Assembly (NCBI RefSeq): GCF_003074135.1 | Contig: NZ_PPDK01000003.1 | Coordinates: 372,001-436,000 of the forward strand | DNA: 64,000 bases | Direction of reading: 5' to 3' | Origin: Euzebya tangerina | GTDB taxonomy: Bacteria; Actinomycetota; Nitriliruptoria; Euzebyales; Euzebyaceae | In this document: positions 1 through 64,000 of the stretch, piece after piece | Numbering within the stretch: the stretch's first letter is position 1 | Layout of the letters: every line of letters begins with the position of its first letter | Program-made: the position numbers and the translations under genes | The notes under the pieces: model-generated | Told to the model about the DNA's origin: nothing | Databases searched by the model: none | Seen by the model: the letters and a program-made list of their open reading frames with translations, nothing else

Positions 1-642
1 TGTGATGGCGCCGTAGGTGTCACCGATGAAGCCCGTGACCGCGGCCGTGGCGCGCCGCTCCACGATGCGGTACTCCTTCAGCCGGCCGGCCATGCCTCGG
101 GTCAGCGCGAGGGCGACGCCGGCCGGCGCGATGACCAGGACGCCGGCCCGCCAGTCCACGGCGATCAGGATCAGGGCTGCGGTGACCGACGAGACGGCCA
201 CGGCAGACATGTCCAGCCACACGTCGGCCACTAAGGCGAGGTGCTTGGTGTCGTCGCGGAAGCGGCTCATCGCCTCGCCGGGGGACTCGGGCAGTCGTCC
301 CGCGGCCGGCCCCGGGGCCGCCACCAGCGATCGCAGCATGTTCACCATCGGAACGGTGTGCCAGAAGATCCACTGGCCGAACCACTGCCAGGCGCTGAAC
401 ACGTAGACCAGCCAACGCCCGACCTCGATCCCACCCAACGCCACCAGGGCGCCGATGATGAGCCGCGCCTCGCCATCCGCCTGCACCTGGTCCAGCACGA
501 CCTTGAGCAGCACACCTGCGAAGACCGGGATGATCTGGAACGTGGTCCATGCCACGAGGGCGATCAGATACGCGACCGGTTCCTGTCGGACGATTCGCCA
601 GGCGGTGCCCGTCGCAGTCGGCGGCATCGAGTCACTCGCCAC
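1..642 (-). CDS. ABC transporter transmembrane/ATP-binding protein, partial (N-terminal part)
   Basis: This is the first ~214 residues of an ABC exporter half-molecule; the rest lies beyond the left edge of the window. Hydrophobic helices are visible around residues 20-45, 58-80 and 140-185, as expected for the transmembrane domain of a type IV exporter; no nucleotide-binding domain is reached. I chose a GTG at 642 because GGAAG lies just upstream; an ATG at 627 is the alternative. With the GTG start it overlaps the stop of the upstream exporter gene by 11 nt, so the two are probably one operon encoding a heterodimeric pump. Substrate unknown. Confidence 0.8.
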   Translation of the reverse strand, partial: MASDSMPPTATGTAWRIVRQEPVAYLIALVAWTTFQIIPVFAGVLLKVVLDQVQADGEARLIIGALVALGGIEVGRWLVYVFSAWQWFGQWIFWHTVPMVNMLRSLVAAPGPAAGRLPESPGEAMSRFRDDTKHLALVADVWLDMSAVAVSSVTAALILIAVDWRAGVLVIAPAGVALALTRGMAGRLKEYRIVERRATAAVTGFIGDTYGAIT

Positions 643-2425
643 GGGGCACTTCCGCCGCAGCACCCGGCAGCGCAAGCTGTGCCTGGAGCCGAGCGAACCG
701 CGATGAAGGGTCGCCGGCCAGGTCCGCTCGCCGGCCGGACTCGACGATGCGGCCCTGGTCGACGACGGCGATCCGGTCCGCCCGGTCGAGGGTCGCCAGA
801 CGGTGGGCGATGATGACGACCGTCCGGCCCGCCAGGGCCCTGTCCGCGGCGCGGGTGACCAACTCCTCGGTCTCGGGATCCAGTCGACTGGTTGCCTCGT
901 CCAGCACCACGATGCCGGGGTCGGTCAGGAGGATGCGCGCGAAGGCCAGCAGTTGGGCCTCGCCAGCGGACAGCGCTGCGCTGCCATCGACGACGGCGTC
1001 GAGGTCCTCGCCGAGCCCGGCGAACCACTCCGCGAGGCCCACCGCGACGATGACCTGCCGCAGGTCGTCATCGGTTGCCGGACCTGCGCCGAGGAGAGTG
1101 AGGTTCTCCCGGAGGGTCTGCCGCAGGATCTGGACCTCCTGCGTGACGACCCCGACGCGCCGGCGCAGCTGGGCCTGCGTGAACTCGCGAACGTCGACGC
1201 CGCCGATGGCCACCGAGCCGCCGGTCACGTCCCAGAAGCGGAGCAGCAGCCGGCCGAGCGAGGTCTTGCCCGACCCGGTGCGGCCCACGACACCCAGGAT
1301 CGTCCCCTCCGCCAGGTGGAGGTCGACCCCCGAGAGCACCGGCCGGTCGGGCTCGTCGGGGTAGGCGAAGTGCACGTCGCGGAAGTCGACGGCCAGCGCA
1401 CCACTCGGCAGGTCCGCTCCGGGGCCGTCGGTCAGCCGCGGCTCGGTGGCCAGCAGGCGTGCGGCGCGGGTGGATCCGGCCAGCGCGCGCTGGAACTCGG
1501 TGATCTGCTCGGCGATGGCCTCGAGGGGCTGCCGGACCATCTGGGCGAAGCGGAACAGCGCAAGGGTGGATCCCAGCGTGAGTTGGCCCTGGCGGTTGAG
1601 GTAGATGGCAAGCCCCAGGGTGAGGACGGAGCCCAGGGTGAACGCACCCGCGGCGGCTGCGTAGGCGCTCTCACCACGGACCGAGGCCCGCCGGGCGGTG
1701 TCCCACCAGCGCGACTGCGTGGCCTGGAGTCGGTGGACGACGTAGGCCGCCGCGCCGTTGGCCCGGATGTCCTCGAGTCCCCCCAGCCGCTCCTCCAGGT
1801 CGGCGTACATCTGCGCTTGGATCTCGCGCTCGGCATCGTAGGCCGGCACGGCGACACGGCGGAGCCGAGCCAGGATCAGACCCGCGACGATGGTGACCAC
1901 GGCGATCAGCGCCCCGGCCCGGACGTTGATGATGAGCGCGGCGACCAGGGTTCCGGTCAGCAGGATCGCGTTGCCCAGCAGGTTCAGGACGGCCGTCGAG
2001 GCGAACGTGACGACGGCATCGATGTCCCCGTCGATCCGCTCGATCAGCAGGCCGGGGCTGTGGCTGCCGTGCCAGGTGAGGTCGAGCGCCAGGGTGTGGC
2101 CGGCCAGGTCGAGCCGGATGGCGTTGCCGACCCGCCAGGCGAGCTTGACCGACCAGTAGGTGACCACGAGCTGCAGCGAGTCCGCCGTCAGGGTGATCAG
2201 GAGGAACGTGGCGACGAGGGCCAGCAGGTCCTGGGTCGGCAGGCCGGCCAGCGCGCCGTCGACGATCTGGCCCAGCAGAACCGGCGCGAGCACCGGGAGA
2301 CCCATGGTGACCAGCAGGAGCAGGGTGAGCAGCGCGAGCGCCCTCCGCTCCGGGCGCAGGTACGCGAGGAGCAGCGTCAGGTCGGAGCGCTGCTGGGTGC
2401 TCTCGCCCTCCTCCGGCGCGTCCAC
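632..2425 (-). CDS. ABC transporter ATP-binding/permease protein (exporter half)
   Basis: A 597-residue fused exporter: six-helix transmembrane domain over roughly residues 25-320, then a nucleotide-binding domain. Walker A GRTGSGKT starts near residue 381, the signature is LSAGE near 485 (a departure from the usual LSGGQ), Walker B is IVVLDEAT near 505, and the switch histidine is in IIAHR near 540. It presumably pairs with the partial half-transporter immediately downstream to form a heterodimer, where one site is often degenerate; the altered signature fits that. Start is a GTG at 2425 with only a distant GAGG, and a perfect inverted repeat sits just upstream. Substrate cannot be told from sequence. 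Confidence 0.88.
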   Translation of the reverse strand: MDAPEEGESTQQRSDLTLLLAYLRPERRALALLTLLLLVTMGLPVLAPVLLGQIVDGALAGLPTQDLLALVATFLLITLTADSLQLVVTYWSVKLAWRVGNAIRLDLAGHTLALDLTWHGSHSPGLLIERIDGDIDAVVTFASTAVLNLLGNAILLTGTLVAALIINVRAGALIAVVTIVAGLILARLRRVAVPAYDAEREIQAQMYADLEERLGGLEDIRANGAAAYVVHRLQATQSRWWDTARRASVRGESAYAAAAGAFTLGSVLTLGLAIYLNRQGQLTLGSTLALFRFAQMVRQPLEAIAEQITEFQRALAGSTRAARLLATEPRLTDGPGADLPSGALAVDFRDVHFAYPDEPDRPVLSGVDLHLAEGTILGVVGRTGSGKTSLGRLLLRFWDVTGGSVAIGGVDVREFTQAQLRRRVGVVTQEVQILRQTLRENLTLLGAGPATDDDLRQVIVAVGLAEWFAGLGEDLDAVVDGSAALSAGEAQLLAFARILLTDPGIVVLDEATSRLDPETEELVTRAADRALAGRTVVIIAHRLATLDRADRIAVVDQGRIVESGRRADLAGDPSSRFARLQAQLALPGAAAEVPRGE

Positions 2426-2429
2426 AGCC

Positions 2430-2456
2430 GGTTGACGCTACCTCGCCGCGTCAACC
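2430..2456. promoter_or_regulatory. Operator-like inverted repeat upstream of the ABC exporter
   Basis: GGTTGACGC, a 9-nt spacer, then GCGTCAACC: a perfect 9-9-9 palindrome ending 4 nt from the exporter start codon. Geometry suits a dimeric repressor of the TetR or MarR type blocking transcription or initiation. No regulator gene is adjacent, so the binding protein is unknown. Confidence 0.4.
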
Positions 2457-2578
2457 CGCGCATGAGCCACTCGGTCGGCGAGCCTGACGGTCCCCGGTGG
2501 GAGCCTCACGGTCCGGCCGGGGAGCCCTGCGCCAACCCTCCCCGCAGTGAGGCGGGACCGGACCGCGGGGCGGGCAGG

Positions 2579-3934
2579 CTACTCGGAGGGGTCGACGTCG
2601 GGCAGGTCGTCAGCCGGCGCCGGATCCACCGGTGGAACCGGCTGGGGTGGGTCGACCTCGAGGCCGGCCGGGACCAGGCCGCCGCCGTTCAGCCCCTGCC
2701 AACTCCCGAATGCCTCGTCGACCGTGATCATCGCCTCCTCATCCAGCCGTGCCGCCAACTCGAGGAACAGTCCGTTCACCCGGTTCTGCTCGATCTGCGC
2801 GCGCAACTCGTCCTCGACGGCGTCGAGCTCAGGTGGTGGTTCGGTCGTGATGACGTGCCACCCGAAGTCGGTCTGGACAGGATCGCTGACCTCGCCGAAC
2901 TCCAGGGCCATGGCCGCCTCCTCGAACGGCTCCACGAACCCGCCGGGCTCCAGCGGCCCCAGCCGGCCACCCTGGATGGCGCTCTGCTCATCGAGGGATA
3001 CGTCCCGGGCCACGTCGGCGAAGGACTCCCCGTCATCGATCCGCGCCAGTGCGGCCTCGGCCCCTTCCTCGGTCTGGACCAGAAGGTGGGATACCAGGGG
3101 GGCGGTGAAGTTGGCGTCGTAGAACTGCTGGAGGTCCTCGTCGGTGACCTCCGCGGGCTCGCCCACGATCGCCTCCGCGTACAGCGCGGTCCGGAACTGG
3201 ACACGGACCTGCTCGAGGCTCTGGCCGGACTCCTCCAGCGCCTCTTCGAACTGGGACTGCTCACCCTCGAAGCCGGTCTCGATGATCTCGTCGACCTGCT
3301 CGTCGACCTGGGCATCGGTGATCTCGATCCCCTCCTCGGCGGCCGCCGCGGTCATGGCGTCCTGGGTGATGAAGTCGCTGATCACGCGGGAGAGAACCGA
3401 TCGCTCCTCGGCGGACGCGTTCTCGATGTCGCGCATCGCCTCGATGGTCTGCTGGTCCACCACGCCCTCCAGGCGCTCCGCCAACTCGTCCCGGGTCGTC
3501 TCCTCTCCGAACACGGTGTAGACGGGCTCCGTCGACCCGCCGAGGAAGGTCACCGCAGCCAGCGCCCCGAGCAGCACGACGAGCACAACTCCGACGAGGA
3601 GGACAGCACGCCGGCTGGTGTCCGGTTGCTCGGTCGACGCGTGGGCGTCGGCTGGTGGCGAGAAGGCGGGCGTTGGTTCATCCGCGAGATCCTCCTCGTC
3701 CGGCGCCTCTGGATCGCGCTCGTCCGACGCCTCAGAGGTCTCCGCCTGATCGAGTGCCGTGGAAGGCTCCTCATCCTCCGGATCCTCGACGGTCGATGAG
3801 CTCGGCGACGTGGAGGCAGCCTGATGATCACCCTCACCCGTGACCGCGCCGTGGTCAGGGTCGTGTCCAGGGTCAGGGTCGGGCTCGTCCGTCCGCTCGG
3901 GCTTGGTCGGCTCGTGGTCGTCAGGTTCAGGCAC
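2579..3934 (-). CDS. Membrane-anchored PpiC-type peptidyl-prolyl isomerase / SurA-like chaperone
   Basis: About 451 residues. An acidic, proline-rich cytoplasmic N-terminus of roughly 115 residues is followed by one transmembrane helix (VLLVGVVLVVLLGALAAV) and an extracytoplasmic part. That part has a SurA_N-like helical region and a parvulin domain recognisable from the HLLV start, the GGRLG turn and the FGWHVI end, then a proline-rich tail. The protein should help fold exported proteins at the membrane surface. The reading frame stays open to 4036, but the upstream part would translate a dispersed palindrome, so I prefer the GTG at 3934; the ribosome site is weak and the start is uncertain. 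It lies downstream of sucCD on the same strand. Confidence 0.82.
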   Translation of the reverse strand: MPEPDDHEPTKPERTDEPDPDPGHDPDHGAVTGEGDHQAASTSPSSSTVEDPEDEEPSTALDQAETSEASDERDPEAPDEEDLADEPTPAFSPPADAHASTEQPDTSRRAVLLVGVVLVVLLGALAAVTFLGGSTEPVYTVFGEETTRDELAERLEGVVDQQTIEAMRDIENASAEERSVLSRVISDFITQDAMTAAAAEEGIEITDAQVDEQVDEIIETGFEGEQSQFEEALEESGQSLEQVRVQFRTALYAEAIVGEPAEVTDEDLQQFYDANFTAPLVSHLLVQTEEGAEAALARIDDGESFADVARDVSLDEQSAIQGGRLGPLEPGGFVEPFEEAAMALEFGEVSDPVQTDFGWHVITTEPPPELDAVEDELRAQIEQNRVNGLFLELAARLDEEAMITVDEAFGSWQGLNGGGLVPAGLEVDPPQPVPPVDPAPADDLPDVDPSE

Positions 3935-3994
3935 CCGGCCAACGTAGGTCGCCGCGGTCCCGAGGACAGGGGTCCGGGCGACCACGCGGCTGGC

Positions 3995-4043
3995 CTGGTG
4001 GGTGGACTTCCCCCCTCCTGAAGGGGCGTAGTCCACCCACCAG
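3995..4043. repeat. Dispersed palindrome, K family, copy A (orphan)
   Basis: CTGGTGGGTGGACT at 3995-4008 and its exact complement AGTCCACCCACCAG at 4030-4043, with a 21-nt loop. The same GTGGGTGGACTT stem occurs four more times near the nuclease gene at 46.7-47.8 kb, more than 42 kb away. Here it lies between the end of sucD and the PpiC-type gene, where it could also act as a transcript 3' end. Confidence 0.85.
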
Positions 4044-4096
4044 CTTGAGCACCGGGATGACTCGGCCCCGACGACCCGACGGGCCAGTCGCCGCTG

Positions 4097-5014
4097 TCAG
4101 GCGTTCAGGCGCTTGATCATCAGCTGTGCGGTCTCGCTGGGGTTGATCCCGACGCTGATGCCCATCTCCTCCAGGGCCGCCTTCTTGTCTGCTGCGGTCT
4201 CCCCGCCATCTGAGCCTTCCTTCACGATGGCGCCGGCGTGGCCCATCTGCTTGCCCGGGGGTGCCGAGAACCCGGCCACATAGGCCACACACGGGGTGTC
4301 CGGGATGTTCTCGGCGATCCAGCGCCCGACCTTCTGCTCCTCGGTCCCGCCGATCTCACCGACGAAGACGATCGCCTCGGTCTCGGGATCCTCGGCGAAC
4401 TTGGGGACGATGTCCATGAAGTTGGAGCCGATGATGGGGTCACCGCCGATGCCGACGCAGGTGGAGATGCCGATTCCGGCCAGGTTCAACTCGTGCATGA
4501 TCTGGTAGGTCAAGGTCCCGGACCGGGACACCAAACCGACCGTGCCGGGCTTGGTGATCGATTCGGGGATGATGCCGATGTTGGACTTGCCGGGCGAGAT
4601 GAGTCCGGGACAGTTCGGGCCGATCAGGACCGGCCCGCTGCTCATGTCGAAGGTGCCGTCCTCGTTCCGGTGGTAGAGCGTGTTGTAGACCTGAGCCATG
4701 TCGTGGACCGGGACGCCCTCGGTGATCGCAACGATGACCTCGATGCCGGCCTCGTAGGCCTCCAGGATCGCGTCCTTCGTGAACGGCGCTGGAACCATGA
4801 CCATGCTGGCGTTCGCGCCGGTCTCGTCCTTTGCCTCCTGAACGGTCGAGAAGATCGGGACGTCCACGCCCTCCCAGTTCTGGCCGCCCTTCTTCGGATG
4901 GGTGCCGGCCACGACCTTGGTGCCGTAGTCCTTGTTGCGCTTGCCGTGGAACGTGCCCTGACCGCCGGTCCCCTGGATGAGGACCTTGGTGGTCTCGTCG
5001 ATGATGATTGCCAT
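4097..5014 (-). CDS. sucD: Succinate-CoA ligase (ADP/GDP-forming) subunit alpha
   Basis: A 305-residue alpha subunit that with SucC interconverts succinyl-CoA and succinate with nucleotide phosphorylation in the citric acid cycle. The N-terminal CoA-binding Rossmann domain starts at [16 protein letters not shown]. The phosphohistidine loop [10 protein letters not shown], with the His that carries the phosphate, is intact near residue 262, and the GPNCPG motif is present. Length is normal for the family. The start ATG lies 6 nt after the sucC stop, so the pair is one operon. Confidence 0.96.
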
Positions 5015-5020
5015 GTGGTT

Positions 5021-6184
5021 CTACGCCTCTTTCGCGAGCGCAACGGCCTTCTCGGCCGCCTCGATCATGCCGCTTGCCGACACCAGGTTCGGATGACCTG
5101 ATTCCTCCAGGATCCGCCGGCCCTCGTCGGCGGAGTTGCCATCCAGCCGGACCACGAGCTTCTGAGTGACGTCACCCAGCATGTCGAGGGCGCCGAGGAC
5201 ACCGTTGGCCACGTCGTCGCACCGGGTGATGCCACCGAAGATGTTGATCATCATCACCTTCACGGCCGGGTCACCGAGTACGAAGGCGATGCCGCCGGCC
5301 ATCGACTCGGCCGTCGCGCCGCCACCGGCGTCCAGGAAGTTGGCTGCCTCGCCGCCGGCCTGAGCTACGACATCGAGGGTGCTCATCACCAGTCCAGCGC
5401 CGTTGCCCATGATGCCGATGTCGCCGTCCAGCTTGACGTACTGGAGGTCCTGCTCCTTGGCCTTGGCCTCGAGGTCGTCACCCATCTCGCCCGGTGGGAC
5501 CGGCCCCTCCAGCGACTCGATCTCGGGCTGGCGGAACAGGGCGTTGTCGTCGATCGAGACCTTGGAGTCCAGGGCGATGATCCGCCCGTCGGTGGTCTTG
5601 ATCAGCGGGTTGATCTCGAACAGCGTCGCGTCGGCCGCCACGAACCCGTCGTACAGCGTCTTCAGCAGGTCGACCTGCTGATCCCGCGTCTCGGCCGGCA
5701 TGGCACCGGAGTCGAGGATCTGGTTCGCCAGCTCATCGGTCATCCCGGCGGTGGGGTCGATCGTGACCTTGGCCACCTTCTCCGGCTGGGTCCGGTTGAC
5801 CTCCTCGATCTCGACGCCACCTTCGACGCTGCAGATGGCCAGGTAGCCCTTGGAGACACGGTCATGGAGGAGGGAGAGGTAGTACTCCTCGGCGATGTCG
5901 CTCGCCTTCTCCACCAAGACCTTGTGGACGACGTGGCCCTTGATGTCCAGGCCGAGGATCGCCTCGGCGGCCTCCTTGGCGGCAGCGGCATCCGGGCAGT
6001 ACGTCACCCCGCCGGCCTTGCCCCGTCCGCCGGTCAGGACCTGGGCCTTGACCATGACCGGAGCGCCGTACTCCGTGGCCAGCCGGTGCGCCTCCTCAGC
6101 GGTGGTGGCGATCTGGCCCTGGGGGGTGGTGGGAATGCCGTGGGCGCGGAAGACGTCCTTGCCCTGGAACTCCATGAGATCCAC
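5021..6184 (-). CDS. sucC: Succinate-CoA ligase subunit beta
   Basis: A 387-residue ATP-grasp beta subunit: MEFQGKDVFRAHGIP near the N-terminus, KAQVLTGGRGKAGGV in the ATP-grasp region, and the C-terminal CoA-ligase domain with NIFGGITRCDDVA near residue 315. The frame remains open far upstream, but I chose the GTG at 6184 because AAGGA lies 7 nt before it; ATG at 6175 is the alternative and gives the more typical N-terminus. It is the first gene of the sucCD pair. Confidence 0.95.
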   Translation of the reverse strand: MDLMEFQGKDVFRAHGIPTTPQGQIATTAEEAHRLATEYGAPVMVKAQVLTGGRGKAGGVTYCPDAAAAKEAAEAILGLDIKGHVVHKVLVEKASDIAEEYYLSLLHDRVSKGYLAICSVEGGVEIEEVNRTQPEKVAKVTIDPTAGMTDELANQILDSGAMPAETRDQQVDLLKTLYDGFVAADATLFEINPLIKTTDGRIIALDSKVSIDDNALFRQPEIESLEGPVPPGEMGDDLEAKAKEQDLQYVKLDGDIGIMGNGAGLVMSTLDVVAQAGGEAANFLDAGGGATAESMAGGIAFVLGDPAVKVMMINIFGGITRCDDVANGVLGALDMLGDVTQKLVVRLDGNSADEGRRILEESGHPNLVSASGMIEAAEKAVALAKEA

Positions 6185-6311
6185 GGTGTTGTCCTTACTC
6201 GTAGCGGTCGTGGGGTCACTGGAGGACCCTCGCCGGGAGCCTAGCCCACAGCTGGGGGCGCTAACCCAATCGAGGTGCGCGATCCCCGGTGCCTGGGCAG
6301 CATTGGCGGGG

Positions 6312-6932
6312 ATGGCGACCGTGGACCCACCGGAGGGGACAGACGCAGGACCGGACGCACACGCTGCCGGGGAAGCAGACGCAGCTGGGAAGGGGGACGA
6401 AGCCCGGGAGGCAGACGCAATCGGGGAGGCAGAGTACGGACCGGGCGGGTACCTCCCACCGCGGGCGGCGGCGCGGGCGCGAAAGATCGTGCTCCGGGAA
6501 CAGATGGGGGTGGGATGGCCCATCGCCGCCGTCGTCGCCGGCCTCGCGATCGTGGCGATCACCCTGCCCCTGGTGCTGTCCTCCGGCGGTGAGCCCGAGG
6601 CGCCGTTCGTCGACGTCGGCGCCATCGACGCCGTCCCGGCGGCCGGCAGCGCGTTCCTTGACGCCGGAGCAGCCGAGGTGCTCGTGGTGCGCGGCACCGG
6701 CAGCCTGCTGGCGTTCCTGGACGCATCGGAGGGGGCGGCGTTCTGTCCCGCCTCACGACGAATCGAGGACGGCGAACGGGCCTGGACCGTGCAGGGCCGG
6801 CTGGTCGTCGGCGAAGGCTCATCCCTGCGACCCGTTGCGGTCTCGGCATTCGAGGACCGGCTGTTCGTCAACATCGAGGAGCCGGCCGAGCCGCTGCCGC
6901 CGAACGTGGGTCAGGAGCAACTGGGCTGCTGA
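6312..6932 (+). CDS. Hypothetical single-pass membrane protein with possible degenerate Rieske-like domain
   Basis: About 206 residues. The first 50 are low-complexity Ala/Gly/Asp/Glu with a repeating GEADA-like unit, then a basic stretch and one transmembrane helix at roughly 69-90. The remaining ~110 residues read as a small beta-rich domain (AEVLVVRGTG, AWTVQGRLVVGEG, AFEDRLFVNI). The strand order resembles a Rieske fold, but the CxH...CxxH iron-sulfur ligands are absent, so the resemblance is only an inference. It is divergent from sucC. Function unknown. Confidence 0.6.
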   Translation: MATVDPPEGTDAGPDAHAAGEADAAGKGDEAREADAIGEAEYGPGGYLPPRAAARARKIVLREQMGVGWPIAAVVAGLAIVAITLPLVLSSGGEPEAPFVDVGAIDAVPAAGSAFLDAGAAEVLVVRGTGSLLAFLDASEGAAFCPASRRIEDGERAWTVQGRLVVGEGSSLRPVAVSAFEDRLFVNIEEPAEPLPPNVGQEQLGC

Positions 6933-7115
6933 GGACACGAATGGGTCCCGCCGGGACCGCTCACCGGTCCCAGCACCCGGGCGGTGGGCAGCGCCACGGT
7001 GTGCCGGCGGAGTAGTCACTCCGAGCCAATTCACTCAAGTGTTTTGATTTGAACGGTCGATAGGCTTGATGCTGGGTACAGACGAACTGCCTCACCGACC
7101 AGGAGTGCTCTCCGC

Positions 7116-8069
7116 GTGACCCTCAGTGCCGAGATGGAGTACGACGACCGAGCGTTGCTGCGCCGCCAGGCCAGCATCGCCGTTCGGAGCCTCCTGCGGC
7201 CCGGGACCTACATCGGCACCGCCAGGGAGGTGGCGCTGACCGCCGTCCACGCCGCCGCCTACCCGTTCGGGATCGCCCGGGACGCCAACCGCCGATCGAC
7301 CGCGATGCTCGAGGAGGAGGCGGCGGACGAGCTCGACCTGACCGACCTCGTAGCCGACAGCGAGACCGCGGCCATCCCCGTGATCCTGGTCCATGGCTGG
7401 GTCCACAATCGCAGTGCGTTCCTCGGAACCAGCCGTGTGCTCCGTCGTCACGGATTCCGGCACATCCACGCCTTCGACTACAACCCACTGGTCTACGACA
7501 TCCCGGAGATCGCCGGGATGTTGGCCGCCGAGGTCGAGCGGGTGCTGTCGATCACCGGCGCCGAGCAGGCGATGATCGTGGGCCACTCGCTCGGCGGGCT
7601 GGTGACGCGGTACTACATCCAGCAGCTCGGTGGGCATGAGCGGATCGACACCGTCATCACGCTCGGCACCCCACACCGCGGCACCTACGCCGCCTACCTC
7701 GGGCCCGGGGCGGCCGCACCGCAGATGCGACCGGGAAGTGGTTTCCTCCGGCAACTGCAGGAGACGGCACGACCGAGCGCGGTGCGGTGGGTTGCGATCT
7801 ACTCCGACATGGACCTGCTGATCCTGCCCGCGGCGAACGCCAAGCTGGTCCACCCCGCGCTTCGAGCCCACAACGTCCGAGTCTCCGACCTCGGCCATCT
7901 CTCGCTGCTGCTGTCGGGCGAGGTGATGCGCGCGGTGGTGACCCACCTGTCCGACCGCACGCTCAACCGACCTCCCGCACTGCCGCCGTCCATGGCCGAG
8001 GCCGCCTCGGCGGAGGCGCACCCGCCGTCCGGGCTCCGAGTCGTCCCGGCGCTCACGGCCGACGGCTGA
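7116..8069 (+). CDS. Alpha/beta hydrolase, triacylglycerol lipase/esterase-like
   Basis: A 317-residue alpha/beta hydrolase. The oxyanion-hole segment HGWVHN is near residue 93, the nucleophile elbow GHSLGG places Ser158, an acidic residue is in YSDMD near 231-233, and the histidine is in LGHLS near 261. TPHRGT after the elbow is typical of lipases and PGAP1-like esterases. There is no clear signal peptide, so it is probably cytoplasmic; the ~60 residues before the hydrolase core are helical. Start is a GTG at 7116 with AGGAG somewhat far upstream; the ATG at 7134 is possible. Substrate is not predictable. Confidence 0.85.
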   Translation: MTLSAEMEYDDRALLRRQASIAVRSLLRPGTYIGTAREVALTAVHAAAYPFGIARDANRRSTAMLEEEAADELDLTDLVADSETAAIPVILVHGWVHNRSAFLGTSRVLRRHGFRHIHAFDYNPLVYDIPEIAGMLAAEVERVLSITGAEQAMIVGHSLGGLVTRYYIQQLGGHERIDTVITLGTPHRGTYAAYLGPGAAAPQMRPGSGFLRQLQETARPSAVRWVAIYSDMDLLILPAANAKLVHPALRAHNVRVSDLGHLSLLLSGEVMRAVVTHLSDRTLNRPPALPPSMAEAASAEAHPPSGLRVVPALTADG

Positions 8070-8082
8070 GTCGTCTCCCTCG

Positions 8083-8134
8083 CTGCGTGTCCCCCTGATC
8101 CGGATAGCCGGACTGAACGGACACGTTCCGGGAC
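8083..8134. repeat. Dispersed palindrome, F family, copy 1
   Basis: CTGCGTGTCCCC ... GGACACG: outer arms CGTGTCC (8086-8092) and GGACACG (8119-8125) are exact complements, and an inner CCGGATAGCCGG lies between. It aligns over its whole length with copy 2 at 9309-9361 (shared blocks CTGCGTGTCCCC, TGATCC, GGACACG, CCGGGAC). The two copies bracket the nuclease gene at 8242. Confidence 0.8.
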
Positions 8135-8157
8135 CGCCGAGTCGGCCGTTGGACGGA

Positions 8158-8197
8158 CACATATCCACAGGGACGGCGACATATCCACAGGGACGGC
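8158..8197. repeat. Two tandem 20-bp units containing TATCCACAGG upstream of the nuclease gene
   Basis: The unit ATATCCACAGGGACGGC occurs at 8161-8177 and 8181-8197 with a period of 20. Each unit contains TATCCACAGG. The second copy ends exactly 50 nt before the ATG at 8242, the same distance as the single TATCCACAGG upstream of the paralog at 47814. It also resembles a DnaA box with one mismatch, but no other origin signal is present. Confidence 0.75.
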
Positions 8198-8241
8198 AGC
8201 ATTCTGCTCGACCATCGCGTCCTGATTGGCACCCTGCGGGC

Positions 8242-9282
8242 ATGGATCGATACGAGCGCCTCGCCCAGCTCGCGGCGTCGCAGGGTGGACATGTCGCCGC
8301 GTGGCAGTGCCGCGTCATCGGGATCCCCAACCAGTGGGTTCATGAGCAGCGCCGTCGCCGCGGTTGGAGCGTCGTCCACGAGGGCGTGTACCGGCTCCCC
8401 GGCGTCCCAAGCAGCTGGACCGGTGACCTCTGGGCAGCGCTGCTCTCCACAGCAGCCCCGCGGGCTCGGAAGACGGTCGAGTCGGCGCAGGTCTCCGGCC
8501 AGCTGAACCCACCCCTCGGTCTCACGCTCAGCCCGCACGCGCTGGTGACGGCTTGGTCAGCGGCCAAGCTGTACGGGTTCGAGCGGCCACCTCCCGCTCG
8601 CCCACAGCTCCTCCTGCCGCAGGACACGCGCAACGCCCGTTCTGGTATCCACGTCACACGCACGCGGCTGTTCCCGGATCACGTCCTCCGTGATGGCCTG
8701 CCGTGTGCTCCGCCAGCGCGTGTGCTCTGGGACGCGGCCTGGATCGGCCGCAAGAGCGGCGGCGTCGCCAAGACTCTTCACGACTTCGCAGTGTTCCTCG
8801 ACCGTACCCGCGTGTTCGCCGTGGCCGAGTTCCTCGCCACCGTCGACGAGCCCGTCCTTGATGGTCTGCCCCGCCGCGTTCCGAGGGCCCTGCGGCGAAC
8901 GGCGGAGTTGCTGTCACCCGGCTTCTCCCACTCGCGGACCGAGGCACGGGCGCGCCAGGTCGTCCAGCGAGTTGCCGCCGCGCGTGGCCTGGTCGCGTCA
9001 TCCAGGCCGGTGCCCATCCGGAAAGATGGCCGCATCGTCGCTGAGGCCGACATCGCCATCGAGTCCCTCCGCTGGGACATCGAGATCGACGGGCCACACC
9101 ACAGCTTCCTGGCCGTTCAGCGGCGGGATCGACGGCGCGACCAAGGCCTTACGGGGATCGACTGGATCACCTCGAGATATCCGACCGAACTGCTGGACGA
9201 GAGCCTCACCGACTTCGAGGCATCGGTTGCCACCGACTTGGATCGGATCGTGTCGCTGCGACGGCGCGACGCGGCCGCCTGA
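8242..9282 (+). CDS. Solitary AbiEi-like/DUF559 protein with PD-(D/E)XK (VSR-like) nuclease domain
   Basis: 346 residues in two parts. The N-terminus (1-60) reads as a winged-helix of the AbiEi antitoxin type (LAASQGGHVAAWQ ... VYRLPGVPSS). The C-terminus (225-315) is a DUF559 or very-short-patch-repair-like nuclease fold with Glu234 in SRTEARAR, Asp270 in EADIAI, Glu281 and Asp283 in EIDGPHH and a basic RRDRRRD helix, so the catalytic set looks complete. No AbiEii nucleotidyltransferase toxin is adjacent, so a toxin-antitoxin role is unlikely. A full-length paralog lies at 46747-47814. The gene is bracketed by two palindromes of one family and preceded by TATCCACAGG repeats. Start ATG chosen because upstream sequence would translate those repeats. 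Confidence 0.85.
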   Translation: MDRYERLAQLAASQGGHVAAWQCRVIGIPNQWVHEQRRRRGWSVVHEGVYRLPGVPSSWTGDLWAALLSTAAPRARKTVESAQVSGQLNPPLGLTLSPHALVTAWSAAKLYGFERPPPARPQLLLPQDTRNARSGIHVTRTRLFPDHVLRDGLPCAPPARVLWDAAWIGRKSGGVAKTLHDFAVFLDRTRVFAVAEFLATVDEPVLDGLPRRVPRALRRTAELLSPGFSHSRTEARARQVVQRVAAARGLVASSRPVPIRKDGRIVAEADIAIESLRWDIEIDGPHHSFLAVQRRDRRRDQGLTGIDWITSRYPTELLDESLTDFEASVATDLDRIVSLRRRDAAA

Positions 9283-9308
9283 GCGGAAGACCAACGGGCC
9301 TCCGCAGG

Positions 9309-9361
9309 TCTGCGTGTCCCCATGATCCCGGTAAGCAGACAGAGGGGACACGCAGCCGGGA
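9309..9361. repeat. Dispersed palindrome, F family, copy 2
   Basis: TGCGTGTCCCC at 9311-9321 and GGGGACACGCA at 9344-9354 form a perfect 11-bp inverted repeat with a 22-nt loop. It sits 27 nt after the nuclease gene stop and 7 nt from the stop of the convergent helicase gene, so it could also serve as a bidirectional terminator. It matches copy 1 at 8083 in the same orientation. Confidence 0.85.
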
Positions 9362-9367
9362 CAGGGA

Positions 9368-11650
<2,283 letters not shown>

Positions 11651-11738
11651 GCGGTACCCTGCGGGCGGTCCTGACCCGATACCGCGTCGCCATCCAGCAG
11701 ACAGCCGCCCGCGACGCCCGACGAGAGACGAGTACCCG

Positions 11739-12209
11739 ATGGCCGGCGCCAGTCCCGTTCAGACCCAGGAAGACCTTGTCCCGCCGCCACCGGCCGCCAT
11801 CGGGTACCGGCTGGCGGGGGTGCTGCTGGCACCTGCGGTCGCGGCCACCCTCCACGTCATCCTGGTCGGACCGTTCGGGATCGACGTGCAGGTCCCCGAG
11901 TCACCGGGCTCCACGACGTTGGTCAGCCTGCCCCTCCTCCAGACGACGGTCGTCACGCTCGTGGTGGCACTGGCCGGCTGGCTCAGCGTCATGGCCCTCG
12001 AGCGCTTCCTGGGTCCGGAGCAGGGTCGCCGGATCTGGACCTTCGCCGCGTTTGCGGTGTTCGTGCTCTCCCTGGCACCGATCCTGCCGCTCGACGTGCC
12101 AGTCGAGGGCAAATGGGCGCTGTTCGTCCTCCACCTCGGCGTTGCCGTCGTGCTGATCCCGACCCTGTTCAACGGTCAGGCGGCCGAGCCGCTCCACCGC
12201 GACACCTGA
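11739..12209 (+). CDS. DUF6069-like four-helix membrane protein
   Basis: 156 residues with four predicted membrane helices (GYRLAGVLLAPAVAATLHVILV, TTVVTLVVALAGWLSVMAL, IWTFAAFAVFVLSLAPILPL, WALFVLHLGVAVVLIPTLF). The arrangement matches DUF6069 proteins found in actinobacteria, which have no assigned function. It is transcribed away from pcrA and converges on fahA with 28 nt between the stops. Start ATG at 11739. Confidence 0.72.
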   Translation: MAGASPVQTQEDLVPPPPAAIGYRLAGVLLAPAVAATLHVILVGPFGIDVQVPESPGSTTLVSLPLLQTTVVTLVVALAGWLSVMALERFLGPEQGRRIWTFAAFAVFVLSLAPILPLDVPVEGKWALFVLHLGVAVVLIPTLFNGQAAEPLHRDT

Positions 12210-12237
12210 CGCCAGACGCCTAACGCCTGACGCCAGC

Positions 12238-13485
12238 TCAGCCCGAGAGGACGGGTGCCGGCCGCACCGTTCCGGTGACCGATGCCAGCGTGAGTCGGCC
12301 GCCACCGGCAGTCGGCGCGGTACCCCGCAAGGTCACGGTGTCGCCGTCCTCCAGATAGGTCCGCTGATGACCCGCGAGGTCGAGCGGCTGGGACCCACCG
12401 ACCGTGAGCTCGAGCAGCGACCCCTCGGTTCCCCGATCCGGCCCGGAGATCGTGCCTGATCCGAACAACTCCCCGGAGCGGACGACAGCCCCGTTGGACG
12501 CCAGGTGCACGAGTTGTTGCGTGGCGGTCCAGTAGAGATCTGCGGCGTTGACGCGTGACACGGTCGCAGCCTCGGGCGAGCCGGCTGGCTGCAGCTCGAC
12601 CCACAGGTTCAGGTCCAGACCACCTCGCCGGTCGCCCCGGAGGTGAGGCGCAACTGGCGGGTCCTGGCTCGGTGGCTCGACGGCAGCTTCAGCCAGCGCC
12701 GCCAGCGGCGTGATCCAGGCCCCGATCGACGTCTGGAACGACTTCCCGAGGAACGGCCCGAGCGGGCGATACTCCCAGGCCTGGATGTCGCGCGCTGACC
12801 AGTCGTTGAGCAACACAACGCCGAAGAGGCGCTGGCGTGCCTCGTCCATCGTCAGCGGGACCCCTGCCGGGTTCGGCGTGCCGCCGACCACGAAGCCGAG
12901 CTCGAGTTCGATGTCGAGCCGCTCGCTAGGGCCGACCCGGACCGTCCCGTCGTCCCCCAGGCCGAGCTGACCAGCGGGTCTGACCACATCGGTCCCGTCG
13001 ACGACCACCGTGGCGGACCGTCCGTGATAGCCCACCGGCAGGTGTCGCCAGTTCGGCAGGAGTGGGTCGGCGTCCGGTCGGAAGATCCGGCCCACGTTGG
13101 TCGCGTGGTGGATGGAGGAGTAGAAGTCGACGTAGTCGGCCACGGTGAACGGCAGCAGGGGCGGCGGAAGGTCCCGGAGTGCCACGACCGCCATGGGGGG
13201 CAGGTCCGCAGGTCGAGCAGCGGTGAGGATCTGGGTCACCGTCGCCCGGGTTCGCGCCCAGAGGTCGCCACCGCCGGCCACGAACTGGTCGAGGAAACCC
13301 ACGGTGGTCCACGCCCCCTCCGGCAACATCCCGGCCTCATGGCAGGCTCGCAGGTCCAGGGCCTGATCGCCGATCCGGACGGCTGGCGTCGGGCGGCCGT
13401 CGACCAGCACCACCCCGTACGGCAGGTGGGCGAGGTCGAAGCCCGAGCCCTCGGCACCCTCCACCCAGGAGGCAGCTACTCCCAC
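12238..13485 (-). CDS. fahA: Fumarylacetoacetase
   Basis: 415 residues, matching fumarylacetoacetase, which hydrolyses fumarylacetoacetate to fumarate and acetoacetate in the last step of tyrosine and homogentisate breakdown. The N-terminal SH3-like domain is followed by the metal-binding catalytic core: [16 protein letters not shown] (Asp ligand and catalytic His), [21 protein letters not shown]-type acidic ligands (here [12 protein letters not shown]) and [14 protein letters not shown]. The start overlaps the guaA stop by 10 nt on the same strand, so it is probably co-transcribed with guaA, a pathway-unrelated pairing. No hmgA or other tyrosine catabolic gene is in view. Confidence 0.94.
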
Positions 13486-15017
13486 TCGATGGTCCCCGGC
13501 GGCTTGGAGGTGACGTCGTAGGCCACTCGGTTGATGCCCGGCACCTCGTTGATCACCCGGCCGGCGATCCGCTCGAGCACGTCGTAGGGGATCCGGGCGA
13601 AGTCGGCCGTCATCGCGTCCTCGCTCGTCACGGCCCGGATGATGATCGGGTGGCCGTAGGTCCGCTCGTCACCCTGGACGCCGACGGACCGGATGGTCGG
13701 CAGCACCGCGAAGGACTGCCAGATCTCGCGGTCGAGCCCCGCCGCCTTCAGCTCCGCCAGCACGATCGCATCCGCCGCGCGCAGCAGGTCCAGCCGCTCG
13801 GCGGTGATGTCCCCGATGATCCGGACGCCGAGGCCCGGGCCGGGGAACGGCTGCCGCCACACCATCGCCGACGGCAATCCCAGCTCGGTACCCACCGCCC
13901 GGACCTCGTCCTTGAACAGCCAGCGCAGCGGCTCCACCAACTCGAACTGGAGGTCGTCGGGCAGGCCACCGACGTTGTGGTGGCTCTTGATCGTCGCCGC
14001 CGTGCCGTGCCCCGACTCGATCAGGTCCGGGTAGAGGGTTCCCTGCACCAGGTACTTGGCGTCACCGGCGTGCGCTCGGGCAGCCTCCTCGAACACCCGG
14101 ATGAACTCACGACCGATGATCCTGCGCTTCTCCTCCGGCTCGGTCACACCCGCCAGGGCATCGAGAAACCGCTCGCGTGCATCGACGGTCACGAGCTTGG
14201 TGTCGAAGTGGTCACCGAAGGCCAGCTGGACCTGCTCGGCCTCACCCTGACGGAGCAGGCCATGATCGACGAACACACACGTCAGGCGGTCACCGATGGC
14301 CTTGTTGACCAGCGCCGCAGCCACCGCCGAGTCGACGCCACCGGAGAGCCCGCAGAGCACCTCCGCGGTCTCGCCGACCTGGGCCCGGATGGCCTCCACG
14401 GACTCGGTCACCACGTTGCTGGCCGTCCAGTCGCGGGTCGCGCCGGCGGCAGCCAGGAACGCATCGAAGACCCGCTGCCCCTCCGGGGTGTGCGTCACCT
14501 CCGGGTGGTACTGGACGCTGAACATCCGACGGGTGGGATCTTCCATGGCGGCGATCTGCTGCCCGTCAGCGGTGCGACCGATGACCCGGAAACCGTCCGG
14601 GGCCACCACGACCGCGTCGTTGTGGGACATCCACACGATCTGCTGATCGGGCTGTCCTGCCAGCAGGGTCGACCCGTCCTCCGTCACGAACTCGGTCCGG
14701 CCGAACTCCGGCGCATCGGTCCTGGCCACCCGGCCCCCCATGGTCTGGGCGATCACCTGGTGGCCATAGCAGATGCCCAGCGTGGGCACGTCCAGGTCCA
14801 GGATGGCGGGGTCGATCATCGGGGCGTCGGGGACGTGCACCGACTTCGGGCCACCGGACAGCACGACGGCCGCCGGCGCCCGTTCGGCGATCTCGGCGGC
14901 GGAGATGTCGTGCGGGACGATCTCGGAGTACACCCCTGCCTCACGGACACGGCGCGCGATGACCTGGGCGTACTGGGCGCCGAAGTCGAGGACGAGCACC
15001 GTGTCATGGGTGGTCAT
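13476..15017 (-). CDS. guaA: GMP synthase (glutamine-hydrolysing)
   Basis: 513 residues, normal length. The class I glutamine amidotransferase domain has the catalytic Cys in LGICYGHQ and the His/Glu pair in [10 protein letters not shown]. The ATP pyrophosphatase domain has the PP-loop [10 protein letters not shown], and the C-terminal dimerisation domain ends with the typical [14 protein letters not shown]. It converts XMP to GMP with glutamine and ATP in purine biosynthesis. It heads a unit with fahA. The start ATG at 15017 lies only 26 nt from a terminator hairpin of the upstream gene, so its own promoter must overlap that region. Confidence 0.97.
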
Positions 15018-15042
15018 GAGGCGATCTCCTGGGAATGACAGG

Positions 15043-15065
15043 CGCCCCGGCCGAGGGCCGGGGCG
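15043..15065 (-). terminator. Terminator hairpin after the LAATG surface-protein gene
   Basis: CGCCCCGGCC, loop GAG, GGCCGGGGCG: a perfect 10-bp stem with a 3-nt loop, 23 nt after the stop of the gene at 15088. There is no U-tract, as is common for actinobacterial terminators. Confidence 0.65.
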
Positions 15066-15087
15066 TGCTGGATGTACTGGTGGGGTG

Positions 15088-15576
15088 CTAGGCCTTGACC
15101 GACTTGCGGTTCACGGCGACCAACAGGACACCGCCGAACAGACCGGCGAGGGCCAGCAGCGCCAGGGGACCGGAGTCGATCCCAGTGGCAGCCAACGTCT
15201 CCGGCTCCGGCTCGTTGGTCTGGGAGTCACTCTGCGGTTCGACGCAGTCGGCTGGTAAGGCGCTCTCGTCCAGATCACCAGCGGCAACGGCCGCCTCGAT
15301 CTCGGCGCAAGTGCAGACGGCGGGGAGGTCCGCGGCGTCGATGGCGCCATCACCGTTCTGGTCGAGGTCGGTGTCGCCGGACCCGATGGCGGCGATGATG
15401 TCGGAACAGGAGACGGCTGTCGGCTCCGGCGTGGGCTCCTCGGTCGGCTCTTCGCAGCCGCCGGGCGGGACGGGGTAGCACTCGGGGTCCTGGGCCGATG
15501 CGACACCGACGACGGACGTCAGCATGACGAGGATCGAGAGGGACAGGATGATCCCTCGACGGATGATTGTGGTCAT
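15088..15576 (-). CDS. Secreted surface protein with EF-hand/dockerin-like motif and LAATG sortase-type tail
   Basis: 162 residues. Signal peptide over residues 1-29, ending at VASAQ. A Pro/Glu/Thr linker and a Cys-containing middle follow. Within the middle, [15 protein letters not shown] is a calcium-binding EF-hand/dockerin-like loop. Near residue 128, LAATG is followed by a hydrophobic helix and a short basic tail, the class E sortase sorting pattern (LAxTG) of high-GC actinobacteria. It is therefore probably anchored to the cell wall. The start ATG has GGAGAAG 8 nt upstream, and a promoter is visible at 15644-15673. No sortase gene is in the window. Confidence 0.8.
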
Positions 15577-15643
15577 GTGAACAACTTCTCCAACATCAGC
15601 CACGGAGGTCTGCCCCTTCCGCGGCACGTGGTCACGACTGGGC

Positions 15644-15673
15644 ACGGTATGTGGTCCCGTAGGTCCCCGTCAA
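15644..15673 (-). promoter_or_regulatory. Sigma-A type promoter of the LAATG surface-protein gene
   Basis: On the minus strand, TTGACG at 15673-15668, an 18-nt spacer, and TACCGT at 15649-15644. Transcription would start near 15637, leaving a leader of about 60 nt before the ATG at 15576. Confidence 0.5.
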
Positions 15674-15694
15674 CTGACGTGCCATAGCCCAGTT

Positions 15695-15719
15695 GTCCGG
15701 CAGCAGACTCGTGCCGGAC
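15695..15719 (-). terminator. Hairpin just after the APS-kinase gene
   Basis: GTCCGGCA, a 9-nt loop, TGCCGGAC: a perfect 8-bp stem 3 nt past the stop codon of the gene ending at 15723. It separates that gene from the promoter of the LAATG surface protein. No U-tract. Confidence 0.55.
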
Positions 15720-15722
15720 TAT

Positions 15723-17126
15723 TCATATGTGCGCACTTCTTGACTCGGTCGTTCGGGGAAGGTCAATGAACTGCTGGGCGACAAGATAGTCGAAAACCGT
15801 GCTGGCGGCATCCGCGACGGTTCCGGCGGAGGTGTCGATGACGACGTCGGGAGCCTCCGGGACCTCGTACGGATCGCTGATTCCGGTGAACTCGCTGATC
15901 AGCCCCGCCCGTGCCTTGGCGTACAGACCCTTGCGGTCACGTTGCTCACAGACCGCCAGCGGTGTCGCCACGTGCACCAGCACGAACCGGCCCACCGCAC
16001 CCACCATGCGGGCCACGGTCGCCCGCGTCGCGGCGTACGGCGCGATCGGCGCGCAGATGGCGATGCCACCGTGACGGGTCACCTCCGCGGCCACGAAGCC
16101 GATGCGTGTGACGTTGAGGTCCCGGTGCTCACGGGAGAAGCCGAGTTCGGAGGAGAGGTGCTGCCGCACGAGATCACCATCGAGCAGCGTGAGGGAGCGG
16201 TGGGAGGCGCCTCGGAGGCGGGCAGCCAGCGCGGCCGCAACCGTGGACTTCCCCGATCCGGACAGACCGGTGAAGAAGACGGTGAAGCCCACCCGACCGG
16301 GCGGTGGGAACTCCTGCTCCAGCACCTCGGCGACGGCGGGTGGCCACAGCGGTGTCTCCGCGGCGTCGACGCGAGGCAGCTGCCGGCGCCCCAGATGTGC
16401 GGCCAGGTCCGCATCCTCGATGCGCCCGGCCTCACCTGTCGGGCGGGCCGTGGTCAGGCTCCGCCCGAGGTTGGCCGAGAGCACGGCAGCCCAGGGTGCG
16501 ACCCGGTCTCCGGGCGGCTGCGGGATCACGGTCACCGAGGCGGCACCGGCTGCCTCGAGGCTGCGCACCAGCGTCGCGGTCGAGACCTGATCCGGACCGC
16601 CGAGACGGTCACCGACGAGGGCGTGCCAGGGGTGGGTGAGCGACCGGAGCTGGGCGGTGTCCAGCGGCCGATCGGCGATGACGACGGCCAGTTCGTCGTC
16701 GACCGGCAACTCCTCCTGCAGGCGGTGCTCGGTCAGGTCGTAGTGCGTCGGCACCACGGGGGCGATGAGGGGACCCGAGGCCAACTGTTGGAGGCCCCCG
16801 TCCCCGGACGCCGCCGCCTCGACCTCTGCCGCCTCGGCGACCGCAGCCTCGAACACCTCCGTGATCGTCAGCCCCGCCAAGAGGTCACCTTCGGGCGTCC
16901 GCAAGGCGACGGTCGTCCCCACCTCGTGGCCGCGGGAGGCCAGGACAACCGGCACGGGCACGAGCGATCCGTCAGGCAGCGGGTCGCCCGCTTGGGTTGC
17001 CTCGACCTCGACCTGACCCATGAAGGTCTCGAGCGGCGCCAGAAGCCCCCGGGCCAAGAGCTCCAGGGAGGCGATCTCAGTGGCGGAGAGGACAACGTCC
17101 GGCCACGTGGCGGCGGGCGCGGTCAT
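15723..17126 (-). CDS. cysC: Adenylylsulfate kinase with degenerate ATP-sulfurylase-like N-terminal region
   Basis: 467 residues. The C-terminal ~180 residues are an APS kinase with P-loop GLSGSGKST near residue 292, LDGD, the [13 protein letters not shown] lid region and the [10 protein letters not shown] segment; it phosphorylates APS to PAPS. The N-terminal ~270 residues have the length and gross layout of ATP sulfurylase (PUA-like domain, then a Rossmann-like region with [13 protein letters not shown]). I do not find the QxRN and HxGH catalytic motifs, so this half is probably not an active sulfurylase. PAPS could serve sulfation of the polysaccharide made by the neighbouring cluster, though no sulfotransferase is recognisable here. 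It is divergent from a TetR gene. Confidence 0.82.
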
Positions 17127-17240
17127 CGGTCACTCCCGCCGTGGCGGCGGTCGAGCCGCACGATTGTCGGGCCGTGGGATTCCTGATCACTCATCGCCGC
17201 CACACCGTAGTGGCTGCGCGACGTATCCTGCCGCCGCGAC

Positions 17241-17795
17241 GTGACTGCAGACACCACCCACCGCCGAATTCTGGACGCCGCGTTCGACGTGCTCGGCGAG
17301 GTCGGCCTGTCTGGTCTCACACTGGAACAGGTTGCGGCCGCCGCCGACGTCTCCCGTCAGACGGTGTACCGGCACTTCTCCAACCGGGATGGCCTCATCC
17401 GAGCCACCGTGCTACGCGAGGAGGAACAGCTCCTCGACCAGATCGCGGCCGCCACGGCTACGGCCACGTCGGTGGGACAGGTGCTGCAGGCGACCGCTGC
17501 CACGCTGCTCGAGTGGGCAGCTGGACATCCACTGCTGCACCACCTGCTGCACCGGGAGCCGGCCGCCGTGCTGCCGTTCCTGATCAGCGGCACGGCACCC
17601 GTCCTCGACGTGGCCACACGAGCCGTCCGGGACATCGTGCGCAGCCACGTCGCCGACGAGGGTCGGGCCGACGCGGCCGCCGACGTCGTGGCTCGAATCC
17701 TGCTCTCCTACGCCCTGCACCCTCCCGATCGACCCGCTGAGGAGGTCGCGGCCGACCTGGCCCACCTGCTGACCTCCGGCCTGAGCCCGGGCTGA
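17241..17795 (+). CDS. TetR/AcrR-family transcriptional regulator
   Basis: 184 residues: an N-terminal helix-turn-helix (RILDAAFDVLGEVGLSGLTLEQVAAAADVSRQTVYRHFSNRDGL, residues 10-50) and a helical ligand-binding C-terminus. Start is a GTG at 17241 with no clear ribosome site; TATCCT at 17224-17229 could be a -10 box giving a near-leaderless message. The divergent 114-bp gap with cysC contains GCCAC-N6-GTGGC, a possible operator. The ligand and targets are unknown; cysC is the obvious candidate target. Confidence 0.88.
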   Translation: MTADTTHRRILDAAFDVLGEVGLSGLTLEQVAAAADVSRQTVYRHFSNRDGLIRATVLREEEQLLDQIAAATATATSVGQVLQATAATLLEWAAGHPLLHHLLHREPAAVLPFLISGTAPVLDVATRAVRDIVRSHVADEGRADAAADVVARILLSYALHPPDRPAEEVAADLAHLLTSGLSPG

Positions 17796-17842
17796 GCTGG
17801 AGTGGTGGGGCGCGGTCTGAGGTCCCTCAGGAGTGAGGCGGG

Positions 17843-17891
17843 CAGCAGAGTCAGGCGGTCAGCAGAGTCAGGCGGTCAGCAGAGTCAGGCT
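17843..17891. repeat. 17-bp tandem repeat, 2.9 units
   Basis: CAGCAGAGTCAGGCGGT at 17843-17859 and 17860-17876, then a partial unit CAGCAGAGTCAGGCT at 17877-17891. The third unit contains the stop codon of the adjacent minus-strand SCP2-like gene (17885-17887), so the repeat may have grown by duplication of that gene's 3' end. Confidence 0.9.
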
Positions 17892-18307
17892 GCGTGCGGG
17901 AAGTGGGTCCTGACTCGTGAGAGGCAGTCCAGCAGCGGTCGGGTGTCGCTGATGAGACCTGTGATTTCGCCCATGTCTCCCTCGACGGTGATCTGGCGCA
18001 TCAGCAGCGACAGCATCACGTTGGACTGCCCGGTCAGCAGCTTCTTCCAGCGGGGGTAGGACGCGGTGACCACCATCATCGCCGGCTTGTCGGTGGCGGT
18101 GACGGCGTCGAAGCTCCCCTCGGCGACGACGAAGTCGTAGGCCTCGCGACGCCGAAACCCGCCACCCGGGTCGATGATGAAGCGATACCGCCCCTGGAGA
18201 TCGGCGGCGATCTGGTCGGCACGAGGGTGTCTGCCGACCTCGTCGGCGTAGGCCTGCATCCACTCCAGGCTGGGAAAGGGCGCGCCTGCCCCTGAGGTGG
18301 AGCTCAT
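17885..18307 (-). CDS. SCP2-like sterol/lipid-binding domain protein
   Basis: 140 residues that resemble a stand-alone SCP2 sterol-carrier domain: YRFIIDPGGGFRRREAYDFVVAEGSFDAVTATDKPAMMVV, then the MRQITVEGDMGEITGLI core with the typical GD-turn. These domains hold acyl-CoA or other lipids in a cavity; a transfer or chaperone role is inferred. The frame is open upstream to 18772, but that region overlaps the divergent methyltransferase, so I use the ATG at 18307. It shares a 54-bp divergent promoter region with that methyltransferase. Confidence 0.72.
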   Translation of the reverse strand: MSSTSGAGAPFPSLEWMQAYADEVGRHPRADQIAADLQGRYRFIIDPGGGFRRREAYDFVVAEGSFDAVTATDKPAMMVVTASYPRWKKLLTGQSNVMLSLLMRQITVEGDMGEITGLISDTRPLLDCLSRVRTHFPHAA

Positions 18308-18361
18308 GTCCCTACCGTACAGAGTCCGGGTCCGACACGATCTCGAGGAAGGAGGCCTGAA

Positions 18362-18988
18362 GTGCTGGATCGAACACGACGGTTGTGGGACCTGCAGAAC
18401 CGACACCTCGGCGACCGGCACCGTCTGTTCGCAGCCGTCGCCCGGGCGATCGACGCGAGCCGGGTGCTGTACCCCGGCTCGTTCGTGGACATAGCCCCAT
18501 CGTTCGTCTGGCCGGCGGTGACCTACGTCGACGTGGACCGACGGGCCAAGCAGTTCTTCGACGACGTCGACGGCGTCCACGAGTTGCTCACCGAACACGG
18601 TGCCGACCCGGCCGCTCGCCAGGTTCGGTTCCTGCAGGCCGACTACCACCTTGATCTGGACCTGGCCGACGGCGAGTTCGATCTGCTGATCTCCCTCTAC
18701 GCCGGGTTCATCTCCGACCCCTGCACCCGGTTCCTCCGTCCGGGCGGCCATCTGCTGGTCAACCCGAGCCACGGCGACGTCGCGATGGCCTCGATCGACC
18801 CGCGCTACGAGCTGCAGGCGGTGGTTCGCTCACGCGGAGGTGAGTACGCCGTCAGCGCGCGGAACCTGGACGCCTACCTCGTCCAGAAGACGGCGCAGGA
18901 CCTGACGCCCGCGTGGCTCCGCGAGCGGGGTCGCGGCGTCGCCTACACGAGGTCTCCCTTCGCCTACCTGTTCCGCCGGGTCGAGTAA
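18362..18988 (+). CDS. Class I SAM-dependent methyltransferase-like protein
   Basis: 208 residues with a methyltransferase-like Rossmann core: VDIAPSFVWPAVTYVDVDRRA (strand 1 to acidic strand 2), QVRFLQADYHLDLDLADGEFDLLISLYAGF (motif II and III region) and FLRPGGHLLVNPS. Motif I is atypical, lacking the GxGxG turn, so SAM binding is uncertain. GTG start at 18362 with GGAGG about 8 nt upstream. It lies just before the polysaccharide genes, but nothing ties it to that pathway. Confidence 0.68.
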   Translation: MLDRTRRLWDLQNRHLGDRHRLFAAVARAIDASRVLYPGSFVDIAPSFVWPAVTYVDVDRRAKQFFDDVDGVHELLTEHGADPAARQVRFLQADYHLDLDLADGEFDLLISLYAGFISDPCTRFLRPGGHLLVNPSHGDVAMASIDPRYELQAVVRSRGGEYAVSARNLDAYLVQKTAQDLTPAWLRERGRGVAYTRSPFAYLFRRVE

Positions 18989-19081
18989 GGGAGGACGCGC
19001 CCCCCGTCGCGACCGATCGGACGCACAGCCGGAGGGTACGCTCGAGGGCCGTCCGTCACCCCGCCCCACCAAGGACCCGAC

Positions 19082-20053
19082 GTGCCCCAACCCGAGGACC
19101 GCCCGCTGGACGGACAGCGGATCGTGGTGACCGGCGGTGCCGGCTTCCTGGGACGCAAGGTCGTCGAGCGGCTGGAGCATCGGGGCGTGACGGCGCTGGT
19201 ACCGCGACGAGCCGACGTCGATCTCACCCGTCAGGACGCGACCGAGCGCTACATCGCACAGACGGCCCCGGATGCTGTCCTGCACCTGGCGGCCGAGGTC
19301 GGCGGGATCGGCGCCAACCGGGACAACCCCGGCCGATACTTCTACGCCAACATGGCCATGGGGATGCACCTGATCGAGGCGTGCCGAGCATCCGGTGTCA
19401 ACCGCTTCGTGCAGGTCGGCACCGTCTGTGCCTACCCCAAGCACACCCCGGTCCCGTTCGTGGAGGACGACCTCTGGGATGGCTACCCGGAGGAGACCAA
19501 CGCGCCCTACGGGGTCGCCAAGAAGGCGCTGCTGGTGATGTTGCAGGCCTACCGCGACCAGTACTGCATGGATGGCATCTACCTGCTGCCCGTCAACCTC
19601 TACGGCCCGGGCGACAACTTCGATCTCCACTCCTCCCACGTCATCCCGGCGCTGATCCGCAAGTTCGTGGCCGCGAAGGACTCGGGGGCGACCGCCGCCG
19701 AGGTGTGGGGCACCGGATCGGCCAGTCGCGAGTTCCTCCACGTCGACGATGCCGCCCGCGGGATCGTCATGGCCACCGAGGCCTACCACGACCCCGACCC
19801 GGTCAACATCGGCGCCGGTCAAGAGGTGACGATCCGGGAGCTGGTCGAGACGATCAAGGATCTCACGGGCTTCGATGGCGAGATCGAGTGGGACACCTCC
19901 AAGCCCGACGGCCAACCACGACGAAAGCTGGACACGCGGCGCGCCAAGGAGCGATTCGGCTTCGAGAGCGAGATCCCACTCGACGAGGGGATCGCCGCGA
20001 CCATCGCCTGGTGGCGCGCCCATCAGCGGGACGTCGTGCAGACGCCGGCGTGA
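19082..20053 (+). CDS. fcl: GDP-L-fucose synthase-like NAD-dependent epimerase/reductase
   Basis: 323 residues of the extended SDR type: [10 protein letters not shown] nucleotide-binding motif, [16 protein letters not shown] characteristic of GDP-fucose synthase, the active-site Ser/Tyr/Lys set (GTVCAYPK and YGVAKKA) and [11 protein letters not shown]. It would convert GDP-4-keto-6-deoxymannose to GDP-L-fucose, the step after Gmd, which is encoded at 33518. It is the first gene of a plus-strand unit; its stop overlaps the next GT4 start (GTGA). Confidence 0.88.
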
Positions 20054-21189
20054 CCCGTCTCGACGGCCCGGTCGCCGTCCTGCTCCCCTCCGTCGAGCTG
20101 GGTGCGTACTGGGGACCGGTGATCCGCGAGCTGGACCGGATGAGCGGAGAGGCCCGACTCCTGACGGCGCACGGCTGGCCGAACTGGCAGCAGGACCCGA
20201 CGGCCGACCTCGTCACGATCGTCGGGACGGCCCGTCGGATCAGCACCGATGCCGACGCGAAGGCCTACGGCGGGGGGGTGATGGTCCTGCCCGTCCGGGT
20301 CGTGGTGCCGCTGCTGCGCCTGCGACCGGCTGCGGTGTACACGATGGGGTTCAGCCTGTGGACCGTTCTCGCTCTGCTGCTGAAGCCATTCCTCCGCTGG
20401 CGGGTGGTGCTGATGTGGGAGGGCAGCTCACCCGGCGTCGACCACCGCGACTCCGCCCTGCGCACACGGATCCGTGCGGTGATGGCACGACTGGCAGACC
20501 GTCTCATCACCAGCAACCATCGCTCGCGCGACTATCTGGTGGACCACCTCGGTGCCCCCGGTGACACCGTCGACGTCCACCCGCTGCTCGTGCCCTCGGT
20601 CGCTGCACTGACGGCTGGCGCGGACCGCGCACCGGCGATCGCGGACCTACCGGCGCCCCGGCTGCTTGTCGTCGGCCGGCTGGAGACGCGCAAGGGCATC
20701 GACCCGTTGCTGCGGGCCCTGGCAGCGCTGGGCGACAGCACCCCCTGGTCCCTGGCCGTGATCGGCACCGGCGAGGAGGAGCCGGCCCTTCGCGCGACGG
20801 CGGAGCGACTGGGTGTCGCCGGCCGGGTCAGCTGGCTGGGCTGGGTCGCCTACCCCGACCTGGGTGCACATCTTGCGGCGGCCGACTTCTTGGCCTTCCC
20901 GACCCTCGAGGACACCTGGGGGATGGTCGCTGCCGAGGCCATGGCCGTGGGCACGCCGGTCATCTGCTCGATCCACGCCGGAGTGTCTGAGATCCTGACC
21001 GACGGCGTGGACGGCGTCCTGGTCGACCCGACGAACAGCACCGCATTCGCCGCTCGTCTGGGTGAGGTGGTCCGGGAGTCCGACCCCGACGAACTGGGGC
21101 GGGCTGCCCTGCGCCGCATCGGGAGTCTGACGCCCGCGGCGACGGCCGCTGCGCTGCTCCGCGCGGCGAGCGGCCCGGCTGAGGGTTAG
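20050..21189 (+). CDS. Family GT4-like glycosyltransferase
   Basis: 379 residues of GT-B fold. The C-terminal donor domain is clear: [89 protein letters not shown] with the E-x7-E signature. Start GTG overlaps the fcl stop by 4 nt, indicating translational coupling and a role in the same polysaccharide. It ends in a 4-nt convergent overlap with the next gene. Acceptor and sugar are unknown. Confidence 0.87.
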
Positions 21190-22076
21190 CCACCGATCCG
21201 ACTCCGCACGATCCAGCCTAGGCGACGGAGGTACGGGAACGCCCAGAACAGGGGCCAGAGCGGCCCACCCCACCGCCTGACGAACGTCAGCCACTCCCCC
21301 GGTGGCAGGTGCTTGGTGTCGCGGAGGCGGCCGAACGCGGCTCGGACATCTTCGTCCTTGGAGGGGACGAACCCGGGGTTGCTCGGGCAGGTGCCGAGGA
21401 CACCCGGGGCGACCCAGACACCGAAGCCAGCCCGCCTCGCCCGTAGTCCGTAGTCGTAGTCACCCATGGAGTGCTGGAACGTCCGCTCGAGATTGCCGAC
21501 GGCCTCGAACACCACTCGTGGCACCAGGACGCAGTTGCCGTTCATCGTGTCGGCCGGCTCTGGCCGAGCGTCGGCCACGACGGGGTGGAACGCCATCGGT
21601 CGCCAGCGATCCTGCCGCCGACCGGTGTAGTTCACCTCGCCGGTGTCCGGGTCGACCACCGTGGCGCTGACCAGGCCGGGCTGTCCGCGCTTGCTGAGCG
21701 ACCGGTGGACGGCCAGCAGGCGAGCGACCGCATCCGGTTCAACGACGGTGTCGTCGTTCATCCACAGCAGGAAGTCCGGTCGAGCGGCCATCGCGTGCGC
21801 AAGCGCCACCCGCATGCCGCCGTTCCAGAAGAACGAGCCATCACCGCGGAGCACTGTGGTCCCCGGATGCTGGGCGAGCACCGCCTCCGACGTTCCGTCC
21901 GTCGACCCGTCGTCGAAGAGCACGACGTCCAGTACCGCACCCTCCAGCCGCTGCGCAGCCAGGGCGTCCAAGCACCGCACCGTGAGGGGCTTGCGGTTGT
22001 GCACGGTGAGCACCGCGGTGACGCGGACAGGGGACCGACGCAACTCGGGGGCGACGTCAGCAGAACCAGACCTCAT
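21186..22076 (-). CDS. Family GT2 glycosyltransferase
   Basis: 296 residues of GT-A fold: TAVLTVHNRKPLTVRCLDAL at the N-terminus, VVLFDDGSTDGT, the metal-binding LLWMNDDTVVEPDA segment and NGNCVLVPR. The profile is that of rhamnosyl- or N-acetylglucosaminyl-type transferases of O-antigen clusters; donor unknown. It is followed upstream on the same strand by the flippase gene, 20 nt away. Confidence 0.88.
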   Translation of the reverse strand: MRSGSADVAPELRRSPVRVTAVLTVHNRKPLTVRCLDALAAQRLEGAVLDVVLFDDGSTDGTSEAVLAQHPGTTVLRGDGSFFWNGGMRVALAHAMAARPDFLLWMNDDTVVEPDAVARLLAVHRSLSKRGQPGLVSATVVDPDTGEVNYTGRRQDRWRPMAFHPVVADARPEPADTMNGNCVLVPRVVFEAVGNLERTFQHSMGDYDYGLRARRAGFGVWVAPGVLGTCPSNPGFVPSKDEDVRAAFGRLRDTKHLPPGEWLTFVRRWGGPLWPLFWAFPYLRRLGWIVRSRIGG

Positions 22077-22096
22077 CTGGCGGTCACCGTACTCGC

Positions 22097-23650
22097 TCAG
22101 CCGTGCGACTCGACCGTGGCCGGAACCCCGCCAATCCGCAGCAAGGCCATCAGCATGCCAACGGCGCGGGACTGATCAGCCGTGTACCCCGCGCGCTCGA
22201 TCCGGTCCAGGACATCCAGCCGCATCGGCCGGAGCGGCCCGTACCAGGCCAGCACGCACAGCACCGCCGCCCCGGTGATGATCTGCAGGCCCACAAGGAC
22301 GACGAGCGGCGGCGAGACAGCGGTCCCCACCTGGGTCACGAGCCAGATCGACCCACCGACCAACCCGCCGCTGATCACCGCCGGGACGTACACCCCTACC
22401 TGCTCGGCCGCGGTGATCGACAGCTCACGGGACATCAGCAGCGCGTAGGCGAGGGTGCCGGCGGCCTGGACCGCCACGAGGACCAGCGCGTACCCCATCA
22501 GCTCACCGTCCGGCACCACCAGCAGGCCGCCGACCAGCGACCCGAGCATCACGGCGGTCAGCACCAGCTTCGTGTTCAGGACGTCCAGGGCCTCGCACAC
22601 GACACCGCCGTAGTGCGACATGAACGCGAACGCAGCAGCCGCCGAGAGCGCAGGCACCAGGGAGGCGGCGACGTCCCACTGCGGTCCCAGCAGCAGCTCG
22701 ACCAGCTCAGGTGCTGCTACGGCCGCTCCGACGGCCACCGGCACGATCACGGCCCCACTGGTCCGCATCGCCGAGAGGTACGCCTCGCGCACCTTGACCC
22801 GGTCGTCCTGGATCCGACTGAGCGCCGGGAAGAGCACCTTGGACAGCCCATGCGAGAAGTTGACCAGGGGCAACTCGACCACCAGCGTGGCGCGGTTGAA
22901 CTGGCCGAGGGGCGCGATGCCGCTGTAGCGGCCGACGATGGCGGCCGGCGAGACGGCCAGCCCGTACTCCATCAGGGTGATGACCGAGACCTTGCCGCCG
23001 AAGGTGTACAGCGAGGACACCGCGCCGAAGGCGAAGGAGGGGCGAAGTGGATGCCGGGTCAGCGCGTACGCGGCCGCGACCATGATGACCAACTGCCCGA
23101 TGGCCGCAGCCACCAGGCTCCAGACGCCCGCACCCGCATACCCGAAGCCGAGACCGAGACCCAGATATCCCAGGACGAACGACATCAACTCGGCCAGCGC
23201 CAGCGCCTTGAACCGCAGTGCCCGGCTGAGCAGCGACTTCGGCACGATCGTCATCGTGTTGAGCAGCAGCGTCAACGAGAGCGCTCGGAACACGGGAACG
23301 ACGTCGGGGCTGTCGAAGAAGACCTCCAGGAGCGGGGCACAGACCGCCATCCCGGCGGCGAGGGCGAGGCCGAGCAGGGTCGAGGAGGTCACGGCGGCCC
23401 GTATGTCCCCACTCGACAACGTGGGGCGCTGGACCAGGGCAGGTCCGAGCCCCAACTCGGACGCGTACTTGCCGAAGCGCAACACCACCTGGGCGCTGGC
23501 AACGAGTCCGAACTCGACCGGCGTCAACAGCCGGTTCATCACCGAGGTGTAGAGGATCTGGAGGATCAGACCGCTCGCGGTGCCGATGTAGACCCACTTC
23601 AGACCGGCGAGGGTCTGCTTGCCGAGGCTCGTCTCCGCCTCCTCAGCCAC
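22097..23650 (-). CDS. Wzx-type lipopolysaccharide/polysaccharide repeat-unit flippase
   Basis: 517 residues with about 12-14 predicted membrane helices and the N-terminal signature TLAGLKWVYIGTASGLILQILYTSVMNRLLTPVEFGL, typical of the polysaccharide-export (MOP/Wzx) family. It would move undecaprenyl-linked repeat units across the membrane. The cytoplasmic tail is short. It forms a pair with the GT2 gene downstream and is divergent from the CWB2 beta-helix gene; the shared 148-bp gap should hold both promoters. Confidence 0.88.
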   Translation of the reverse strand: MAEEAETSLGKQTLAGLKWVYIGTASGLILQILYTSVMNRLLTPVEFGLVASAQVVLRFGKYASELGLGPALVQRPTLSSGDIRAAVTSSTLLGLALAAGMAVCAPLLEVFFDSPDVVPVFRALSLTLLLNTMTIVPKSLLSRALRFKALALAELMSFVLGYLGLGLGFGYAGAGVWSLVAAAIGQLVIMVAAAYALTRHPLRPSFAFGAVSSLYTFGGKVSVITLMEYGLAVSPAAIVGRYSGIAPLGQFNRATLVVELPLVNFSHGLSKVLFPALSRIQDDRVKVREAYLSAMRTSGAVIVPVAVGAAVAAPELVELLLGPQWDVAASLVPALSAAAAFAFMSHYGGVVCEALDVLNTKLVLTAVMLGSLVGGLLVVPDGELMGYALVLVAVQAAGTLAYALLMSRELSITAAEQVGVYVPAVISGGLVGGSIWLVTQVGTAVSPPLVVLVGLQIITGAAVLCVLAWYGPLRPMRLDVLDRIERAGYTADQSRAVGMLMALLRIGGVPATVESHG

Positions 23651-23798
23651 GCCCGACCCACTCTGCGTGACACGACCGATACCGGTCCGTCAATCGCTGC
23701 CACCTGTCAAATGGGGCAACCCTAGGTCCACCGGGATGGGCTGGCACCCAACTACTCTATTGCAGTTACCCCTGGCCCCCTCCCCTGGATGACACCCG

Positions 23799-26243
23799 AT
23801 GACCGTTCGTCGAACGAGCTCCTATTTCGCCATGGCATTTTTGCTCCTCGCGTCGCTGCTGCAGGCGGCACCCGCACAGGCTCAGGAGGACGTCGACGCC
23901 AAGCCGCTCGAGCTGGTCAGCCGCGTGGGGAACGCTGACCCGATCGTGACGGCCGTCGAGGCCTCCAAGATCGCCTTCTCAGGTGGCGCGGACGCCGTTC
24001 TCGTCGCCAGCGTCGAGGACTTCGCTGACGCCCTGAGCGCCGCCGGTCTCGCTGAGACCGACAACGCACCACTGCTGTTCTCCAACCGAGATCGCATGCC
24101 GCAGCAGACGCTGGACGAGATCGTCCGCTTGGGCGCAGAACGGGTGATCTTGCTGGGCGGCTCGAACGCGATCTCCGACGAGGCCGGTCAAGCCATCCGC
24201 AACGCCGGCGTGGCCGACGTCTCCCGCGCCGAAGGCGCCAACCGGTTCGCGACTGCCGCCGCGGTTGCTCGGACCTTGAACTCCCGGAAGTCGGAGGATC
24301 TGCACGCCTACCTGGCCCTGGGCAGCAACCCCGAGCCGACGCGAGCCTGGGCCGACGCGGTCGGCGTGTCCAGCCTGGCCGGCTTCACCGGTCGGGCCAC
24401 GCTGCTCACGGCCCCCGACCGGCTGCCGGTCGAGACCGCCGAGGTCATCCGCGAACTCGGGTACGAGCGCATCACGATCATCGGTGGCACGGCGGCGATC
24501 AGCCAGGGCGTGGCTGAGGAGGTGCAGGCGCTCGGGGTCTTCGTCGACCGCTTGGCCGGCAGCAACCGCTACGAGACCTCGGCCGCGGTCACCGCAGCGC
24601 TGCTGGAGGAGGGCGCCAAGCCCGGTGAGCTGTGGGTGGCCAGTGGTGGGAACTTCGCCGACCCCCTGATCGCGGGCCCGGCCGCAGCGCACCTGGGCGG
24701 GGTGATGTTCCTCACCGACTCGCCCAACTTCTCCAATCAGCCGGTCCGGCAGTTCATCGTCGACAACCGCGACCGGATCCGGGCGATCCGTCTGGCCGGC
24801 AGCGCGTTGGACGATGGACTGCTCGAAACGATCCGCGCTCTCCTCGATGGGATGGTTGTCCCCGACGACGCGGTGCTGCTGCAGCCCGGTGACGACCCGC
24901 AGGCCGTCGTGGACCGCTCTGAGCCCGGCACGACCTTCGCCTTCACCCCGGGTACGCACCGAGATGTGGAGTTGGTGGTCAGGACCGGGGACACCTACCT
25001 GGGCCTGCCCGGCGCCATCCTCGACGGGTCGCGGGAGCTGCCGGCGTCGGCGTGGCGTCAGGAGCGGGGATTGTGGGTGCTCGACGGCATCGACATCGAC
25101 CTTCCCACCGCCGGTGAGTATGGCTGCGAGTCGTGGCTCGACAACGAGGAGCAGTTCGCCCTGTGCGGCCACGAGGCGGAGATCTATCGCAGCGAACAGC
25201 TCTTCCAGGGCAGCAGCCGTCTGCGGCACGTCAACTCACTGGACGGGGTTGAGCGATCAGGGACCTGGTTCTACGACGTGCAGGGCGGCCGCGTCTGGAT
25301 GTACGACAACCCAGCCGACGAAGTGGTCCGGATGAGTGAGATCTCGACCGCCTTCGCCGGCTTCGAGACCGAGGACGTCATGATCTCGGGACTGACCATC
25401 CGGCGGTACGGCTCCGCGGCGCGCACGGGCGTCATCGATGCGTTGGACACCCGGAACTGGATCATCGAGAACGTCGAGGTGTCACAGGGCCACGGCTACG
25501 GCATCCGCATCGGCGTGGACACCATCATTCGAGACTCCCGCCTGCTGGACAATGGCCAGCTGGGAGCCGGCGGCAGCGCCCGTGAGAGCTCCGTGCGGAT
25601 CGAGAACAACGAGGTCGCGTTTAACGGTGCGCTCGGCTTCCAGCGGAACTACGAGGTCGGCGGCGTGAAGGTCACGCACGCCCACGGCGTGTGGATGACC
25701 AACAACTACGTCCACGACAACGATGCCAAGGGGTTGTGGGTGGACGGACTGTGCCGGGACGTGACCATCAACAACAACTTGGTCGAGCGGCAGGGCCAGA
25801 CCGGCATCCTCTACGAGTTGTCCTTCGGTGGCGAGGTCCGTGGCAACACCCTGATCGACAACCACACGACCGACGACATCTCGGACTCCTACGGCAACCT
25901 GCAACTCGTCAATGCCGTCGACGTCGACGTCTACGAGAACACTCTCAGCGGCGGCAACCGCCAGGAGTTCACGATCTACCACACCGACCTCTACCCGGGC
26001 GTGGAGAACATCCGGGTCTACGACAACGACATCACGTTCGAGACGACGTGGAACGAGGGAACGTACGGCGTCAAGGATCTCCGCGCCGACCAGTCCGTGC
26101 CGCTGCAGGGTCTCGTCTTCGAGAACAACCGACTTCGCATCCTGGAGCTGCCGGAGCGCCCGTTCGCCTGGGAGACCCAGCTCGTCACGCTGGACGACTG
26201 GCTGGCGGTCCACCCGAACGAGGTCGTGGAGCTACGCCGCTGA
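23799..26243 (+). CDS. Secreted CWB2-repeat protein fused to a right-handed parallel beta-helix domain
   Basis: 814 residues. The signal peptide ends at APAQAQ. Residues ~35-345 are three cell-wall-binding-2 repeats (LVSRVGNADPIVTAVEASK, DAVLVASVEDFADALSAAG, VILLGGSNAISDEA, repeated as ITIIGGTAAISQGV and IRAIRLAGSALDDG), a module that holds proteins on the wall. The rest (370-800) is a parallel beta-helix of the pectin-lyase/carbohydrate-binding type with Asn-rich turns (NNYVHDNDAKGLWVDG, NNNLVERQGQTGILYE). It could be a wall-held polysaccharide lyase, epimerase or binding protein for the polymer made by this locus; the catalytic site is not identifiable. A paralog without the CWB2 part follows. 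Confidence 0.85.
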   Translation: MTVRRTSSYFAMAFLLLASLLQAAPAQAQEDVDAKPLELVSRVGNADPIVTAVEASKIAFSGGADAVLVASVEDFADALSAAGLAETDNAPLLFSNRDRMPQQTLDEIVRLGAERVILLGGSNAISDEAGQAIRNAGVADVSRAEGANRFATAAAVARTLNSRKSEDLHAYLALGSNPEPTRAWADAVGVSSLAGFTGRATLLTAPDRLPVETAEVIRELGYERITIIGGTAAISQGVAEEVQALGVFVDRLAGSNRYETSAAVTAALLEEGAKPGELWVASGGNFADPLIAGPAAAHLGGVMFLTDSPNFSNQPVRQFIVDNRDRIRAIRLAGSALDDGLLETIRALLDGMVVPDDAVLLQPGDDPQAVVDRSEPGTTFAFTPGTHRDVELVVRTGDTYLGLPGAILDGSRELPASAWRQERGLWVLDGIDIDLPTAGEYGCESWLDNEEQFALCGHEAEIYRSEQLFQGSSRLRHVNSLDGVERSGTWFYDVQGGRVWMYDNPADEVVRMSEISTAFAGFETEDVMISGLTIRRYGSAARTGVIDALDTRNWIIENVEVSQGHGYGIRIGVDTIIRDSRLLDNGQLGAGGSARESSVRIENNEVAFNGALGFQRNYEVGGVKVTHAHGVWMTNNYVHDNDAKGLWVDGLCRDVTINNNLVERQGQTGILYELSFGGEVRGNTLIDNHTTDDISDSYGNLQLVNAVDVDVYENTLSGGNRQEFTIYHTDLYPGVENIRVYDNDITFETTWNEGTYGVKDLRADQSVPLQGLVFENNRLRILELPERPFAWETQLVTLDDWLAVHPNEVVELRR

Positions 26244-26348
26244 GTGGGCACGGCGAACTGACCGTCACACTACATACGGTCAGCTATCGGCCCGAAATGT
26301 AGCATTTAGTAGTCAAGATTGTGGGGGTCCTGCCCGATACCCCAGGGC

Positions 26349-27974
26349 ATGCACCTCACCGCCCGTACGCCCGCCGCGCTCACTGTAGTTGCGCTCGTGG
26401 CTCTGGCCGCCCTCCTGACCAGCACGCCGGCTGCTGCGCAGGGCCACTTCGTCCGCGGCGAACTGCCCGTGAGCGCCGCTCCACACGACGGGCGAGAGGA
26501 CGCTGCTCCTGCGCGCCCCGCCAACCCACCCGCCAACCCGACCCCCCGCCAAGCCGAGGCGGTACCGCCGGTGCCCGTGGCTGCGCCCGCGGTCGTCGAC
26601 ATCCCCGCCGACGCGATTGCGATCACCCCGCAGGACTCGGCCGCCGCAATCGTCGCGGCCACACCGGCCGGCAGCACCTTCGTGTTCACCTCGGGAGTGC
26701 ACCGGGCCGTTGAGATCAACGTCCGCACCGGCGACACCTACCTGGGTGAGCCGGGTGCCGTCCTCGACGCTGCCGTCCCGCTCAACACCACACGCTACGC
26801 CGAGGCCGGCAACGGTCTGCGCCAGTACCAAGGGGTCGAGTCCGACGCCGCGACGGCCATCACCGGGCCCTCATGTGCCCCGTGGTTCGAGGGCGGCATG
26901 GCCATCTGTGGCCACGAGCAGGAGGTCTTCCGCTCCGAGATGCTGTTCGCCGATGGGCAGCGCCTGCGCCACGTCAACGCGCCAGAGGACGTCGCGCCCG
27001 GCTCGTTCCACTACAACGGTGAGACGGACGCCCTGACCACGGCCGGCGACTACACCGAACTGGCCTTCGCCACGGCCGACTTCGCCTTCGCCGGCTGGGG
27101 TGCCGAGGATGTGACCATCGCCGGGATCACGCTGCGCAACTACGCCACCCCCGCCCAGCACGGCACCATCGATGCCTACGGCGGCAACCGCTGGACGATC
27201 GACGGCGTGGTCGTGGCTGGCAGCCACGGCTACGGCATCCGCATCGGCCAGAACACCACCATCACCAACTCCCTCATCACCGACAACGGCCACATCGGGA
27301 TCGGCGGCCAGGCCGACAACACCTCCTTCGTCGCGACCGGCAACGAGATCAGCCACAACGCCTGGCTCGGCGTCCAGCCCGGCTTCGAGGCCGGCGGCAT
27401 GAAGGTCCTGTTCACCCACGACGCCGTGGTGACCCACAACTGGGTGCACGACAACGCCTCGAAGGGTCTGTGGTTCGACGGCTTCAACCGCAACGCCACG
27501 ATCGCCCACAACCGGGTCGAGCGCTCCGGCCAGACCGGCATCCTCTACGAGATCTCCTTCGACGCCGAGATCCACGACAACGTCGTCGTGGACAACCACA
27601 CCTCCGGCGACGTGACCGAGTCCTTCGGCAACATCCAGATCGTGAACTCCACCAACGTCGAGGTCCACACCAACACGATCTCGGGCGGCGGCCGGCACGA
27701 GCTGACCCTGGTCGACACCGGCGAGGAGCACGGCCTGTCCGACGTCACCGTGCGGGACAACCACATCACCATCAACACGAGCTGGGAAGCCGGTGCCTAC
27801 GGCGCCAAGGACAGCCGGCCCGGCGGTCACTCCCCCGCCCCCCTGTCGGGTCTGACGTTTGCCGACAACACCGTTGTCCTGGATGGTCCGCACACGCTGG
27901 TCTTCGCCACCGCGGAGGGCATCGTCGACGACGTGCGGTGGTCAGAGGTCTCGAGCGACACGATCGTCCGGTGA
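26349..27974 (+). CDS. Secreted right-handed parallel beta-helix protein (paralog of the preceding gene)
   Basis: 541 residues. Signal peptide ending near TPAAAQG, a Pro/Ala-rich linker (~60-90), then a beta-helix that aligns along its whole length with the helix part of the preceding gene (DTYLGEPGAVLDA, YGIRIGQNTTITNS, HDNASKGLWFDGFN, RSGQTGILYEISF, SFGNIQIVN). No CWB2 repeats, so it is probably released or held only through the polymer. The two genes are an in-place duplication, one having gained or lost the wall anchor. I start at ATG 26349, where the signal peptide begins; upstream is an AT-rich likely promoter region (26270-26320). Confidence 0.82.
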   Translation: MHLTARTPAALTVVALVALAALLTSTPAAAQGHFVRGELPVSAAPHDGREDAAPARPANPPANPTPRQAEAVPPVPVAAPAVVDIPADAIAITPQDSAAAIVAATPAGSTFVFTSGVHRAVEINVRTGDTYLGEPGAVLDAAVPLNTTRYAEAGNGLRQYQGVESDAATAITGPSCAPWFEGGMAICGHEQEVFRSEMLFADGQRLRHVNAPEDVAPGSFHYNGETDALTTAGDYTELAFATADFAFAGWGAEDVTIAGITLRNYATPAQHGTIDAYGGNRWTIDGVVVAGSHGYGIRIGQNTTITNSLITDNGHIGIGGQADNTSFVATGNEISHNAWLGVQPGFEAGGMKVLFTHDAVVTHNWVHDNASKGLWFDGFNRNATIAHNRVERSGQTGILYEISFDAEIHDNVVVDNHTSGDVTESFGNIQIVNSTNVEVHTNTISGGGRHELTLVDTGEEHGLSDVTVRDNHITINTSWEAGAYGAKDSRPGGHSPAPLSGLTFADNTVVLDGPHTLVFATAEGIVDDVRWSEVSSDTIVR

Positions 27975-28053
27975 GGGCCATGCCTGTCACGCCGAGGAGA
28001 TGGGCATCGTCCTAGACTCGGCCCCGCGGGACGACCACAGCGACCAGAGCCCC

Positions 28054-29046
28054 ATGTCAACCCACACACCTGCAGTCAGCGTCATCATGACGGTGCACAA
28101 CGAGGAGGATCATCTTCTCGACGCGCTCCGTTCGATCGGCGCGCAGACCTTCACCGACTTCGAGGTCGTCGTCTGGGACGACGGCTCGACCGACCGCACT
28201 CCCGAGTTGCTGCAATCGTTCGCGGCGAAGGACGATCGTGTCCGGGTCCTCAGCTCGGTGCGGAACCGAGGTCCAGTGGTGGGTCGCAACTTCGCGATCG
28301 ACGTGAGCCGTGCGGCGTGGCTGGCGATCTGTGATGCCGACGACGTCTGGCTGCCGCAGAAGCTCGAGCGGCAGATGGCGGTCCTGCAGCACCACTCCTC
28401 GTCGGCGGACGCCGACGGCCTGGTTGCGCTGGGCTCCTCCGGCCATCACATCAACGCCGAGGGTCGGGTTCGCGGGTTCTTCGACGTCGGACTGCACGAC
28501 GAGGCGGCCTACGACAACGCCCGGGCGAGCAGCGACGTCTTCTACCTGCTGAACTCCTCCGCGATCTTCCGTCGGGATGTGTTCCAATTGGTCGGCGGCT
28601 ACCGGGAGGACTACTTCCCCGGGGAGGACGTCGACCTGTGGACGCGCATGGCCGAGCACGGTCTGATCCTGAACCTGGAGGAGCCTCTGGTGCACTATCG
28701 GGTGCACGGCCACAGCGTCTCCGATCACAAGATGATCAAGGGGTTGCTCAACACCCAGCGGGTCAAGGCCAATGCCCGACGCCGTCACCTGGAACTGCCG
28801 GAGCTCTCCCACCTGGAGTTCCTCGATGTCCTGCGGAGCCACCCCACGGTGTACCGGCGACTGCTGCGGTCGTGGATGGCCCAGAGCCTGTATCGCAGTG
28901 CTGGCGGGGCCTTGGCCAACGGCCGCTACCTCGCGGGCGCTGCAGCCATGCTCCGCGCGCTGGTCATGGACGTGTGGGTCCCGTTCGAGCGAGCTCAGCG
29001 TCAGGTGTTCCGTCACGAGACGATGGCGCAACTGCTGCGTCCCTAG
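28054..29046 (+). CDS. Family GT2 glycosyltransferase
   Basis: 330 residues of GT-A fold: VSVIMTVHNEEDHLLDALRSI, VVVWDDGSTDRTPELL, the metal-binding CDADDVWLP, FPGEDVDLWTRMAEHG with the catalytic-base region and HYRVHGHSVS. Start ATG at 28054; TAGACT at 28013-28018 could be its -10 box. The last 83 nt overlap the 3' end of the convergent Wzy-like gene, an unusually long tail-to-tail overlap. Confidence 0.86.
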   Translation: MSTHTPAVSVIMTVHNEEDHLLDALRSIGAQTFTDFEVVVWDDGSTDRTPELLQSFAAKDDRVRVLSSVRNRGPVVGRNFAIDVSRAAWLAICDADDVWLPQKLERQMAVLQHHSSSADADGLVALGSSGHHINAEGRVRGFFDVGLHDEAAYDNARASSDVFYLLNSSAIFRRDVFQLVGGYREDYFPGEDVDLWTRMAEHGLILNLEEPLVHYRVHGHSVSDHKMIKGLLNTQRVKANARRRHLELPELSHLEFLDVLRSHPTVYRRLLRSWMAQSLYRSAGGALANGRYLAGAAAMLRALVMDVWVPFERAQRQVFRHETMAQLLRP

Positions 29047-30334
29047 ACAGGGACTGCAGCCGTGCCCGCTCGGGAGCCACGCGTGCCCATGCGATCAGCA
29101 GCGCGATCACGAGGACCTGTTCGAAGCTGACCTCGCGGGCCGGCGTCTCCGTGATCCAGCGCAGCAGGAACGCACCGGTCAGAGCCAGCGATGCGCCCCC
29201 GCTGATCGGGGCCAGCCGGATGCCCAGGAAGACCAGCACGGCCAGGTAGGCCATCAGGCCCGTGAAGCCGACCAACCCCTCTGCGGCGATGGTCTGCACG
29301 AACTCGTTGTGGGCCTGTCCGGCCCAGGTCTGGCCGGTCTCCTCCGCGTAGCGCTGGTAGACGTCGCTGCCCGCACCGAAGATGGGGTTGGCGAGGAACT
29401 CCTCGATGCCTGCGCCCCAGATGTCGGTCCGTCCGGTGAGGGTGACCAGCTCCTCGGCTCGCTCGGGCGCGAGCACCTCCTCAGCCGGCACTGCGGTGGC
29501 GACCAGCCCCAGGCCACCCGTGACGGCGACGATGGCCACGGCCGGCAACCAGCGGAACCGCGCCACCAGATCACTCCCGACGCGGTACCACCACAGCGCC
29601 GCGGCGCCCAGGATCAACCCTGCCCCGGCCGTCTTGGACTGGGTGAGGACGAGCAGGACGGCAGGGATGCCCCACGCCGGCAGGGCCCAGCGTCGTGCCG
29701 GCGGTTCGATCACGTTCAGGAGCAGCAGCAGCACGAGGAACGGACCCAACTGGTTGGGGTGCCGTGTGACGCCGACGAAGCGGATGTCGAGGCCGATCAG
29801 CGAGCCGCCGGTGGCGAGCCAGGCGGTGGACAGCGGCATGACGGCCAGACAGGTCAGCGTCAGCCCCCACAAGCCGACCTTCCCCGTCCGCACGACGTTG
29901 GCCACCGTGGTGCCTGGTGAGCGCCACAGCAGGTACGTCGTCAGCGGCAGGAACACGAACACCTGCAGCACCGGGCCGTCGTTGACCAGCTGGGCGAAGC
30001 CAGCGAAGGTCGAGAAGGTGAAGACCGCCGCCCAGATCAATCGGCCCGGTCCTTCGGGGCCCTGCCGGATGAGACCGAACAGTGGGCCTCCGAAGAGCAG
30101 CACGTTGCCGCCGGCTGCCACCAGCTGCATGGGCAGGTTGAGCTCGACGTTCTCCTGGGTCACCGGGGACCCGGTCAGCAGCCCGACGAGCCCGAAGACG
30201 GTCACGAGTGCGATGGATGCTGCGGTCAGGACCTCGATGGCAAAGGTGGGGCGGCGCAACCACTGGTCGATCAGGTAGACGCCGACCACACCCATGAGCA
30301 GGACGAGGGGCAGGTAGGGCAGAAGTGCTCGCAT
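28964..30334 (-). CDS. O-antigen ligase / Wzy-type polymerase
   Basis: 456 residues with about 10-12 membrane helices and the Wzy_C signature: TRHPNQLGPFLVLLLLL, LVLTQSKTAGAG, GRTDIWGAGIEEFLANPIFGAGSDVY and GQAHNEFVQTIAAEGLVGF. It should polymerise or transfer the polysaccharide outside the membrane. The ATG at 30334 overlaps the stop of the upstream glycosyltransferase by one base (TGATG), so the two are coupled. Its final ~28 codons overlap the convergent GT2 gene. Confidence 0.85.
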   Translation of the reverse strand: MRALLPYLPLVLLMGVVGVYLIDQWLRRPTFAIEVLTAASIALVTVFGLVGLLTGSPVTQENVELNLPMQLVAAGGNVLLFGGPLFGLIRQGPEGPGRLIWAAVFTFSTFAGFAQLVNDGPVLQVFVFLPLTTYLLWRSPGTTVANVVRTGKVGLWGLTLTCLAVMPLSTAWLATGGSLIGLDIRFVGVTRHPNQLGPFLVLLLLLNVIEPPARRWALPAWGIPAVLLVLTQSKTAGAGLILGAAALWWYRVGSDLVARFRWLPAVAIVAVTGGLGLVATAVPAEEVLAPERAEELVTLTGRTDIWGAGIEEFLANPIFGAGSDVYQRYAEETGQTWAGQAHNEFVQTIAAEGLVGFTGLMAYLAVLVFLGIRLAPISGGASLALTGAFLLRWITETPAREVSFEQVLVIALLIAWARVAPERARLQSLSRDAAVAPSSRDGTPDAELARTGPTRP

Positions 30335-31497
30335 CAGGAGCTGCGACTGCGGTCGATCGTCTGCTGGTAGACCTCGAGGTACCGGTCGGTCACGACGTCC
30401 ATGGTAAAGCGGCGCTCGACGCCTTCGAATCCCTGCTGCGACATCAGCCGCCACGCCGCGTCATCGGTGAGCAGTTCGGTGGCCGCCTCCGCGATGGCGC
30501 CGGCTGATCGCACGTCGGCCAGTCGGCCCATGCGGCCGCCGCGGAGGACCCACGGCACCGCGCCGGACCGACGGCCACCGATCACGGGGGTGCCCTGCGC
30601 CATCGCCTCGATCAGGACCATCCCGAACGACTCCTCCCGGCCGGGGTGCACGAGCACGTCGGCCTCCCGCATGAGTTGGAGGACGCGGTCGTGCGGCTGG
30701 TACCCGAGGAAGGTGATGTACCGGTCGACCCCACGCGCCGCAGCGTAGGCCGCGGCAGGTCCATCGGCCTCGTGCTGCGGCCCCAGCAGGGTGAGTGTTG
30801 CCGCGGGGACGCGAGCGCGAATCTGCGGCATCGCATCGATCAGCGCCCGGGTGTTCTTCAGGCGGCTGAACCCGTCAGCGACCGCCAGCAGCCGGCCTGG
30901 CCCCGGCCCGTCCCTCGGACCGGGCCCCAGCAGACGCGTGTCCAGCCCGTTGGGGACCACAGCGACGTGTGGCATGCCGATCATGCGCAACCGCCGGGCC
31001 ATCTGTGGCGACGGCGCGGTGAGTGGCGGGCGTGACCACAGGGCACCGACGAACATGCCGAGCCGAACCAGTCGATAGGGATCGGGGGTGTACCACAGCA
31101 CGGCGGGCGCCCAGTCGTGGACGGTGACCAGCCGCGGTGCCGGGTGTCCCCTGCTGGCGAGGGCGTACTCGTAGGACCAGTGCACGTGGAGGATGTCGAC
31201 GTCCACGGCAGCGAGCGACTGGCGCAGCAGGCCGCGTTCGACCGCGTAGGCATCGCGGCCCCGACCGCCACGGCGTCGTGGCAGGAGGACGGCCGAGAGT
31301 GACGTCCCGCTGACCGTCGTCGGGTGCGCCACGTCCTCGTCGAGGCCCACGTAGGTCACCTGGTGGCCGCGGTCCAGCAGCGACTCGGCCAAGAGCGAGA
31401 CCACCAGTCCACGATTGCCCTCCGGCAACGGCGCTCCGGCCGGCAGCCACGGCCCCAGCCCCCCTCTGGTCCAGGGCCCGACCAGGCCGACCCTCAC
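30334..31497 (-). CDS. Family GT4 glycosyltransferase
   Basis: 387 residues of GT-B fold. The N-terminal acceptor domain begins VRVGLVGPWTRGGLGPWL and has LHVHWSYEY. The donor domain has NGLDTRLLGPG, LLAVADGFSRLKNTRALIDAM, ITFLGYQPHDRVLQLMREADVLVHPGREESFGMVLIEAMAQGTPVIGG with the E-x7-E motif. Start GTG at 31497 overlaps the previous stop (GTGA); the frame is open further upstream but inside the preceding gene. Part of the tightly coupled 28.9-33.5 kb minus-strand unit. Confidence 0.88.
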   Translation of the reverse strand: MRVGLVGPWTRGGLGPWLPAGAPLPEGNRGLVVSLLAESLLDRGHQVTYVGLDEDVAHPTTVSGTSLSAVLLPRRRGGRGRDAYAVERGLLRQSLAAVDVDILHVHWSYEYALASRGHPAPRLVTVHDWAPAVLWYTPDPYRLVRLGMFVGALWSRPPLTAPSPQMARRLRMIGMPHVAVVPNGLDTRLLGPGPRDGPGPGRLLAVADGFSRLKNTRALIDAMPQIRARVPAATLTLLGPQHEADGPAAAYAAARGVDRYITFLGYQPHDRVLQLMREADVLVHPGREESFGMVLIEAMAQGTPVIGGRRSGAVPWVLRGGRMGRLADVRSAGAIAEAATELLTDDAAWRLMSQQGFEGVERRFTMDVVTDRYLEVYQQTIDRSRSS

Positions 31498-32726
31498 AAC
31501 GCGGCTCCAGTCGGCCGGGTTGGGTTGCCCAGCGCTCGATGGATGGCCTCCACGCGCGCCGGCCAGCGCTGCTGCAACGCCCACCGCCTGGCCGCCCGTC
31601 CCCGACGGGCGCGCTCGGTCGGATCGAGCGCTGCGGTCACGATGGCCGCCGCAAGTGCCGCCACCGTCGTCCGCCTATCGGTTGCGGGGACCAGGTAGCC
31701 CGCCGTGTGCGGCAGGTGCGTCCCCACGCCATGCAGGTCCAGACTCACCGCGGGCCGGGCCTGGGCTGCCGCCTCGAGGATCTGCGCCCCGAAGCTCTCG
31801 CGAAGGGAGGTGAACAGCAGCGCATCGCAACGCCGCAGGAGCGGTCGGATCTGCTCGTGGGGCACGTGGCCCAGCAGGGAGACCCGGTCCTGCAGACCCA
31901 ACCGGCGGGTCCACGCCTCGACGTCGTGTGCTTGTGGGCCGCCCCCGGCGACGGTCAGGCGGACCTCCGCCGTTCGGGCGGCGGCTGCCACGGCCTCCAG
32001 TGCCAGTGGCAGGGCCTTGATGGGCAGGAGCCGTCCGATCCAGAGCAGCTCCATGCGTCCGGGCGGCCGGCTCGTTGGTCCGGGTGGCTCTGCCTCATCA
32101 CCCGGGCTGAGGCCGGTGTCGAGCATCTGCAGCACCTGGGGGGCCCCGATCGACCGGACGGCGCGCTCGGTCGCGGCGTTGGTGACGGCGACGACGGCGG
32201 CCCCGCGAAGCGTGGCGCGCGTGCGCGGGTTCCGTGGCAGTGCGCGGGTCACCAGCAGAGTCCGGAGCGCCTCCTTGGCCCAACTGTCACCGAAGTAGGC
32301 CTTGAACGCCGGGGGCGCGACCTGCCCGCCACCGACGGGACCGAACACCAGCGGGACATCGAGGTGGTGCAGTGGTGTGCCCCAGATCAGACTGCCCCAG
32401 GAGACGTGGTGGACCAGATCGAAGGTGGCGGAGGTGGTCAGACGCCTGGCCAGTTCGGCGCTGCTGGCCTGCCAGGCCAGGTAGTCGGCGTAGACCCGCG
32501 GGTGTCCGCGGACGACGCTGGCCCATGCGGCTGGCTTCGCCACCTCCACGCGCACCGCCCCGCCGACGGCATGCCGGAGCGGCCCCGCGAACTGCGGTTG
32601 GGTGAGCACCGTCACCGCGTGGCCGGCCTCGGCCGTCCAGCGGACCCAGTTCCACCCACCCTCAGCCTCGGACCCGTGCCCCGGCGCGCAGGCGTACGCG
32701 GAGATCAGGACCTGTCGGGTCGTCAC
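31494..32726 (-). CDS. Family GT4 glycosyltransferase
   Basis: 410 residues of GT-B fold: VLISAYACAPGHGSEAEGGWNWV at the N-terminus, VHHVSWGSLIWGTPLHHLDVPLVFGPVGGGQ, MELLWIGRLLPIKALPLALEAV and the donor-site segment DALLFTSLRESFGAQILEAAAQARPAVSLD. The AYACAPGHGSEAEGG opening is characteristic of GT4 enzymes of exopolysaccharide clusters. GTG start at 32726 overlaps the stop of the WecG-type gene (GTGA). Sugar and acceptor unknown. Confidence 0.88.
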   Translation of the reverse strand: MTTRQVLISAYACAPGHGSEAEGGWNWVRWTAEAGHAVTVLTQPQFAGPLRHAVGGAVRVEVAKPAAWASVVRGHPRVYADYLAWQASSAELARRLTTSATFDLVHHVSWGSLIWGTPLHHLDVPLVFGPVGGGQVAPPAFKAYFGDSWAKEALRTLLVTRALPRNPRTRATLRGAAVVAVTNAATERAVRSIGAPQVLQMLDTGLSPGDEAEPPGPTSRPPGRMELLWIGRLLPIKALPLALEAVAAAARTAEVRLTVAGGGPQAHDVEAWTRRLGLQDRVSLLGHVPHEQIRPLLRRCDALLFTSLRESFGAQILEAAAQARPAVSLDLHGVGTHLPHTAGYLVPATDRRTTVAALAAAIVTAALDPTERARRGRAARRWALQQRWPARVEAIHRALGNPTRPTGAAL

Positions 32727-33493
32727 CGGGCCGTCCTGGCGTCGCGGCCGACCAGCTGACGCGCGACGTACCAGAGGAACTGGGGGTTGTTGACCGCGTA
32801 CCGCTTCCACAGCCGACGGGGCTCCCGCAGCAGCCGGTACAGCCACTCCAGGCCAGCCCGCTGGAGCACATCCGGGGCCTGGGCAACGGTGCCGGCCAGG
32901 AAGTCGAACGCCGCACCGACGCCCATGAGCGCGGTCCCCGGCAGCTCGGGCGCAACGCGGTGCATCCACAGCTCCTGCTTGGGCATCCCCAGGCCAACCC
33001 ACACGACATCGGCCCCGCTGTCCCTGATGTGGGCCAGTCGCTGCTGCTCCTCCTCGCTGGTCAGTTGCCGAAACGGTGGCGAGTGGGCTCCGACGACTGC
33101 GGCTCCCGGTGCCAGTGCGGCGATACGTCCTTGCAGCGCCCGGAGTGTCTCGGGCGACCCGCCGTAGAGGTAGTGACGCAGGTCGTGTGCCCGCCCCCAG
33201 GGCAGGGCCATCTCCATCAGGTCCGGGCCGTAGACCCGCTGCTGAGTCGGGTGCCCCAGTCGCCGCAGCGTCCACACCAACGGCACACCGTCAGGGGTGG
33301 CCAGGTCGGCCGCCTCGATGGCGCGCCGCAGCTCCGGATCCCGTCTGGCCACCATGACGGAGTGGACGTTGCAGAACATCACCGTGCGAGCGCGGTCGGG
33401 CAGCGGGTGCAGCAGGAGGTCCATGACCTCCTCGTAGCTGGTCGCCGAGATCGTCGTGCCCACGACGTCGGTCCGGTCCGGGAGCAGGGTCAC
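32723..33493 (-). CDS. WecG/TagA/CpsF-family glycosyltransferase (GT26)
   Basis: 256 residues of the GT26 family, which adds the second sugar to an undecaprenyl-diphosphate-linked monosaccharide: VMFCNVHSVMVARRDPELRRAI, ADLATPDGVPLVWTLRRLG with the conserved Asp, RVYGPDLM, VWVGLGMPKQELWM and GVGAAFDFLAGTVAQAPDVLQRAGLEWLYRLLREPRRLWKRY at the membrane-association end. In this cluster it would act right after the phosphoglycosyl transferase encoded at 35892. GTG start at 33493, 24 nt after gmd on the same strand. Confidence 0.92.
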   Translation of the reverse strand: MTLLPDRTDVVGTTISATSYEEVMDLLLHPLPDRARTVMFCNVHSVMVARRDPELRRAIEAADLATPDGVPLVWTLRRLGHPTQQRVYGPDLMEMALPWGRAHDLRHYLYGGSPETLRALQGRIAALAPGAAVVGAHSPPFRQLTSEEEQQRLAHIRDSGADVVWVGLGMPKQELWMHRVAPELPGTALMGVGAAFDFLAGTVAQAPDVLQRAGLEWLYRLLREPRRLWKRYAVNNPQFLWYVARQLVGRDARTAR

Positions 33494-33517
33494 GGCGTCA
33501 CCAGGTTGGCCCGACCG

Positions 33518-34573
33518 CTACTCATGCCGACGGCCGGCCTCCCACTCGATGGTCTCCAGGCCCGCGTCGACCAGGGCCTTCTCCTTCAGCGCCAGCTTCA
33601 TGTCGGACTCGACCATCATCGCCACCAGCTCGTCGAAGGTGTGTCGGGGCTTCCAGCCCAAGACCCGATGTGCCTTGCTCGCATCACCCAGCAGCTGCTC
33701 CACCTCGGCGGGCCGCATGTACCGCTCGTCCGTCCCGGTGTGGCGCTCCCAGTCGAGGTCGAGCATCGCAAAGGTCTTCTCGGCGAACTCGCGGACGGAG
33801 AACATCTCCCCCGTCGCCACGACGTAGTCGTCAGGCTCCTCCTGCTGCAGCATCAACCACATGGCTTCGACGTAGTCCCCCGCGAAGCCCCAGTCGCGCT
33901 GCGCATCGAGGTTCCCCAGATAGAGCTTCTTCTGCAGCCCGAGCTTGATCCTGGTCGCCGCCCGGGTGATCTTGCGGGTGACGAACGTCTCCCCCCGCCG
34001 GGGCGACTCGTGGTTGAACAGGATCCCATTGCAGGCGTACATGTCGTACGACTCACGATGGTTGACGGTCTGCCAGAACCCGTACACCTTCGCGCAGCCG
34101 TACGGGCTGCGGGGGTGGAACGGCGTCGTCTCGGACTGGGGCACCTCACGGACCTTGCCGAACATCTCCGAGGAGGACGCCTGGTAGTAGCGGGGCATCT
34201 CGTCCCCGAGCTGCCGACACGCCTCCAGCAGGCGAAGGGTCCCGAGTGCATCCACGTCGACGGTGTAGATCGGGTTGGCGAAGGAGACCGCCACGTGTGA
34301 CTGGGCACCCAGGTTGTAGACCTCATCCGGCCTGATGTCCTGCAGCAGCTGGGACAGCGAGTTGCCGTCGGACAGATCCCCGTAGTGCAGGAACATGCGA
34401 GCGCTGTCCAGGTGCGGGTCGAGGTAGAGGTGATCGATCCGTTCGGTCCCGAAGGTGCTGGCGCGTCGCACCAGACCGTGGACCTCATACCCCTTGTCCA
34501 GGAGCAGCTCCGTCAAGTAGGACCCGTCCTGACCGGTGATGCCGGTGAGGAAGGCCTTCTTCGGTTCGGTCAT
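33518..34573 (-). CDS. gmd: GDP-mannose 4,6-dehydratase
   Basis: 351 residues of the extended SDR family: [39 protein letters not shown], the Ser/Glu and YGCAKVYG active-site segments, and [24 protein letters not shown], which is diagnostic for Gmd. It makes GDP-4-keto-6-deoxymannose from GDP-mannose, the precursor of GDP-fucose (by the synthase at 19082) or GDP-rhamnose. The ATG at 34573 starts the minus-strand unit running to 28964 and is divergent from the FAD oxidoreductase gene. Confidence 0.95.
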
Positions 34574-34677
34574 GGAGTGTCCAGCGGTTGCGGTCGGGTC
34601 AGCCCGGCATGGTAACCGGCCCACCGTCGCGTCAGCTTGACGGCTCGTTGACGTGACGGGCTACGGTTCGGCCTTGG

Positions 34678-35886
34678 ATGAGCAGCTCCTCGGGTCGGTG
34701 TGTTGTGGTCGGCGGCGGCTTGGTCGGCCTGGCCACCGCCGCAGCGCTCAGCCGCCAGCGGCCTGACGTCCGCGTGACGGTGATCGACAAGGAGCCCCAG
34801 CTCGCCCAGCACCAGTCCGGTCGCAACTCCGGTGTCATCCACTCCGGTGTCTACTACACGCCGGGGTCCGCCAAGGCCACGAACTGCCGGCAGGGCCGCG
34901 CGCTCCTGCTCGACTTCGCAGCCGATCACGGCATCGACATGGACCTGTGCGGCAAGGTGATCGTGGCGACCGAGGACAGCGAGCGGGGGCCGCTGGCCGA
35001 GATCGAGCGGCGCGGCAAGGCCAACGGTGTGGCTGCGCGATCGATCGACCTGGCCGAGCTGGCCGAGTTGGAACCACACGTCCGCGGCGTCGCAGCCCTG
35101 CACGTCCCCGATGCCGGCATCATCGACTACCCGGCGGTCGCGCGGACGCTGGCGGACGCCATCACCCAGGCCGGGGGCACGATCCTCACCGACACCGCGG
35201 TGGAGCGGGGTGAGGAGCGCGGTGACGTCGTCCGGCTCACCACCACTGCCGGTGATCTCGAGGCCGATGCCGTCGTGACCTGCGCCGGGTTGCAGAGCGA
35301 TCTCGTGGCGCGGGCCTTCGGCGTCACCGACCTGCCGCTGCAGATCGTCCCCTTCCGCGGCGAGTACTACCAGCTCACCGAGGACGCGGAGCAGCTCTGC
35401 CGCACCTTGATCTATCCGGTGCCCGATCCGCGCTTCCCCTTCCTCGGCGTGCACCTGACCCGGCACATATCCGGCCGGGTGCTGGCCGGGCCCAACGCGG
35501 TGCTGGGGCTGGCCCGCGAGGGCTACCGGTGGCGCGACGTCGACCCGGCAACCCTCAAGCGGTTGGCGGCGAGCCCCGGACTCCGTCGACTGGCGAGCGA
35601 ACACTGGCGCACCGGTCTCGGAGAGATGTGGCGGTCGCTGAACCGCGGCGCATTCGTCAAGGCCCTGCAGAAGATGACCCCGGACATCACGACAACGGAC
35701 CTCGCGCCGTACCCGGCGGGCGTGCGGGCGCAGGCGCTGTACGCCGACGGCTCACTGGCGGACGACTTCGTCTTCCACGAGACCGCTCGAACGCTGCACG
35801 TGCTGAACGCACCGAGCCCTGCTGCCACGTCCTGTCTGTCGATCGGCGAGCGACTCGGTGCCGCGGTCGTCGAGCGCCTCGGCTAG
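34678..35886 (+). CDS. lhgO: L-2-hydroxyglutarate oxidase-like FAD oxidoreductase
   Basis: 402 residues of the D-amino-acid-oxidase fold: VVVGGGLVGLATAAALSR dinucleotide motif, SGRNSGVIHSGVYYTPGS (family-specific), GIIDYPAVARTLADAI and the C-terminal RAQALYADGSLADDFVFHE and HVLNAPSPAATSCLSIG segments shared with LhgO/L2HGDH. It would oxidise L-2-hydroxyglutarate to 2-oxoglutarate, passing electrons to the respiratory chain; substrate assignment rests on family likeness. It sits alone on the plus strand within the polysaccharide locus, an unexpected place for a repair enzyme. Confidence 0.85.
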   Translation: MSSSSGRCVVVGGGLVGLATAAALSRQRPDVRVTVIDKEPQLAQHQSGRNSGVIHSGVYYTPGSAKATNCRQGRALLLDFAADHGIDMDLCGKVIVATEDSERGPLAEIERRGKANGVAARSIDLAELAELEPHVRGVAALHVPDAGIIDYPAVARTLADAITQAGGTILTDTAVERGEERGDVVRLTTTAGDLEADAVVTCAGLQSDLVARAFGVTDLPLQIVPFRGEYYQLTEDAEQLCRTLIYPVPDPRFPFLGVHLTRHISGRVLAGPNAVLGLAREGYRWRDVDPATLKRLAASPGLRRLASEHWRTGLGEMWRSLNRGAFVKALQKMTPDITTTDLAPYPAGVRAQALYADGSLADDFVFHETARTLHVLNAPSPAATSCLSIGERLGAAVVERLG

Positions 35887-35891
35887 CCGGA

Positions 35892-36566
35892 TCAGACGCC
35901 CTGGTTGGTGTGCAGCGCCGCGGGCAGGGTCTTGGCCAGGATGCGCATGTCGGTCCCCAACCCGACCTGGTCGACGTAGTCGAGGTCGACGTCGACGTGT
36001 TCGTGCATCATGCCGTTGCCGCGCTCGGAGACCTGCCACAGGCCGGTCATCCCTGGCTTCACCGCGTGACGACGGTGCATCCACTCGGCGTAGTGCTCCT
36101 CGACGATGCCGGGCAGTTCGGGGCGCGGACCCACCAGGCTCATGTCACCCCGCAGCACGTTGATGAGCTGCGGCAGCTCATCGAGTGAGAGACGGCGGAT
36201 CAATCGGCCGGTGGGCGTCAGGCGGGGATCCTGCTCGCTCTTGTGCGTCCGCCGGCGGTCGAACCCATCGAAGGTGGCAGCGGTCCGTCGGCGGTCCGCG
36301 TTCATCGAGCGGAACTTGTAGACGGTGAAGCTGCGTCCGCCGAGTCCAACACGCTCCTGGCCGAAGATCAGCGGCGCTCCGAGGCTGGTGTACACCCCCA
36401 TGGCGACCACGGCGAAGAGGGGGAGGAGCAGGATCAGGGCCAGCAGCGCAACCAGGCGATCGATGACCGGCTTGACCAGCCTGACGTAGGTCGAGCTGAC
36501 GGGTGCGCCGAGTTCTACGGGGGTCAGGACGACCGGTGTCGCATGTCGTCGTGTGGTGGTTGCCAT
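35892..36566 (-). CDS. Monotopic phosphoglycosyl transferase (bacterial sugar transferase)
   Basis: 224 residues: a short N-terminus, a re-entrant/membrane helix (VIDRLVALLALILLLPLFAVVAMGVY), the APLIFGQERVGLGGRSFTVYKFRSM motif and the catalytic Asp-Glu in SLDELPQLINVLRGDMSLVGPRPEL. It moves a sugar phosphate from a UDP-sugar onto undecaprenyl phosphate, the first committed step of repeat-unit assembly. It is the minimal catalytic form without the extra N-terminal domains of WbaP. A perfect -10 hexamer lies 135 nt upstream. Confidence 0.92.
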   Translation of the reverse strand: MATTTRRHATPVVLTPVELGAPVSSTYVRLVKPVIDRLVALLALILLLPLFAVVAMGVYTSLGAPLIFGQERVGLGGRSFTVYKFRSMNADRRRTAATFDGFDRRRTHKSEQDPRLTPTGRLIRRLSLDELPQLINVLRGDMSLVGPRPELPGIVEEHYAEWMHRRHAVKPGMTGLWQVSERGNGMMHEHVDVDLDYVDQVGLGTDMRILAKTLPAALHTNQGV

Positions 36567-36700
36567 GGCTGTCTTGTCTCACCCGTCCCGTTGTGAGCCG
36601 CGCGTTCGGCTGATGGAGTCCACGCCGCTGAGCCATTCGGGACGCCGGGTTGGGGCGACACCGTGTGGTGATCAGCAGGACGCGCAGCCAGATCGCGGAG

Positions 36701-36706
36701 AGTATA
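36701..36706 (-). promoter_or_regulatory. Possible -10 box for the phosphoglycosyl transferase gene
   Basis: TATACT on the minus strand, matching TATAAT at five of six bases, inside the 149-bp gap after ugd. I see no convincing -35 at 17 nt. Its presence suggests the initiating transferase may be transcribed independently of ugd. Confidence 0.35.
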
Positions 36707-36715
36707 CGCCGACTG

Positions 36716-38038
36716 TCAGGGCATTCGCCGACCGACGCTGGCCAGCTGGATCCCCACCGCCACCAAGCCCTCCGGATCCCAGACGTTCCGGGCATCCACG
36801 ACCACGGGGAACTCCAACCACTCGGCAAGCTGCGGGGCGGTGATCTCGGCGTACTCCGGCCACTCGGTGCAGGTGACGACGGCGTGCGCTCCTCGGACCG
36901 CCTCCTCCGCGGTCTCGCAGAGCCGGACCTTGTCACCCCAGCGGTCGGCGACCTGCGGCAGCGCCACGGGATCGTGCAGACGGACCTGGGTGCCCTCCTC
37001 GATCAGGGACTCGATGACCTCGAGGGCTGGCGCCTCGCGGATGTCATCGGTGTGCGGCTTGAAGGCCAGGCCGAGTACGGCGACCTCCTTGTCGCCGATG
37101 TTCCACAGCAGCCGCCGCAGTTGGACGACCGGCCACAGCTTGGCTTCGCGATTGATCCGCTCCGTCTCGCGGAGCAGCCCGAAGTCGTAGCCGAGGTCGG
37201 CGGCGATGTGGATGAAGGCCTCCACGTCCTTGGGAAAGCACGATCCGCCGTATCCGAGGCCTGCGTTGAGGAACGCCCGTCCGATCCGGGCGTCGTGACC
37301 CATGGCATCGGCGACGGTGTGCACGTCTGCCCCGGTCATCTCGCAGACCCGGGCCACGGCATTGATGAAGGAGATCTTCGTGGCCAGGAACGCATTCGAG
37401 GCGTGTTTGATCAGCTCGGCCGTCTTGACGTCGGTGGCGACGTAGGGACAGTCGTGGCCGTCGAGCAGCGGCTGGTACAGCTCCCGCATGATGCGGTGGG
37501 GCGCCTCGCCGTCGGCTCCGACCACCACACGATCCGGGAACAGGGTGTCCTGGACTGCGGACCCCTCGCGCAGGAACTCCGGATTCGACACCACGGCGTG
37601 TTGGGTGCTCCCGCCCGTGCTCTTGGCCTGGAGGCCAAGGGCCTGCTTGATCCGCTCCCCCGTCTGCACCGGCACGGTCGACTTCTCGGCCACGACGGTC
37701 GGCTTCGTCGCGTGGGTCGCGACCATGGCCGCCGCAGCCTGGACGTACGTCAGGTTCGGCGCACCGTCCTTCCCCTTGGGGGTGCCCACGCAGATGAACA
37801 CCACATCGCGGTCGTCCAGGGCCACGGAGGGGTCGCCGGTCACCGTGATCCGGCCGGCGTCGACCCCCGTGAGGACCAGGTCGCGGAGGCCGGGCTCGTG
37901 GAACGGGACCTGACGGTTCTCCACCGAGGTGATCTTGGCCGGGTCGTTGTCGAAGCCGATGACGTCGTGGCCCCACTCCGCCATGCAGGCGGCGGTGACC
38001 AGACCGACGTGGCCGATCCCGATGACGCTGACCTTCAT
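36716..38038 (-). CDS. ugd: UDP-glucose 6-dehydrogenase
   Basis: 440 residues: NAD-binding GIGHVGLVTAACMAEWGHDVIGFDND, the VPFHEPGL motif, FVAEKSTVPVQTG-type region (here VAEKSTVPVQTG), the catalytic Cys in GYGGSCFPKD near residue 260 and the C-terminal UDP-binding domain LGLAFKPHTDDIREAPALEVIESL. It oxidises UDP-glucose to UDP-glucuronate, so the polymer or its side groups may contain uronic acid. It follows the Wzz/kinase gene by 20 nt on the same strand. Confidence 0.95.
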   Translation of the reverse strand: MKVSVIGIGHVGLVTAACMAEWGHDVIGFDNDPAKITSVENRQVPFHEPGLRDLVLTGVDAGRITVTGDPSVALDDRDVVFICVGTPKGKDGAPNLTYVQAAAAMVATHATKPTVVAEKSTVPVQTGERIKQALGLQAKSTGGSTQHAVVSNPEFLREGSAVQDTLFPDRVVVGADGEAPHRIMRELYQPLLDGHDCPYVATDVKTAELIKHASNAFLATKISFINAVARVCEMTGADVHTVADAMGHDARIGRAFLNAGLGYGGSCFPKDVEAFIHIAADLGYDFGLLRETERINREAKLWPVVQLRRLLWNIGDKEVAVLGLAFKPHTDDIREAPALEVIESLIEEGTQVRLHDPVALPQVADRWGDKVRLCETAEEAVRGAHAVVTCTEWPEYAEITAPQLAEWLEFPVVVDARNVWDPEGLVAVGIQLASVGRRMP

Positions 38039-38058
38039 TGTGCTGTTCCTCTCCAGAT

Positions 38059-39801
38059 CTAGAGCTCTTCGTGGTCGGTGACCTGTGCGCGCTCGGCTGC
38101 CTCTGACCCACCGTTGTTGGAGACATCCTCGACGTCCGGCTCGTATCGCTCACTGGGACGGGCGACCAGGTGACGTCGCGGCTCGGGTTCCGGTCGACTG
38201 CGCTCCTTGGCGCGACGGGTCTTCGGGAGCAGGCGGCGCTGGCCGTCGGTGTCCTCGGCAATGCCGTAGCCGTACCCGTAGGCGGCTGCTGTGGTGGCGT
38301 CCGAGCGGTTGAAGACATAGCCGAGCAGTGGGGTCGAGACGAACTTGAGTCGCTCACGGACCTTCTGCAGCTCACTGACCGGCGTGCCGTGACTGACCAC
38401 CAGGACCATACCGTCGGCTGAGCCGGACACGATCACCGCATCGGCCACCGCGAGCAGCGGCGAGGAGTCGATGATGACCAGTTCGGCGGAGGCCCTGATC
38501 TCGTTCATCGTCTTCCGGAAGACGTTGGTGCGCAGCAGTGCGGCGGGGTCACCACGTCGCTGCCCCGCGGTCACCACCGGGATCTGCGAGCTCTCGCTGA
38601 ACCGGTAGCGCCGCACGACGTCAGCGACCTTGACTCCATCGGCGGCGATGTCGGACAGGCCCGGTCGGTCCTGTGCCCGCAAGACCGTCGTCAGACCCCT
38701 GGCCCGGATGTCGGCGTCGACCATCATCACCCGCCGGCGGTCACGTGACGCCGCGATGGCCAACTGCAGGCTGGTGGTGGTCTTGCCGTCGCCTGGCAGG
38801 GTCGAGGTGACCATCAGCGACTTCCCACCCACGGTGTCGCCCAGGGCGAACTCGATGGAGGAGAGCACGAACTCGTAGGCCTCGGCGGCCGCAGGGTCCA
38901 GCTGCAGCAGCCCGGTGAGCTCGTCGTCGGCCTCGGCGCGGTACAGCGGGATCTCGCCCAGCAGGGGGACGCCCAGCACGTCTTCTGGGTCGGTGCGGTT
39001 GAGGACGCGTTGCGAGCGACCGGCGTACCAGTAGGCCCAGATCGCGGCGGCGATCCCGGACAGGAAACCCCAGATCGCAACACCAAGTCGCACCTGGGGG
39101 CGAGCCGGCAGCTCGGGCGGTCGGGCCTCCTCCAACTCGTCGACCCCGTCGCCGCGGAGCTGGGCCTGCGCCTCCACCGTTGACACCGTGGACTCGAGCT
39201 CGATCAGGCGGGCGGACAGGCTCTGGATCTGGCTCTGCAGCGCGAGGTTCGAGGGGTCGTCGTTCAGCTGCGACTGGACCTGCTCGAGGCTGGCCTCGAG
39301 GCTGCTGATCTGCTCGTTGACCTCGAACACGGCCGCGGCGGCGTCAGCTCGCTCCCGCTCGCGGTTCTGGGTCATGTAGGCGGTCGCGATCGCGTTGGCG
39401 ATCTCAGCGGCCTCCTCGGCGGTGTCCGCCGTGGCGTTGACCCGCAGCAGGAGGTCCTCGATGTTCGAGTCGATGCTGGTGTGGTCGATCAGATCCTGGA
39501 TCGACGGCGCGTTCTCGAGCGACTCGCGGGCGGCCTCGAGGACCGACCGGGAGGACGCACGTGCTGCCTGCTGCGGGACGAACTCCTGCGGGCTGATCCG
39601 GGGGCGGGAGTCGATTCCCATGCCCGGCAGCGTTCCCGGGTTGGTGAGGAAGAGCACCGCGGTGGCGTCGTAGCTCGGCGGCTGCGCCGACGTGACGAAG
39701 AAGCCGATCACGCCCATCACGAGGGGGAACAGGACCACCGGCAGTCGATATCGCCACAGCGATTCGAGCAGCGTCGGGCCGGCGCGAAGGGATTCGTTCA
39801 C
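38059..39801 (-). CDS. Wzz/bacterial tyrosine kinase fusion (polysaccharide chain-length regulator)
   Basis: 580 residues joining a Wzz polysaccharide co-polymerase and a BY-kinase. Membrane helices at ~17-36 and ~237-258 flank an extracytoplasmic coiled-coil region (~150-215). The cytoplasmic kinase has Walker A-like STLPGDGKTTTS near 335, Walker A' VMMVDADIR and Walker B LVIIDSSPLL. After the kinase come AAYGYGYG tyrosines and a basic tail with further Tyr, possible autophosphorylation sites. It should control polymer length together with the Wzy-like protein. Adjacent to ugd, a known BY-kinase substrate in other bacteria. Confidence 0.9.
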   Translation of the reverse strand: MNESLRAGPTLLESLWRYRLPVVLFPLVMGVIGFFVTSAQPPSYDATAVLFLTNPGTLPGMGIDSRPRISPQEFVPQQAARASSRSVLEAARESLENAPSIQDLIDHTSIDSNIEDLLLRVNATADTAEEAAEIANAIATAYMTQNRERERADAAAAVFEVNEQISSLEASLEQVQSQLNDDPSNLALQSQIQSLSARLIELESTVSTVEAQAQLRGDGVDELEEARPPELPARPQVRLGVAIWGFLSGIAAAIWAYWYAGRSQRVLNRTDPEDVLGVPLLGEIPLYRAEADDELTGLLQLDPAAAEAYEFVLSSIEFALGDTVGGKSLMVTSTLPGDGKTTTSLQLAIAASRDRRRVMMVDADIRARGLTTVLRAQDRPGLSDIAADGVKVADVVRRYRFSESSQIPVVTAGQRRGDPAALLRTNVFRKTMNEIRASAELVIIDSSPLLAVADAVIVSGSADGMVLVVSHGTPVSELQKVRERLKFVSTPLLGYVFNRSDATTAAAYGYGYGIAEDTDGQRRLLPKTRRAKERSRPEPEPRRHLVARPSERYEPDVEDVSNNGGSEAAERAQVTDHEEL

Positions 39802-39847
39802 CGGCTGGAGGGTACCTGTGGGCGCGGTTCGAGCGGCGGCCCCGACG

Positions 39848-41947
39848 TCACGCCGGCACCGGGCTGAACACGATCTGGAGGTCGAGGTCGCGTGTGGCGT
39901 CCAGTCGCAGGTCGACGGCGCCGTCCTCGACCGAGGCCCCCTCGGGGAGCTCTGACGCCTCGAAGCCGTCGGGGATCGCCACGGTGACGTGCAGTTCGAC
40001 AGGCCGGATGGTCGTCTGGTGGCGGTAGCGCAGCGTGTACACCCGGTCGGCCCCGCGCGAGGTCCAGGCGTCGGGGGTCTGGTAGGACCATGCCAACTGC
40101 CGGGATTGGCCAGCCGGGGTCAGCATCCAGGTCGAGCGCACGGGATGGCCGAGCTCGATCCCCTCCTCGGTCTCGAGGCCCTCGAACCCGTTGTCAGGCA
40201 CCTCGAAGAAGTCACATCCCGGTGCGCAGTAGACGCTGATGAACGACAGCGCGTCGCCGACGTCCAGTGGCGGATCGCCGAACCCGATCATGTAGCCCGG
40301 CTCACCCTCCAGCACCGCTTGGTTGTCGAACCCGGTCAGCAGTGTGCTGACGGCCACGCCGTCGGGACCGAGCACGACGTCGTAGTCGACGGTCCGCTGC
40401 AGGAAGTAGTCGATCTTGTAGCTGGCGCCGGAGTTCAGGAAGATGCCGAGGAAGTCGCCGGTGTCGCCGTCAGACAGGCGTCCGGCCAGGCCGAGCTCGG
40501 TGATGATGGCCTGCTCCTCGGAGTCCGAGGCGTAGACCAGCAGGCTCTGGCGGGCCACCATCTCGGCGAGGGAGCTGATGACCACCGACGCCGAGGTGCC
40601 GCCGGGGTTGGCCAGGAAGCCCTGCAACGAGGCCTGGGCCACAGCCCCGATCAGCCGCTTGCGCTCGTCCGGGTCGGTCAGCTCGGAGTAGGCGCCGTGC
40701 GAGACGAACTCGACGACGTTGTCGGCGTCGATCTGCCCCAGGCCCTCGAGCTCGACGGGTCCGGAGATCCGGAGCAGTGACTCGAACGCGAACGGGTCGA
40801 TGGCCAGCACCCCGTCGAGCGTGCTGTCCTGGCTCTCGCGGAAGTAGTTCTCGAGCAGCGTCGCGGCGGAGGGGAAGTCCGGGGTCATGTTTATGTTCGG
40901 CAGGAAACCGCTGCCGCCGTAGATGTCGTAGCGCTCCTCGAGGCTCTCGTCGGGCCACTCGAGCGTCCCGCGCGGCAGCGACGGCAACTCGTACAGATCG
41001 GTCGTCGGTGTGAAGGACAGCTGCCCGTCGTCGGCATCCATCAGCAGGTAGGCCCCGAAGAATCCGCCGGTGCCGCGGGCCTCGGTCGGATTGGACGCCA
41101 CCACCAGGTAGCGACGGGGGCCCTCGGCCCCGAACAGCGCCGGGAGGACCTCAGCAACGCCGCTCGCCGTTCGCAGCTGTCCCTCGGCTGGTTCGAGCAG
41201 GGCCAGGAACTCGGCGCGGGCATCGCGCACCTGCGCGTCGATGCCGGAGCTCGGCACGTCGAGGACGATGGCCTGAGCGGCAGCCACGTCCTCTGCGGCC
41301 TCCTCGAGGACCGGAGCAAGATCGGCGAGCGCATCGACGGGGATGCGGCCGTCGGTCGGCGCCAGTGCCCCCAAGCCGCCGTCGCCCGCGTCCAACTGCG
41401 CGGTGACGGCTCCTCCCGCGTCGGAGACGAGCGTGGCGGCCAGAGCCAGATCACCGACCGCATCCAGGGTGCGGCGGTAGGTGGCGATCAACCGGACCGG
41501 GGCGACCGTGGGGCCCGACAGCGCGTCGGGGACCTCAGCCAGCCTCTGCGACGCGCTGGCGAAGCGGGCCTCGGCCGCGGGCAACTCCCCCGCGGTCAGC
41601 GCGTCGCGGGCGGCGATCAGATCCGAACGCGCGGCTGTGACGCCGTCACGAACGCCGGTGAGTTCATCGTAGGCCAGCCAGCCCCAGACGCCGAGCGCGG
41701 CGAGGATCAACGCACCCAGTGCGGCAACCCAACCCCATGGGCGCCGTCGGCGGGAACTCCGCTGGCCGCCGTAGACGCGCTGTGACGGCAGCGGGGCCAC
41801 ATCGCCGACGTCGTCCTCCAGATCGACGGTCTCGAGTCCAGCTGCATCGTCGATGTCGAACTGCTCGACGGGGCCAGCGTCGGTTGCATCCTCGTCGTCG
41901 TCGAAGATCTCGTGGAGCTCGTCCACGTCGAACGGCTCGCTGTTCAT
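39848..41947 (-). CDS. DUF4012 domain membrane protein
   Basis: 699 residues. An acidic N-terminus of about 60 residues, a basic RRRRP stop and one membrane helix at ~71-93, a helical region, then the DUF4012 domain (ARGTGGFFGAYLLMDADDG, GSGFLPNINMTPDFPSAATLLENYFRES, GVLAIDPFAFESLLRISGPVEL). DUF4012 resembles the LytR-CpsA-Psr attachment family in its extracellular fold according to domain descriptions, and is common in actinobacterial polysaccharide loci; a role in wall attachment or export is inferred. It is just upstream of the Wzz/kinase gene and 13 nt downstream of the lipoprotein gene. Confidence 0.85.
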   Translation of the reverse strand: MNSEPFDVDELHEIFDDDEDATDAGPVEQFDIDDAAGLETVDLEDDVGDVAPLPSQRVYGGQRSSRRRRPWGWVAALGALILAALGVWGWLAYDELTGVRDGVTAARSDLIAARDALTAGELPAAEARFASASQRLAEVPDALSGPTVAPVRLIATYRRTLDAVGDLALAATLVSDAGGAVTAQLDAGDGGLGALAPTDGRIPVDALADLAPVLEEAAEDVAAAQAIVLDVPSSGIDAQVRDARAEFLALLEPAEGQLRTASGVAEVLPALFGAEGPRRYLVVASNPTEARGTGGFFGAYLLMDADDGQLSFTPTTDLYELPSLPRGTLEWPDESLEERYDIYGGSGFLPNINMTPDFPSAATLLENYFRESQDSTLDGVLAIDPFAFESLLRISGPVELEGLGQIDADNVVEFVSHGAYSELTDPDERKRLIGAVAQASLQGFLANPGGTSASVVISSLAEMVARQSLLVYASDSEEQAIITELGLAGRLSDGDTGDFLGIFLNSGASYKIDYFLQRTVDYDVVLGPDGVAVSTLLTGFDNQAVLEGEPGYMIGFGDPPLDVGDALSFISVYCAPGCDFFEVPDNGFEGLETEEGIELGHPVRSTWMLTPAGQSRQLAWSYQTPDAWTSRGADRVYTLRYRHQTTIRPVELHVTVAIPDGFEASELPEGASVEDGAVDLRLDATRDLDLQIVFSPVPA

Positions 41948-41960
41948 GCTCGACCCTCCA

Positions 41961-42968
41961 TCACATCAGAGTCTGTTCGATGGTCGTGAGGAGCGCATCG
42001 ACTCGGGTGGGCACCTCAGGCAGGGTGGTGCGGTCCAGCCAGCAGACCCGGGATTCAGCGTCGGCCACCGTCCGATCTTCGCCGTACGGCGCCCGGTCGT
42101 AGCGGTCCCGCAGCTCGTCATAGGCCGTCCCGTCCCCGCCGACGGCGACGTCGCGGAGTGCCACCGTTCGTTCCTGCACCACGGTCGCCCAGCGGATGCG
42201 GTTGGTCCGCAGGTCCGTGCAGCCATCCGGGGTGGCGGGCAGCCGGCGGGCCACCGCTGCGATGCCGTCGGACTGCACCACGAGCTCCTCCAGTCGGGTC
42301 TCGAAGTCGCTGCGCGAGCCGCGTGCGGCCCACGCCGTCACGACGTTCTCCAGGGAGGCGTCGAAGGCGATGTAGGGATCAAGCTCGTTCACGTCCCTCT
42401 GAACATCGGCAGCCACGTCACGTGCCTCCAGCATCAACTGGGTCATGGCGTCCTCGGCGGCAACGGGGACCGCGTCCGATTGCGCCTCCGCCAATGCGTC
42501 GTCGAGGTCCAGCACCGCGCGGTCGAGCCGGGCCTGGACCCCGACCAGCGCGGCCAGCGCGTCCTGCTGTGGCTGGCCGCGGTCCACCGTGTGGCGGAGG
42601 AAGTCGGCTCGCCGGGCGAGGTCGAGGGTCACCTCGGCCAACTCGACGATCGGCGGGCCCAGCAGCTGCTGCGTCGGCGTGCTCGCGCCGAGGTCAGGCG
42701 GTGCCACGCCGCCGCCGGCAGCGCTGTCGGTGACAGAGTCGTCCGAGCCAGAGTCGACGGTGACCACGACGCCCTCCCCCGGGGTGGTGGCGGTGCCGGT
42801 GTCACTCGTGGCGGTGTTGGTATCAGCGCCGCCGTCACCAGCCTGATCGTCGACGGTCGGCACACACCCGACGGCGAGGGCTGCCAGGACGACGAGCAGC
42901 AGGTATCCCCGTCCACGCGGTGGGAGGTCAGGCCGGTCGGGCGACGACCAGGAGCGCGCAGTCGTCAT
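41961..42968 (-). CDS. Putative lipoprotein of unknown function
   Basis: 335 residues with a hydrophobic leader and lipobox LAVGC (Cys at about residue 35), so it is probably lipid-anchored outside the membrane. A Thr/Asp/Ser-rich linker (~40-85) follows, then a mostly helical domain with no family I recognise. Four segments look amphipathic and coiled-coil-like (VELAEVTLDLARRADFL, VQARLDRAVLDLDDALAEAQ). The start ATG at 42968 lies inside the upstream phosphatase gene, giving a 41-nt overlap; together with DUF4012 downstream this suggests co-transcription. Confidence 0.75.
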   Translation of the reverse strand: MTTARSWSSPDRPDLPPRGRGYLLLVVLAALAVGCVPTVDDQAGDGGADTNTATSDTGTATTPGEGVVVTVDSGSDDSVTDSAAGGGVAPPDLGASTPTQQLLGPPIVELAEVTLDLARRADFLRHTVDRGQPQQDALAALVGVQARLDRAVLDLDDALAEAQSDAVPVAAEDAMTQLMLEARDVAADVQRDVNELDPYIAFDASLENVVTAWAARGSRSDFETRLEELVVQSDGIAAVARRLPATPDGCTDLRTNRIRWATVVQERTVALRDVAVGGDGTAYDELRDRYDRAPYGEDRTVADAESRVCWLDRTTLPEVPTRVDALLTTIEQTLM

Positions 42969-44646
42969 CCGGAGCACCACCGGCCCAAGTCTGCACGCTG
43001 AACCACAGCTCCGCGGCAAGTTCCTCGGCACTGATCCCGGGCGTGGCGGAGAGGCGCGCGGCGTTCGACAGGACCCGCTCTGCGCCGTACCGCTGGTTGT
43101 TCTCCGCTGTCGCATCGGTGACGCCGTCGGTGTAGAGCACCAGCATCTCGCCGGGTTCCAGGGAGAAGCTCGTGACCTCGTCGATCGGTCTGCCGATCAG
43201 CCCGAGTGGGGGTGTGGGTGCGGCCTCCACCGGGTGGCCCGCGCCGCCACCGACCACGATCGGAGGTGGGTGGCCGGACAGCACCAGCTCCACGTGCCAC
43301 GTCGTGGGGTCCACGGCCACTAGCGCCAGCGTGACGAACCGTTCGCTGTCCAGCTGATCTTGGACGACACGGTCCAGGGTCTCGACCAGATCCGCCATCC
43401 CGAGCGTTCCACTCACCAGCGCTCGGAGCGACCACACGGCCATGCTCGACGCACCGGCAGCAACCAGTCCCTTGCCGGCCACGTCGCCCAGTGCAACCGC
43501 CGCGCGCCCGTCGGGCAACTCGAACCAATCGTAGAAGTCGCCACCGAAGGATCCGGTTGCACGGGTGTTGGCGTGCAACTCGACGGCGATGTCGAGGTCA
43601 CCGGGCCGGCCACGCGGCATCAGCGACTCGGTGTAGCGGGACAGCAGCGAGCGGCGCTCCGCAGCCAGGCCGACCTTGCGCATGGCCGGCTCGATGGCTC
43701 CGATCAGGGAGCGGACGACCGACCGCGACAGGTCATCCAGCGGCTCGGCGTGGGCGATGCCCAGCACCCGGGTCGGCTCCGACGTCAGCACCGCGAGCGT
43801 CACCAGCGGGCCGTCCTTGTAGCCGCGTGACTCGGCTTCGAGCAGGGCTCGCACCGACGGCGTGACATCCGGGGACGCCAACCCCTCCAGCCGCCGTTCC
43901 GTGAGCTCGCTGCCGGGCAGGTCGCCGTCGTACTCCCCTGCCACCAGCCGTGGCTCGCCCGTGGCGGTGACCTCCCAGATACGAGCGCCGTCGACGCTCT
44001 CGAGTTCGGAGAGCCCACGTGTGATCGCGACGAGCAGCTGTTGGGGACTGACGGCAGCGCCCAGCTCACCCGCCAGATCGGTGATGGTCGTCAGGACGGC
44101 GTCGGACCGCTCCGCCGCGCGCGTGAGCTCGAGTCCGGCGAGTGAGCCGGCAACGACATCGCCCAGACCTTGGAGGAGGGCGATGTCGGGTTCCTCGGAC
44201 TCGGGGAGCCCGCCGAGCGCGAGCACGCGCGTCGCCCCGCGGCGCGCATTCATGCGCAGGACCACCCCGCTGTGCCAACCGGACGTCTGGCTCATCGGAG
44301 CGGGCCCCTCCTCCGGCGTGGTCCAGCGCAGCGTCGCCCGGCCCAGCAGGACGGTCCAGAGCGGTGACCGCAGATCGCCGATGCCGATCTGGCTCGGAAG
44401 GGTCGACGTCGCCGTGACGGCTCCGTGGACCGAACAGACCTCCTGCACCGGGCGAAGCGTCTCCCCCACGCCACGCTCGAGAACGGCTGCGCTGGTCGCG
44501 CCGGAGCTCCTGAGAGCGGTGGTGAGCAACTGTCCGAGCATCACGTCGGGGTCGCTCTCCTGCTGGATCGCGGTCACGAGGTCCAGCAGTCGAGTGAGGT
44601 CTGCGGCAGCCCCCCGGGGGCTGGTCCTGGCGTGGTCAGACAGCAA
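42928..44646 (-). CDS. GAF-like sensor with PP2C/SpoIIE-type serine phosphatase
   Basis: About 572 residues. Two GAF-like segments occupy the first ~350 residues (LTRLLDLVTAIQQESDPDVMLGQLL and LTTITDLAGELGAAVSPQQLLVAITRGL). The SpoIIE phosphatase domain is at ~365-570 with the metal-binding acidic residues in GGDFYDWFEL, VALGDVAGKG, VLYTDGVTDA and PDDDCALLVV. Such proteins dephosphorylate anti-anti-sigma factors, but no RsbV/RsbW partner is nearby. The start is uncertain: no good ATG/GTG with a ribosome site follows the upstream stop, so a TTG at 44646 is used; GTG at 44577 is possible. Confidence 0.82.
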   Translation of the reverse strand: MLSDHARTSPRGAAADLTRLLDLVTAIQQESDPDVMLGQLLTTALRSSGATSAAVLERGVGETLRPVQEVCSVHGAVTATSTLPSQIGIGDLRSPLWTVLLGRATLRWTTPEEGPAPMSQTSGWHSGVVLRMNARRGATRVLALGGLPESEEPDIALLQGLGDVVAGSLAGLELTRAAERSDAVLTTITDLAGELGAAVSPQQLLVAITRGLSELESVDGARIWEVTATGEPRLVAGEYDGDLPGSELTERRLEGLASPDVTPSVRALLEAESRGYKDGPLVTLAVLTSEPTRVLGIAHAEPLDDLSRSVVRSLIGAIEPAMRKVGLAAERRSLLSRYTESLMPRGRPGDLDIAVELHANTRATGSFGGDFYDWFELPDGRAAVALGDVAGKGLVAAGASSMAVWSLRALVSGTLGMADLVETLDRVVQDQLDSERFVTLALVAVDPTTWHVELVLSGHPPPIVVGGGAGHPVEAAPTPPLGLIGRPIDEVTSFSLEPGEMLVLYTDGVTDATAENNQRYGAERVLSNAARLSATPGISAEELAAELWFSVQTWAGGAPDDDCALLVVARPA

Positions 44647-44671
44647 CGGATCGATCAGGGGGAGTTGGTTT

Positions 44672-45571
44672 TCAGGCGTCGGTGGCGGGGGTTGGCCCCG
44701 AGCCGCTCGGTGGCGCTCCGGCCACCAGCCAGTTGGCCGGGCTCTGCCGGAGTGCCTCGTCGCGAAGCTCGGAGGGAAGCGTGTCGAGTATGCCCTCCAA
44801 GAACTGCCGCGCACGAGCCAGGTGCGTCTCGGCCCGGTCGGGATCCACCTCGGCGAGGATCAGCTCGGCCGGCCACATCAGCGGGGCGGCACCACATCGA
44901 GCAGCCAACTGGAGCCCGCGCTCCGCGATCCGGAGCGCCTCGTCCTGCTCACCCGCACCAGCCCGGGCGGCCGCCAGGAAGATCATGGACTTGGCTTGGT
45001 GGCGGACCGCCCCCTGGCCGGAGGCCACCTTGGCGCCACCGGCGAAGACCCTGGCCGCGCGGTTGAACTGGCCCCGAACCATGTGGACCTCACCTCGGAC
45101 CCAGGTCAGCCGGACGCCCTGACGCCATGAGCCGGCAGCCGTGACCGCGGCGGCAGCAACCTGAAGGCGCCGGGACATGACCGTGGCGTCAAGCCCGAGG
45201 CCGACGGCGTCGGCGACCTGGCCGATCCGGATGGCAGCGCGGATCGAGGGGACACGGACCGTGGCCGACTGCAGCAGGTCGAGGGCGTCGGCGTCGGTCT
45301 CCTCGGCGAGGTGGTGCAGGCTGATCTGGCGGTACAGCATCGCCCGGGTCATCTGGGAGCAGGCCTGGATGTCAGGTGACCCGGCAGCGGCCTGGTCACA
45401 GGCCTCCAGAGCATCGCCATATCGTCCGAGGGCCGTCAGCAGCCAGGCCCGCTTCCACTGGGTGACAGGCCCGTCCCGCTGGTCCAGGTCGCGCAGGGAG
45501 GTCTCCAGCCGGCCGCTCAGGGCATCCCTCCCCAGAGAGGGCGCTCTTGCCGTACCGGCCGGACGCGTCAT
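44672..45571 (-). CDS. Helical-repeat (TPR-like) protein, function unknown
   Basis: 299 residues, almost all helix, with tandem alanine-rich helix pairs (WLLTALGRYGDALEACDQAAA, MTRAMLYRQISLHHLAEETDADALDLL, AKSMIFLAAARAGAGEQDEALRIAERGLQLA) spaced like tetratricopeptide repeats. No membrane segment or signal. It may be a scaffold for the phosphatase encoded 25 nt downstream on the same strand. The frame is open to 45679; I chose the ATG at 45571 because the protein-like part begins there. Confidence 0.65.
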   Translation of the reverse strand: MTRPAGTARAPSLGRDALSGRLETSLRDLDQRDGPVTQWKRAWLLTALGRYGDALEACDQAAAGSPDIQACSQMTRAMLYRQISLHHLAEETDADALDLLQSATVRVPSIRAAIRIGQVADAVGLGLDATVMSRRLQVAAAAVTAAGSWRQGVRLTWVRGEVHMVRGQFNRAARVFAGGAKVASGQGAVRHQAKSMIFLAAARAGAGEQDEALRIAERGLQLAARCGAAPLMWPAELILAEVDPDRAETHLARARQFLEGILDTLPSELRDEALRQSPANWLVAGAPPSGSGPTPATDA

Positions 45572-45896
45572 CGGTGCAGACCCTAGTGGTCTGTTCGAGA
45601 ATTGGCCGGCGATTGCCCGTGGTCCTGCGCCGCACGGCGGGTCCTGCAAGCGAGCGCAACCCAAGGACTCCTCGCTCATTCCATGACGCAGGGAACGCAG
45701 GCATGAGCGATGAGTGCGTCGCGCTGTCCAGCGGTGACGCGGGGGCGCGGGAACAACAGCTGATCGAGAGACAGACCACGAGTGCTCCGGCCCTCACCTG
45801 ACGGCCGTTTCGGAGGTCCCGAGTCGCAGCACCAACCTGAGCCGTGCGACACTCCCCGCGAAGATCGCCCGGACCGACCAGACAGCGAGCTGTGAC

Positions 45897-46439
45897 GTGA
45901 ATGACCAAGAGACGCTGAGTACCTCCACCCGGTGGTTGCCCGAGGAGGAGTTGTCGTTCGTCCGAGAGCGCGTGCCGACTGTCTACGTCGAGGCGATTCC
46001 GGTCCGCACCGACCACCTCGGCGTGGTGGAGAAGGTCGGGCTGCTGTTGACGGCGCGGCCGGACGGCACCCTGACCCGGTCGATCGTGAGCGGGCGGGTG
46101 CTGTACGGGGAGACGGTCCGAGAGGCGTTGTGGCGGCACCTGACGAAGGACCTGGGTCCGGATGCGGAGCCGTTGGTGCCGGCGACCGTCGCACCGTTCA
46201 CGGTCGCGGAGTACTTCCCGACCCCGGACCGGACGGGGTTCACCGACGAACGGCAGCACGCGGTCAGCCTGGTGTTCATCGTGCCCGTGACCGGCGAGTG
46301 CGTGCCGTCGCAGGAGGCGCTGCAGTTCAGCTGGATGAGTGTCGCGGAGGCCACGTCCCCGCTGGTGGCGACGGAGATGTCGGGAGGTCAGGACCGGCTG
46401 ATCACGATGGCGATGGCGCACGTGGGCTGCCTGCCTTAG
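45897..46439 (+). CDS. DUF4916 (Nudix-like) protein
   Basis: 180 residues matching actinobacterial DUF4916 proteins: RWLPEEELSFVRERVPTVYVEAIPVR, KVGLLLTARPDGTLTRSIVSGRVLYGETVREALWRHLTKDLG, HAVSLVFIVPV and the SWMSVAEA end. The fold reads as Nudix, and the helix after the G-R-V-L-Y-G turn occupies the Nudix-box position, but the REUXEE acidic set is not complete, so hydrolase activity is doubtful. GTG start at 45897; the 217-bp gap upstream holds nothing I can identify. Confidence 0.75.
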   Translation: MNDQETLSTSTRWLPEEELSFVRERVPTVYVEAIPVRTDHLGVVEKVGLLLTARPDGTLTRSIVSGRVLYGETVREALWRHLTKDLGPDAEPLVPATVAPFTVAEYFPTPDRTGFTDERQHAVSLVFIVPVTGECVPSQEALQFSWMSVAEATSPLVATEMSGGQDRLITMAMAHVGCLP

Positions 46440-46485
46440 CTGCCTCAACTCCCAGAGCGGGGGGAGGGTCGGTGCCTGCCTGGCC

Positions 46486-46532
46486 CGGTGGGTGGACTTA
46501 CCCCGCCGAGCATGGCCAAGGTCCACCCGCCC
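46486..46532. repeat. Dispersed palindrome, K family, copy B
   Basis: GGTGGGTGGACTT near 46487-46499 faces AAGGTCCACCCGCC at 46518-46531; the arms pair with two mismatches. It lies 48 nt after the DUF4916 gene, in a 307-bp gap that otherwise holds copy C and a tandem repeat. Confidence 0.75.
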
Positions 46533-46603
46533 GACGTGCGGCGCCGTGGGCGCCGAGGGCCGGGAACCGATTCTGACCGGTCCTGGCGCGCCCCGGTCGT
46601 GGG

Positions 46604-46646
46604 GTGGGTGGACTTCTCGCGCCTGACCGACATGAAGTCCACCCAC
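46604..46646. repeat. Dispersed palindrome, K family, copy C
   Basis: GTGGGTGGACTTC at 46604-46616 and GAAGTCCACCCAC at 46634-46646: a perfect 13-bp inverted repeat with a 17-nt loop. It is on the 3' side of the nuclease gene at 46747-47814. Confidence 0.88.
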
Positions 46647-46676
46647 TGGCCTGGTGACCGCCGTCAGCGAGCAGGG

Positions 46677-46742
46677 CACCCGTCGCGGTTGACCGGCCCA
46701 CCCGTCGCGGTCGACCAGCTCACGCGTCGCGGTCGATACGAC
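46677..46742. repeat. 22-bp tandem repeat, three units, next to the second nuclease gene
   Basis: Units start at 46677, 46699 and 46721, each beginning CACsCGTCGCGGT and followed by GACC or GATA. The array ends 4 nt before the stop codon of the nuclease gene. The other nuclease gene also has short tandem repeats beside it (8158-8197), though of unrelated sequence except for their position near the gene. Confidence 0.85.
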
Positions 46743-46746
46743 GGGG

Positions 46747-47814
46747 TCAGGCTGCCCTGTCAATCCGCAGACGACGAGCAAGGTCCCGCCTGAACGACGC
46801 TCGAAACCAGTCAGCACCATCTGCCGCATCCAGTCGTCCAGTGGCGTAGCGGTGGACAACCCAGTCCAAGCCCTGGCGGAGCTGGCGGTCCCGCGTGCGG
46901 TCCCAGGCCGCCGCGGTTGCCGACTGGTGATGGGGACCGTCGATCTCGGCCCCGAACCGCAACTCGGGAACGGCCAGATCGATCTCGGCGACGATCCGTC
47001 CGCCAGACCGCACGGGGTAGGGACGGGGGTGGAGGGTCACGCCGAACTCCCGGCACACGTCGGCGGCGATCGCCCGTGCTCGTGCCTCGGTCCGCGAGTG
47101 CGAGAAGCCCGGACGAAGCCGATTCGCGGCCGCGCGTACAGCCGGCGGGGGGCGGAGCGAGAATCCAAGAGCCGTCGGGTCCTCGGCCATCAGGATCAAC
47201 TCATCCACCGACATGGTCCGAGTCCTGTCGAAGTACACGGCCAGGTCCACGATGCCCGAGACCGCACGGGGATCCCGGCGACCCAGGTGTGCACAATCCC
47301 AGATGACCCGAACCGGCGTGGCCAGCGGCAACCCGTTGCGCCACGTCCACATGCCCTCGATTCCCCGACGGCTTCGAATCAGACGGATCCGGTCGCGACT
47401 CGTCGTGGTCCGGTGCGCCCCGAGGAGTTGCGGCACCGCGACCTTGCGTCCGCGGAAGCCGTACTCCCACGCAGCCGACCAGCCGGTGACGGCCACGGAG
47501 GCGCCGACGCTCTCCCGTGCGGTTCGGAGGGGATCGCCCGCCAGGGCCCTCCCTCGTCCGGCAACCGAGATGTCAGCCACCGCCAGCAGGCCGGCCCAGA
47601 GCGACGTGCGTGCCGAGCTCGGTACGCCGGGAAGCAGGTAGACGGAGCGATGTGGCCGTCGCCACCCCTCTCGCCGAGCCCGCTCGTCCAGTCGACGCGG
47701 CTCCAACCCGACGAGCGAGGCCTGCCAGATGGCGATGCAGCCAGCCTGGTGCTCAGCAAGCCTGCCGAGTTCCCGGTACCGGCTGAGGTCACTGATGCCG
47801 TCGCGTGGGTCCAT
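46747..47814 (-). CDS. Solitary AbiEi-like/DUF559 protein with PD-(D/E)XK nuclease domain (paralog 2)
   Basis: 355 residues, colinear with the protein at 8242-9282: winged-helix N-terminus (LAEHQAGCIAIWQASLVGL ... SVYLLPGVPSS), a middle domain, and a VSR/DUF559-like nuclease with Glu243 in SRTEARAR, Asp279 in EIDLAV, Glu290 and Asp292 in EIDGPHH and a basic DRTRDRQLRQG helix. Catalytic residues look intact. No toxin partner adjoins it. Two K-family palindromes lie on each side (46486-46646 and 47915-48030), and TATCCACAGG occurs 50 nt upstream on the coding strand. The ATG at 47814 matches that spacing. Confidence 0.85.
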   Translation of the reverse strand: MDPRDGISDLSRYRELGRLAEHQAGCIAIWQASLVGLEPRRLDERARREGWRRPHRSVYLLPGVPSSARTSLWAGLLAVADISVAGRGRALAGDPLRTARESVGASVAVTGWSAAWEYGFRGRKVAVPQLLGAHRTTTSRDRIRLIRSRRGIEGMWTWRNGLPLATPVRVIWDCAHLGRRDPRAVSGIVDLAVYFDRTRTMSVDELILMAEDPTALGFSLRPPPAVRAAANRLRPGFSHSRTEARARAIAADVCREFGVTLHPRPYPVRSGGRIVAEIDLAVPELRFGAEIDGPHHQSATAAAWDRTRDRQLRQGLDWVVHRYATGRLDAADGADWFRASFRRDLARRLRIDRAA

Positions 47815-47864
47815 CCCTCAACCATGACCGACCGCTGACGTCTCAGGAGTGCTAACTCGTCTCG

Positions 47865-47876
47865 CCTGTGGATAAG
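47865..47876 (-). promoter_or_regulatory. CTTATCCACAGG motif upstream of nuclease paralog 2
   Basis: On the coding (minus) strand the motif ends 50 nt before the ATG at 47814. The core TATCCACAGG and the 50-nt distance are identical to those of the paralog at 8242. It contains a perfect DnaA-box sequence (TTATCCACA), but its repeated, gene-linked position suggests a signal of the nuclease genes rather than an origin. Confidence 0.6.
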
Positions 47877-47914
47877 CGCCTCGGACGTCACCGGCCGCAC
47901 CGGGGGCACGATCC

Positions 47915-47959
47915 GGTGGGTGGACTTCACACCGTCCTGGCTGGCAAAGGCCACCCACC
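47915..47959. repeat. Dispersed palindrome, K family, copy D
   Basis: GGTGGGTGG at 47915-47923 (continuing ACTTC) pairs with CCACCCACC at 47951-47959; the inner part of the stem has diverged (AAAGG in place of GAAGT). It lies on the 5' side of nuclease paralog 2. The 326-bp gap 47815-48140 contains this copy, copy E, the TATCCACAGG motif and the groEL terminator. Confidence 0.8.
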
Positions 47960-47987
47960 ACGGCCCCCAGCGCAGCGGGGGCACCCT

Positions 47988-48030
47988 GTGGGTGGACCTT
48001 GCAGCCCTCAGGCAGGTCAAGTCCACCCAC
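47988..48030. repeat. Dispersed palindrome, K family, copy E
   Basis: GTGGGTGGACCTT at 47988-48000 faces AAGTCCACCCAC at 48019-48030, with one extra base in the left arm. It is followed after 61 nt by the groEL terminator hairpin. Confidence 0.82.
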
Positions 48031-48091
48031 CATGGCAAGGCCGTCCCCCAGACCACGCGGGCCTGCCGAGTGCGTTCGGGACCAGCAACGA

Positions 48092-48121
48092 CGAAGGCGG
48101 TCCCCGGAGGGACCGCCTTCG
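48092..48121 (-). terminator. groESL terminator
   Basis: CGAAGGCGGTCCC, loop CGGA, GGGACCGCCTTCG: a perfect 13-bp stem with a 4-nt loop, 20 nt past the groEL stop. Only a weak T-run follows on the minus strand. Confidence 0.85.
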
Positions 48122-48140
48122 CGCGACTGTTCGGGCTGGA

Positions 48141-49784
<1,644 letters not shown>

Positions 49785-49793
49785 CTACCTCTC

Positions 49794-50102
49794 CTACTTG
49801 TTGACCTTGGCGAGGATGTCGCGGGCGTTGAGGATGATGTACTCCTCACCCGCCAGCTTGATCTCCGTGCCGCCGTACTTCGAGTAGATGATCACGTCGC
49901 CCTCGGCGACATCCATCGGGACCCGTTCGTTGTCATCGCCGAAACGGCCGGGGCCGACCGCGATGACGGTGCCCTCTTGGGGCTTCTCCTTCGCGGTGTC
50001 CGGAATGACCAGCCCGCTGGCCGTGGTCTGCTCGGCCTCATTGGCCTGAACAACAACGCGGTCCTCGAGCGGTTGGAGTGCAACCTTTGTAGCGGTCGCC
50101 AT
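49794..50102 (-). CDS. groES: Co-chaperonin GroES (10 kDa)
   Basis: 102 residues: [13 protein letters not shown] at the start, the mobile loop [14 protein letters not shown] that contacts GroEL, and [29 protein letters not shown]. The frame is open to 50219, but homology begins at the ATG at 50102; the 90-nt leader carries a CIRCE operator. It caps the GroEL ring during folding. Confidence 0.97.
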
Positions 50103-50192
50103 CGTGCGCCTCCTTGTGTCTTCGACCGCAGCAGACGCATCCGTGTGCGCCGCCTTGGTCCCGACATCTGCTGTGGTGTGTGGTGTGGTGCG

Positions 50193-50219
50193 TTGGCACT
50201 CTGTACCCCCGAGTGCCAA
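50193..50219. promoter_or_regulatory. CIRCE operator (HrcA site)
   Basis: TTGGCACTC, nine bases, GAGTGCCAA: a perfect inverted repeat matching CIRCE (TTAGCACTC-N9-GAGTGCTAA) at 16 of 18 positions. It lies directly downstream of the groESL promoter, where bound HrcA would block transcription until heat or folding stress. hrcA is not in the window. Confidence 0.92.
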
Positions 50220-50226
50220 TGCGGTG

Positions 50227-50255
50227 ACGTTAGCACTCTAGCCAAGGCAGTGCAA
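50227..50255 (-). promoter_or_regulatory. groESL promoter
   Basis: On the minus strand TTGCAC (50255-50250), a 17-nt spacer and TAACGT (50232-50227). The spacer holds GAGTGCTAA, a lone CIRCE half-site (TTAGCACTC at 50230-50238 on the plus strand). The start site would fall at about 50219, the edge of the full CIRCE element. Confidence 0.7.
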
Positions 50256-50440
50256 AGCCTAAACATCAAGATCTTAGCCTGTTGGGCTCAGATTCACCCC
50301 AAGCACACATTCTGTTTGGAAATCTCCACAGAAAGTGTTTCTCTCGAAGTAACTCTGTGTTATTGTGGAGACACTTCACCAGTCGAATGTCACAGCGCGT
50401 GAGGGCAACTCCCCCGAAGCGCGGCACAAGGAGAAAACGC
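50256..50440 (+). promoter_or_regulatory. AT-rich bldD upstream region
   Basis: This is clearly more AT-rich than the rest of the window and separates bldD from groES. It includes an inverted repeat CTCCACA (50324-50330) / TGTGGAG (50364-50370) with a 33-nt spacer, a plausible operator (BldD represses itself in Streptomyces). I see no exact match to the published BldD box, and promoter hexamers are not convincing. Together with the CIRCE leader it fills the 338-bp gap between groES and bldD. Confidence 0.45.
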
Positions 50441-50917
50441 GTGGCCACTGAGTACCAGAGGCGTTTGGGCGCTCGTCTACGGGCGATCAGGCAGCAGCAG
50501 GGTCTGACGCTGCAACAGGTCGAGGAGGTGTCCGGCGGTCGCTGGAAGGCCGTTGTCGTCGGCAGCTACGAGCGCGGCGACCGAGCAGTCTCGGTGGCGA
50601 AGCTGGCCGAGCTGAGCGAGTTCTACAACGTGCCGGTCTCGGAGCTGCTGCCGAAGGAGGACCTGCCGACCTCGGCCACCAATGCCGCATCCAAGATCAT
50701 GTTGGATCTGCGCAAGCTCTCCCGAGCGGACCTCGATCCGGAACTGCGGCCCGTCTCCCGCTTCGCTCACACCATCCAGTTGCAGCGCGGGGACTTCAAC
50801 GGCAACGTGCTGACGATTCGGGGTGAGGACCTCCGAGCCCTCTCCGTCATCTACGGGACCGACCCCGAGGACCTCGTCATCCGCCTCGAGGACGAGGGCG
50901 TCCTCGCGCAGGCCTGA
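50441..50917 (+). CDS. bldD: BldD-type c-di-GMP-responsive transcriptional regulator
   Basis: 158 residues: XRE helix-turn-helix (RRLGARLRAIRQQQGLTLQQVEEV ... WKAVVVGSYERGDRAVSVAKLAEL, residues 8-57), a linker, and a C-terminal domain that keeps the c-di-GMP signature RGD (116-118), eight residues, then RGED (127-130), i.e. RxD-X8-RxxD. In Streptomyces tetrameric c-di-GMP joins two such domains and BldD holds back development genes. GTG start at 50441 has AAGGAG 7 nt upstream, a strong site; an upstream ATG in frame lacks one. Confidence 0.93.
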   Translation: MATEYQRRLGARLRAIRQQQGLTLQQVEEVSGGRWKAVVVGSYERGDRAVSVAKLAELSEFYNVPVSELLPKEDLPTSATNAASKIMLDLRKLSRADLDPELRPVSRFAHTIQLQRGDFNGNVLTIRGEDLRALSVIYGTDPEDLVIRLEDEGVLAQA

Positions 50918-50938
50918 TCGGCCTGGTGGCCTGAGTCA

Positions 50939-51802
50939 CTAGCGCAGCGCCAGGACCCACCGTCCACGCGGGAGGAATCCCGCCCGCGAGTAGGCCTGGA
51001 TCGCGGGCTCGTTGTCGTCTCGCACGTGCAGGCTGACCACGGGCAGACCGTCGTCGAGCAGTTGCGCGCACAGCGTCGTGACCATCCCACGGCAGATGCC
51101 CTGCCCCCGGTGGTCCGACCGCACGTAGACGCCGGAGATCTGCGCCCCCCGGCGGCCGGAGTGCAGCGACAGATCCAACTTCGCGACGACGTGCCGGTCA
51201 CGCTGCACCACCCAGGTGGTACCCCGGTCCACACTGTCGGCCATGCGCTGTCGCACACCGGCGCGCGAACTGCCGGTCAGCGGTGTGCCCATCTCGTCCT
51301 CCACGTGGAGACGACACGCGAACTCCTCGAGCACGTCGAGGTCATGACGCCAGCCACGCCGAAACCCGGTGAGCGGCTCACCCGGAACCTGCGACTCCCG
51401 GTCCAGCACCATGAAGCGTTGGATCCGACTGGTCGGTCGACGGCGGAAGAAGGACCGCTGCGACGCTCGGAGCACGCCCCCGGTGATCGCCTCGTCGCCG
51501 ATGAGGATGCGCCAGCGGGCCCGCTCCACGTACTCCGAGAGGTCGGTCGCTGCCTCGGCCCACCCCGCCGTCACGACGGTGCCGGTCGGCCCGATGTGTG
51601 CCACGGCGCGAGTGGCGTCATCACCCCAGATGACGAAGCGGTCCACCTCCCGACGGTCCAGGGCGTGCAGCAGGTAGTGGTGGCGGGGGTCCCAGAGCCC
51701 CTCCGGCAGTCGGCCGAAGTCTGACTCCACGGCGCGAATGACCTCCCCGAGGTCCTGGGGGAGCATGCGCCGTGCGCCAACTCGCCGGGGTGTCGTGGTC
51801 AT
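50939..51802 (-). CDS. DUF4081-GNAT family N-acetyltransferase
   Basis: 287 residues: an N-terminal DUF4081 domain (LGEVIRAVESDFGRLPEGLWDPRHHYLLHAL) and a C-terminal GNAT domain with the acetyl-CoA loop SDHRGQGICRGM (R/Q-x-x-G-x-G/A pattern) and YSRAGFLPRGRW. Substrate unknown. The ATG at 51802 lies 2 nt after the tsaD stop, so it is the last gene of the tsa operon, a common actinobacterial arrangement. Confidence 0.85.
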   Translation of the reverse strand: MTTTPRRVGARRMLPQDLGEVIRAVESDFGRLPEGLWDPRHHYLLHALDRREVDRFVIWGDDATRAVAHIGPTGTVVTAGWAEAATDLSEYVERARWRILIGDEAITGGVLRASQRSFFRRRPTSRIQRFMVLDRESQVPGEPLTGFRRGWRHDLDVLEEFACRLHVEDEMGTPLTGSSRAGVRQRMADSVDRGTTWVVQRDRHVVAKLDLSLHSGRRGAQISGVYVRSDHRGQGICRGMVTTLCAQLLDDGLPVVSLHVRDDNEPAIQAYSRAGFLPRGRWVLALR

Positions 51803-51804
51803 GA

Positions 51805-52830
51805 TCAGGTGTGGGCTATCGGCATGGCGTGGAGGCCAAGCGACGGGTCGGCATCGAGATCGACCGCAGTCGTCTGGCCTGCGGCAAGTCGGTTGAACCC
51901 GGCGGCGGCAATCATCGCACCGTTGTCCGTGCACAGCACCGGCTGAGGGAGGAGCAGGCGACGGCCGGCCGCGCGGCAGCGATCCGCCAGCGCCTCCCGC
52001 AGCCTCGAGTTGGCAGCCACACCGCCGACCAGGGTCACCCGCTCGACATCATGCTCCTCGGCGGCCCGGATGGTCTTGGTGACGAGGACGTCGGTGATGG
52101 CCTCGGTGAAGGAAGCGGCGACGTCGGCCAACACGATCTCCTCCCCCACGGCGTCCATGCGTCGAAGCTCCCGGATGACGGCGGTCTTGAGACCAGACAT
52201 CGAGAAGTCGTAGTTGCCGCTGTTCAGCATCGCCCGCGGGAACGCGATCGCGGTCGGGTCGCCATCGCGGCTCAGGCGGTCGATCTCCGGCCCACCGGGG
52301 AAGGGCAGGCCGATGAACCTCGCGACCTTGTCGAACGCCTCACCGGCCGCGTCGTCGATGGTGGCGCCGATGCTGGTGAAGCCTCCCTCCCGGTCGAGCA
52401 GGACCAGGCTCGTATGGCCACCGGAGACGATGAGCGCCAGCATCGGCGGGTCGATCAGTCCGTGCTCCAGCTGCGTGGCGCAGACGTGCCCCTCGAGATG
52501 GTTGACACCGATGAGCGGGATGTCGTGGGCAAGCGAGATCGACTTGGCGGCCGCGACCCCGACCAGCAGCGCACCGACCAGACCCGGCCCAGCGGTCACG
52601 GCCACGCCCTCGAGGTCGTCGTAGGTCGCCCCGGCCTCGACCAGCGCCTGTCCGATGGTCGGCAACATCATCTCCAGATGTGCCCGGGCGGCGATCTCGG
52701 GGACGACCCCGCCGAAGGGGCGGTGATGGTCGATCTGGGAGCCGATGACGTTCGAGCGGACCGTCACGCCGTCCTCCACCAGGGCGACAGCCGTCTCGTC
52801 GCAGGAGGTCTCGATGCCGAGGACCAACAT
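51805..52830 (-). CDS. tsaD: tRNA threonylcarbamoyladenosine transferase TsaD
   Basis: 341 residues of the Kae1/Qri7/YgjD family: MLVLGIETSCDETAVALVEDG, the metal-binding His pair in HLEGH, IVSGGHTSLVLL, GEAFDKVARFIGLPFPGGPEID and GGVAANSRLREAL. With TsaB and TsaE it transfers threonylcarbamoyl onto A37 of ANN-decoding tRNAs. Start ATG shares a base with the rimI stop (TGATG). Confidence 0.97.
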   Translation of the reverse strand: MLVLGIETSCDETAVALVEDGVTVRSNVIGSQIDHHRPFGGVVPEIAARAHLEMMLPTIGQALVEAGATYDDLEGVAVTAGPGLVGALLVGVAAAKSISLAHDIPLIGVNHLEGHVCATQLEHGLIDPPMLALIVSGGHTSLVLLDREGGFTSIGATIDDAAGEAFDKVARFIGLPFPGGPEIDRLSRDGDPTAIAFPRAMLNSGNYDFSMSGLKTAVIRELRRMDAVGEEIVLADVAASFTEAITDVLVTKTIRAAEEHDVERVTLVGGVAANSRLREALADRCRAAGRRLLLPQPVLCTDNGAMIAAAGFNRLAAGQTTAVDLDADPSLGLHAMPIAHT

Positions 52831-53354
52831 CAGGCCACCTCCTCGCTCATGGTGCGACGGCCGGGGTCGCGGTCCGGCAGGTCGTGCAGCCACATGATGA
52901 TCGCGTCCTCCCGGTCCTGCTCGCTCGATCCGCTCGGGTAGTAGCGCGGCCGTACGCCGACGGGCGCGAATCCGAAGCCCCGATACAGCTCGATGGCAGC
53001 GGTGTTGCCGGCCCGCACCTCGAGCGTGGCAGCGCCGGCGCCCATCTCGACGGCGAGCTGGAGCAGCTGATCCACCAGCGCGCTCCCGATGCCCTGACGT
53101 CGATGAGCCGGCGCGACGACAAGCGTCGTGATGTGGGCGTCCTCCAGGCTCAGCCAGAGCCCGCCGAAGCCAGCCAGGTCTCCGGTGTCGGTCCGGACCA
53201 CTGCGTACTGGCGGTCAGGCTGGCCGAGTTCCCGCGCGAACAGGGCAGCCGACCACGGCGTGACCTGGACCTCAGCCTCGAGGCTGACGACGTCATCCAG
53301 GTCGGCGGCCGTCATCGCCCGTAGCGACAGCGGCTGGGTTGGTGCGGACCTCAC
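52830..53354 (-). CDS. rimI: Ribosomal-protein-alanine N-acetyltransferase RimI-like
   Basis: 174 residues, GNAT fold: LRAMTAADLDDVVSLEAEVQVTPWSAALFARELG is the RimI-type opening, VAPAHRRQGIGSALVDQLL the acetyl-CoA loop, and NTAAIELYRGFGFAPVGVRPRYY the conserved end. RimI acetylates the N-terminus of ribosomal protein S18 and possibly others. GTG start overlaps the tsaB stop by 4 nt. Confidence 0.92.
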   Translation of the reverse strand: MRSAPTQPLSLRAMTAADLDDVVSLEAEVQVTPWSAALFARELGQPDRQYAVVRTDTGDLAGFGGLWLSLEDAHITTLVVAPAHRRQGIGSALVDQLLQLAVEMGAGAATLEVRAGNTAAIELYRGFGFAPVGVRPRYYPSGSSEQDREDAIIMWLHDLPDRDPGRRTMSEEVA

Positions 53355-54085
53355 CCCTCCCCCCGTCCGCCGAAGAGTGCGCCGCGCTTGGACCAGTTGA
53401 TCTGGGCATCGGCCTGTCGCAGGTAGATCGGCTGCAGGAGCTCGGGACGGGTGGTGTCCTCACGGATGAACTTCGGCATTGCGAGCTTGGCCAGGGCTGC
53501 CGCGCTCGGGTGCACGGCCGCTCCGTCGATCACATCGGCCCCGGCGCTGGCCAGCAGGCCGCGGTGGAGGGCGGCACCGTCACCGACGCAGAGAGTGTCT
53601 TCGGCGGTGGCCTCGATCTCGGCAGCCAGGACGTCGGGGCGTCCACAGTGGAACTCCCCGACCCGCTGGATGCCACCCGGCACCGCCCGGTACGTCGCCC
53701 AGAACAGCTCACCGCGCCGGGCATCGAGCACGCTGCACACCAGACCTGGTACGTGCCGCCAGCGGAAGGCCAGCAGATCGAGGGAGGCGAGGCCGACCAC
53801 GGGCAACCCGCGAGCGTGGGCGAAGGCCTGTGCGGTGGCGATGCCCACACGCATCCCGGTGAACAGACCGGGACCGAGCGACACCGCGACACCGGTGACC
53901 GCGGACGCCTCGACCCCGGCGGTTGCCAGGCAGTACTGGATGGCAGGAGCCACGAACGAGCCGTGAGCCCGCGTCAGGTGCGGCAGGCCGGGACCGATCT
54001 GGGCGTTCGCGGCGATGCCGTCGCGGGTCGCCAGGCACACACTGGCCGCAGATGTCGAGGTCTCGACGCCGAGGACCAGCATCAC
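53351..54085 (-). CDS. tsaB: tRNA threonylcarbamoyladenosine biosynthesis protein TsaB
   Basis: 244 residues, an ASKHA-fold partner of Tsa[70 protein letters not shown], and LDARRGELFWATYR. It lacks the TsaD metal-binding HxxxH, as expected. It starts GTG-ATG overlapping the tsaE stop by 4 nt. Confidence 0.94.
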   Translation of the reverse strand: MMLVLGVETSTSAASVCLATRDGIAANAQIGPGLPHLTRAHGSFVAPAIQYCLATAGVEASAVTGVAVSLGPGLFTGMRVGIATAQAFAHARGLPVVGLASLDLLAFRWRHVPGLVCSVLDARRGELFWATYRAVPGGIQRVGEFHCGRPDVLAAEIEATAEDTLCVGDGAALHRGLLASAGADVIDGAAVHPSAAALAKLAMPKFIREDTTRPELLQPIYLRQADAQINWSKRGALFGGRGEG

Positions 54086-54648
54086 TGCCCCTCCCCCGTC
54101 GACTCGGCGCCGGGCCCGGCACCGCTCAGCTGGGCCGACGAGCTGGCAGCGATGAGCTGGTCGCGGACCTCGATCAGACGCCGAGCCCAGTCGTGTCCGT
54201 GGGCGCGGACGTGGAGCGTGCGCGGCTCCGGCTGCCAGTCCGCCGCCGAGGCCGCTGGCGTCGCCTCATCCAGCGGCGGCAACCGGAACTCGACCTCGAG
54301 GTGGTCGGCGGGGAGGAGTGGGGCCATGGCATCACCCCACTCGACGAAGACGACGGCGGAGGCAGTCCCGACCTCGGCAAAGCCGACCTCCAGCACCTCC
54401 TGCAGGCTCTCCAGTCGGTAGACATCCATGTGGAGCACGTCAAGCTGCTCCCCGCGGTACTCCTTGCGCAGGATGAAGGAGGGACTGGTCACCCGGTCGG
54501 TGACGCCGAGGGCTGCGGCGGCGCCTTGGACGAAGCAGGTCTTCCCGGCGCCGATCTCGCCGGTGAGTGCGACGACGTCCCCCGCCCGCAGCACAGGACT
54601 GAGCACCCCGGCAACCGCTTGGGTGTGTGCGGGGCTGGTGGTGACCAA
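54082..54648 (-). CDS. tsaE: tRNA threonylcarbamoyladenosine biosynthesis ATPase TsaE
   Basis: 188 residues, longer than the ~155-residue family norm because of a C-terminal tail. P-loop [13 protein letters not shown] near residue 30, [36 protein letters not shown] and VFVEWGDA are diagnostic. It is the first gene of the tsaE-tsaB-rimI-tsaD-GNAT operon. In many actinobacteria alr precedes it directly; here alr is 9 kb away at the right edge. Confidence 0.94.
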
Positions 54649-54740
54649 CTCGACGTTCGTGATCGTGCCTCTTGCCCGGTGACGGAATCTGCCTGCACGA
54701 GCAGATGGGGATCCGGATCATACGTGTAGCGTCAGATCCC

Positions 54741-55496
54741 ATGAGCAAGCTCACTGTTGCCGTCGACGCCCAAGGCGTTGCGACCATGACCCTGACCGAC
54801 CCGGACCGTCGAAACGCGATGGGCCACGAGATGGCTGGAGAGATGATCGCCGCCGTCGCGGACCTGCACGAGGATCGTGACATCCGGGCCCTGGTCATCA
54901 CCGGCGAGGGGAAGGGCTTCTGCGCCGGAGCCGACCTGCCGCAGCTGTTCGGCAATCCGGAGCGCGGCGTCGCCGACATGCGTGAGGAGCTGCAGGGGTA
55001 CTACCAGGCCTTCCTGGCCGTGCACGAGCTGCCGTTCCCCACCATCGCTGCCGTCAACGGCGCTGCGGTCGGAGCCGGCCTGAACCTGGCCATGGCCTGC
55101 GACATCCGCATCGCCGGGACGTACGCGACGTTCGGTGCGACGTTCGCGAAGATCGGTCTGCACCCGGGTGGGGGGTGCACCTGGTTCCTGGTCCGGGCGA
55201 TGGGAGCGTCCCGAGCGCTCCGGACGTTGCTGCTCGGTGACCTGCTGGATGTGCAGGAGGCGGTGGAGCTCGGTCTGGCCGAGGGGCCGGAGAAGGATTG
55301 TGTGGCCGTGGCGGGCGAACTGGCCCACCGGTTCGCCGACGTGGACCCGCAGCTGGCCCGCCACATCAAGCGTTCGGTCGGCATCGCCGTGGAGACCGAC
55401 GACCTGGGTGCGGTGCTGGAGTACGAGTCCTGGGCGCAGGCGTCCTCGGCCACCTCGGAGCAGCTGCAGCAGTGGGTGGCGAAGTTCTCCTCGTGA
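54741..55496 (+). CDS. Enoyl-CoA hydratase/isomerase (crotonase) family protein
   Basis: 251 residues of crotonase fold: DPDRRNAMGHEMAGEM, the oxyanion-hole KGFCAGADLPQL, and AAVNGAAVGAGLNLAMACDIRIA. The position of the first catalytic Glu of true hydratases is occupied by FAKIGLHPGGG, without Glu, so another crotonase reaction (isomerase, decarboxylase or hydrolase) is more likely than hydration. ATG at 54741; TAGCGT at 54727-54732 could be a -10 box giving an almost leaderless message. It is divergent from tsaE. Confidence 0.86.
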   Translation: MSKLTVAVDAQGVATMTLTDPDRRNAMGHEMAGEMIAAVADLHEDRDIRALVITGEGKGFCAGADLPQLFGNPERGVADMREELQGYYQAFLAVHELPFPTIAAVNGAAVGAGLNLAMACDIRIAGTYATFGATFAKIGLHPGGGCTWFLVRAMGASRALRTLLLGDLLDVQEAVELGLAEGPEKDCVAVAGELAHRFADVDPQLARHIKRSVGIAVETDDLGAVLEYESWAQASSATSEQLQQWVAKFSS

Positions 55497-55533
55497 TCCC
55501 GTCGGCGCGGTGGGGCGGGAGAGGGGGTCGCCG

Positions 55534-56355
55534 GTGACGCCCGAGGAGGCGTTCGTCCGGATCCACGCTGGGTTGGACCGGGAGGGGCCGGGGTCTCCCG
55601 AGTCCACCCTCCGGGCCCTGCGACTGACCGGTCTGGCCTCGTCCGGCACCGCCGATTCGGCACGATCGGGGCCTGACCCACAGATGCCGGGGCCGGGGCA
55701 CGATCGTGCATCCGGTGGACTCAGCGTGCTCGACCTCGGCTGCGGCCCCGGAGCGCAGACGATCACGCTGGCCGAGGCGCTGCCGGACGCCCACATCGTC
55801 GCCGTCGACCTCCATCCACCCTTCATCGAGGAGGTGGAGCGGCGGGCCGCTGCTGCCGGGGTCGCCGACCGGGTCACGGCCGTCGTCGGCGACATGACCG
55901 AGCCACAGGCCGTCGCCCCAGCCCCCGTGGACCTGGTCTGGTCCGAGGCCGCTGCCTACTCGATCGGCTTCGACGTGGCCTTGCGGGCGTGGCGTGAGGT
56001 CCTCCGGCCCGGTGGGGTGCTGGCGGTGAGCGAGGCGGTGTGGGCGGCGCCAACCGTGCCGCAGGTGGTCTCGGACTTCTGGACCAGCGAGTACCCGGAC
56101 ATGCAGCCGGTGCAGCGACGGCGCGCGCAGGCGCTTCAAGCCGGGTACCGGCGGATCGGCGACTTCTCGCTGCCCCCGTCGGACTGGGAGGCCTACTACA
56201 GCCCACTGCGCGATCGTGTGGCCGAGCTCGCCGACCCGGGCGACCCTGGCATGTCGGAGGCGGTGGCCGCTCACGAGCGGGAGTTCGCGGTCTACGACGC
56301 GGGTGGTCCCTCGGCCGTGGGGTATCAGTTCTTCGTCCTGCGGCGGTCCGACTAA
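55534..56355 (+). CDS. SAM-dependent methyltransferase with a palindrome-encoded insert
   Basis: 273 residues, class I methyltransferase: motif I VLDLGCGPGAQTITLAEALPDA near residue 65, acidic strand-2 end AVDLHPPF, VVGDMTEPQ, DLVWSEAAAYSIGF and VLRPGGVLAVSEAVW. GTG at 55534 with GAGGGGG upstream. Residues ~43-59, between the N-terminal helix and motif I, are encoded by a copy of a dispersed palindrome also found beside alr. Substrate unknown. Confidence 0.85.
   Translation: MTPEEAFVRIHAGLDREGPGSPESTLRALRLTGLASSGTADSARSGPDPQMPGPGHDRASGGLSVLDLGCGPGAQTITLAEALPDAHIVAVDLHPPFIEEVERRAAAAGVADRVTAVVGDMTEPQAVAPAPVDLVWSEAAAYSIGFDVALRAWREVLRPGGVLAVSEAVWAAPTVPQVVSDFWTSEYPDMQPVQRRRAQALQAGYRRIGDFSLPPSDWEAYYSPLRDRVAELADPGDPGMSEAVAAHEREFAVYDAGGPSAVGYQFFVLRRSD
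55659..55710. repeat. Dispersed palindrome, G family, copy 1 (inside a coding sequence)
   Basis: GCACGATCG at 55660-55668 and CGATCGTGC at 55701-55709 are exact complements; between them lie GGGGCCTGACCCA and a GC-rich segment. The same order, including CTGACCCA after the left arm, is found at 63832-63884. It lies in frame within the methyltransferase gene and has no stop codon in that frame. Confidence 0.82.
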
Positions 56356-56394
56356 ACGCCGACGCCAGTCTCGACGGTTGGGAGGGTGATGGGA

Positions 56395-56946
56395 GTGGAG
56401 CAGGGCGAGGACCCCGAGGTGTTCTGCCGCGAGGTGTGGCCGGATCTGGTCCGTGCGCTGAGCCTGATGTGTCGTGACGACGCTCTGGGTCAGGATGCGG
56501 CGCAGGAGGCGCTCGCCACCGTGGTGGCCCGCTGGGCACGGGTCAGCCGCATGGCGTCGCCGAAGGGATACGCCTACCGGGTCGGGGTGAACGCGGCCAA
56601 GGACGCGTTGCGGCGGCGGGCACGGGAGCAACGGCCCGCGGTATCGGTTCAGAGCGCGGCGACCACTCGGCCCAGCGTGCCCGACGACGAGGCGGTGGCC
56701 GATCGACTGGCTCTGGCCGACGCGCTCCGCCGTCTGCCGCCCCGACAGCGACTGGCTGTGGCGCTCCGGTATCTGGGTGACCTGTCGGTCTCGGACACGG
56801 CCGCGGCGATGCGGTGCCGCCCGGGAACGGTCCGGGCCCTGTGCCATCAGGCGACCCAGTCGCTCCAGGCGAGCCCCGATCTGGCCTGGCACCCCTCGTC
56901 CACCGCCCCGACCGCAACGGCAGCGGAGGTGCAGCCGAATGTCTGA
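56395..56946 (+). CDS. ECF-type RNA polymerase sigma factor
   Basis: 183 residues: sigma region 2 (VFCREVWPDLVRALSLMCRDDALGQDAAQEALATVVARWARV), a short linker and region 4 (ALRRLPPRQRLAVALRYLGDLSVSDTAAAMRCRPGTVRALCHQATQSL). GTG at 56395 is chosen because GGAGGG lies 8 nt before it; GTG 56386 and ATG 56389 would be too close to that site. It overlaps the LysM membrane-protein gene by 8 nt, a position often taken by an anti-sigma factor. Confidence 0.88.
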   Translation: MEQGEDPEVFCREVWPDLVRALSLMCRDDALGQDAAQEALATVVARWARVSRMASPKGYAYRVGVNAAKDALRRRAREQRPAVSVQSAATTRPSVPDDEAVADRLALADALRRLPPRQRLAVALRYLGDLSVSDTAAAMRCRPGTVRALCHQATQSLQASPDLAWHPSSTAPTATAAEVQPNV

Positions 56947-57979
56947 CATCCGAGAGCGAATCCGCCAGAAGATCGATCACGCCCCGCCAGTTCCGATCCA
57001 CCAGATCAACCGTCGGGCTGGTGAGATTCGCCTAACCGACCAGCGACGAGCGCGTCTCATGTTCGGCGCGCTAGCCGGTGTGGTGGTGCTGGCGGTCGGC
57101 GTCCTCGCCCTCGGCCCCCTGGGGAACCAATCGGCAACGGTTGAGTTCGACGTGGCTCACGCCCCACCCACACAGCCCACTCCGAGCCCGACGACCCCCC
57201 TCCTCCCCAACCCGACCATGTCGGCACCGGCGGTGCCGGCGCCCGCGCCGACGCCGTCCCCCATGGTGGTCCCGACACCGAGCGGGACCGAGTACTCCAT
57301 GCTCGATCCGGGTGTGCCCGACGGCGACTTCCCGATCATCGACGGCGGCCCGGACGTCGACTACGACATCTGGGTCGTCCAACCTGGTGACAACCTCGCC
57401 GACATCGCGAGGTCCGTGTACGGAGACCCCACCGCCTTCGGGATCATCGCGGACGCCAACGACCTCGCCGGCGACACCCCCCTGCAGGTCGGCCAGGAGC
57501 TCGTGATCCCGCCGCACGATTCCGCCGGCCTCCCTGCGCCGCCGACGCTGGCGACACAGCCGCTCGACGAGGAACTCGACCAGGCCATCGTGGCCTCCGC
57601 GCAGCCGCCATGGGCCGCTGTCCCCTCACCTGCCGAGGCCGACGCCAGCGTGTGGGAGGCCCGGGGGGAACGCATCGCCTTCCAGTTGGCCCTCCCGCCC
57701 CAGGGTCAGAGCGCTGCGGCGTTCGTGGAGCAGGAGATCCGACGGGGCGCGGGCGAGGTCGACGTCGGGGACGGCTCCACCGCCGCGTTGCGGAACCGTG
57801 GGCCGGCCTGGCCGGAGGTCGGACCGCTCTTCCTGGCACTCGAGGATGGCCGGCTGCTGCAGGTGACCGGCAACCCGGCCGTCACCGGAGCGGATCCCGA
57901 GCTGGATGTCGCGCTCGACTACCTCGCCGGGGACCTGATTCCCTGGCTGTCGGGCATCCGCGCTGCGACGAGCGATTAG
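56939..57979 (+). CDS. Single-pass membrane protein with external LysM domain, sigma-factor partner candidate
   Basis: 346 residues. A ~40-residue basic cytoplasmic N-terminus, one membrane helix at ~42-60, a Pro/Thr/Ser-rich stalk (~75-118), a LysM peptidoglycan-binding module at ~144-192 (WVVQPGDNLADIARSVYGDPTAFGIIADAN, ending ELVIPP) and a GerMN-unlike C-terminal domain of ~150 residues. It could sense the wall and sequester the sigma factor through its short N-terminus, but no zinc anti-sigma (HxxxCxxC) motif is visible. Start ATG overlaps the sigma gene, implying coupled translation. Confidence 0.82.
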   Translation: MSDIRERIRQKIDHAPPVPIHQINRRAGEIRLTDQRRARLMFGALAGVVVLAVGVLALGPLGNQSATVEFDVAHAPPTQPTPSPTTPLLPNPTMSAPAVPAPAPTPSPMVVPTPSGTEYSMLDPGVPDGDFPIIDGGPDVDYDIWVVQPGDNLADIARSVYGDPTAFGIIADANDLAGDTPLQVGQELVIPPHDSAGLPAPPTLATQPLDEELDQAIVASAQPPWAAVPSPAEADASVWEARGERIAFQLALPPQGQSAAAFVEQEIRRGAGEVDVGDGSTAALRNRGPAWPEVGPLFLALEDGRLLQVTGNPAVTGADPELDVALDYLAGDLIPWLSGIRAATSD

Positions 57980-58092
57980 CCTGGGAGCCGAACTGATCTG
58001 ACGCGACGCACGAATCCGGGGATCGGTGCGGCGTCCGCCAGGTCGGCGCGTGGCAAACTCGTGAGTTCTATGGCCTTCGTCAGATCGACGTC

Positions 58093-59985
58093 ATGACCAC
58101 CTTCGAACTCCTGGCGATCTTCGCGCTGGTCAGCATCGCCTCTCACCGGATCGGCAAGTGGTTCACGGCCATCGGCCTCCCCTACATCACCGGGTACCTG
58201 GCCGCAGGCGCCGTCGCCGGCGGGTTCGTCCTCGAACTGCTGCCCGTCGGTGCGGAGGTGGAACTCCGATTCGTGGACGAGATCTCACTCGGGCTCATCG
58301 CCTTCGTGGCAGGCAGCGAGCTCTACATCCCCGAGCTCCGCGACCGTGTTCGGACGATTCTCACGATGGCAGGGGCCATCTCGGTGGCCGGTTTGGCCAT
58401 CATCGGGGGCACGGTCGGCGGCCTTGCCACCGTGGCCAGCTTCGGCGATGGACTCGGCGGCGCCGAGATCGTGGCCATGGCGGTTCTCGGCGGCACCGTC
58501 CTGCTTGCGCTGTCCCCACCCTCCACGATCGCCGTCATCAAGGAGGTCGGCGCGCGCGGCCGGTTCACCTCGACTGCGCTGTCCCTGACGATCGTGATGG
58601 ATGTTGTTGTGGTCGTCGCGTTTGCCGCCTCCGCCAGCGTTGCCGGTGCGCTGCTCGGTGACGGCGGGCTGCAACTGAGCTTCATCCCGATCCTCCTCCT
58701 CGACCTGACGCTGGCATGCATCATCGGCTTCACTGTCGGCAAGGTCATCGCCGCCTACCTCCGGCTGGGCTTGCCGCTGGTGGTCAACGCCGCGGTGGTC
58801 CTGTCGATCGGCTTCGGCATCTACGAGGCGGCCGACTTCGTCTCGGAGTGGTCCGTGGACGCCGTGGGCTTCGAGATCTACCTGGAGCCACTCCTGGCAA
58901 CGCTCATCGCCGGGACCGTCGTCACCAACTTCACCGACCAGCGACACACCTTCGAGCACGTGCTGCACAAGGTCTCACCGGCCGTGTACGTCGCCTTCTT
59001 CACCCTCACCGGTGTCTCGCTCAAGCTGGACACCCTGCTGGCGGTCCTGCCGGTTGCGGCCGTCCTGTTCGTCGTCCGCATCGTGGCCATCGCGGTCGGC
59101 ACGACCACGGGCGCGCGTCTGGCCCGGGAGACCGGCCACATCGCCAGCAAGAGCTGGCTGGCCCTCATCACCCAGGCCGGCATCGCCCTGGGGCTCGCGC
59201 GCGAGGCCTCGATCCAGTTCCCCTCGCTCGGCGACGCGTTCGCCACGCTCATCGTCGCGGTCATCGTCCTGAACGAGATCTTCGGGCCCATGCTGCTGAA
59301 GTACATCCTGAACCGGGTCGACGAGGTCGGTCAGGGTGATGGCCGCCGCGCGCTGATCTACGGCGTCGACCGCAACGCCCTCCAACTCGCCGAACGACTC
59401 GAAGCTGCCGGATGGGCGACGACGTTGGCGGACGACGAGCACGACCACGTGGCGGAGGCCGAGCAGGCTGAGCGGTCCCGGACCATCCTCGTGCTGGAAG
59501 ATGCCGAACAGTTCTTCGCCGATCTCGACCAACTCCCCGACACCGTCGTGGCCATGGGCGGTGACGATGATGCCAATCTGGACCTCTGTCGTGCTGCTGT
59601 CGAGGCTGGCATCGAGCGCACGGTCGCCCGCATGTCCCATCCCGACCTGCTGGATGACTTCCACGACATCGGTACGCTCGTCATCGACCCGACCAGCGCG
59701 GCCACAGCGCTCATCGAGGACGCCGTCCGCACACCCGACGCAGCTGAACTGGTCCTCCACGCCGATCCCAACCGTGAGGTCATGCAGATCAAGGTCAAGG
59801 CCGCGTCGGCTGATGGGCGCCCCGTCCGGGATCTCCGGCTTCCCGACGGCATCCTGCTCCTCGCGCTGCGACGCCGCGGGACGGTCATCTCGCCGGACGG
59901 GTTCACCACCATCAAGCGCGGTGATGACCTGACCATGATCGGAGAGCCGGGAGAGCTTCGCGAGGTCGCCAGTCAACTGATGTGA
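58093..59985 (+). CDS. CPA2-family cation:proton antiporter with cytoplasmic RCK-like domains
   Basis: 630 residues. About 12 membrane helices in the first ~400 residues with the KefB/CPA2 layout (YITGYLAAGAVAGG, FVAGSELYIPELRDRVRTILTMAG, ITQAGIALGLA). A soluble C-terminus starts with a Rossmann-like unit (ALIYGVDRNALQLAERLEAAGW), a reduced RCK_N lacking the usual GxGxxG, and ends in an RCK_C domain (EVMQIKVKAASADGRPVRDLRL ... GDDLTMIGEPGEL). It probably exchanges K+ or Na+ for protons under nucleotide or cation control. ATG 58093; it converges with the ABC-F gene with a 13-nt overlap. Confidence 0.87.
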   Translation: MTTFELLAIFALVSIASHRIGKWFTAIGLPYITGYLAAGAVAGGFVLELLPVGAEVELRFVDEISLGLIAFVAGSELYIPELRDRVRTILTMAGAISVAGLAIIGGTVGGLATVASFGDGLGGAEIVAMAVLGGTVLLALSPPSTIAVIKEVGARGRFTSTALSLTIVMDVVVVVAFAASASVAGALLGDGGLQLSFIPILLLDLTLACIIGFTVGKVIAAYLRLGLPLVVNAAVVLSIGFGIYEAADFVSEWSVDAVGFEIYLEPLLATLIAGTVVTNFTDQRHTFEHVLHKVSPAVYVAFFTLTGVSLKLDTLLAVLPVAAVLFVVRIVAIAVGTTTGARLARETGHIASKSWLALITQAGIALGLAREASIQFPSLGDAFATLIVAVIVLNEIFGPMLLKYILNRVDEVGQGDGRRALIYGVDRNALQLAERLEAAGWATTLADDEHDHVAEAEQAERSRTILVLEDAEQFFADLDQLPDTVVAMGGDDDANLDLCRAAVEAGIERTVARMSHPDLLDDFHDIGTLVIDPTSAATALIEDAVRTPDAAELVLHADPNREVMQIKVKAASADGRPVRDLRLPDGILLLALRRRGTVISPDGFTTIKRGDDLTMIGEPGELREVASQLM

Positions 59986-61607
59986 GGGCGGGAATGCGCG
60001 GGGGCGAGCTCATTGACCTCGCCGTCCCAGCGCGACCGCAACCAGCGGTCGTGTGACGCGACCACCACGGCACCGGGCGAGGACAGCAGCGCCGCCTCCA
60101 GCTCCTCGACCAAGCTGAGGGAGAGATGGTCCGTCGGCTCGTCCAGCAGCAGGACGTGGGGCGGTCGGGCGATCGTGGCCGCGAGCGCCAACCGACGGCG
60201 TTGCCCGGCAGACAGCTCGCCCACCGGCCGGTCGAGGTCACGCGGCCGGATCAGGCCGAGTTCGACCAGTTCCGGTGTGGCCTCCGGCCGTCGAACCCCG
60301 TCGAACCACTGACGCGGTGAGAGGTTCGGATCCATCGGTGGAGGGTCCTGGTCCAGGTGGCCGACGCGGACGCCGGGCTGCCTCAACACCTCGCCGCTGC
60401 TCGGCGCGAGCGTGCCAGCCAGCACCTGGAGGAGCGTCGACTTGCCGGCGCCGTTCGGCCCGACCACCAGGATCCGGTCGCCGTGCGTGACGTCGAGGCG
60501 GGTGGCCGAGAGGCGAGCTGCGACGGCAACGCGCTGGGCCGAGAGCAGCACACCCTGAGGTCCGGCTGCGGTCAGCACCTCGGCTCGGAGGTGCAGCGGT
60601 CGGGGCGGTTTCGGGACCCGGTCGGCGGCCAGGCGTGCTCGGTCGACGTCGGCGCGTCGCAGTCGGGCCGCTCGGGTGCGGTCAGCCTGCTGGGCCTTGG
60701 CCTTCGGTATGAACTTGTCGTTGTCCCGAGGGGGCGGGATCCGGCGGTCGCGGGCGGCCTCGCGTCGGCGCTGCCCGACGACAGCCTCGGCCGTGCGGTG
60801 GGCCGCGAAGTCCTCCCGCCACTGTTCCTGCGCCAGGCTGCGGGCCGCACGGTACGCCGTCCAGCCGCCGGGGACGACCCTCGGTGACCCGCGGCCGGGG
60901 TCCAGATCCAGGACACCCGTGGCGACGTCCTCGATGAACTGCCGATCGTGTGAGGCCGCGACGACCGGCCCGACGAAGCCACGGAGGTGACCCACGAGGA
61001 CGTCGACGGCGTCGGCGTCGAGGTGATTGGTGGGCTCATCGAGCAGCAGAGCGGACGGCTGCCGGGCGAGGAGGTCGACGATCTGCAATCGACCGACCTG
61101 ACCTCCTGACAGCTCACCGATGCGCAGGCCCGGGTCGATGCCGGGGAGCAGGTGCCCGACGGCCGCGTCACGGGTCGTGTCCGCACTCCAGGCGTCCGCC
61201 GCCTCTGCGGCGGCCAACGCGTCAGAGAGGTCCCGCTCGGCTGCCGGGTCGCCCGGCCGGTCGGCAAGCGCGGCGCCGGCCTCCTCGACGGCGGTGGTCA
61301 GCCTGGTTGCCCACCGGATGGAGGCGTCCATCACCGCCTCTACGGTGGTGTCCGGGGACCAGGGCGGCACCTGGGTCATCATCGCGATGCGGCCTGCGGG
61401 GCGGTCGACCTGCCCTCGGTCACAGCGGAGCGTTCCAGCGAGCACGCGCAGCAGCGTGGACTTCCCGCTGCCGTTCTCCCCGACCAGCACGACCCGCTGG
61501 CCACGGTCGACGTCCAGGCTGAGGTCGTCCAGCACGACGTGGCGGCCGAACTGGGTTCCGAAGGACACCGAGATGTCGGTGCAGTTGAATGTGACACGAT
61601 CTGACAC
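59973..61607 (-). CDS. ABC-F family ATPase
   Basis: 544 residues with two ATPase domains and no membrane segment: Walker A GENGSGKST and GPNGAGKST, signatures LSGGQ and LSAGQ, and LLLDEPTNHLD / LLLDEPTDHLS. A basic linker (KFIPKAKAQQADRTRAARLRR) joins them. ABC-F proteins act on the ribosome, as translation factors or as antibiotic-resistance proteins that displace drugs; the short linker gives no clear subtype. GTG start. Convergent with the antiporter gene. Confidence 0.92.
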   Translation of the reverse strand: MSDRVTFNCTDISVSFGTQFGRHVVLDDLSLDVDRGQRVVLVGENGSGKSTLLRVLAGTLRCDRGQVDRPAGRIAMMTQVPPWSPDTTVEAVMDASIRWATRLTTAVEEAGAALADRPGDPAAERDLSDALAAAEAADAWSADTTRDAAVGHLLPGIDPGLRIGELSGGQVGRLQIVDLLARQPSALLLDEPTNHLDADAVDVLVGHLRGFVGPVVAASHDRQFIEDVATGVLDLDPGRGSPRVVPGGWTAYRAARSLAQEQWREDFAAHRTAEAVVGQRRREAARDRRIPPPRDNDKFIPKAKAQQADRTRAARLRRADVDRARLAADRVPKPPRPLHLRAEVLTAAGPQGVLLSAQRVAVAARLSATRLDVTHGDRILVVGPNGAGKSTLLQVLAGTLAPSSGEVLRQPGVRVGHLDQDPPPMDPNLSPRQWFDGVRRPEATPELVELGLIRPRDLDRPVGELSAGQRRRLALAATIARPPHVLLLDEPTDHLSLSLVEELEAALLSSPGAVVVASHDRWLRSRWDGEVNELAPAHSRPHIS

Positions 61608-61738
61608 GGCTGCTCCGGCTTGAGTGGAGCGGGGCCCGCCGGGTGCCTCAGACGAGGAGGTGCCTCGGGCGCGGGCGCTGGCAGATCAGTTCTTCATGTC
61701 CCCGTGGATCTTAGCAGACCTCCAACTGGGATCGAACC

Positions 61739-62035
61739 CTAGCCGCCGGACTCGCGAGCCAGGGCAGCTCTCCGCATCCGCTTGGCCACGACCGGGACGA
61801 CCATGAGCCCGATGAAGCCGACCAGCGTGAGCAGCCCACCCAATCCGACCTGCGGGCTGAACAGCGCGAGGTACAGGCCGGCCACCAGGAAGCCGACCGT
61901 CACCACCGAGAGCAGACCACTGATGGACTTGATCCGCTTCTCCGCCTGGATGCTGGCGTAGGGGTAGGCCTCCAGCCCATCGATCTGGCGGGGGTCGCCG
62001 TACAATTCCGCGTCGCCTGTCTCACCGGTGCTCAT
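61739..62035 (-). CDS. Small two-helix membrane protein, function unknown
   Basis: 98 residues: an acidic N-terminus (AELYGDPRQIDGLEAYPYASIQAEKRIKSISG), two membrane helices (~38-58 and ~62-82) and a basic end. I do not recognise a family. It lies 131 nt from the ABC-F gene and 51 nt from the peptidase gene, on the same strand as both. Confidence 0.65.
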   Translation of the reverse strand: MSTGETGDAELYGDPRQIDGLEAYPYASIQAEKRIKSISGLLSVVTVGFLVAGLYLALFSPQVGLGGLLTLVGFIGLMVVPVVAKRMRRAALARESGG

Positions 62036-62085
62036 GACGGCCCCGAGAGTAGATGGGCCACGCGGGCAGGGCCGCGCGAGACGGC

Positions 62086-62970
62086 TCAAGCGGCTGCGGC
62101 CCGGACCGATGCGCGGATCGCCGCAGCCACGGCCTGTGCCCCGAGCGTTGCCACCAGGTCGATCGGCGCCGTCACCGTGGTGCGCTTGGTGCTCAGCAGG
62201 AACAGCGCGTCACCATCCATGGTGGTGTGCGGTGGGTCCACGCTGCGGGCGATGCCCGTGTGTGCCAGGTCGACCGCCCGGACAGCCTCGGCCTTGGTCA
62301 GCACCGCGTCGGTGACCAGGCACCCGATCACCGTGTTGGTCTGCGGCGGCGGCGTCATGTCGCGGTAGGGGTAAGCCTCCCTGGTGTCCACGCCGGTCAG
62401 CAGCGATCCGTCCTCGGCCAGGACGTTGCCGAGGGCATTGACGGCCATCAAGGCGCCGACGGTGATCCCACCACCGGTGGCCACGGCCCAGCCCTGGCCG
62501 CCCGGCTGCAGGTGCTCGAACCCAGCGATCTTCGACACCGTGCAGCCCGCACCCACGCCGACACGCCCCATCGCTGGGTCGGAGGTGGTGGCCGCCGCGC
62601 AGGCGGCCCGGCCAGCCGCCGCATCAGGACGACCGGCGCCGGCTTCCCGGAGGTCGAAGACGATGGCGCCGCCGATCACGGGAACCGGGGTGACGAAGCG
62701 GTCGTATCCCCGGCCCTGCTCCTCACACCAGTGGGCGACGCCGTCGCCGACCGCCAGCCCGAAGGCCGAGCCTCCGCTGAGGAAGATGCCGTGGCACTCC
62801 GTGCCCTGACCGCCGGGCCCGAGTGCGGCCGCCTCACGAGTTCCCGGCGCCCCGCCACGGACGGAGCAGGCCCCGATGCTCCCCGCGGGTGGCAGGACCA
62901 CGCTGCAGCCGGTGTGACCGCCTGGGTGGGTCCAGTGACCGACCAGCACATCGTCCAGACCAAGCGCCAT
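62086..62970 (-). CDS. P1/DmpA-family peptidase homologue, nucleophile position altered
   Basis: 294 residues of the Ntn-like DmpA/NylC fold: VGHWTHPGGHTGCSVVLPPAG, VRGGAPGTREAAAL, IFLSGGSAFGLAVGDGVAHWCEEQGRGY and TVGALMAVNALGNVL. In active members the self-cleaving Ser or Thr comes just before this last block in a GTAS-type context; here the stretch reads GQGWAVATGGG, with no Ser, so processing may use the Thr or may be lost. An aminopeptidase or amidase role is therefore uncertain. ATG at 62970. Confidence 0.82.
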   Translation of the reverse strand: MALGLDDVLVGHWTHPGGHTGCSVVLPPAGSIGACSVRGGAPGTREAAALGPGGQGTECHGIFLSGGSAFGLAVGDGVAHWCEEQGRGYDRFVTPVPVIGGAIVFDLREAGAGRPDAAAGRAACAAATTSDPAMGRVGVGAGCTVSKIAGFEHLQPGGQGWAVATGGGITVGALMAVNALGNVLAEDGSLLTGVDTREAYPYRDMTPPPQTNTVIGCLVTDAVLTKAEAVRAVDLAHTGIARSVDPPHTTMDGDALFLLSTKRTTVTAPIDLVATLGAQAVAAAIRASVRAAAA

Positions 62971-63021
62971 ACGGGCACGCAGCGTAGCGCAGGCTGCGGG
63001 ACGCCTCGCCGGACGCCCGGG

Positions 63022-63795
63022 CTACCGCTCGACGAACTTGGCGGGACGGCGTTCGATGAAGCTGGTCATCGACTCCTGGCCGTCGCGGGTCTGACTGGAC
63101 GCGGCCATGACCTCGGTGGCGTAGTCGTAGGCCTCACGCAGCTCCAGGTCCATCTGCCGGTACAGCGTGTGCTTGCCCATGGCCTTCGACAGCTTGCTGC
63201 CGCGGGTCGCTCGTGCCAGCAGGTCCTCGCTGGCCTGGTCCAGCTCCTCTGCGGGCACCGCTCGGTTGAGCAGCCCCCAGTCCACCGCCGTCCGGGCGTC
63301 GATCGGGTCGCCGGTCAAGGCCATCTCCATGATCTGCTTGCGTCCGATCGCCCGCGCGACGGCGACCGAGGGGGTGTGGCAGAACCAGCCGCCCTTCCCA
63401 CCGGGCAGCGAGAACGTGGCCGAGTCGACGGCGACGGCGAGGTCGCAGGCGGCGACGAGTTGGCAGCCAGCAGCCAACGCCGGCCCCTGGACCCTGGCCA
63501 TGACGACCTGGGGGAGCTCGCCGATCAGCAGCATCATGTCGGCGCAGGCCCGCAGGAGCGCGCGCATCTCACCCAGGTGTCGGCCGGCCATGTCGGCGAA
63601 GTCGTGGCCGCTGGAGAAGACCGGCCCCTCGCCGGCGATCATGACCCCAGCCAGATCCGAGGCACCCGCATCCTCGAGCGCCTGGGTCAGCTGGGTGATC
63701 ACCTTGAGCGAGAGGGCGTTGCGCCGCTGGGGTATGGCCATCGTGATGGTCGCGTACCAGTCGCTGCGCGTGGTGCGGACGAGTGGCTCGGTCAT
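63022..63795 (-). CDS. Enoyl-CoA hydratase/isomerase family protein, ECHDC3-like
   Basis: 257 residues of crotonase fold: NALSLKVITQLTQAL, oxyanion-hole VFSSGHDFADM, VQGPALAAGCQLVAACDLAVA and FSLPGGKGGWFCHTPSVAVARAIGRKQIMEMALTGDPI, which follows the ECHDC3 pattern. The Glu residues of classic hydratases are not at their usual positions, so the reaction is unclear. It lies between the peptidase gene and alr on the same strand. Confidence 0.88.
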   Translation of the reverse strand: MTEPLVRTTRSDWYATITMAIPQRRNALSLKVITQLTQALEDAGASDLAGVMIAGEGPVFSSGHDFADMAGRHLGEMRALLRACADMMLLIGELPQVVMARVQGPALAAGCQLVAACDLAVAVDSATFSLPGGKGGWFCHTPSVAVARAIGRKQIMEMALTGDPIDARTAVDWGLLNRAVPAEELDQASEDLLARATRGSKLSKAMGKHTLYRQMDLELREAYDYATEVMAASSQTRDGQESMTSFIERRPAKFVER

Positions 63796-63831
63796 GGGGC
63801 CTCCTGGGCTGCTCGACCCTCAGCGTACTTG

Positions 63832-63884
63832 GTGCACGATCGGGGGCTGACCCACGCCACGGCCCAAACGTGCACGATCGTGCC
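63832..63884. repeat. Dispersed palindrome, G family, copy 2
   Basis: GCACGATCG at 63834-63842 and CGATCGTGC at 63875-63883, with GGGGGCTGACCCA after the left arm, as in copy 1. It lies 6 nt past the stop of alr and 37 nt upstream of the ECHDC3-like start, so it may also end the alr transcript. Confidence 0.82.
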
Positions 63885-63889
63885 GCGAG

Positions 63890-64000
63890 TCAGCGGTAGA
63901 CGCGTGGGACCCTGGCGCTGATGCCACACGTGACCTCATAGGTGATGGTGTCCAACCAGCTCGCCCACTCCTCCACCGTGACGCAGGTCTCGTCCGGCCC
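63890..64000 (-). CDS. alr: Alanine racemase, partial (C-terminal end)
   Basis: The last 36 residues of a gene that begins beyond the right edge: [20 protein letters not shown] followed by ARVPRVYR and a stop at 63890. The [18 protein letters not shown] ending is diagnostic of alanine racemase, a PLP enzyme making D-alanine for peptidoglycan; it belongs to the C-terminal beta domain. In many actinobacteria alr lies directly before tsaE; here 9.2 kb separates them. Confidence 0.85.

Follow-up and report, generated by a model that had tools for sequence, protein, structure and literature searches.

Palindromic repeats that lie both between genes and in frame within them have been described as RPEs (Ogata et al., 2000, 2002; via PMC10969869 and PMC3767692), and protein-coding palindromes have so far been regarded mostly as a special feature of Rickettsia, next to the intragenic REPs found in some other bacteria. 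These REPs, of the GTAG and CGTC type, are short palindromes near gene 3′ ends of which some lie within ORFs (PMC3733652), and MITEs form a third related system (review PMC10969869). A text search of PMC3733652 returned no mention of Actinobacteria, and no description of Euzebya repeats was found in the literature searched, which left most subscription journals outside its scope, so that an earlier description is possible. Here, we describe a palindrome of this behaviour in Euzebya, starting from a window of DNA, i.e., the whole stretch of 64,000 nucleotides that was analysed.

The insertion host is an ORF for a class I SAM-dependent methyltransferase on the plus strand of the window (55534–56355; 273 amino acids, GTG start), which matches Methyltransf_25 (Pfam, E 2.9e-17) and has the PDB relatives 3t7r, 3e7p and 3kkz. 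The 48-bp palindrome core (CACGATCGGGGCCTGACCCACAGATGCCGGGGCCGGGGCACGATCGTG, AB type) occupies 55661–55708 of the plus strand and encodes residues 43–59 (ARSGPDPQMPGPGHDRA), with motif I (VLDLGCGPG) coming next. Its left arm (55660–55679, plus) and right arm (55690–55709, plus) are 80% complementary at a spacing of 10 nt, and as single-stranded DNA the palindrome folds with −18 kcal/mol (z −3.4), which none of 200 shuffled sequences matched. A second copy lies on the plus strand at 63835–63882, in the intergenic space that separates alr from an enoyl-CoA hydratase gene (63022–63795, minus strand). It follows the alr stop codon (minus strand, about 63893) at a distance of about 10 nt and has the start of the hydratase gene on its other side; it is non-coding and folds less well than the methyltransferase copy (z −1.0 versus −3.4). 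The initial annotation had placed a palindrome at residues ~43–59 just ahead of motif I and a second, non-coding copy beside alr, and both statements held, the core of the latter being 63835–63882. Rfam gave no match anywhere in the window. Two other features were observed there, namely a short tandem repeat with a 17-nt period (17831–17890) and a strong isolated hairpin at 3999–4039 (TGGGTGGACTTCCCCCCT...AGGGGCGTAGTCCACCCA) that is not related to the palindrome family.

The methyltransferase copy is a lineage-specific in-frame insertion. The syntenic orthologue in the related genome G001, which is flanked by enoyl-CoA hydratase and tsaE as in the window, has exactly 25 residues fewer and is homologous on either side, and its comparison by tblastn and MAFFT defines a net insertion of 75 nt at 55639–55713 of the plus strand, corresponding to residues 36–60 (example peptide spanning the insert, GPDPQMPGPGHDR). 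As an orthologue scan of genome contigs gave a single usable full-length protein (L093), a phylum-wide search was used instead, so that 11 more distant orthologues, taken from the phylum and a gammaproteobacterial MAG, could be compared; these have 0–9 residues where the window protein has ~25–30, and homology resumes on both sides. The segment is therefore absent from 12/12 orthologues compared. The alignment of orthologues that had been proposed as a check supports the insertion, and a repeat-free orthologue encoding the same peptide, which would have refuted it, was not met among those compared; the proposed size of ~51 nt has to be corrected to a 48-bp core (55661–55708) within a net gain of 75 nt or 25 amino acids. 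Because this net gain exceeds the core, the exact ends of the element are uncertain. The flank GATTCGG (55654–55660, plus) fits the outer flank of many copies, which is weakly conserved as ATTCG followed by one base, and this left flank (ATTCG[A/G/T] in G000, the genome of the window; profile of 39 copies) suggests a unit somewhat longer than 48 bp.

Two alternative readings of this locus can be judged from the same comparisons. Translation might start inside or after the palindrome, leaving the repeat upstream and non-coding; an in-frame ATG within the element speaks for this, as does a codon-score gene caller that put the start downstream of it. Against it, the 35 residues ahead of the insert align in frame with the orthologue (most of RIHxGLxREGPGSPxSTxRAL is identical), residues ahead of the insert align in the same frame with PDB 3t7r (ERQGPGSPEVTLKAL), and the pre-insert residues form confident helices in an AlphaFold model, so that a late start is very improbable. 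Alternatively, the insert could stem from ordinary loop expansion or slippage with a chance likeness to the repeat, for which it can be said that orthologue loops vary here by up to 9 residues. This explanation can be all but ruled out: the copy matches perfectly a 22-nt arm pattern that occurs at 49 places in G000 and at none in a reversed control, and its two ends are separated by exactly 48 bp, the spacing of all other listed copies.

From the N-terminal helix to strand β1, PDB 3t7r has 8 residues and the window methyltransferase 32. The AlphaFold model (pLDDT 83.9, from an alignment of three sequences; TM 0.79/0.87 against 3t7s) falls below a pLDDT of 50 in one segment only, residues 38–60, between a helix (22–32) and a strand (64–68), which leads to the prediction that the insert forms a disordered loop at the surface. 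The suggestion that the repeat sits in a tolerated surface loop fits this model. The peptide encoded by the palindrome is probably a passenger without function.

While the palindrome was initially known from two copies in the window, it belongs to a far larger family with about 50 copies dispersed over this marine actinobacterium genome (4.78 Mb). A 48-bp pattern defined by both ends was found 52–54 times in G000 compared with 0 in the control, about four of the matches looking like chance; counted per strand, it occurs 52/54 times in G000, 29/26 in G001, 18/15 in G002 and 25/23 in G003, the last being Euzebya pacifica as judged from its plasmid NZ_CP031166.1 (100% identical over 6 kb), which also gives the genus as Euzebya. 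Genomes of other genera gave 0–6 matches (control 0, once 1), and the repeat is most likely specific to the genus Euzebya. The stringent pattern was absent from viral contigs. For gene context, 50, 32, 18 and 24 copies were used from G000 to G003, respectively; the counts for the relatives are lower bounds (at least 18–32 copies each). The core has the consensus CRCGATCG...CGATCGYG, with GATCCYG replacing the right end in many G001 copies, and every copy collected with both ends is exactly 48 bp long, in a search that permitted other lengths for G000 and in listings fixed at 48 bp for the relatives. Sub-types differ by species in their arms, with AACCCAC arms in G000, TCGCC..GGCGA in G001, and GCGTCG..CGACGC besides AACCC in G002 and G003. 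Tandem copies are spaced by 72–73 nt in G000 and 92–93 nt in G001. A likeness of GCCTAAC to integron attC boxes was set aside, as the copies are scattered over the genome and form no arrays.

Nine of the 50 copies in G000 lie within genes, a count that rests on a coding-potential analysis to which the methyltransferase and IolC, missed or started late by the gene caller, were added by hand. The hosts are CarB, HemW, a vWA protein, a DUF2520-like Rossmann protein, a hydratase related to 2-oxopent-4-enoate hydratase, E2, IolC, FbiC/CofGH and the methyltransferase, whereby the names DUF2520-like and vWA were inferred from sequence without an NCBIfam match. The copies occupy, among other places, the FbiC linker between two radical-SAM halves, the linker of the E2 acyltransferase, the IolC N-terminus and the hydratase C-terminus. 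The FbiC copy represents another palindrome type, likewise of 48 bp, with ends like CGATCGTGGA...TCCACGATCG (L268:1530-1577, G000:C3 about 451929-451976); at G000:C1:954737, 1201558 and 2486221, similar copies stand next to the first type, offset by 38 nt. For the IolC copy (L016, G000:C1:142879-142926), which overlaps the N-terminus, we observed an in-frame ATG, and it is conceivable that the palindrome supplies the start codon of this gene.

Orthologues without the segment exist in related genomes for all seven other genes compared (CarB, HemW, vWA, Rossmann protein, E2, IolC and hydratase; FbiC was excluded), which supports the earlier claim that these palindromes move and can land in genes. 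One exception concerns the vWA gene. Its orthologue in G001 is occupied at this position by another palindrome, which belongs to the G001 sub-type and shares the phase of the G000 copy (L170:551-598, G001:C22:11450-11497), and no palindrome is present there in G002 or G003; the site may be an old shared one with a changed element, or a hotspot.

The in-gene copies keep the reading frame and mostly add a similar 17-residue peptide to unrelated proteins. In G000, 8/9 are read in phase 1 and the hydratase copy in phase 0; seven of the nine, among them elements of both orientations, encode [A/T/S]RSG(P/A)(D/N)...DR in phase 1, and the FbiC copy, also in phase 1, encodes ARSWSSSARAEGLRDRA and not RSG. 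Counting independent in-gene sites, phase 1 is used in ~12 of about 18 (P about 0.004 against one third). Phase 1 is free of stop codons in 78/78 copy-orientations of G000 compared with about 49 for shuffled sequence, an openness that is largely built into the consensus (column-sampled mean 72), and hydrophilicity is highest for the phase-1 peptide (KD about −1.3 versus −0.1 to −0.4). As the core length is a multiple of three and the main phase is stop-free in both orientations, an insertion in that phase gives a hydrophilic, probably disordered peptide rather than a truncation. Symmetric AA′ copies make up 6/8 of the in-gene and 3/31 of the intergenic copies in G000 (Fisher P 0.0006), and the direction of this excess repeats in G002 and G003, not in G001. 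Both the phase and the arm-bias tests were picked post hoc, with the data already seen.

In the relatives, in-gene copies were called automatically (two in G001, seven in G002 and seven in G003) and not each was checked for an empty orthologue. The hosts include MurG in G001, a MacS-type kinase in G002, and MenD, LigD, a BtuC-like permease and an ABC ATPase in G002/G003. Six in-gene sites are common to G002 and G003, and at several of them the two genomes have different arm types although position and 48-bp length agree; L239/L256 and L241/L182 are the clearest cases. A cassette-like exchange by gene conversion, or re-insertion at one site, might explain these arm swaps; a similar pattern at shared sites is known for RPE-4/6/7 (PMC3767692). 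At an in-gene site of this pair (L243:1215-1262 versus L253:1241-1288), the element is 100% identical amid 20 codons on each side that are 78% identical at the DNA level, which may hint at conversion between copies or at a constraint on the DNA.

The majority of copies is intergenic, mostly within tens of nucleotides of gene 3′ ends, and intergenic copies are distributed over convergent, tandem and divergent gene pairs as 31:57:6. This siting fits selection against promoters and coding regions as well as a role at 3′ ends, both of which are possible and not separated by the data. Taken further, the palindromes could be functional sites, such as binding sites of a nucleoid protein or RNA hairpins at 3′ ends, which are selected at fixed places, are tolerated within genes and do not move. 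The constant length of all listed copies despite a varied interior, the depletion between divergent genes and the six sites common to G002 and G003 support this. It is nevertheless unlikely, as in-gene copies occur where orthologues have none, sub-type and copy number vary by species, and stem pairing within genomes shows no clear covariation above the level of shuffled partners (0.436 versus 0.431 in G000; barely above shuffled in the other genomes). Covariation as proof of a selected hairpin was dropped on the same ground; the arms do differ between sub-types.

We consider it likely that the palindrome in the methyltransferase gene belongs to a mobile repeat confined to Euzebya, which consists of the 48-bp core and a few bp of flank. 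Its hairpin, as single-stranded DNA or as a cruciform, would be copied to new sites by an unidentified enzyme, or alternatively would be captured during repair or replication; selection would then purge gene-breaking insertions and retain those that fall into a linker, a terminus or a loop. A selfish nature of the element, which the initial annotation implied by its Rickettsia analogy, and its continued movement both remain inferences; present activity is not shown, because no single species provided a site that is polymorphic or recently empty. A bolder reading, which can only be put forward tentatively, is a new kind of mobile hairpin of exactly 48 bp that spreads independently of a Y1 transposase, that swaps its arms like cassettes at chromosomal sites which stay fixed, and whose AA′ form is enriched within genes. 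If true, length and reading frame would stay constant while sequence and peptide change.

A rival among mobile elements is a REP with a RAYT/Y1 transposase as its driver, or a MITE that belongs to an insertion sequence in the genome, and the palindromic structure, the dispersal and the position near gene 3′ ends are usual REP habits (PMC3733652). This is again unlikely. Y1/RAYT (PF01797) was matched in 0/4 Euzebya genomes, with control genomes positive and only that transposase family searched; the ends (CACGATCG/CGATCGTG) lack a GTAG or CGTC tag; a full-length element with the palindrome ends was not seen among the matches of a non-exhaustive search; and no clear target-site duplication was found in comparison with diverged orthologues.

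As a mobile palindromic repeat, the Euzebya element can be placed beside the known systems. Like RPEs, it is dispersed between genes and inside unrelated genes with the frame intact, encodes a conserved peptide and has sites common to related species, sometimes with a different element type per site. Unlike RPEs, which measure 100–150 bp, it has a 48-bp core, its ends and arms differ (by inspection, without alignment to an RPE consensus), and it combines several interchangeable arm types with a constant length in a GC-rich actinobacterium. Homology to RPE-1 to RPE-10 is improbable, judged on composition without an alignment, so that the proposed likeness to Rickettsia holds for behaviour and fails for family membership. 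Like intragenic REPs, it is a short palindrome that lies near gene 3′ ends, is sometimes within ORFs and is rare between divergent genes, and like the CGTC class it has no known transposase (PMC3733652). Unlike REPs (20–40 bp), it is 48 bp long, has CRCGATCG/CGATCGYG ends and variable flanks without the GTAG/CGTC tag (CGTC is found solely internally, in the G002/G003 types), and no RAYT accompanies it in the four Euzebya genomes. With MITEs it shares the form of a small non-autonomous inverted repeat capable of in-frame fusions, whereas a target duplication was not clear against diverged orthologues and a search that was not exhaustive identified no insertion sequence as its parent. The palindrome in all likelihood behaves like RPEs and intragenic REPs and belongs to neither family, because length or tags differ and, for REPs, the transposase is absent too. 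A genus with several sequenced genomes offers a tractable setting to study peptide gain from repeats, spread without a known transposase and fixed element length. Next to Rickettsia and the intragenic REPs, Euzebya represents an independent case of protein-coding palindromes in a GC-rich actinobacterium, with carB among the host genes in G000 and murG, menD and ligD among those of its relatives.
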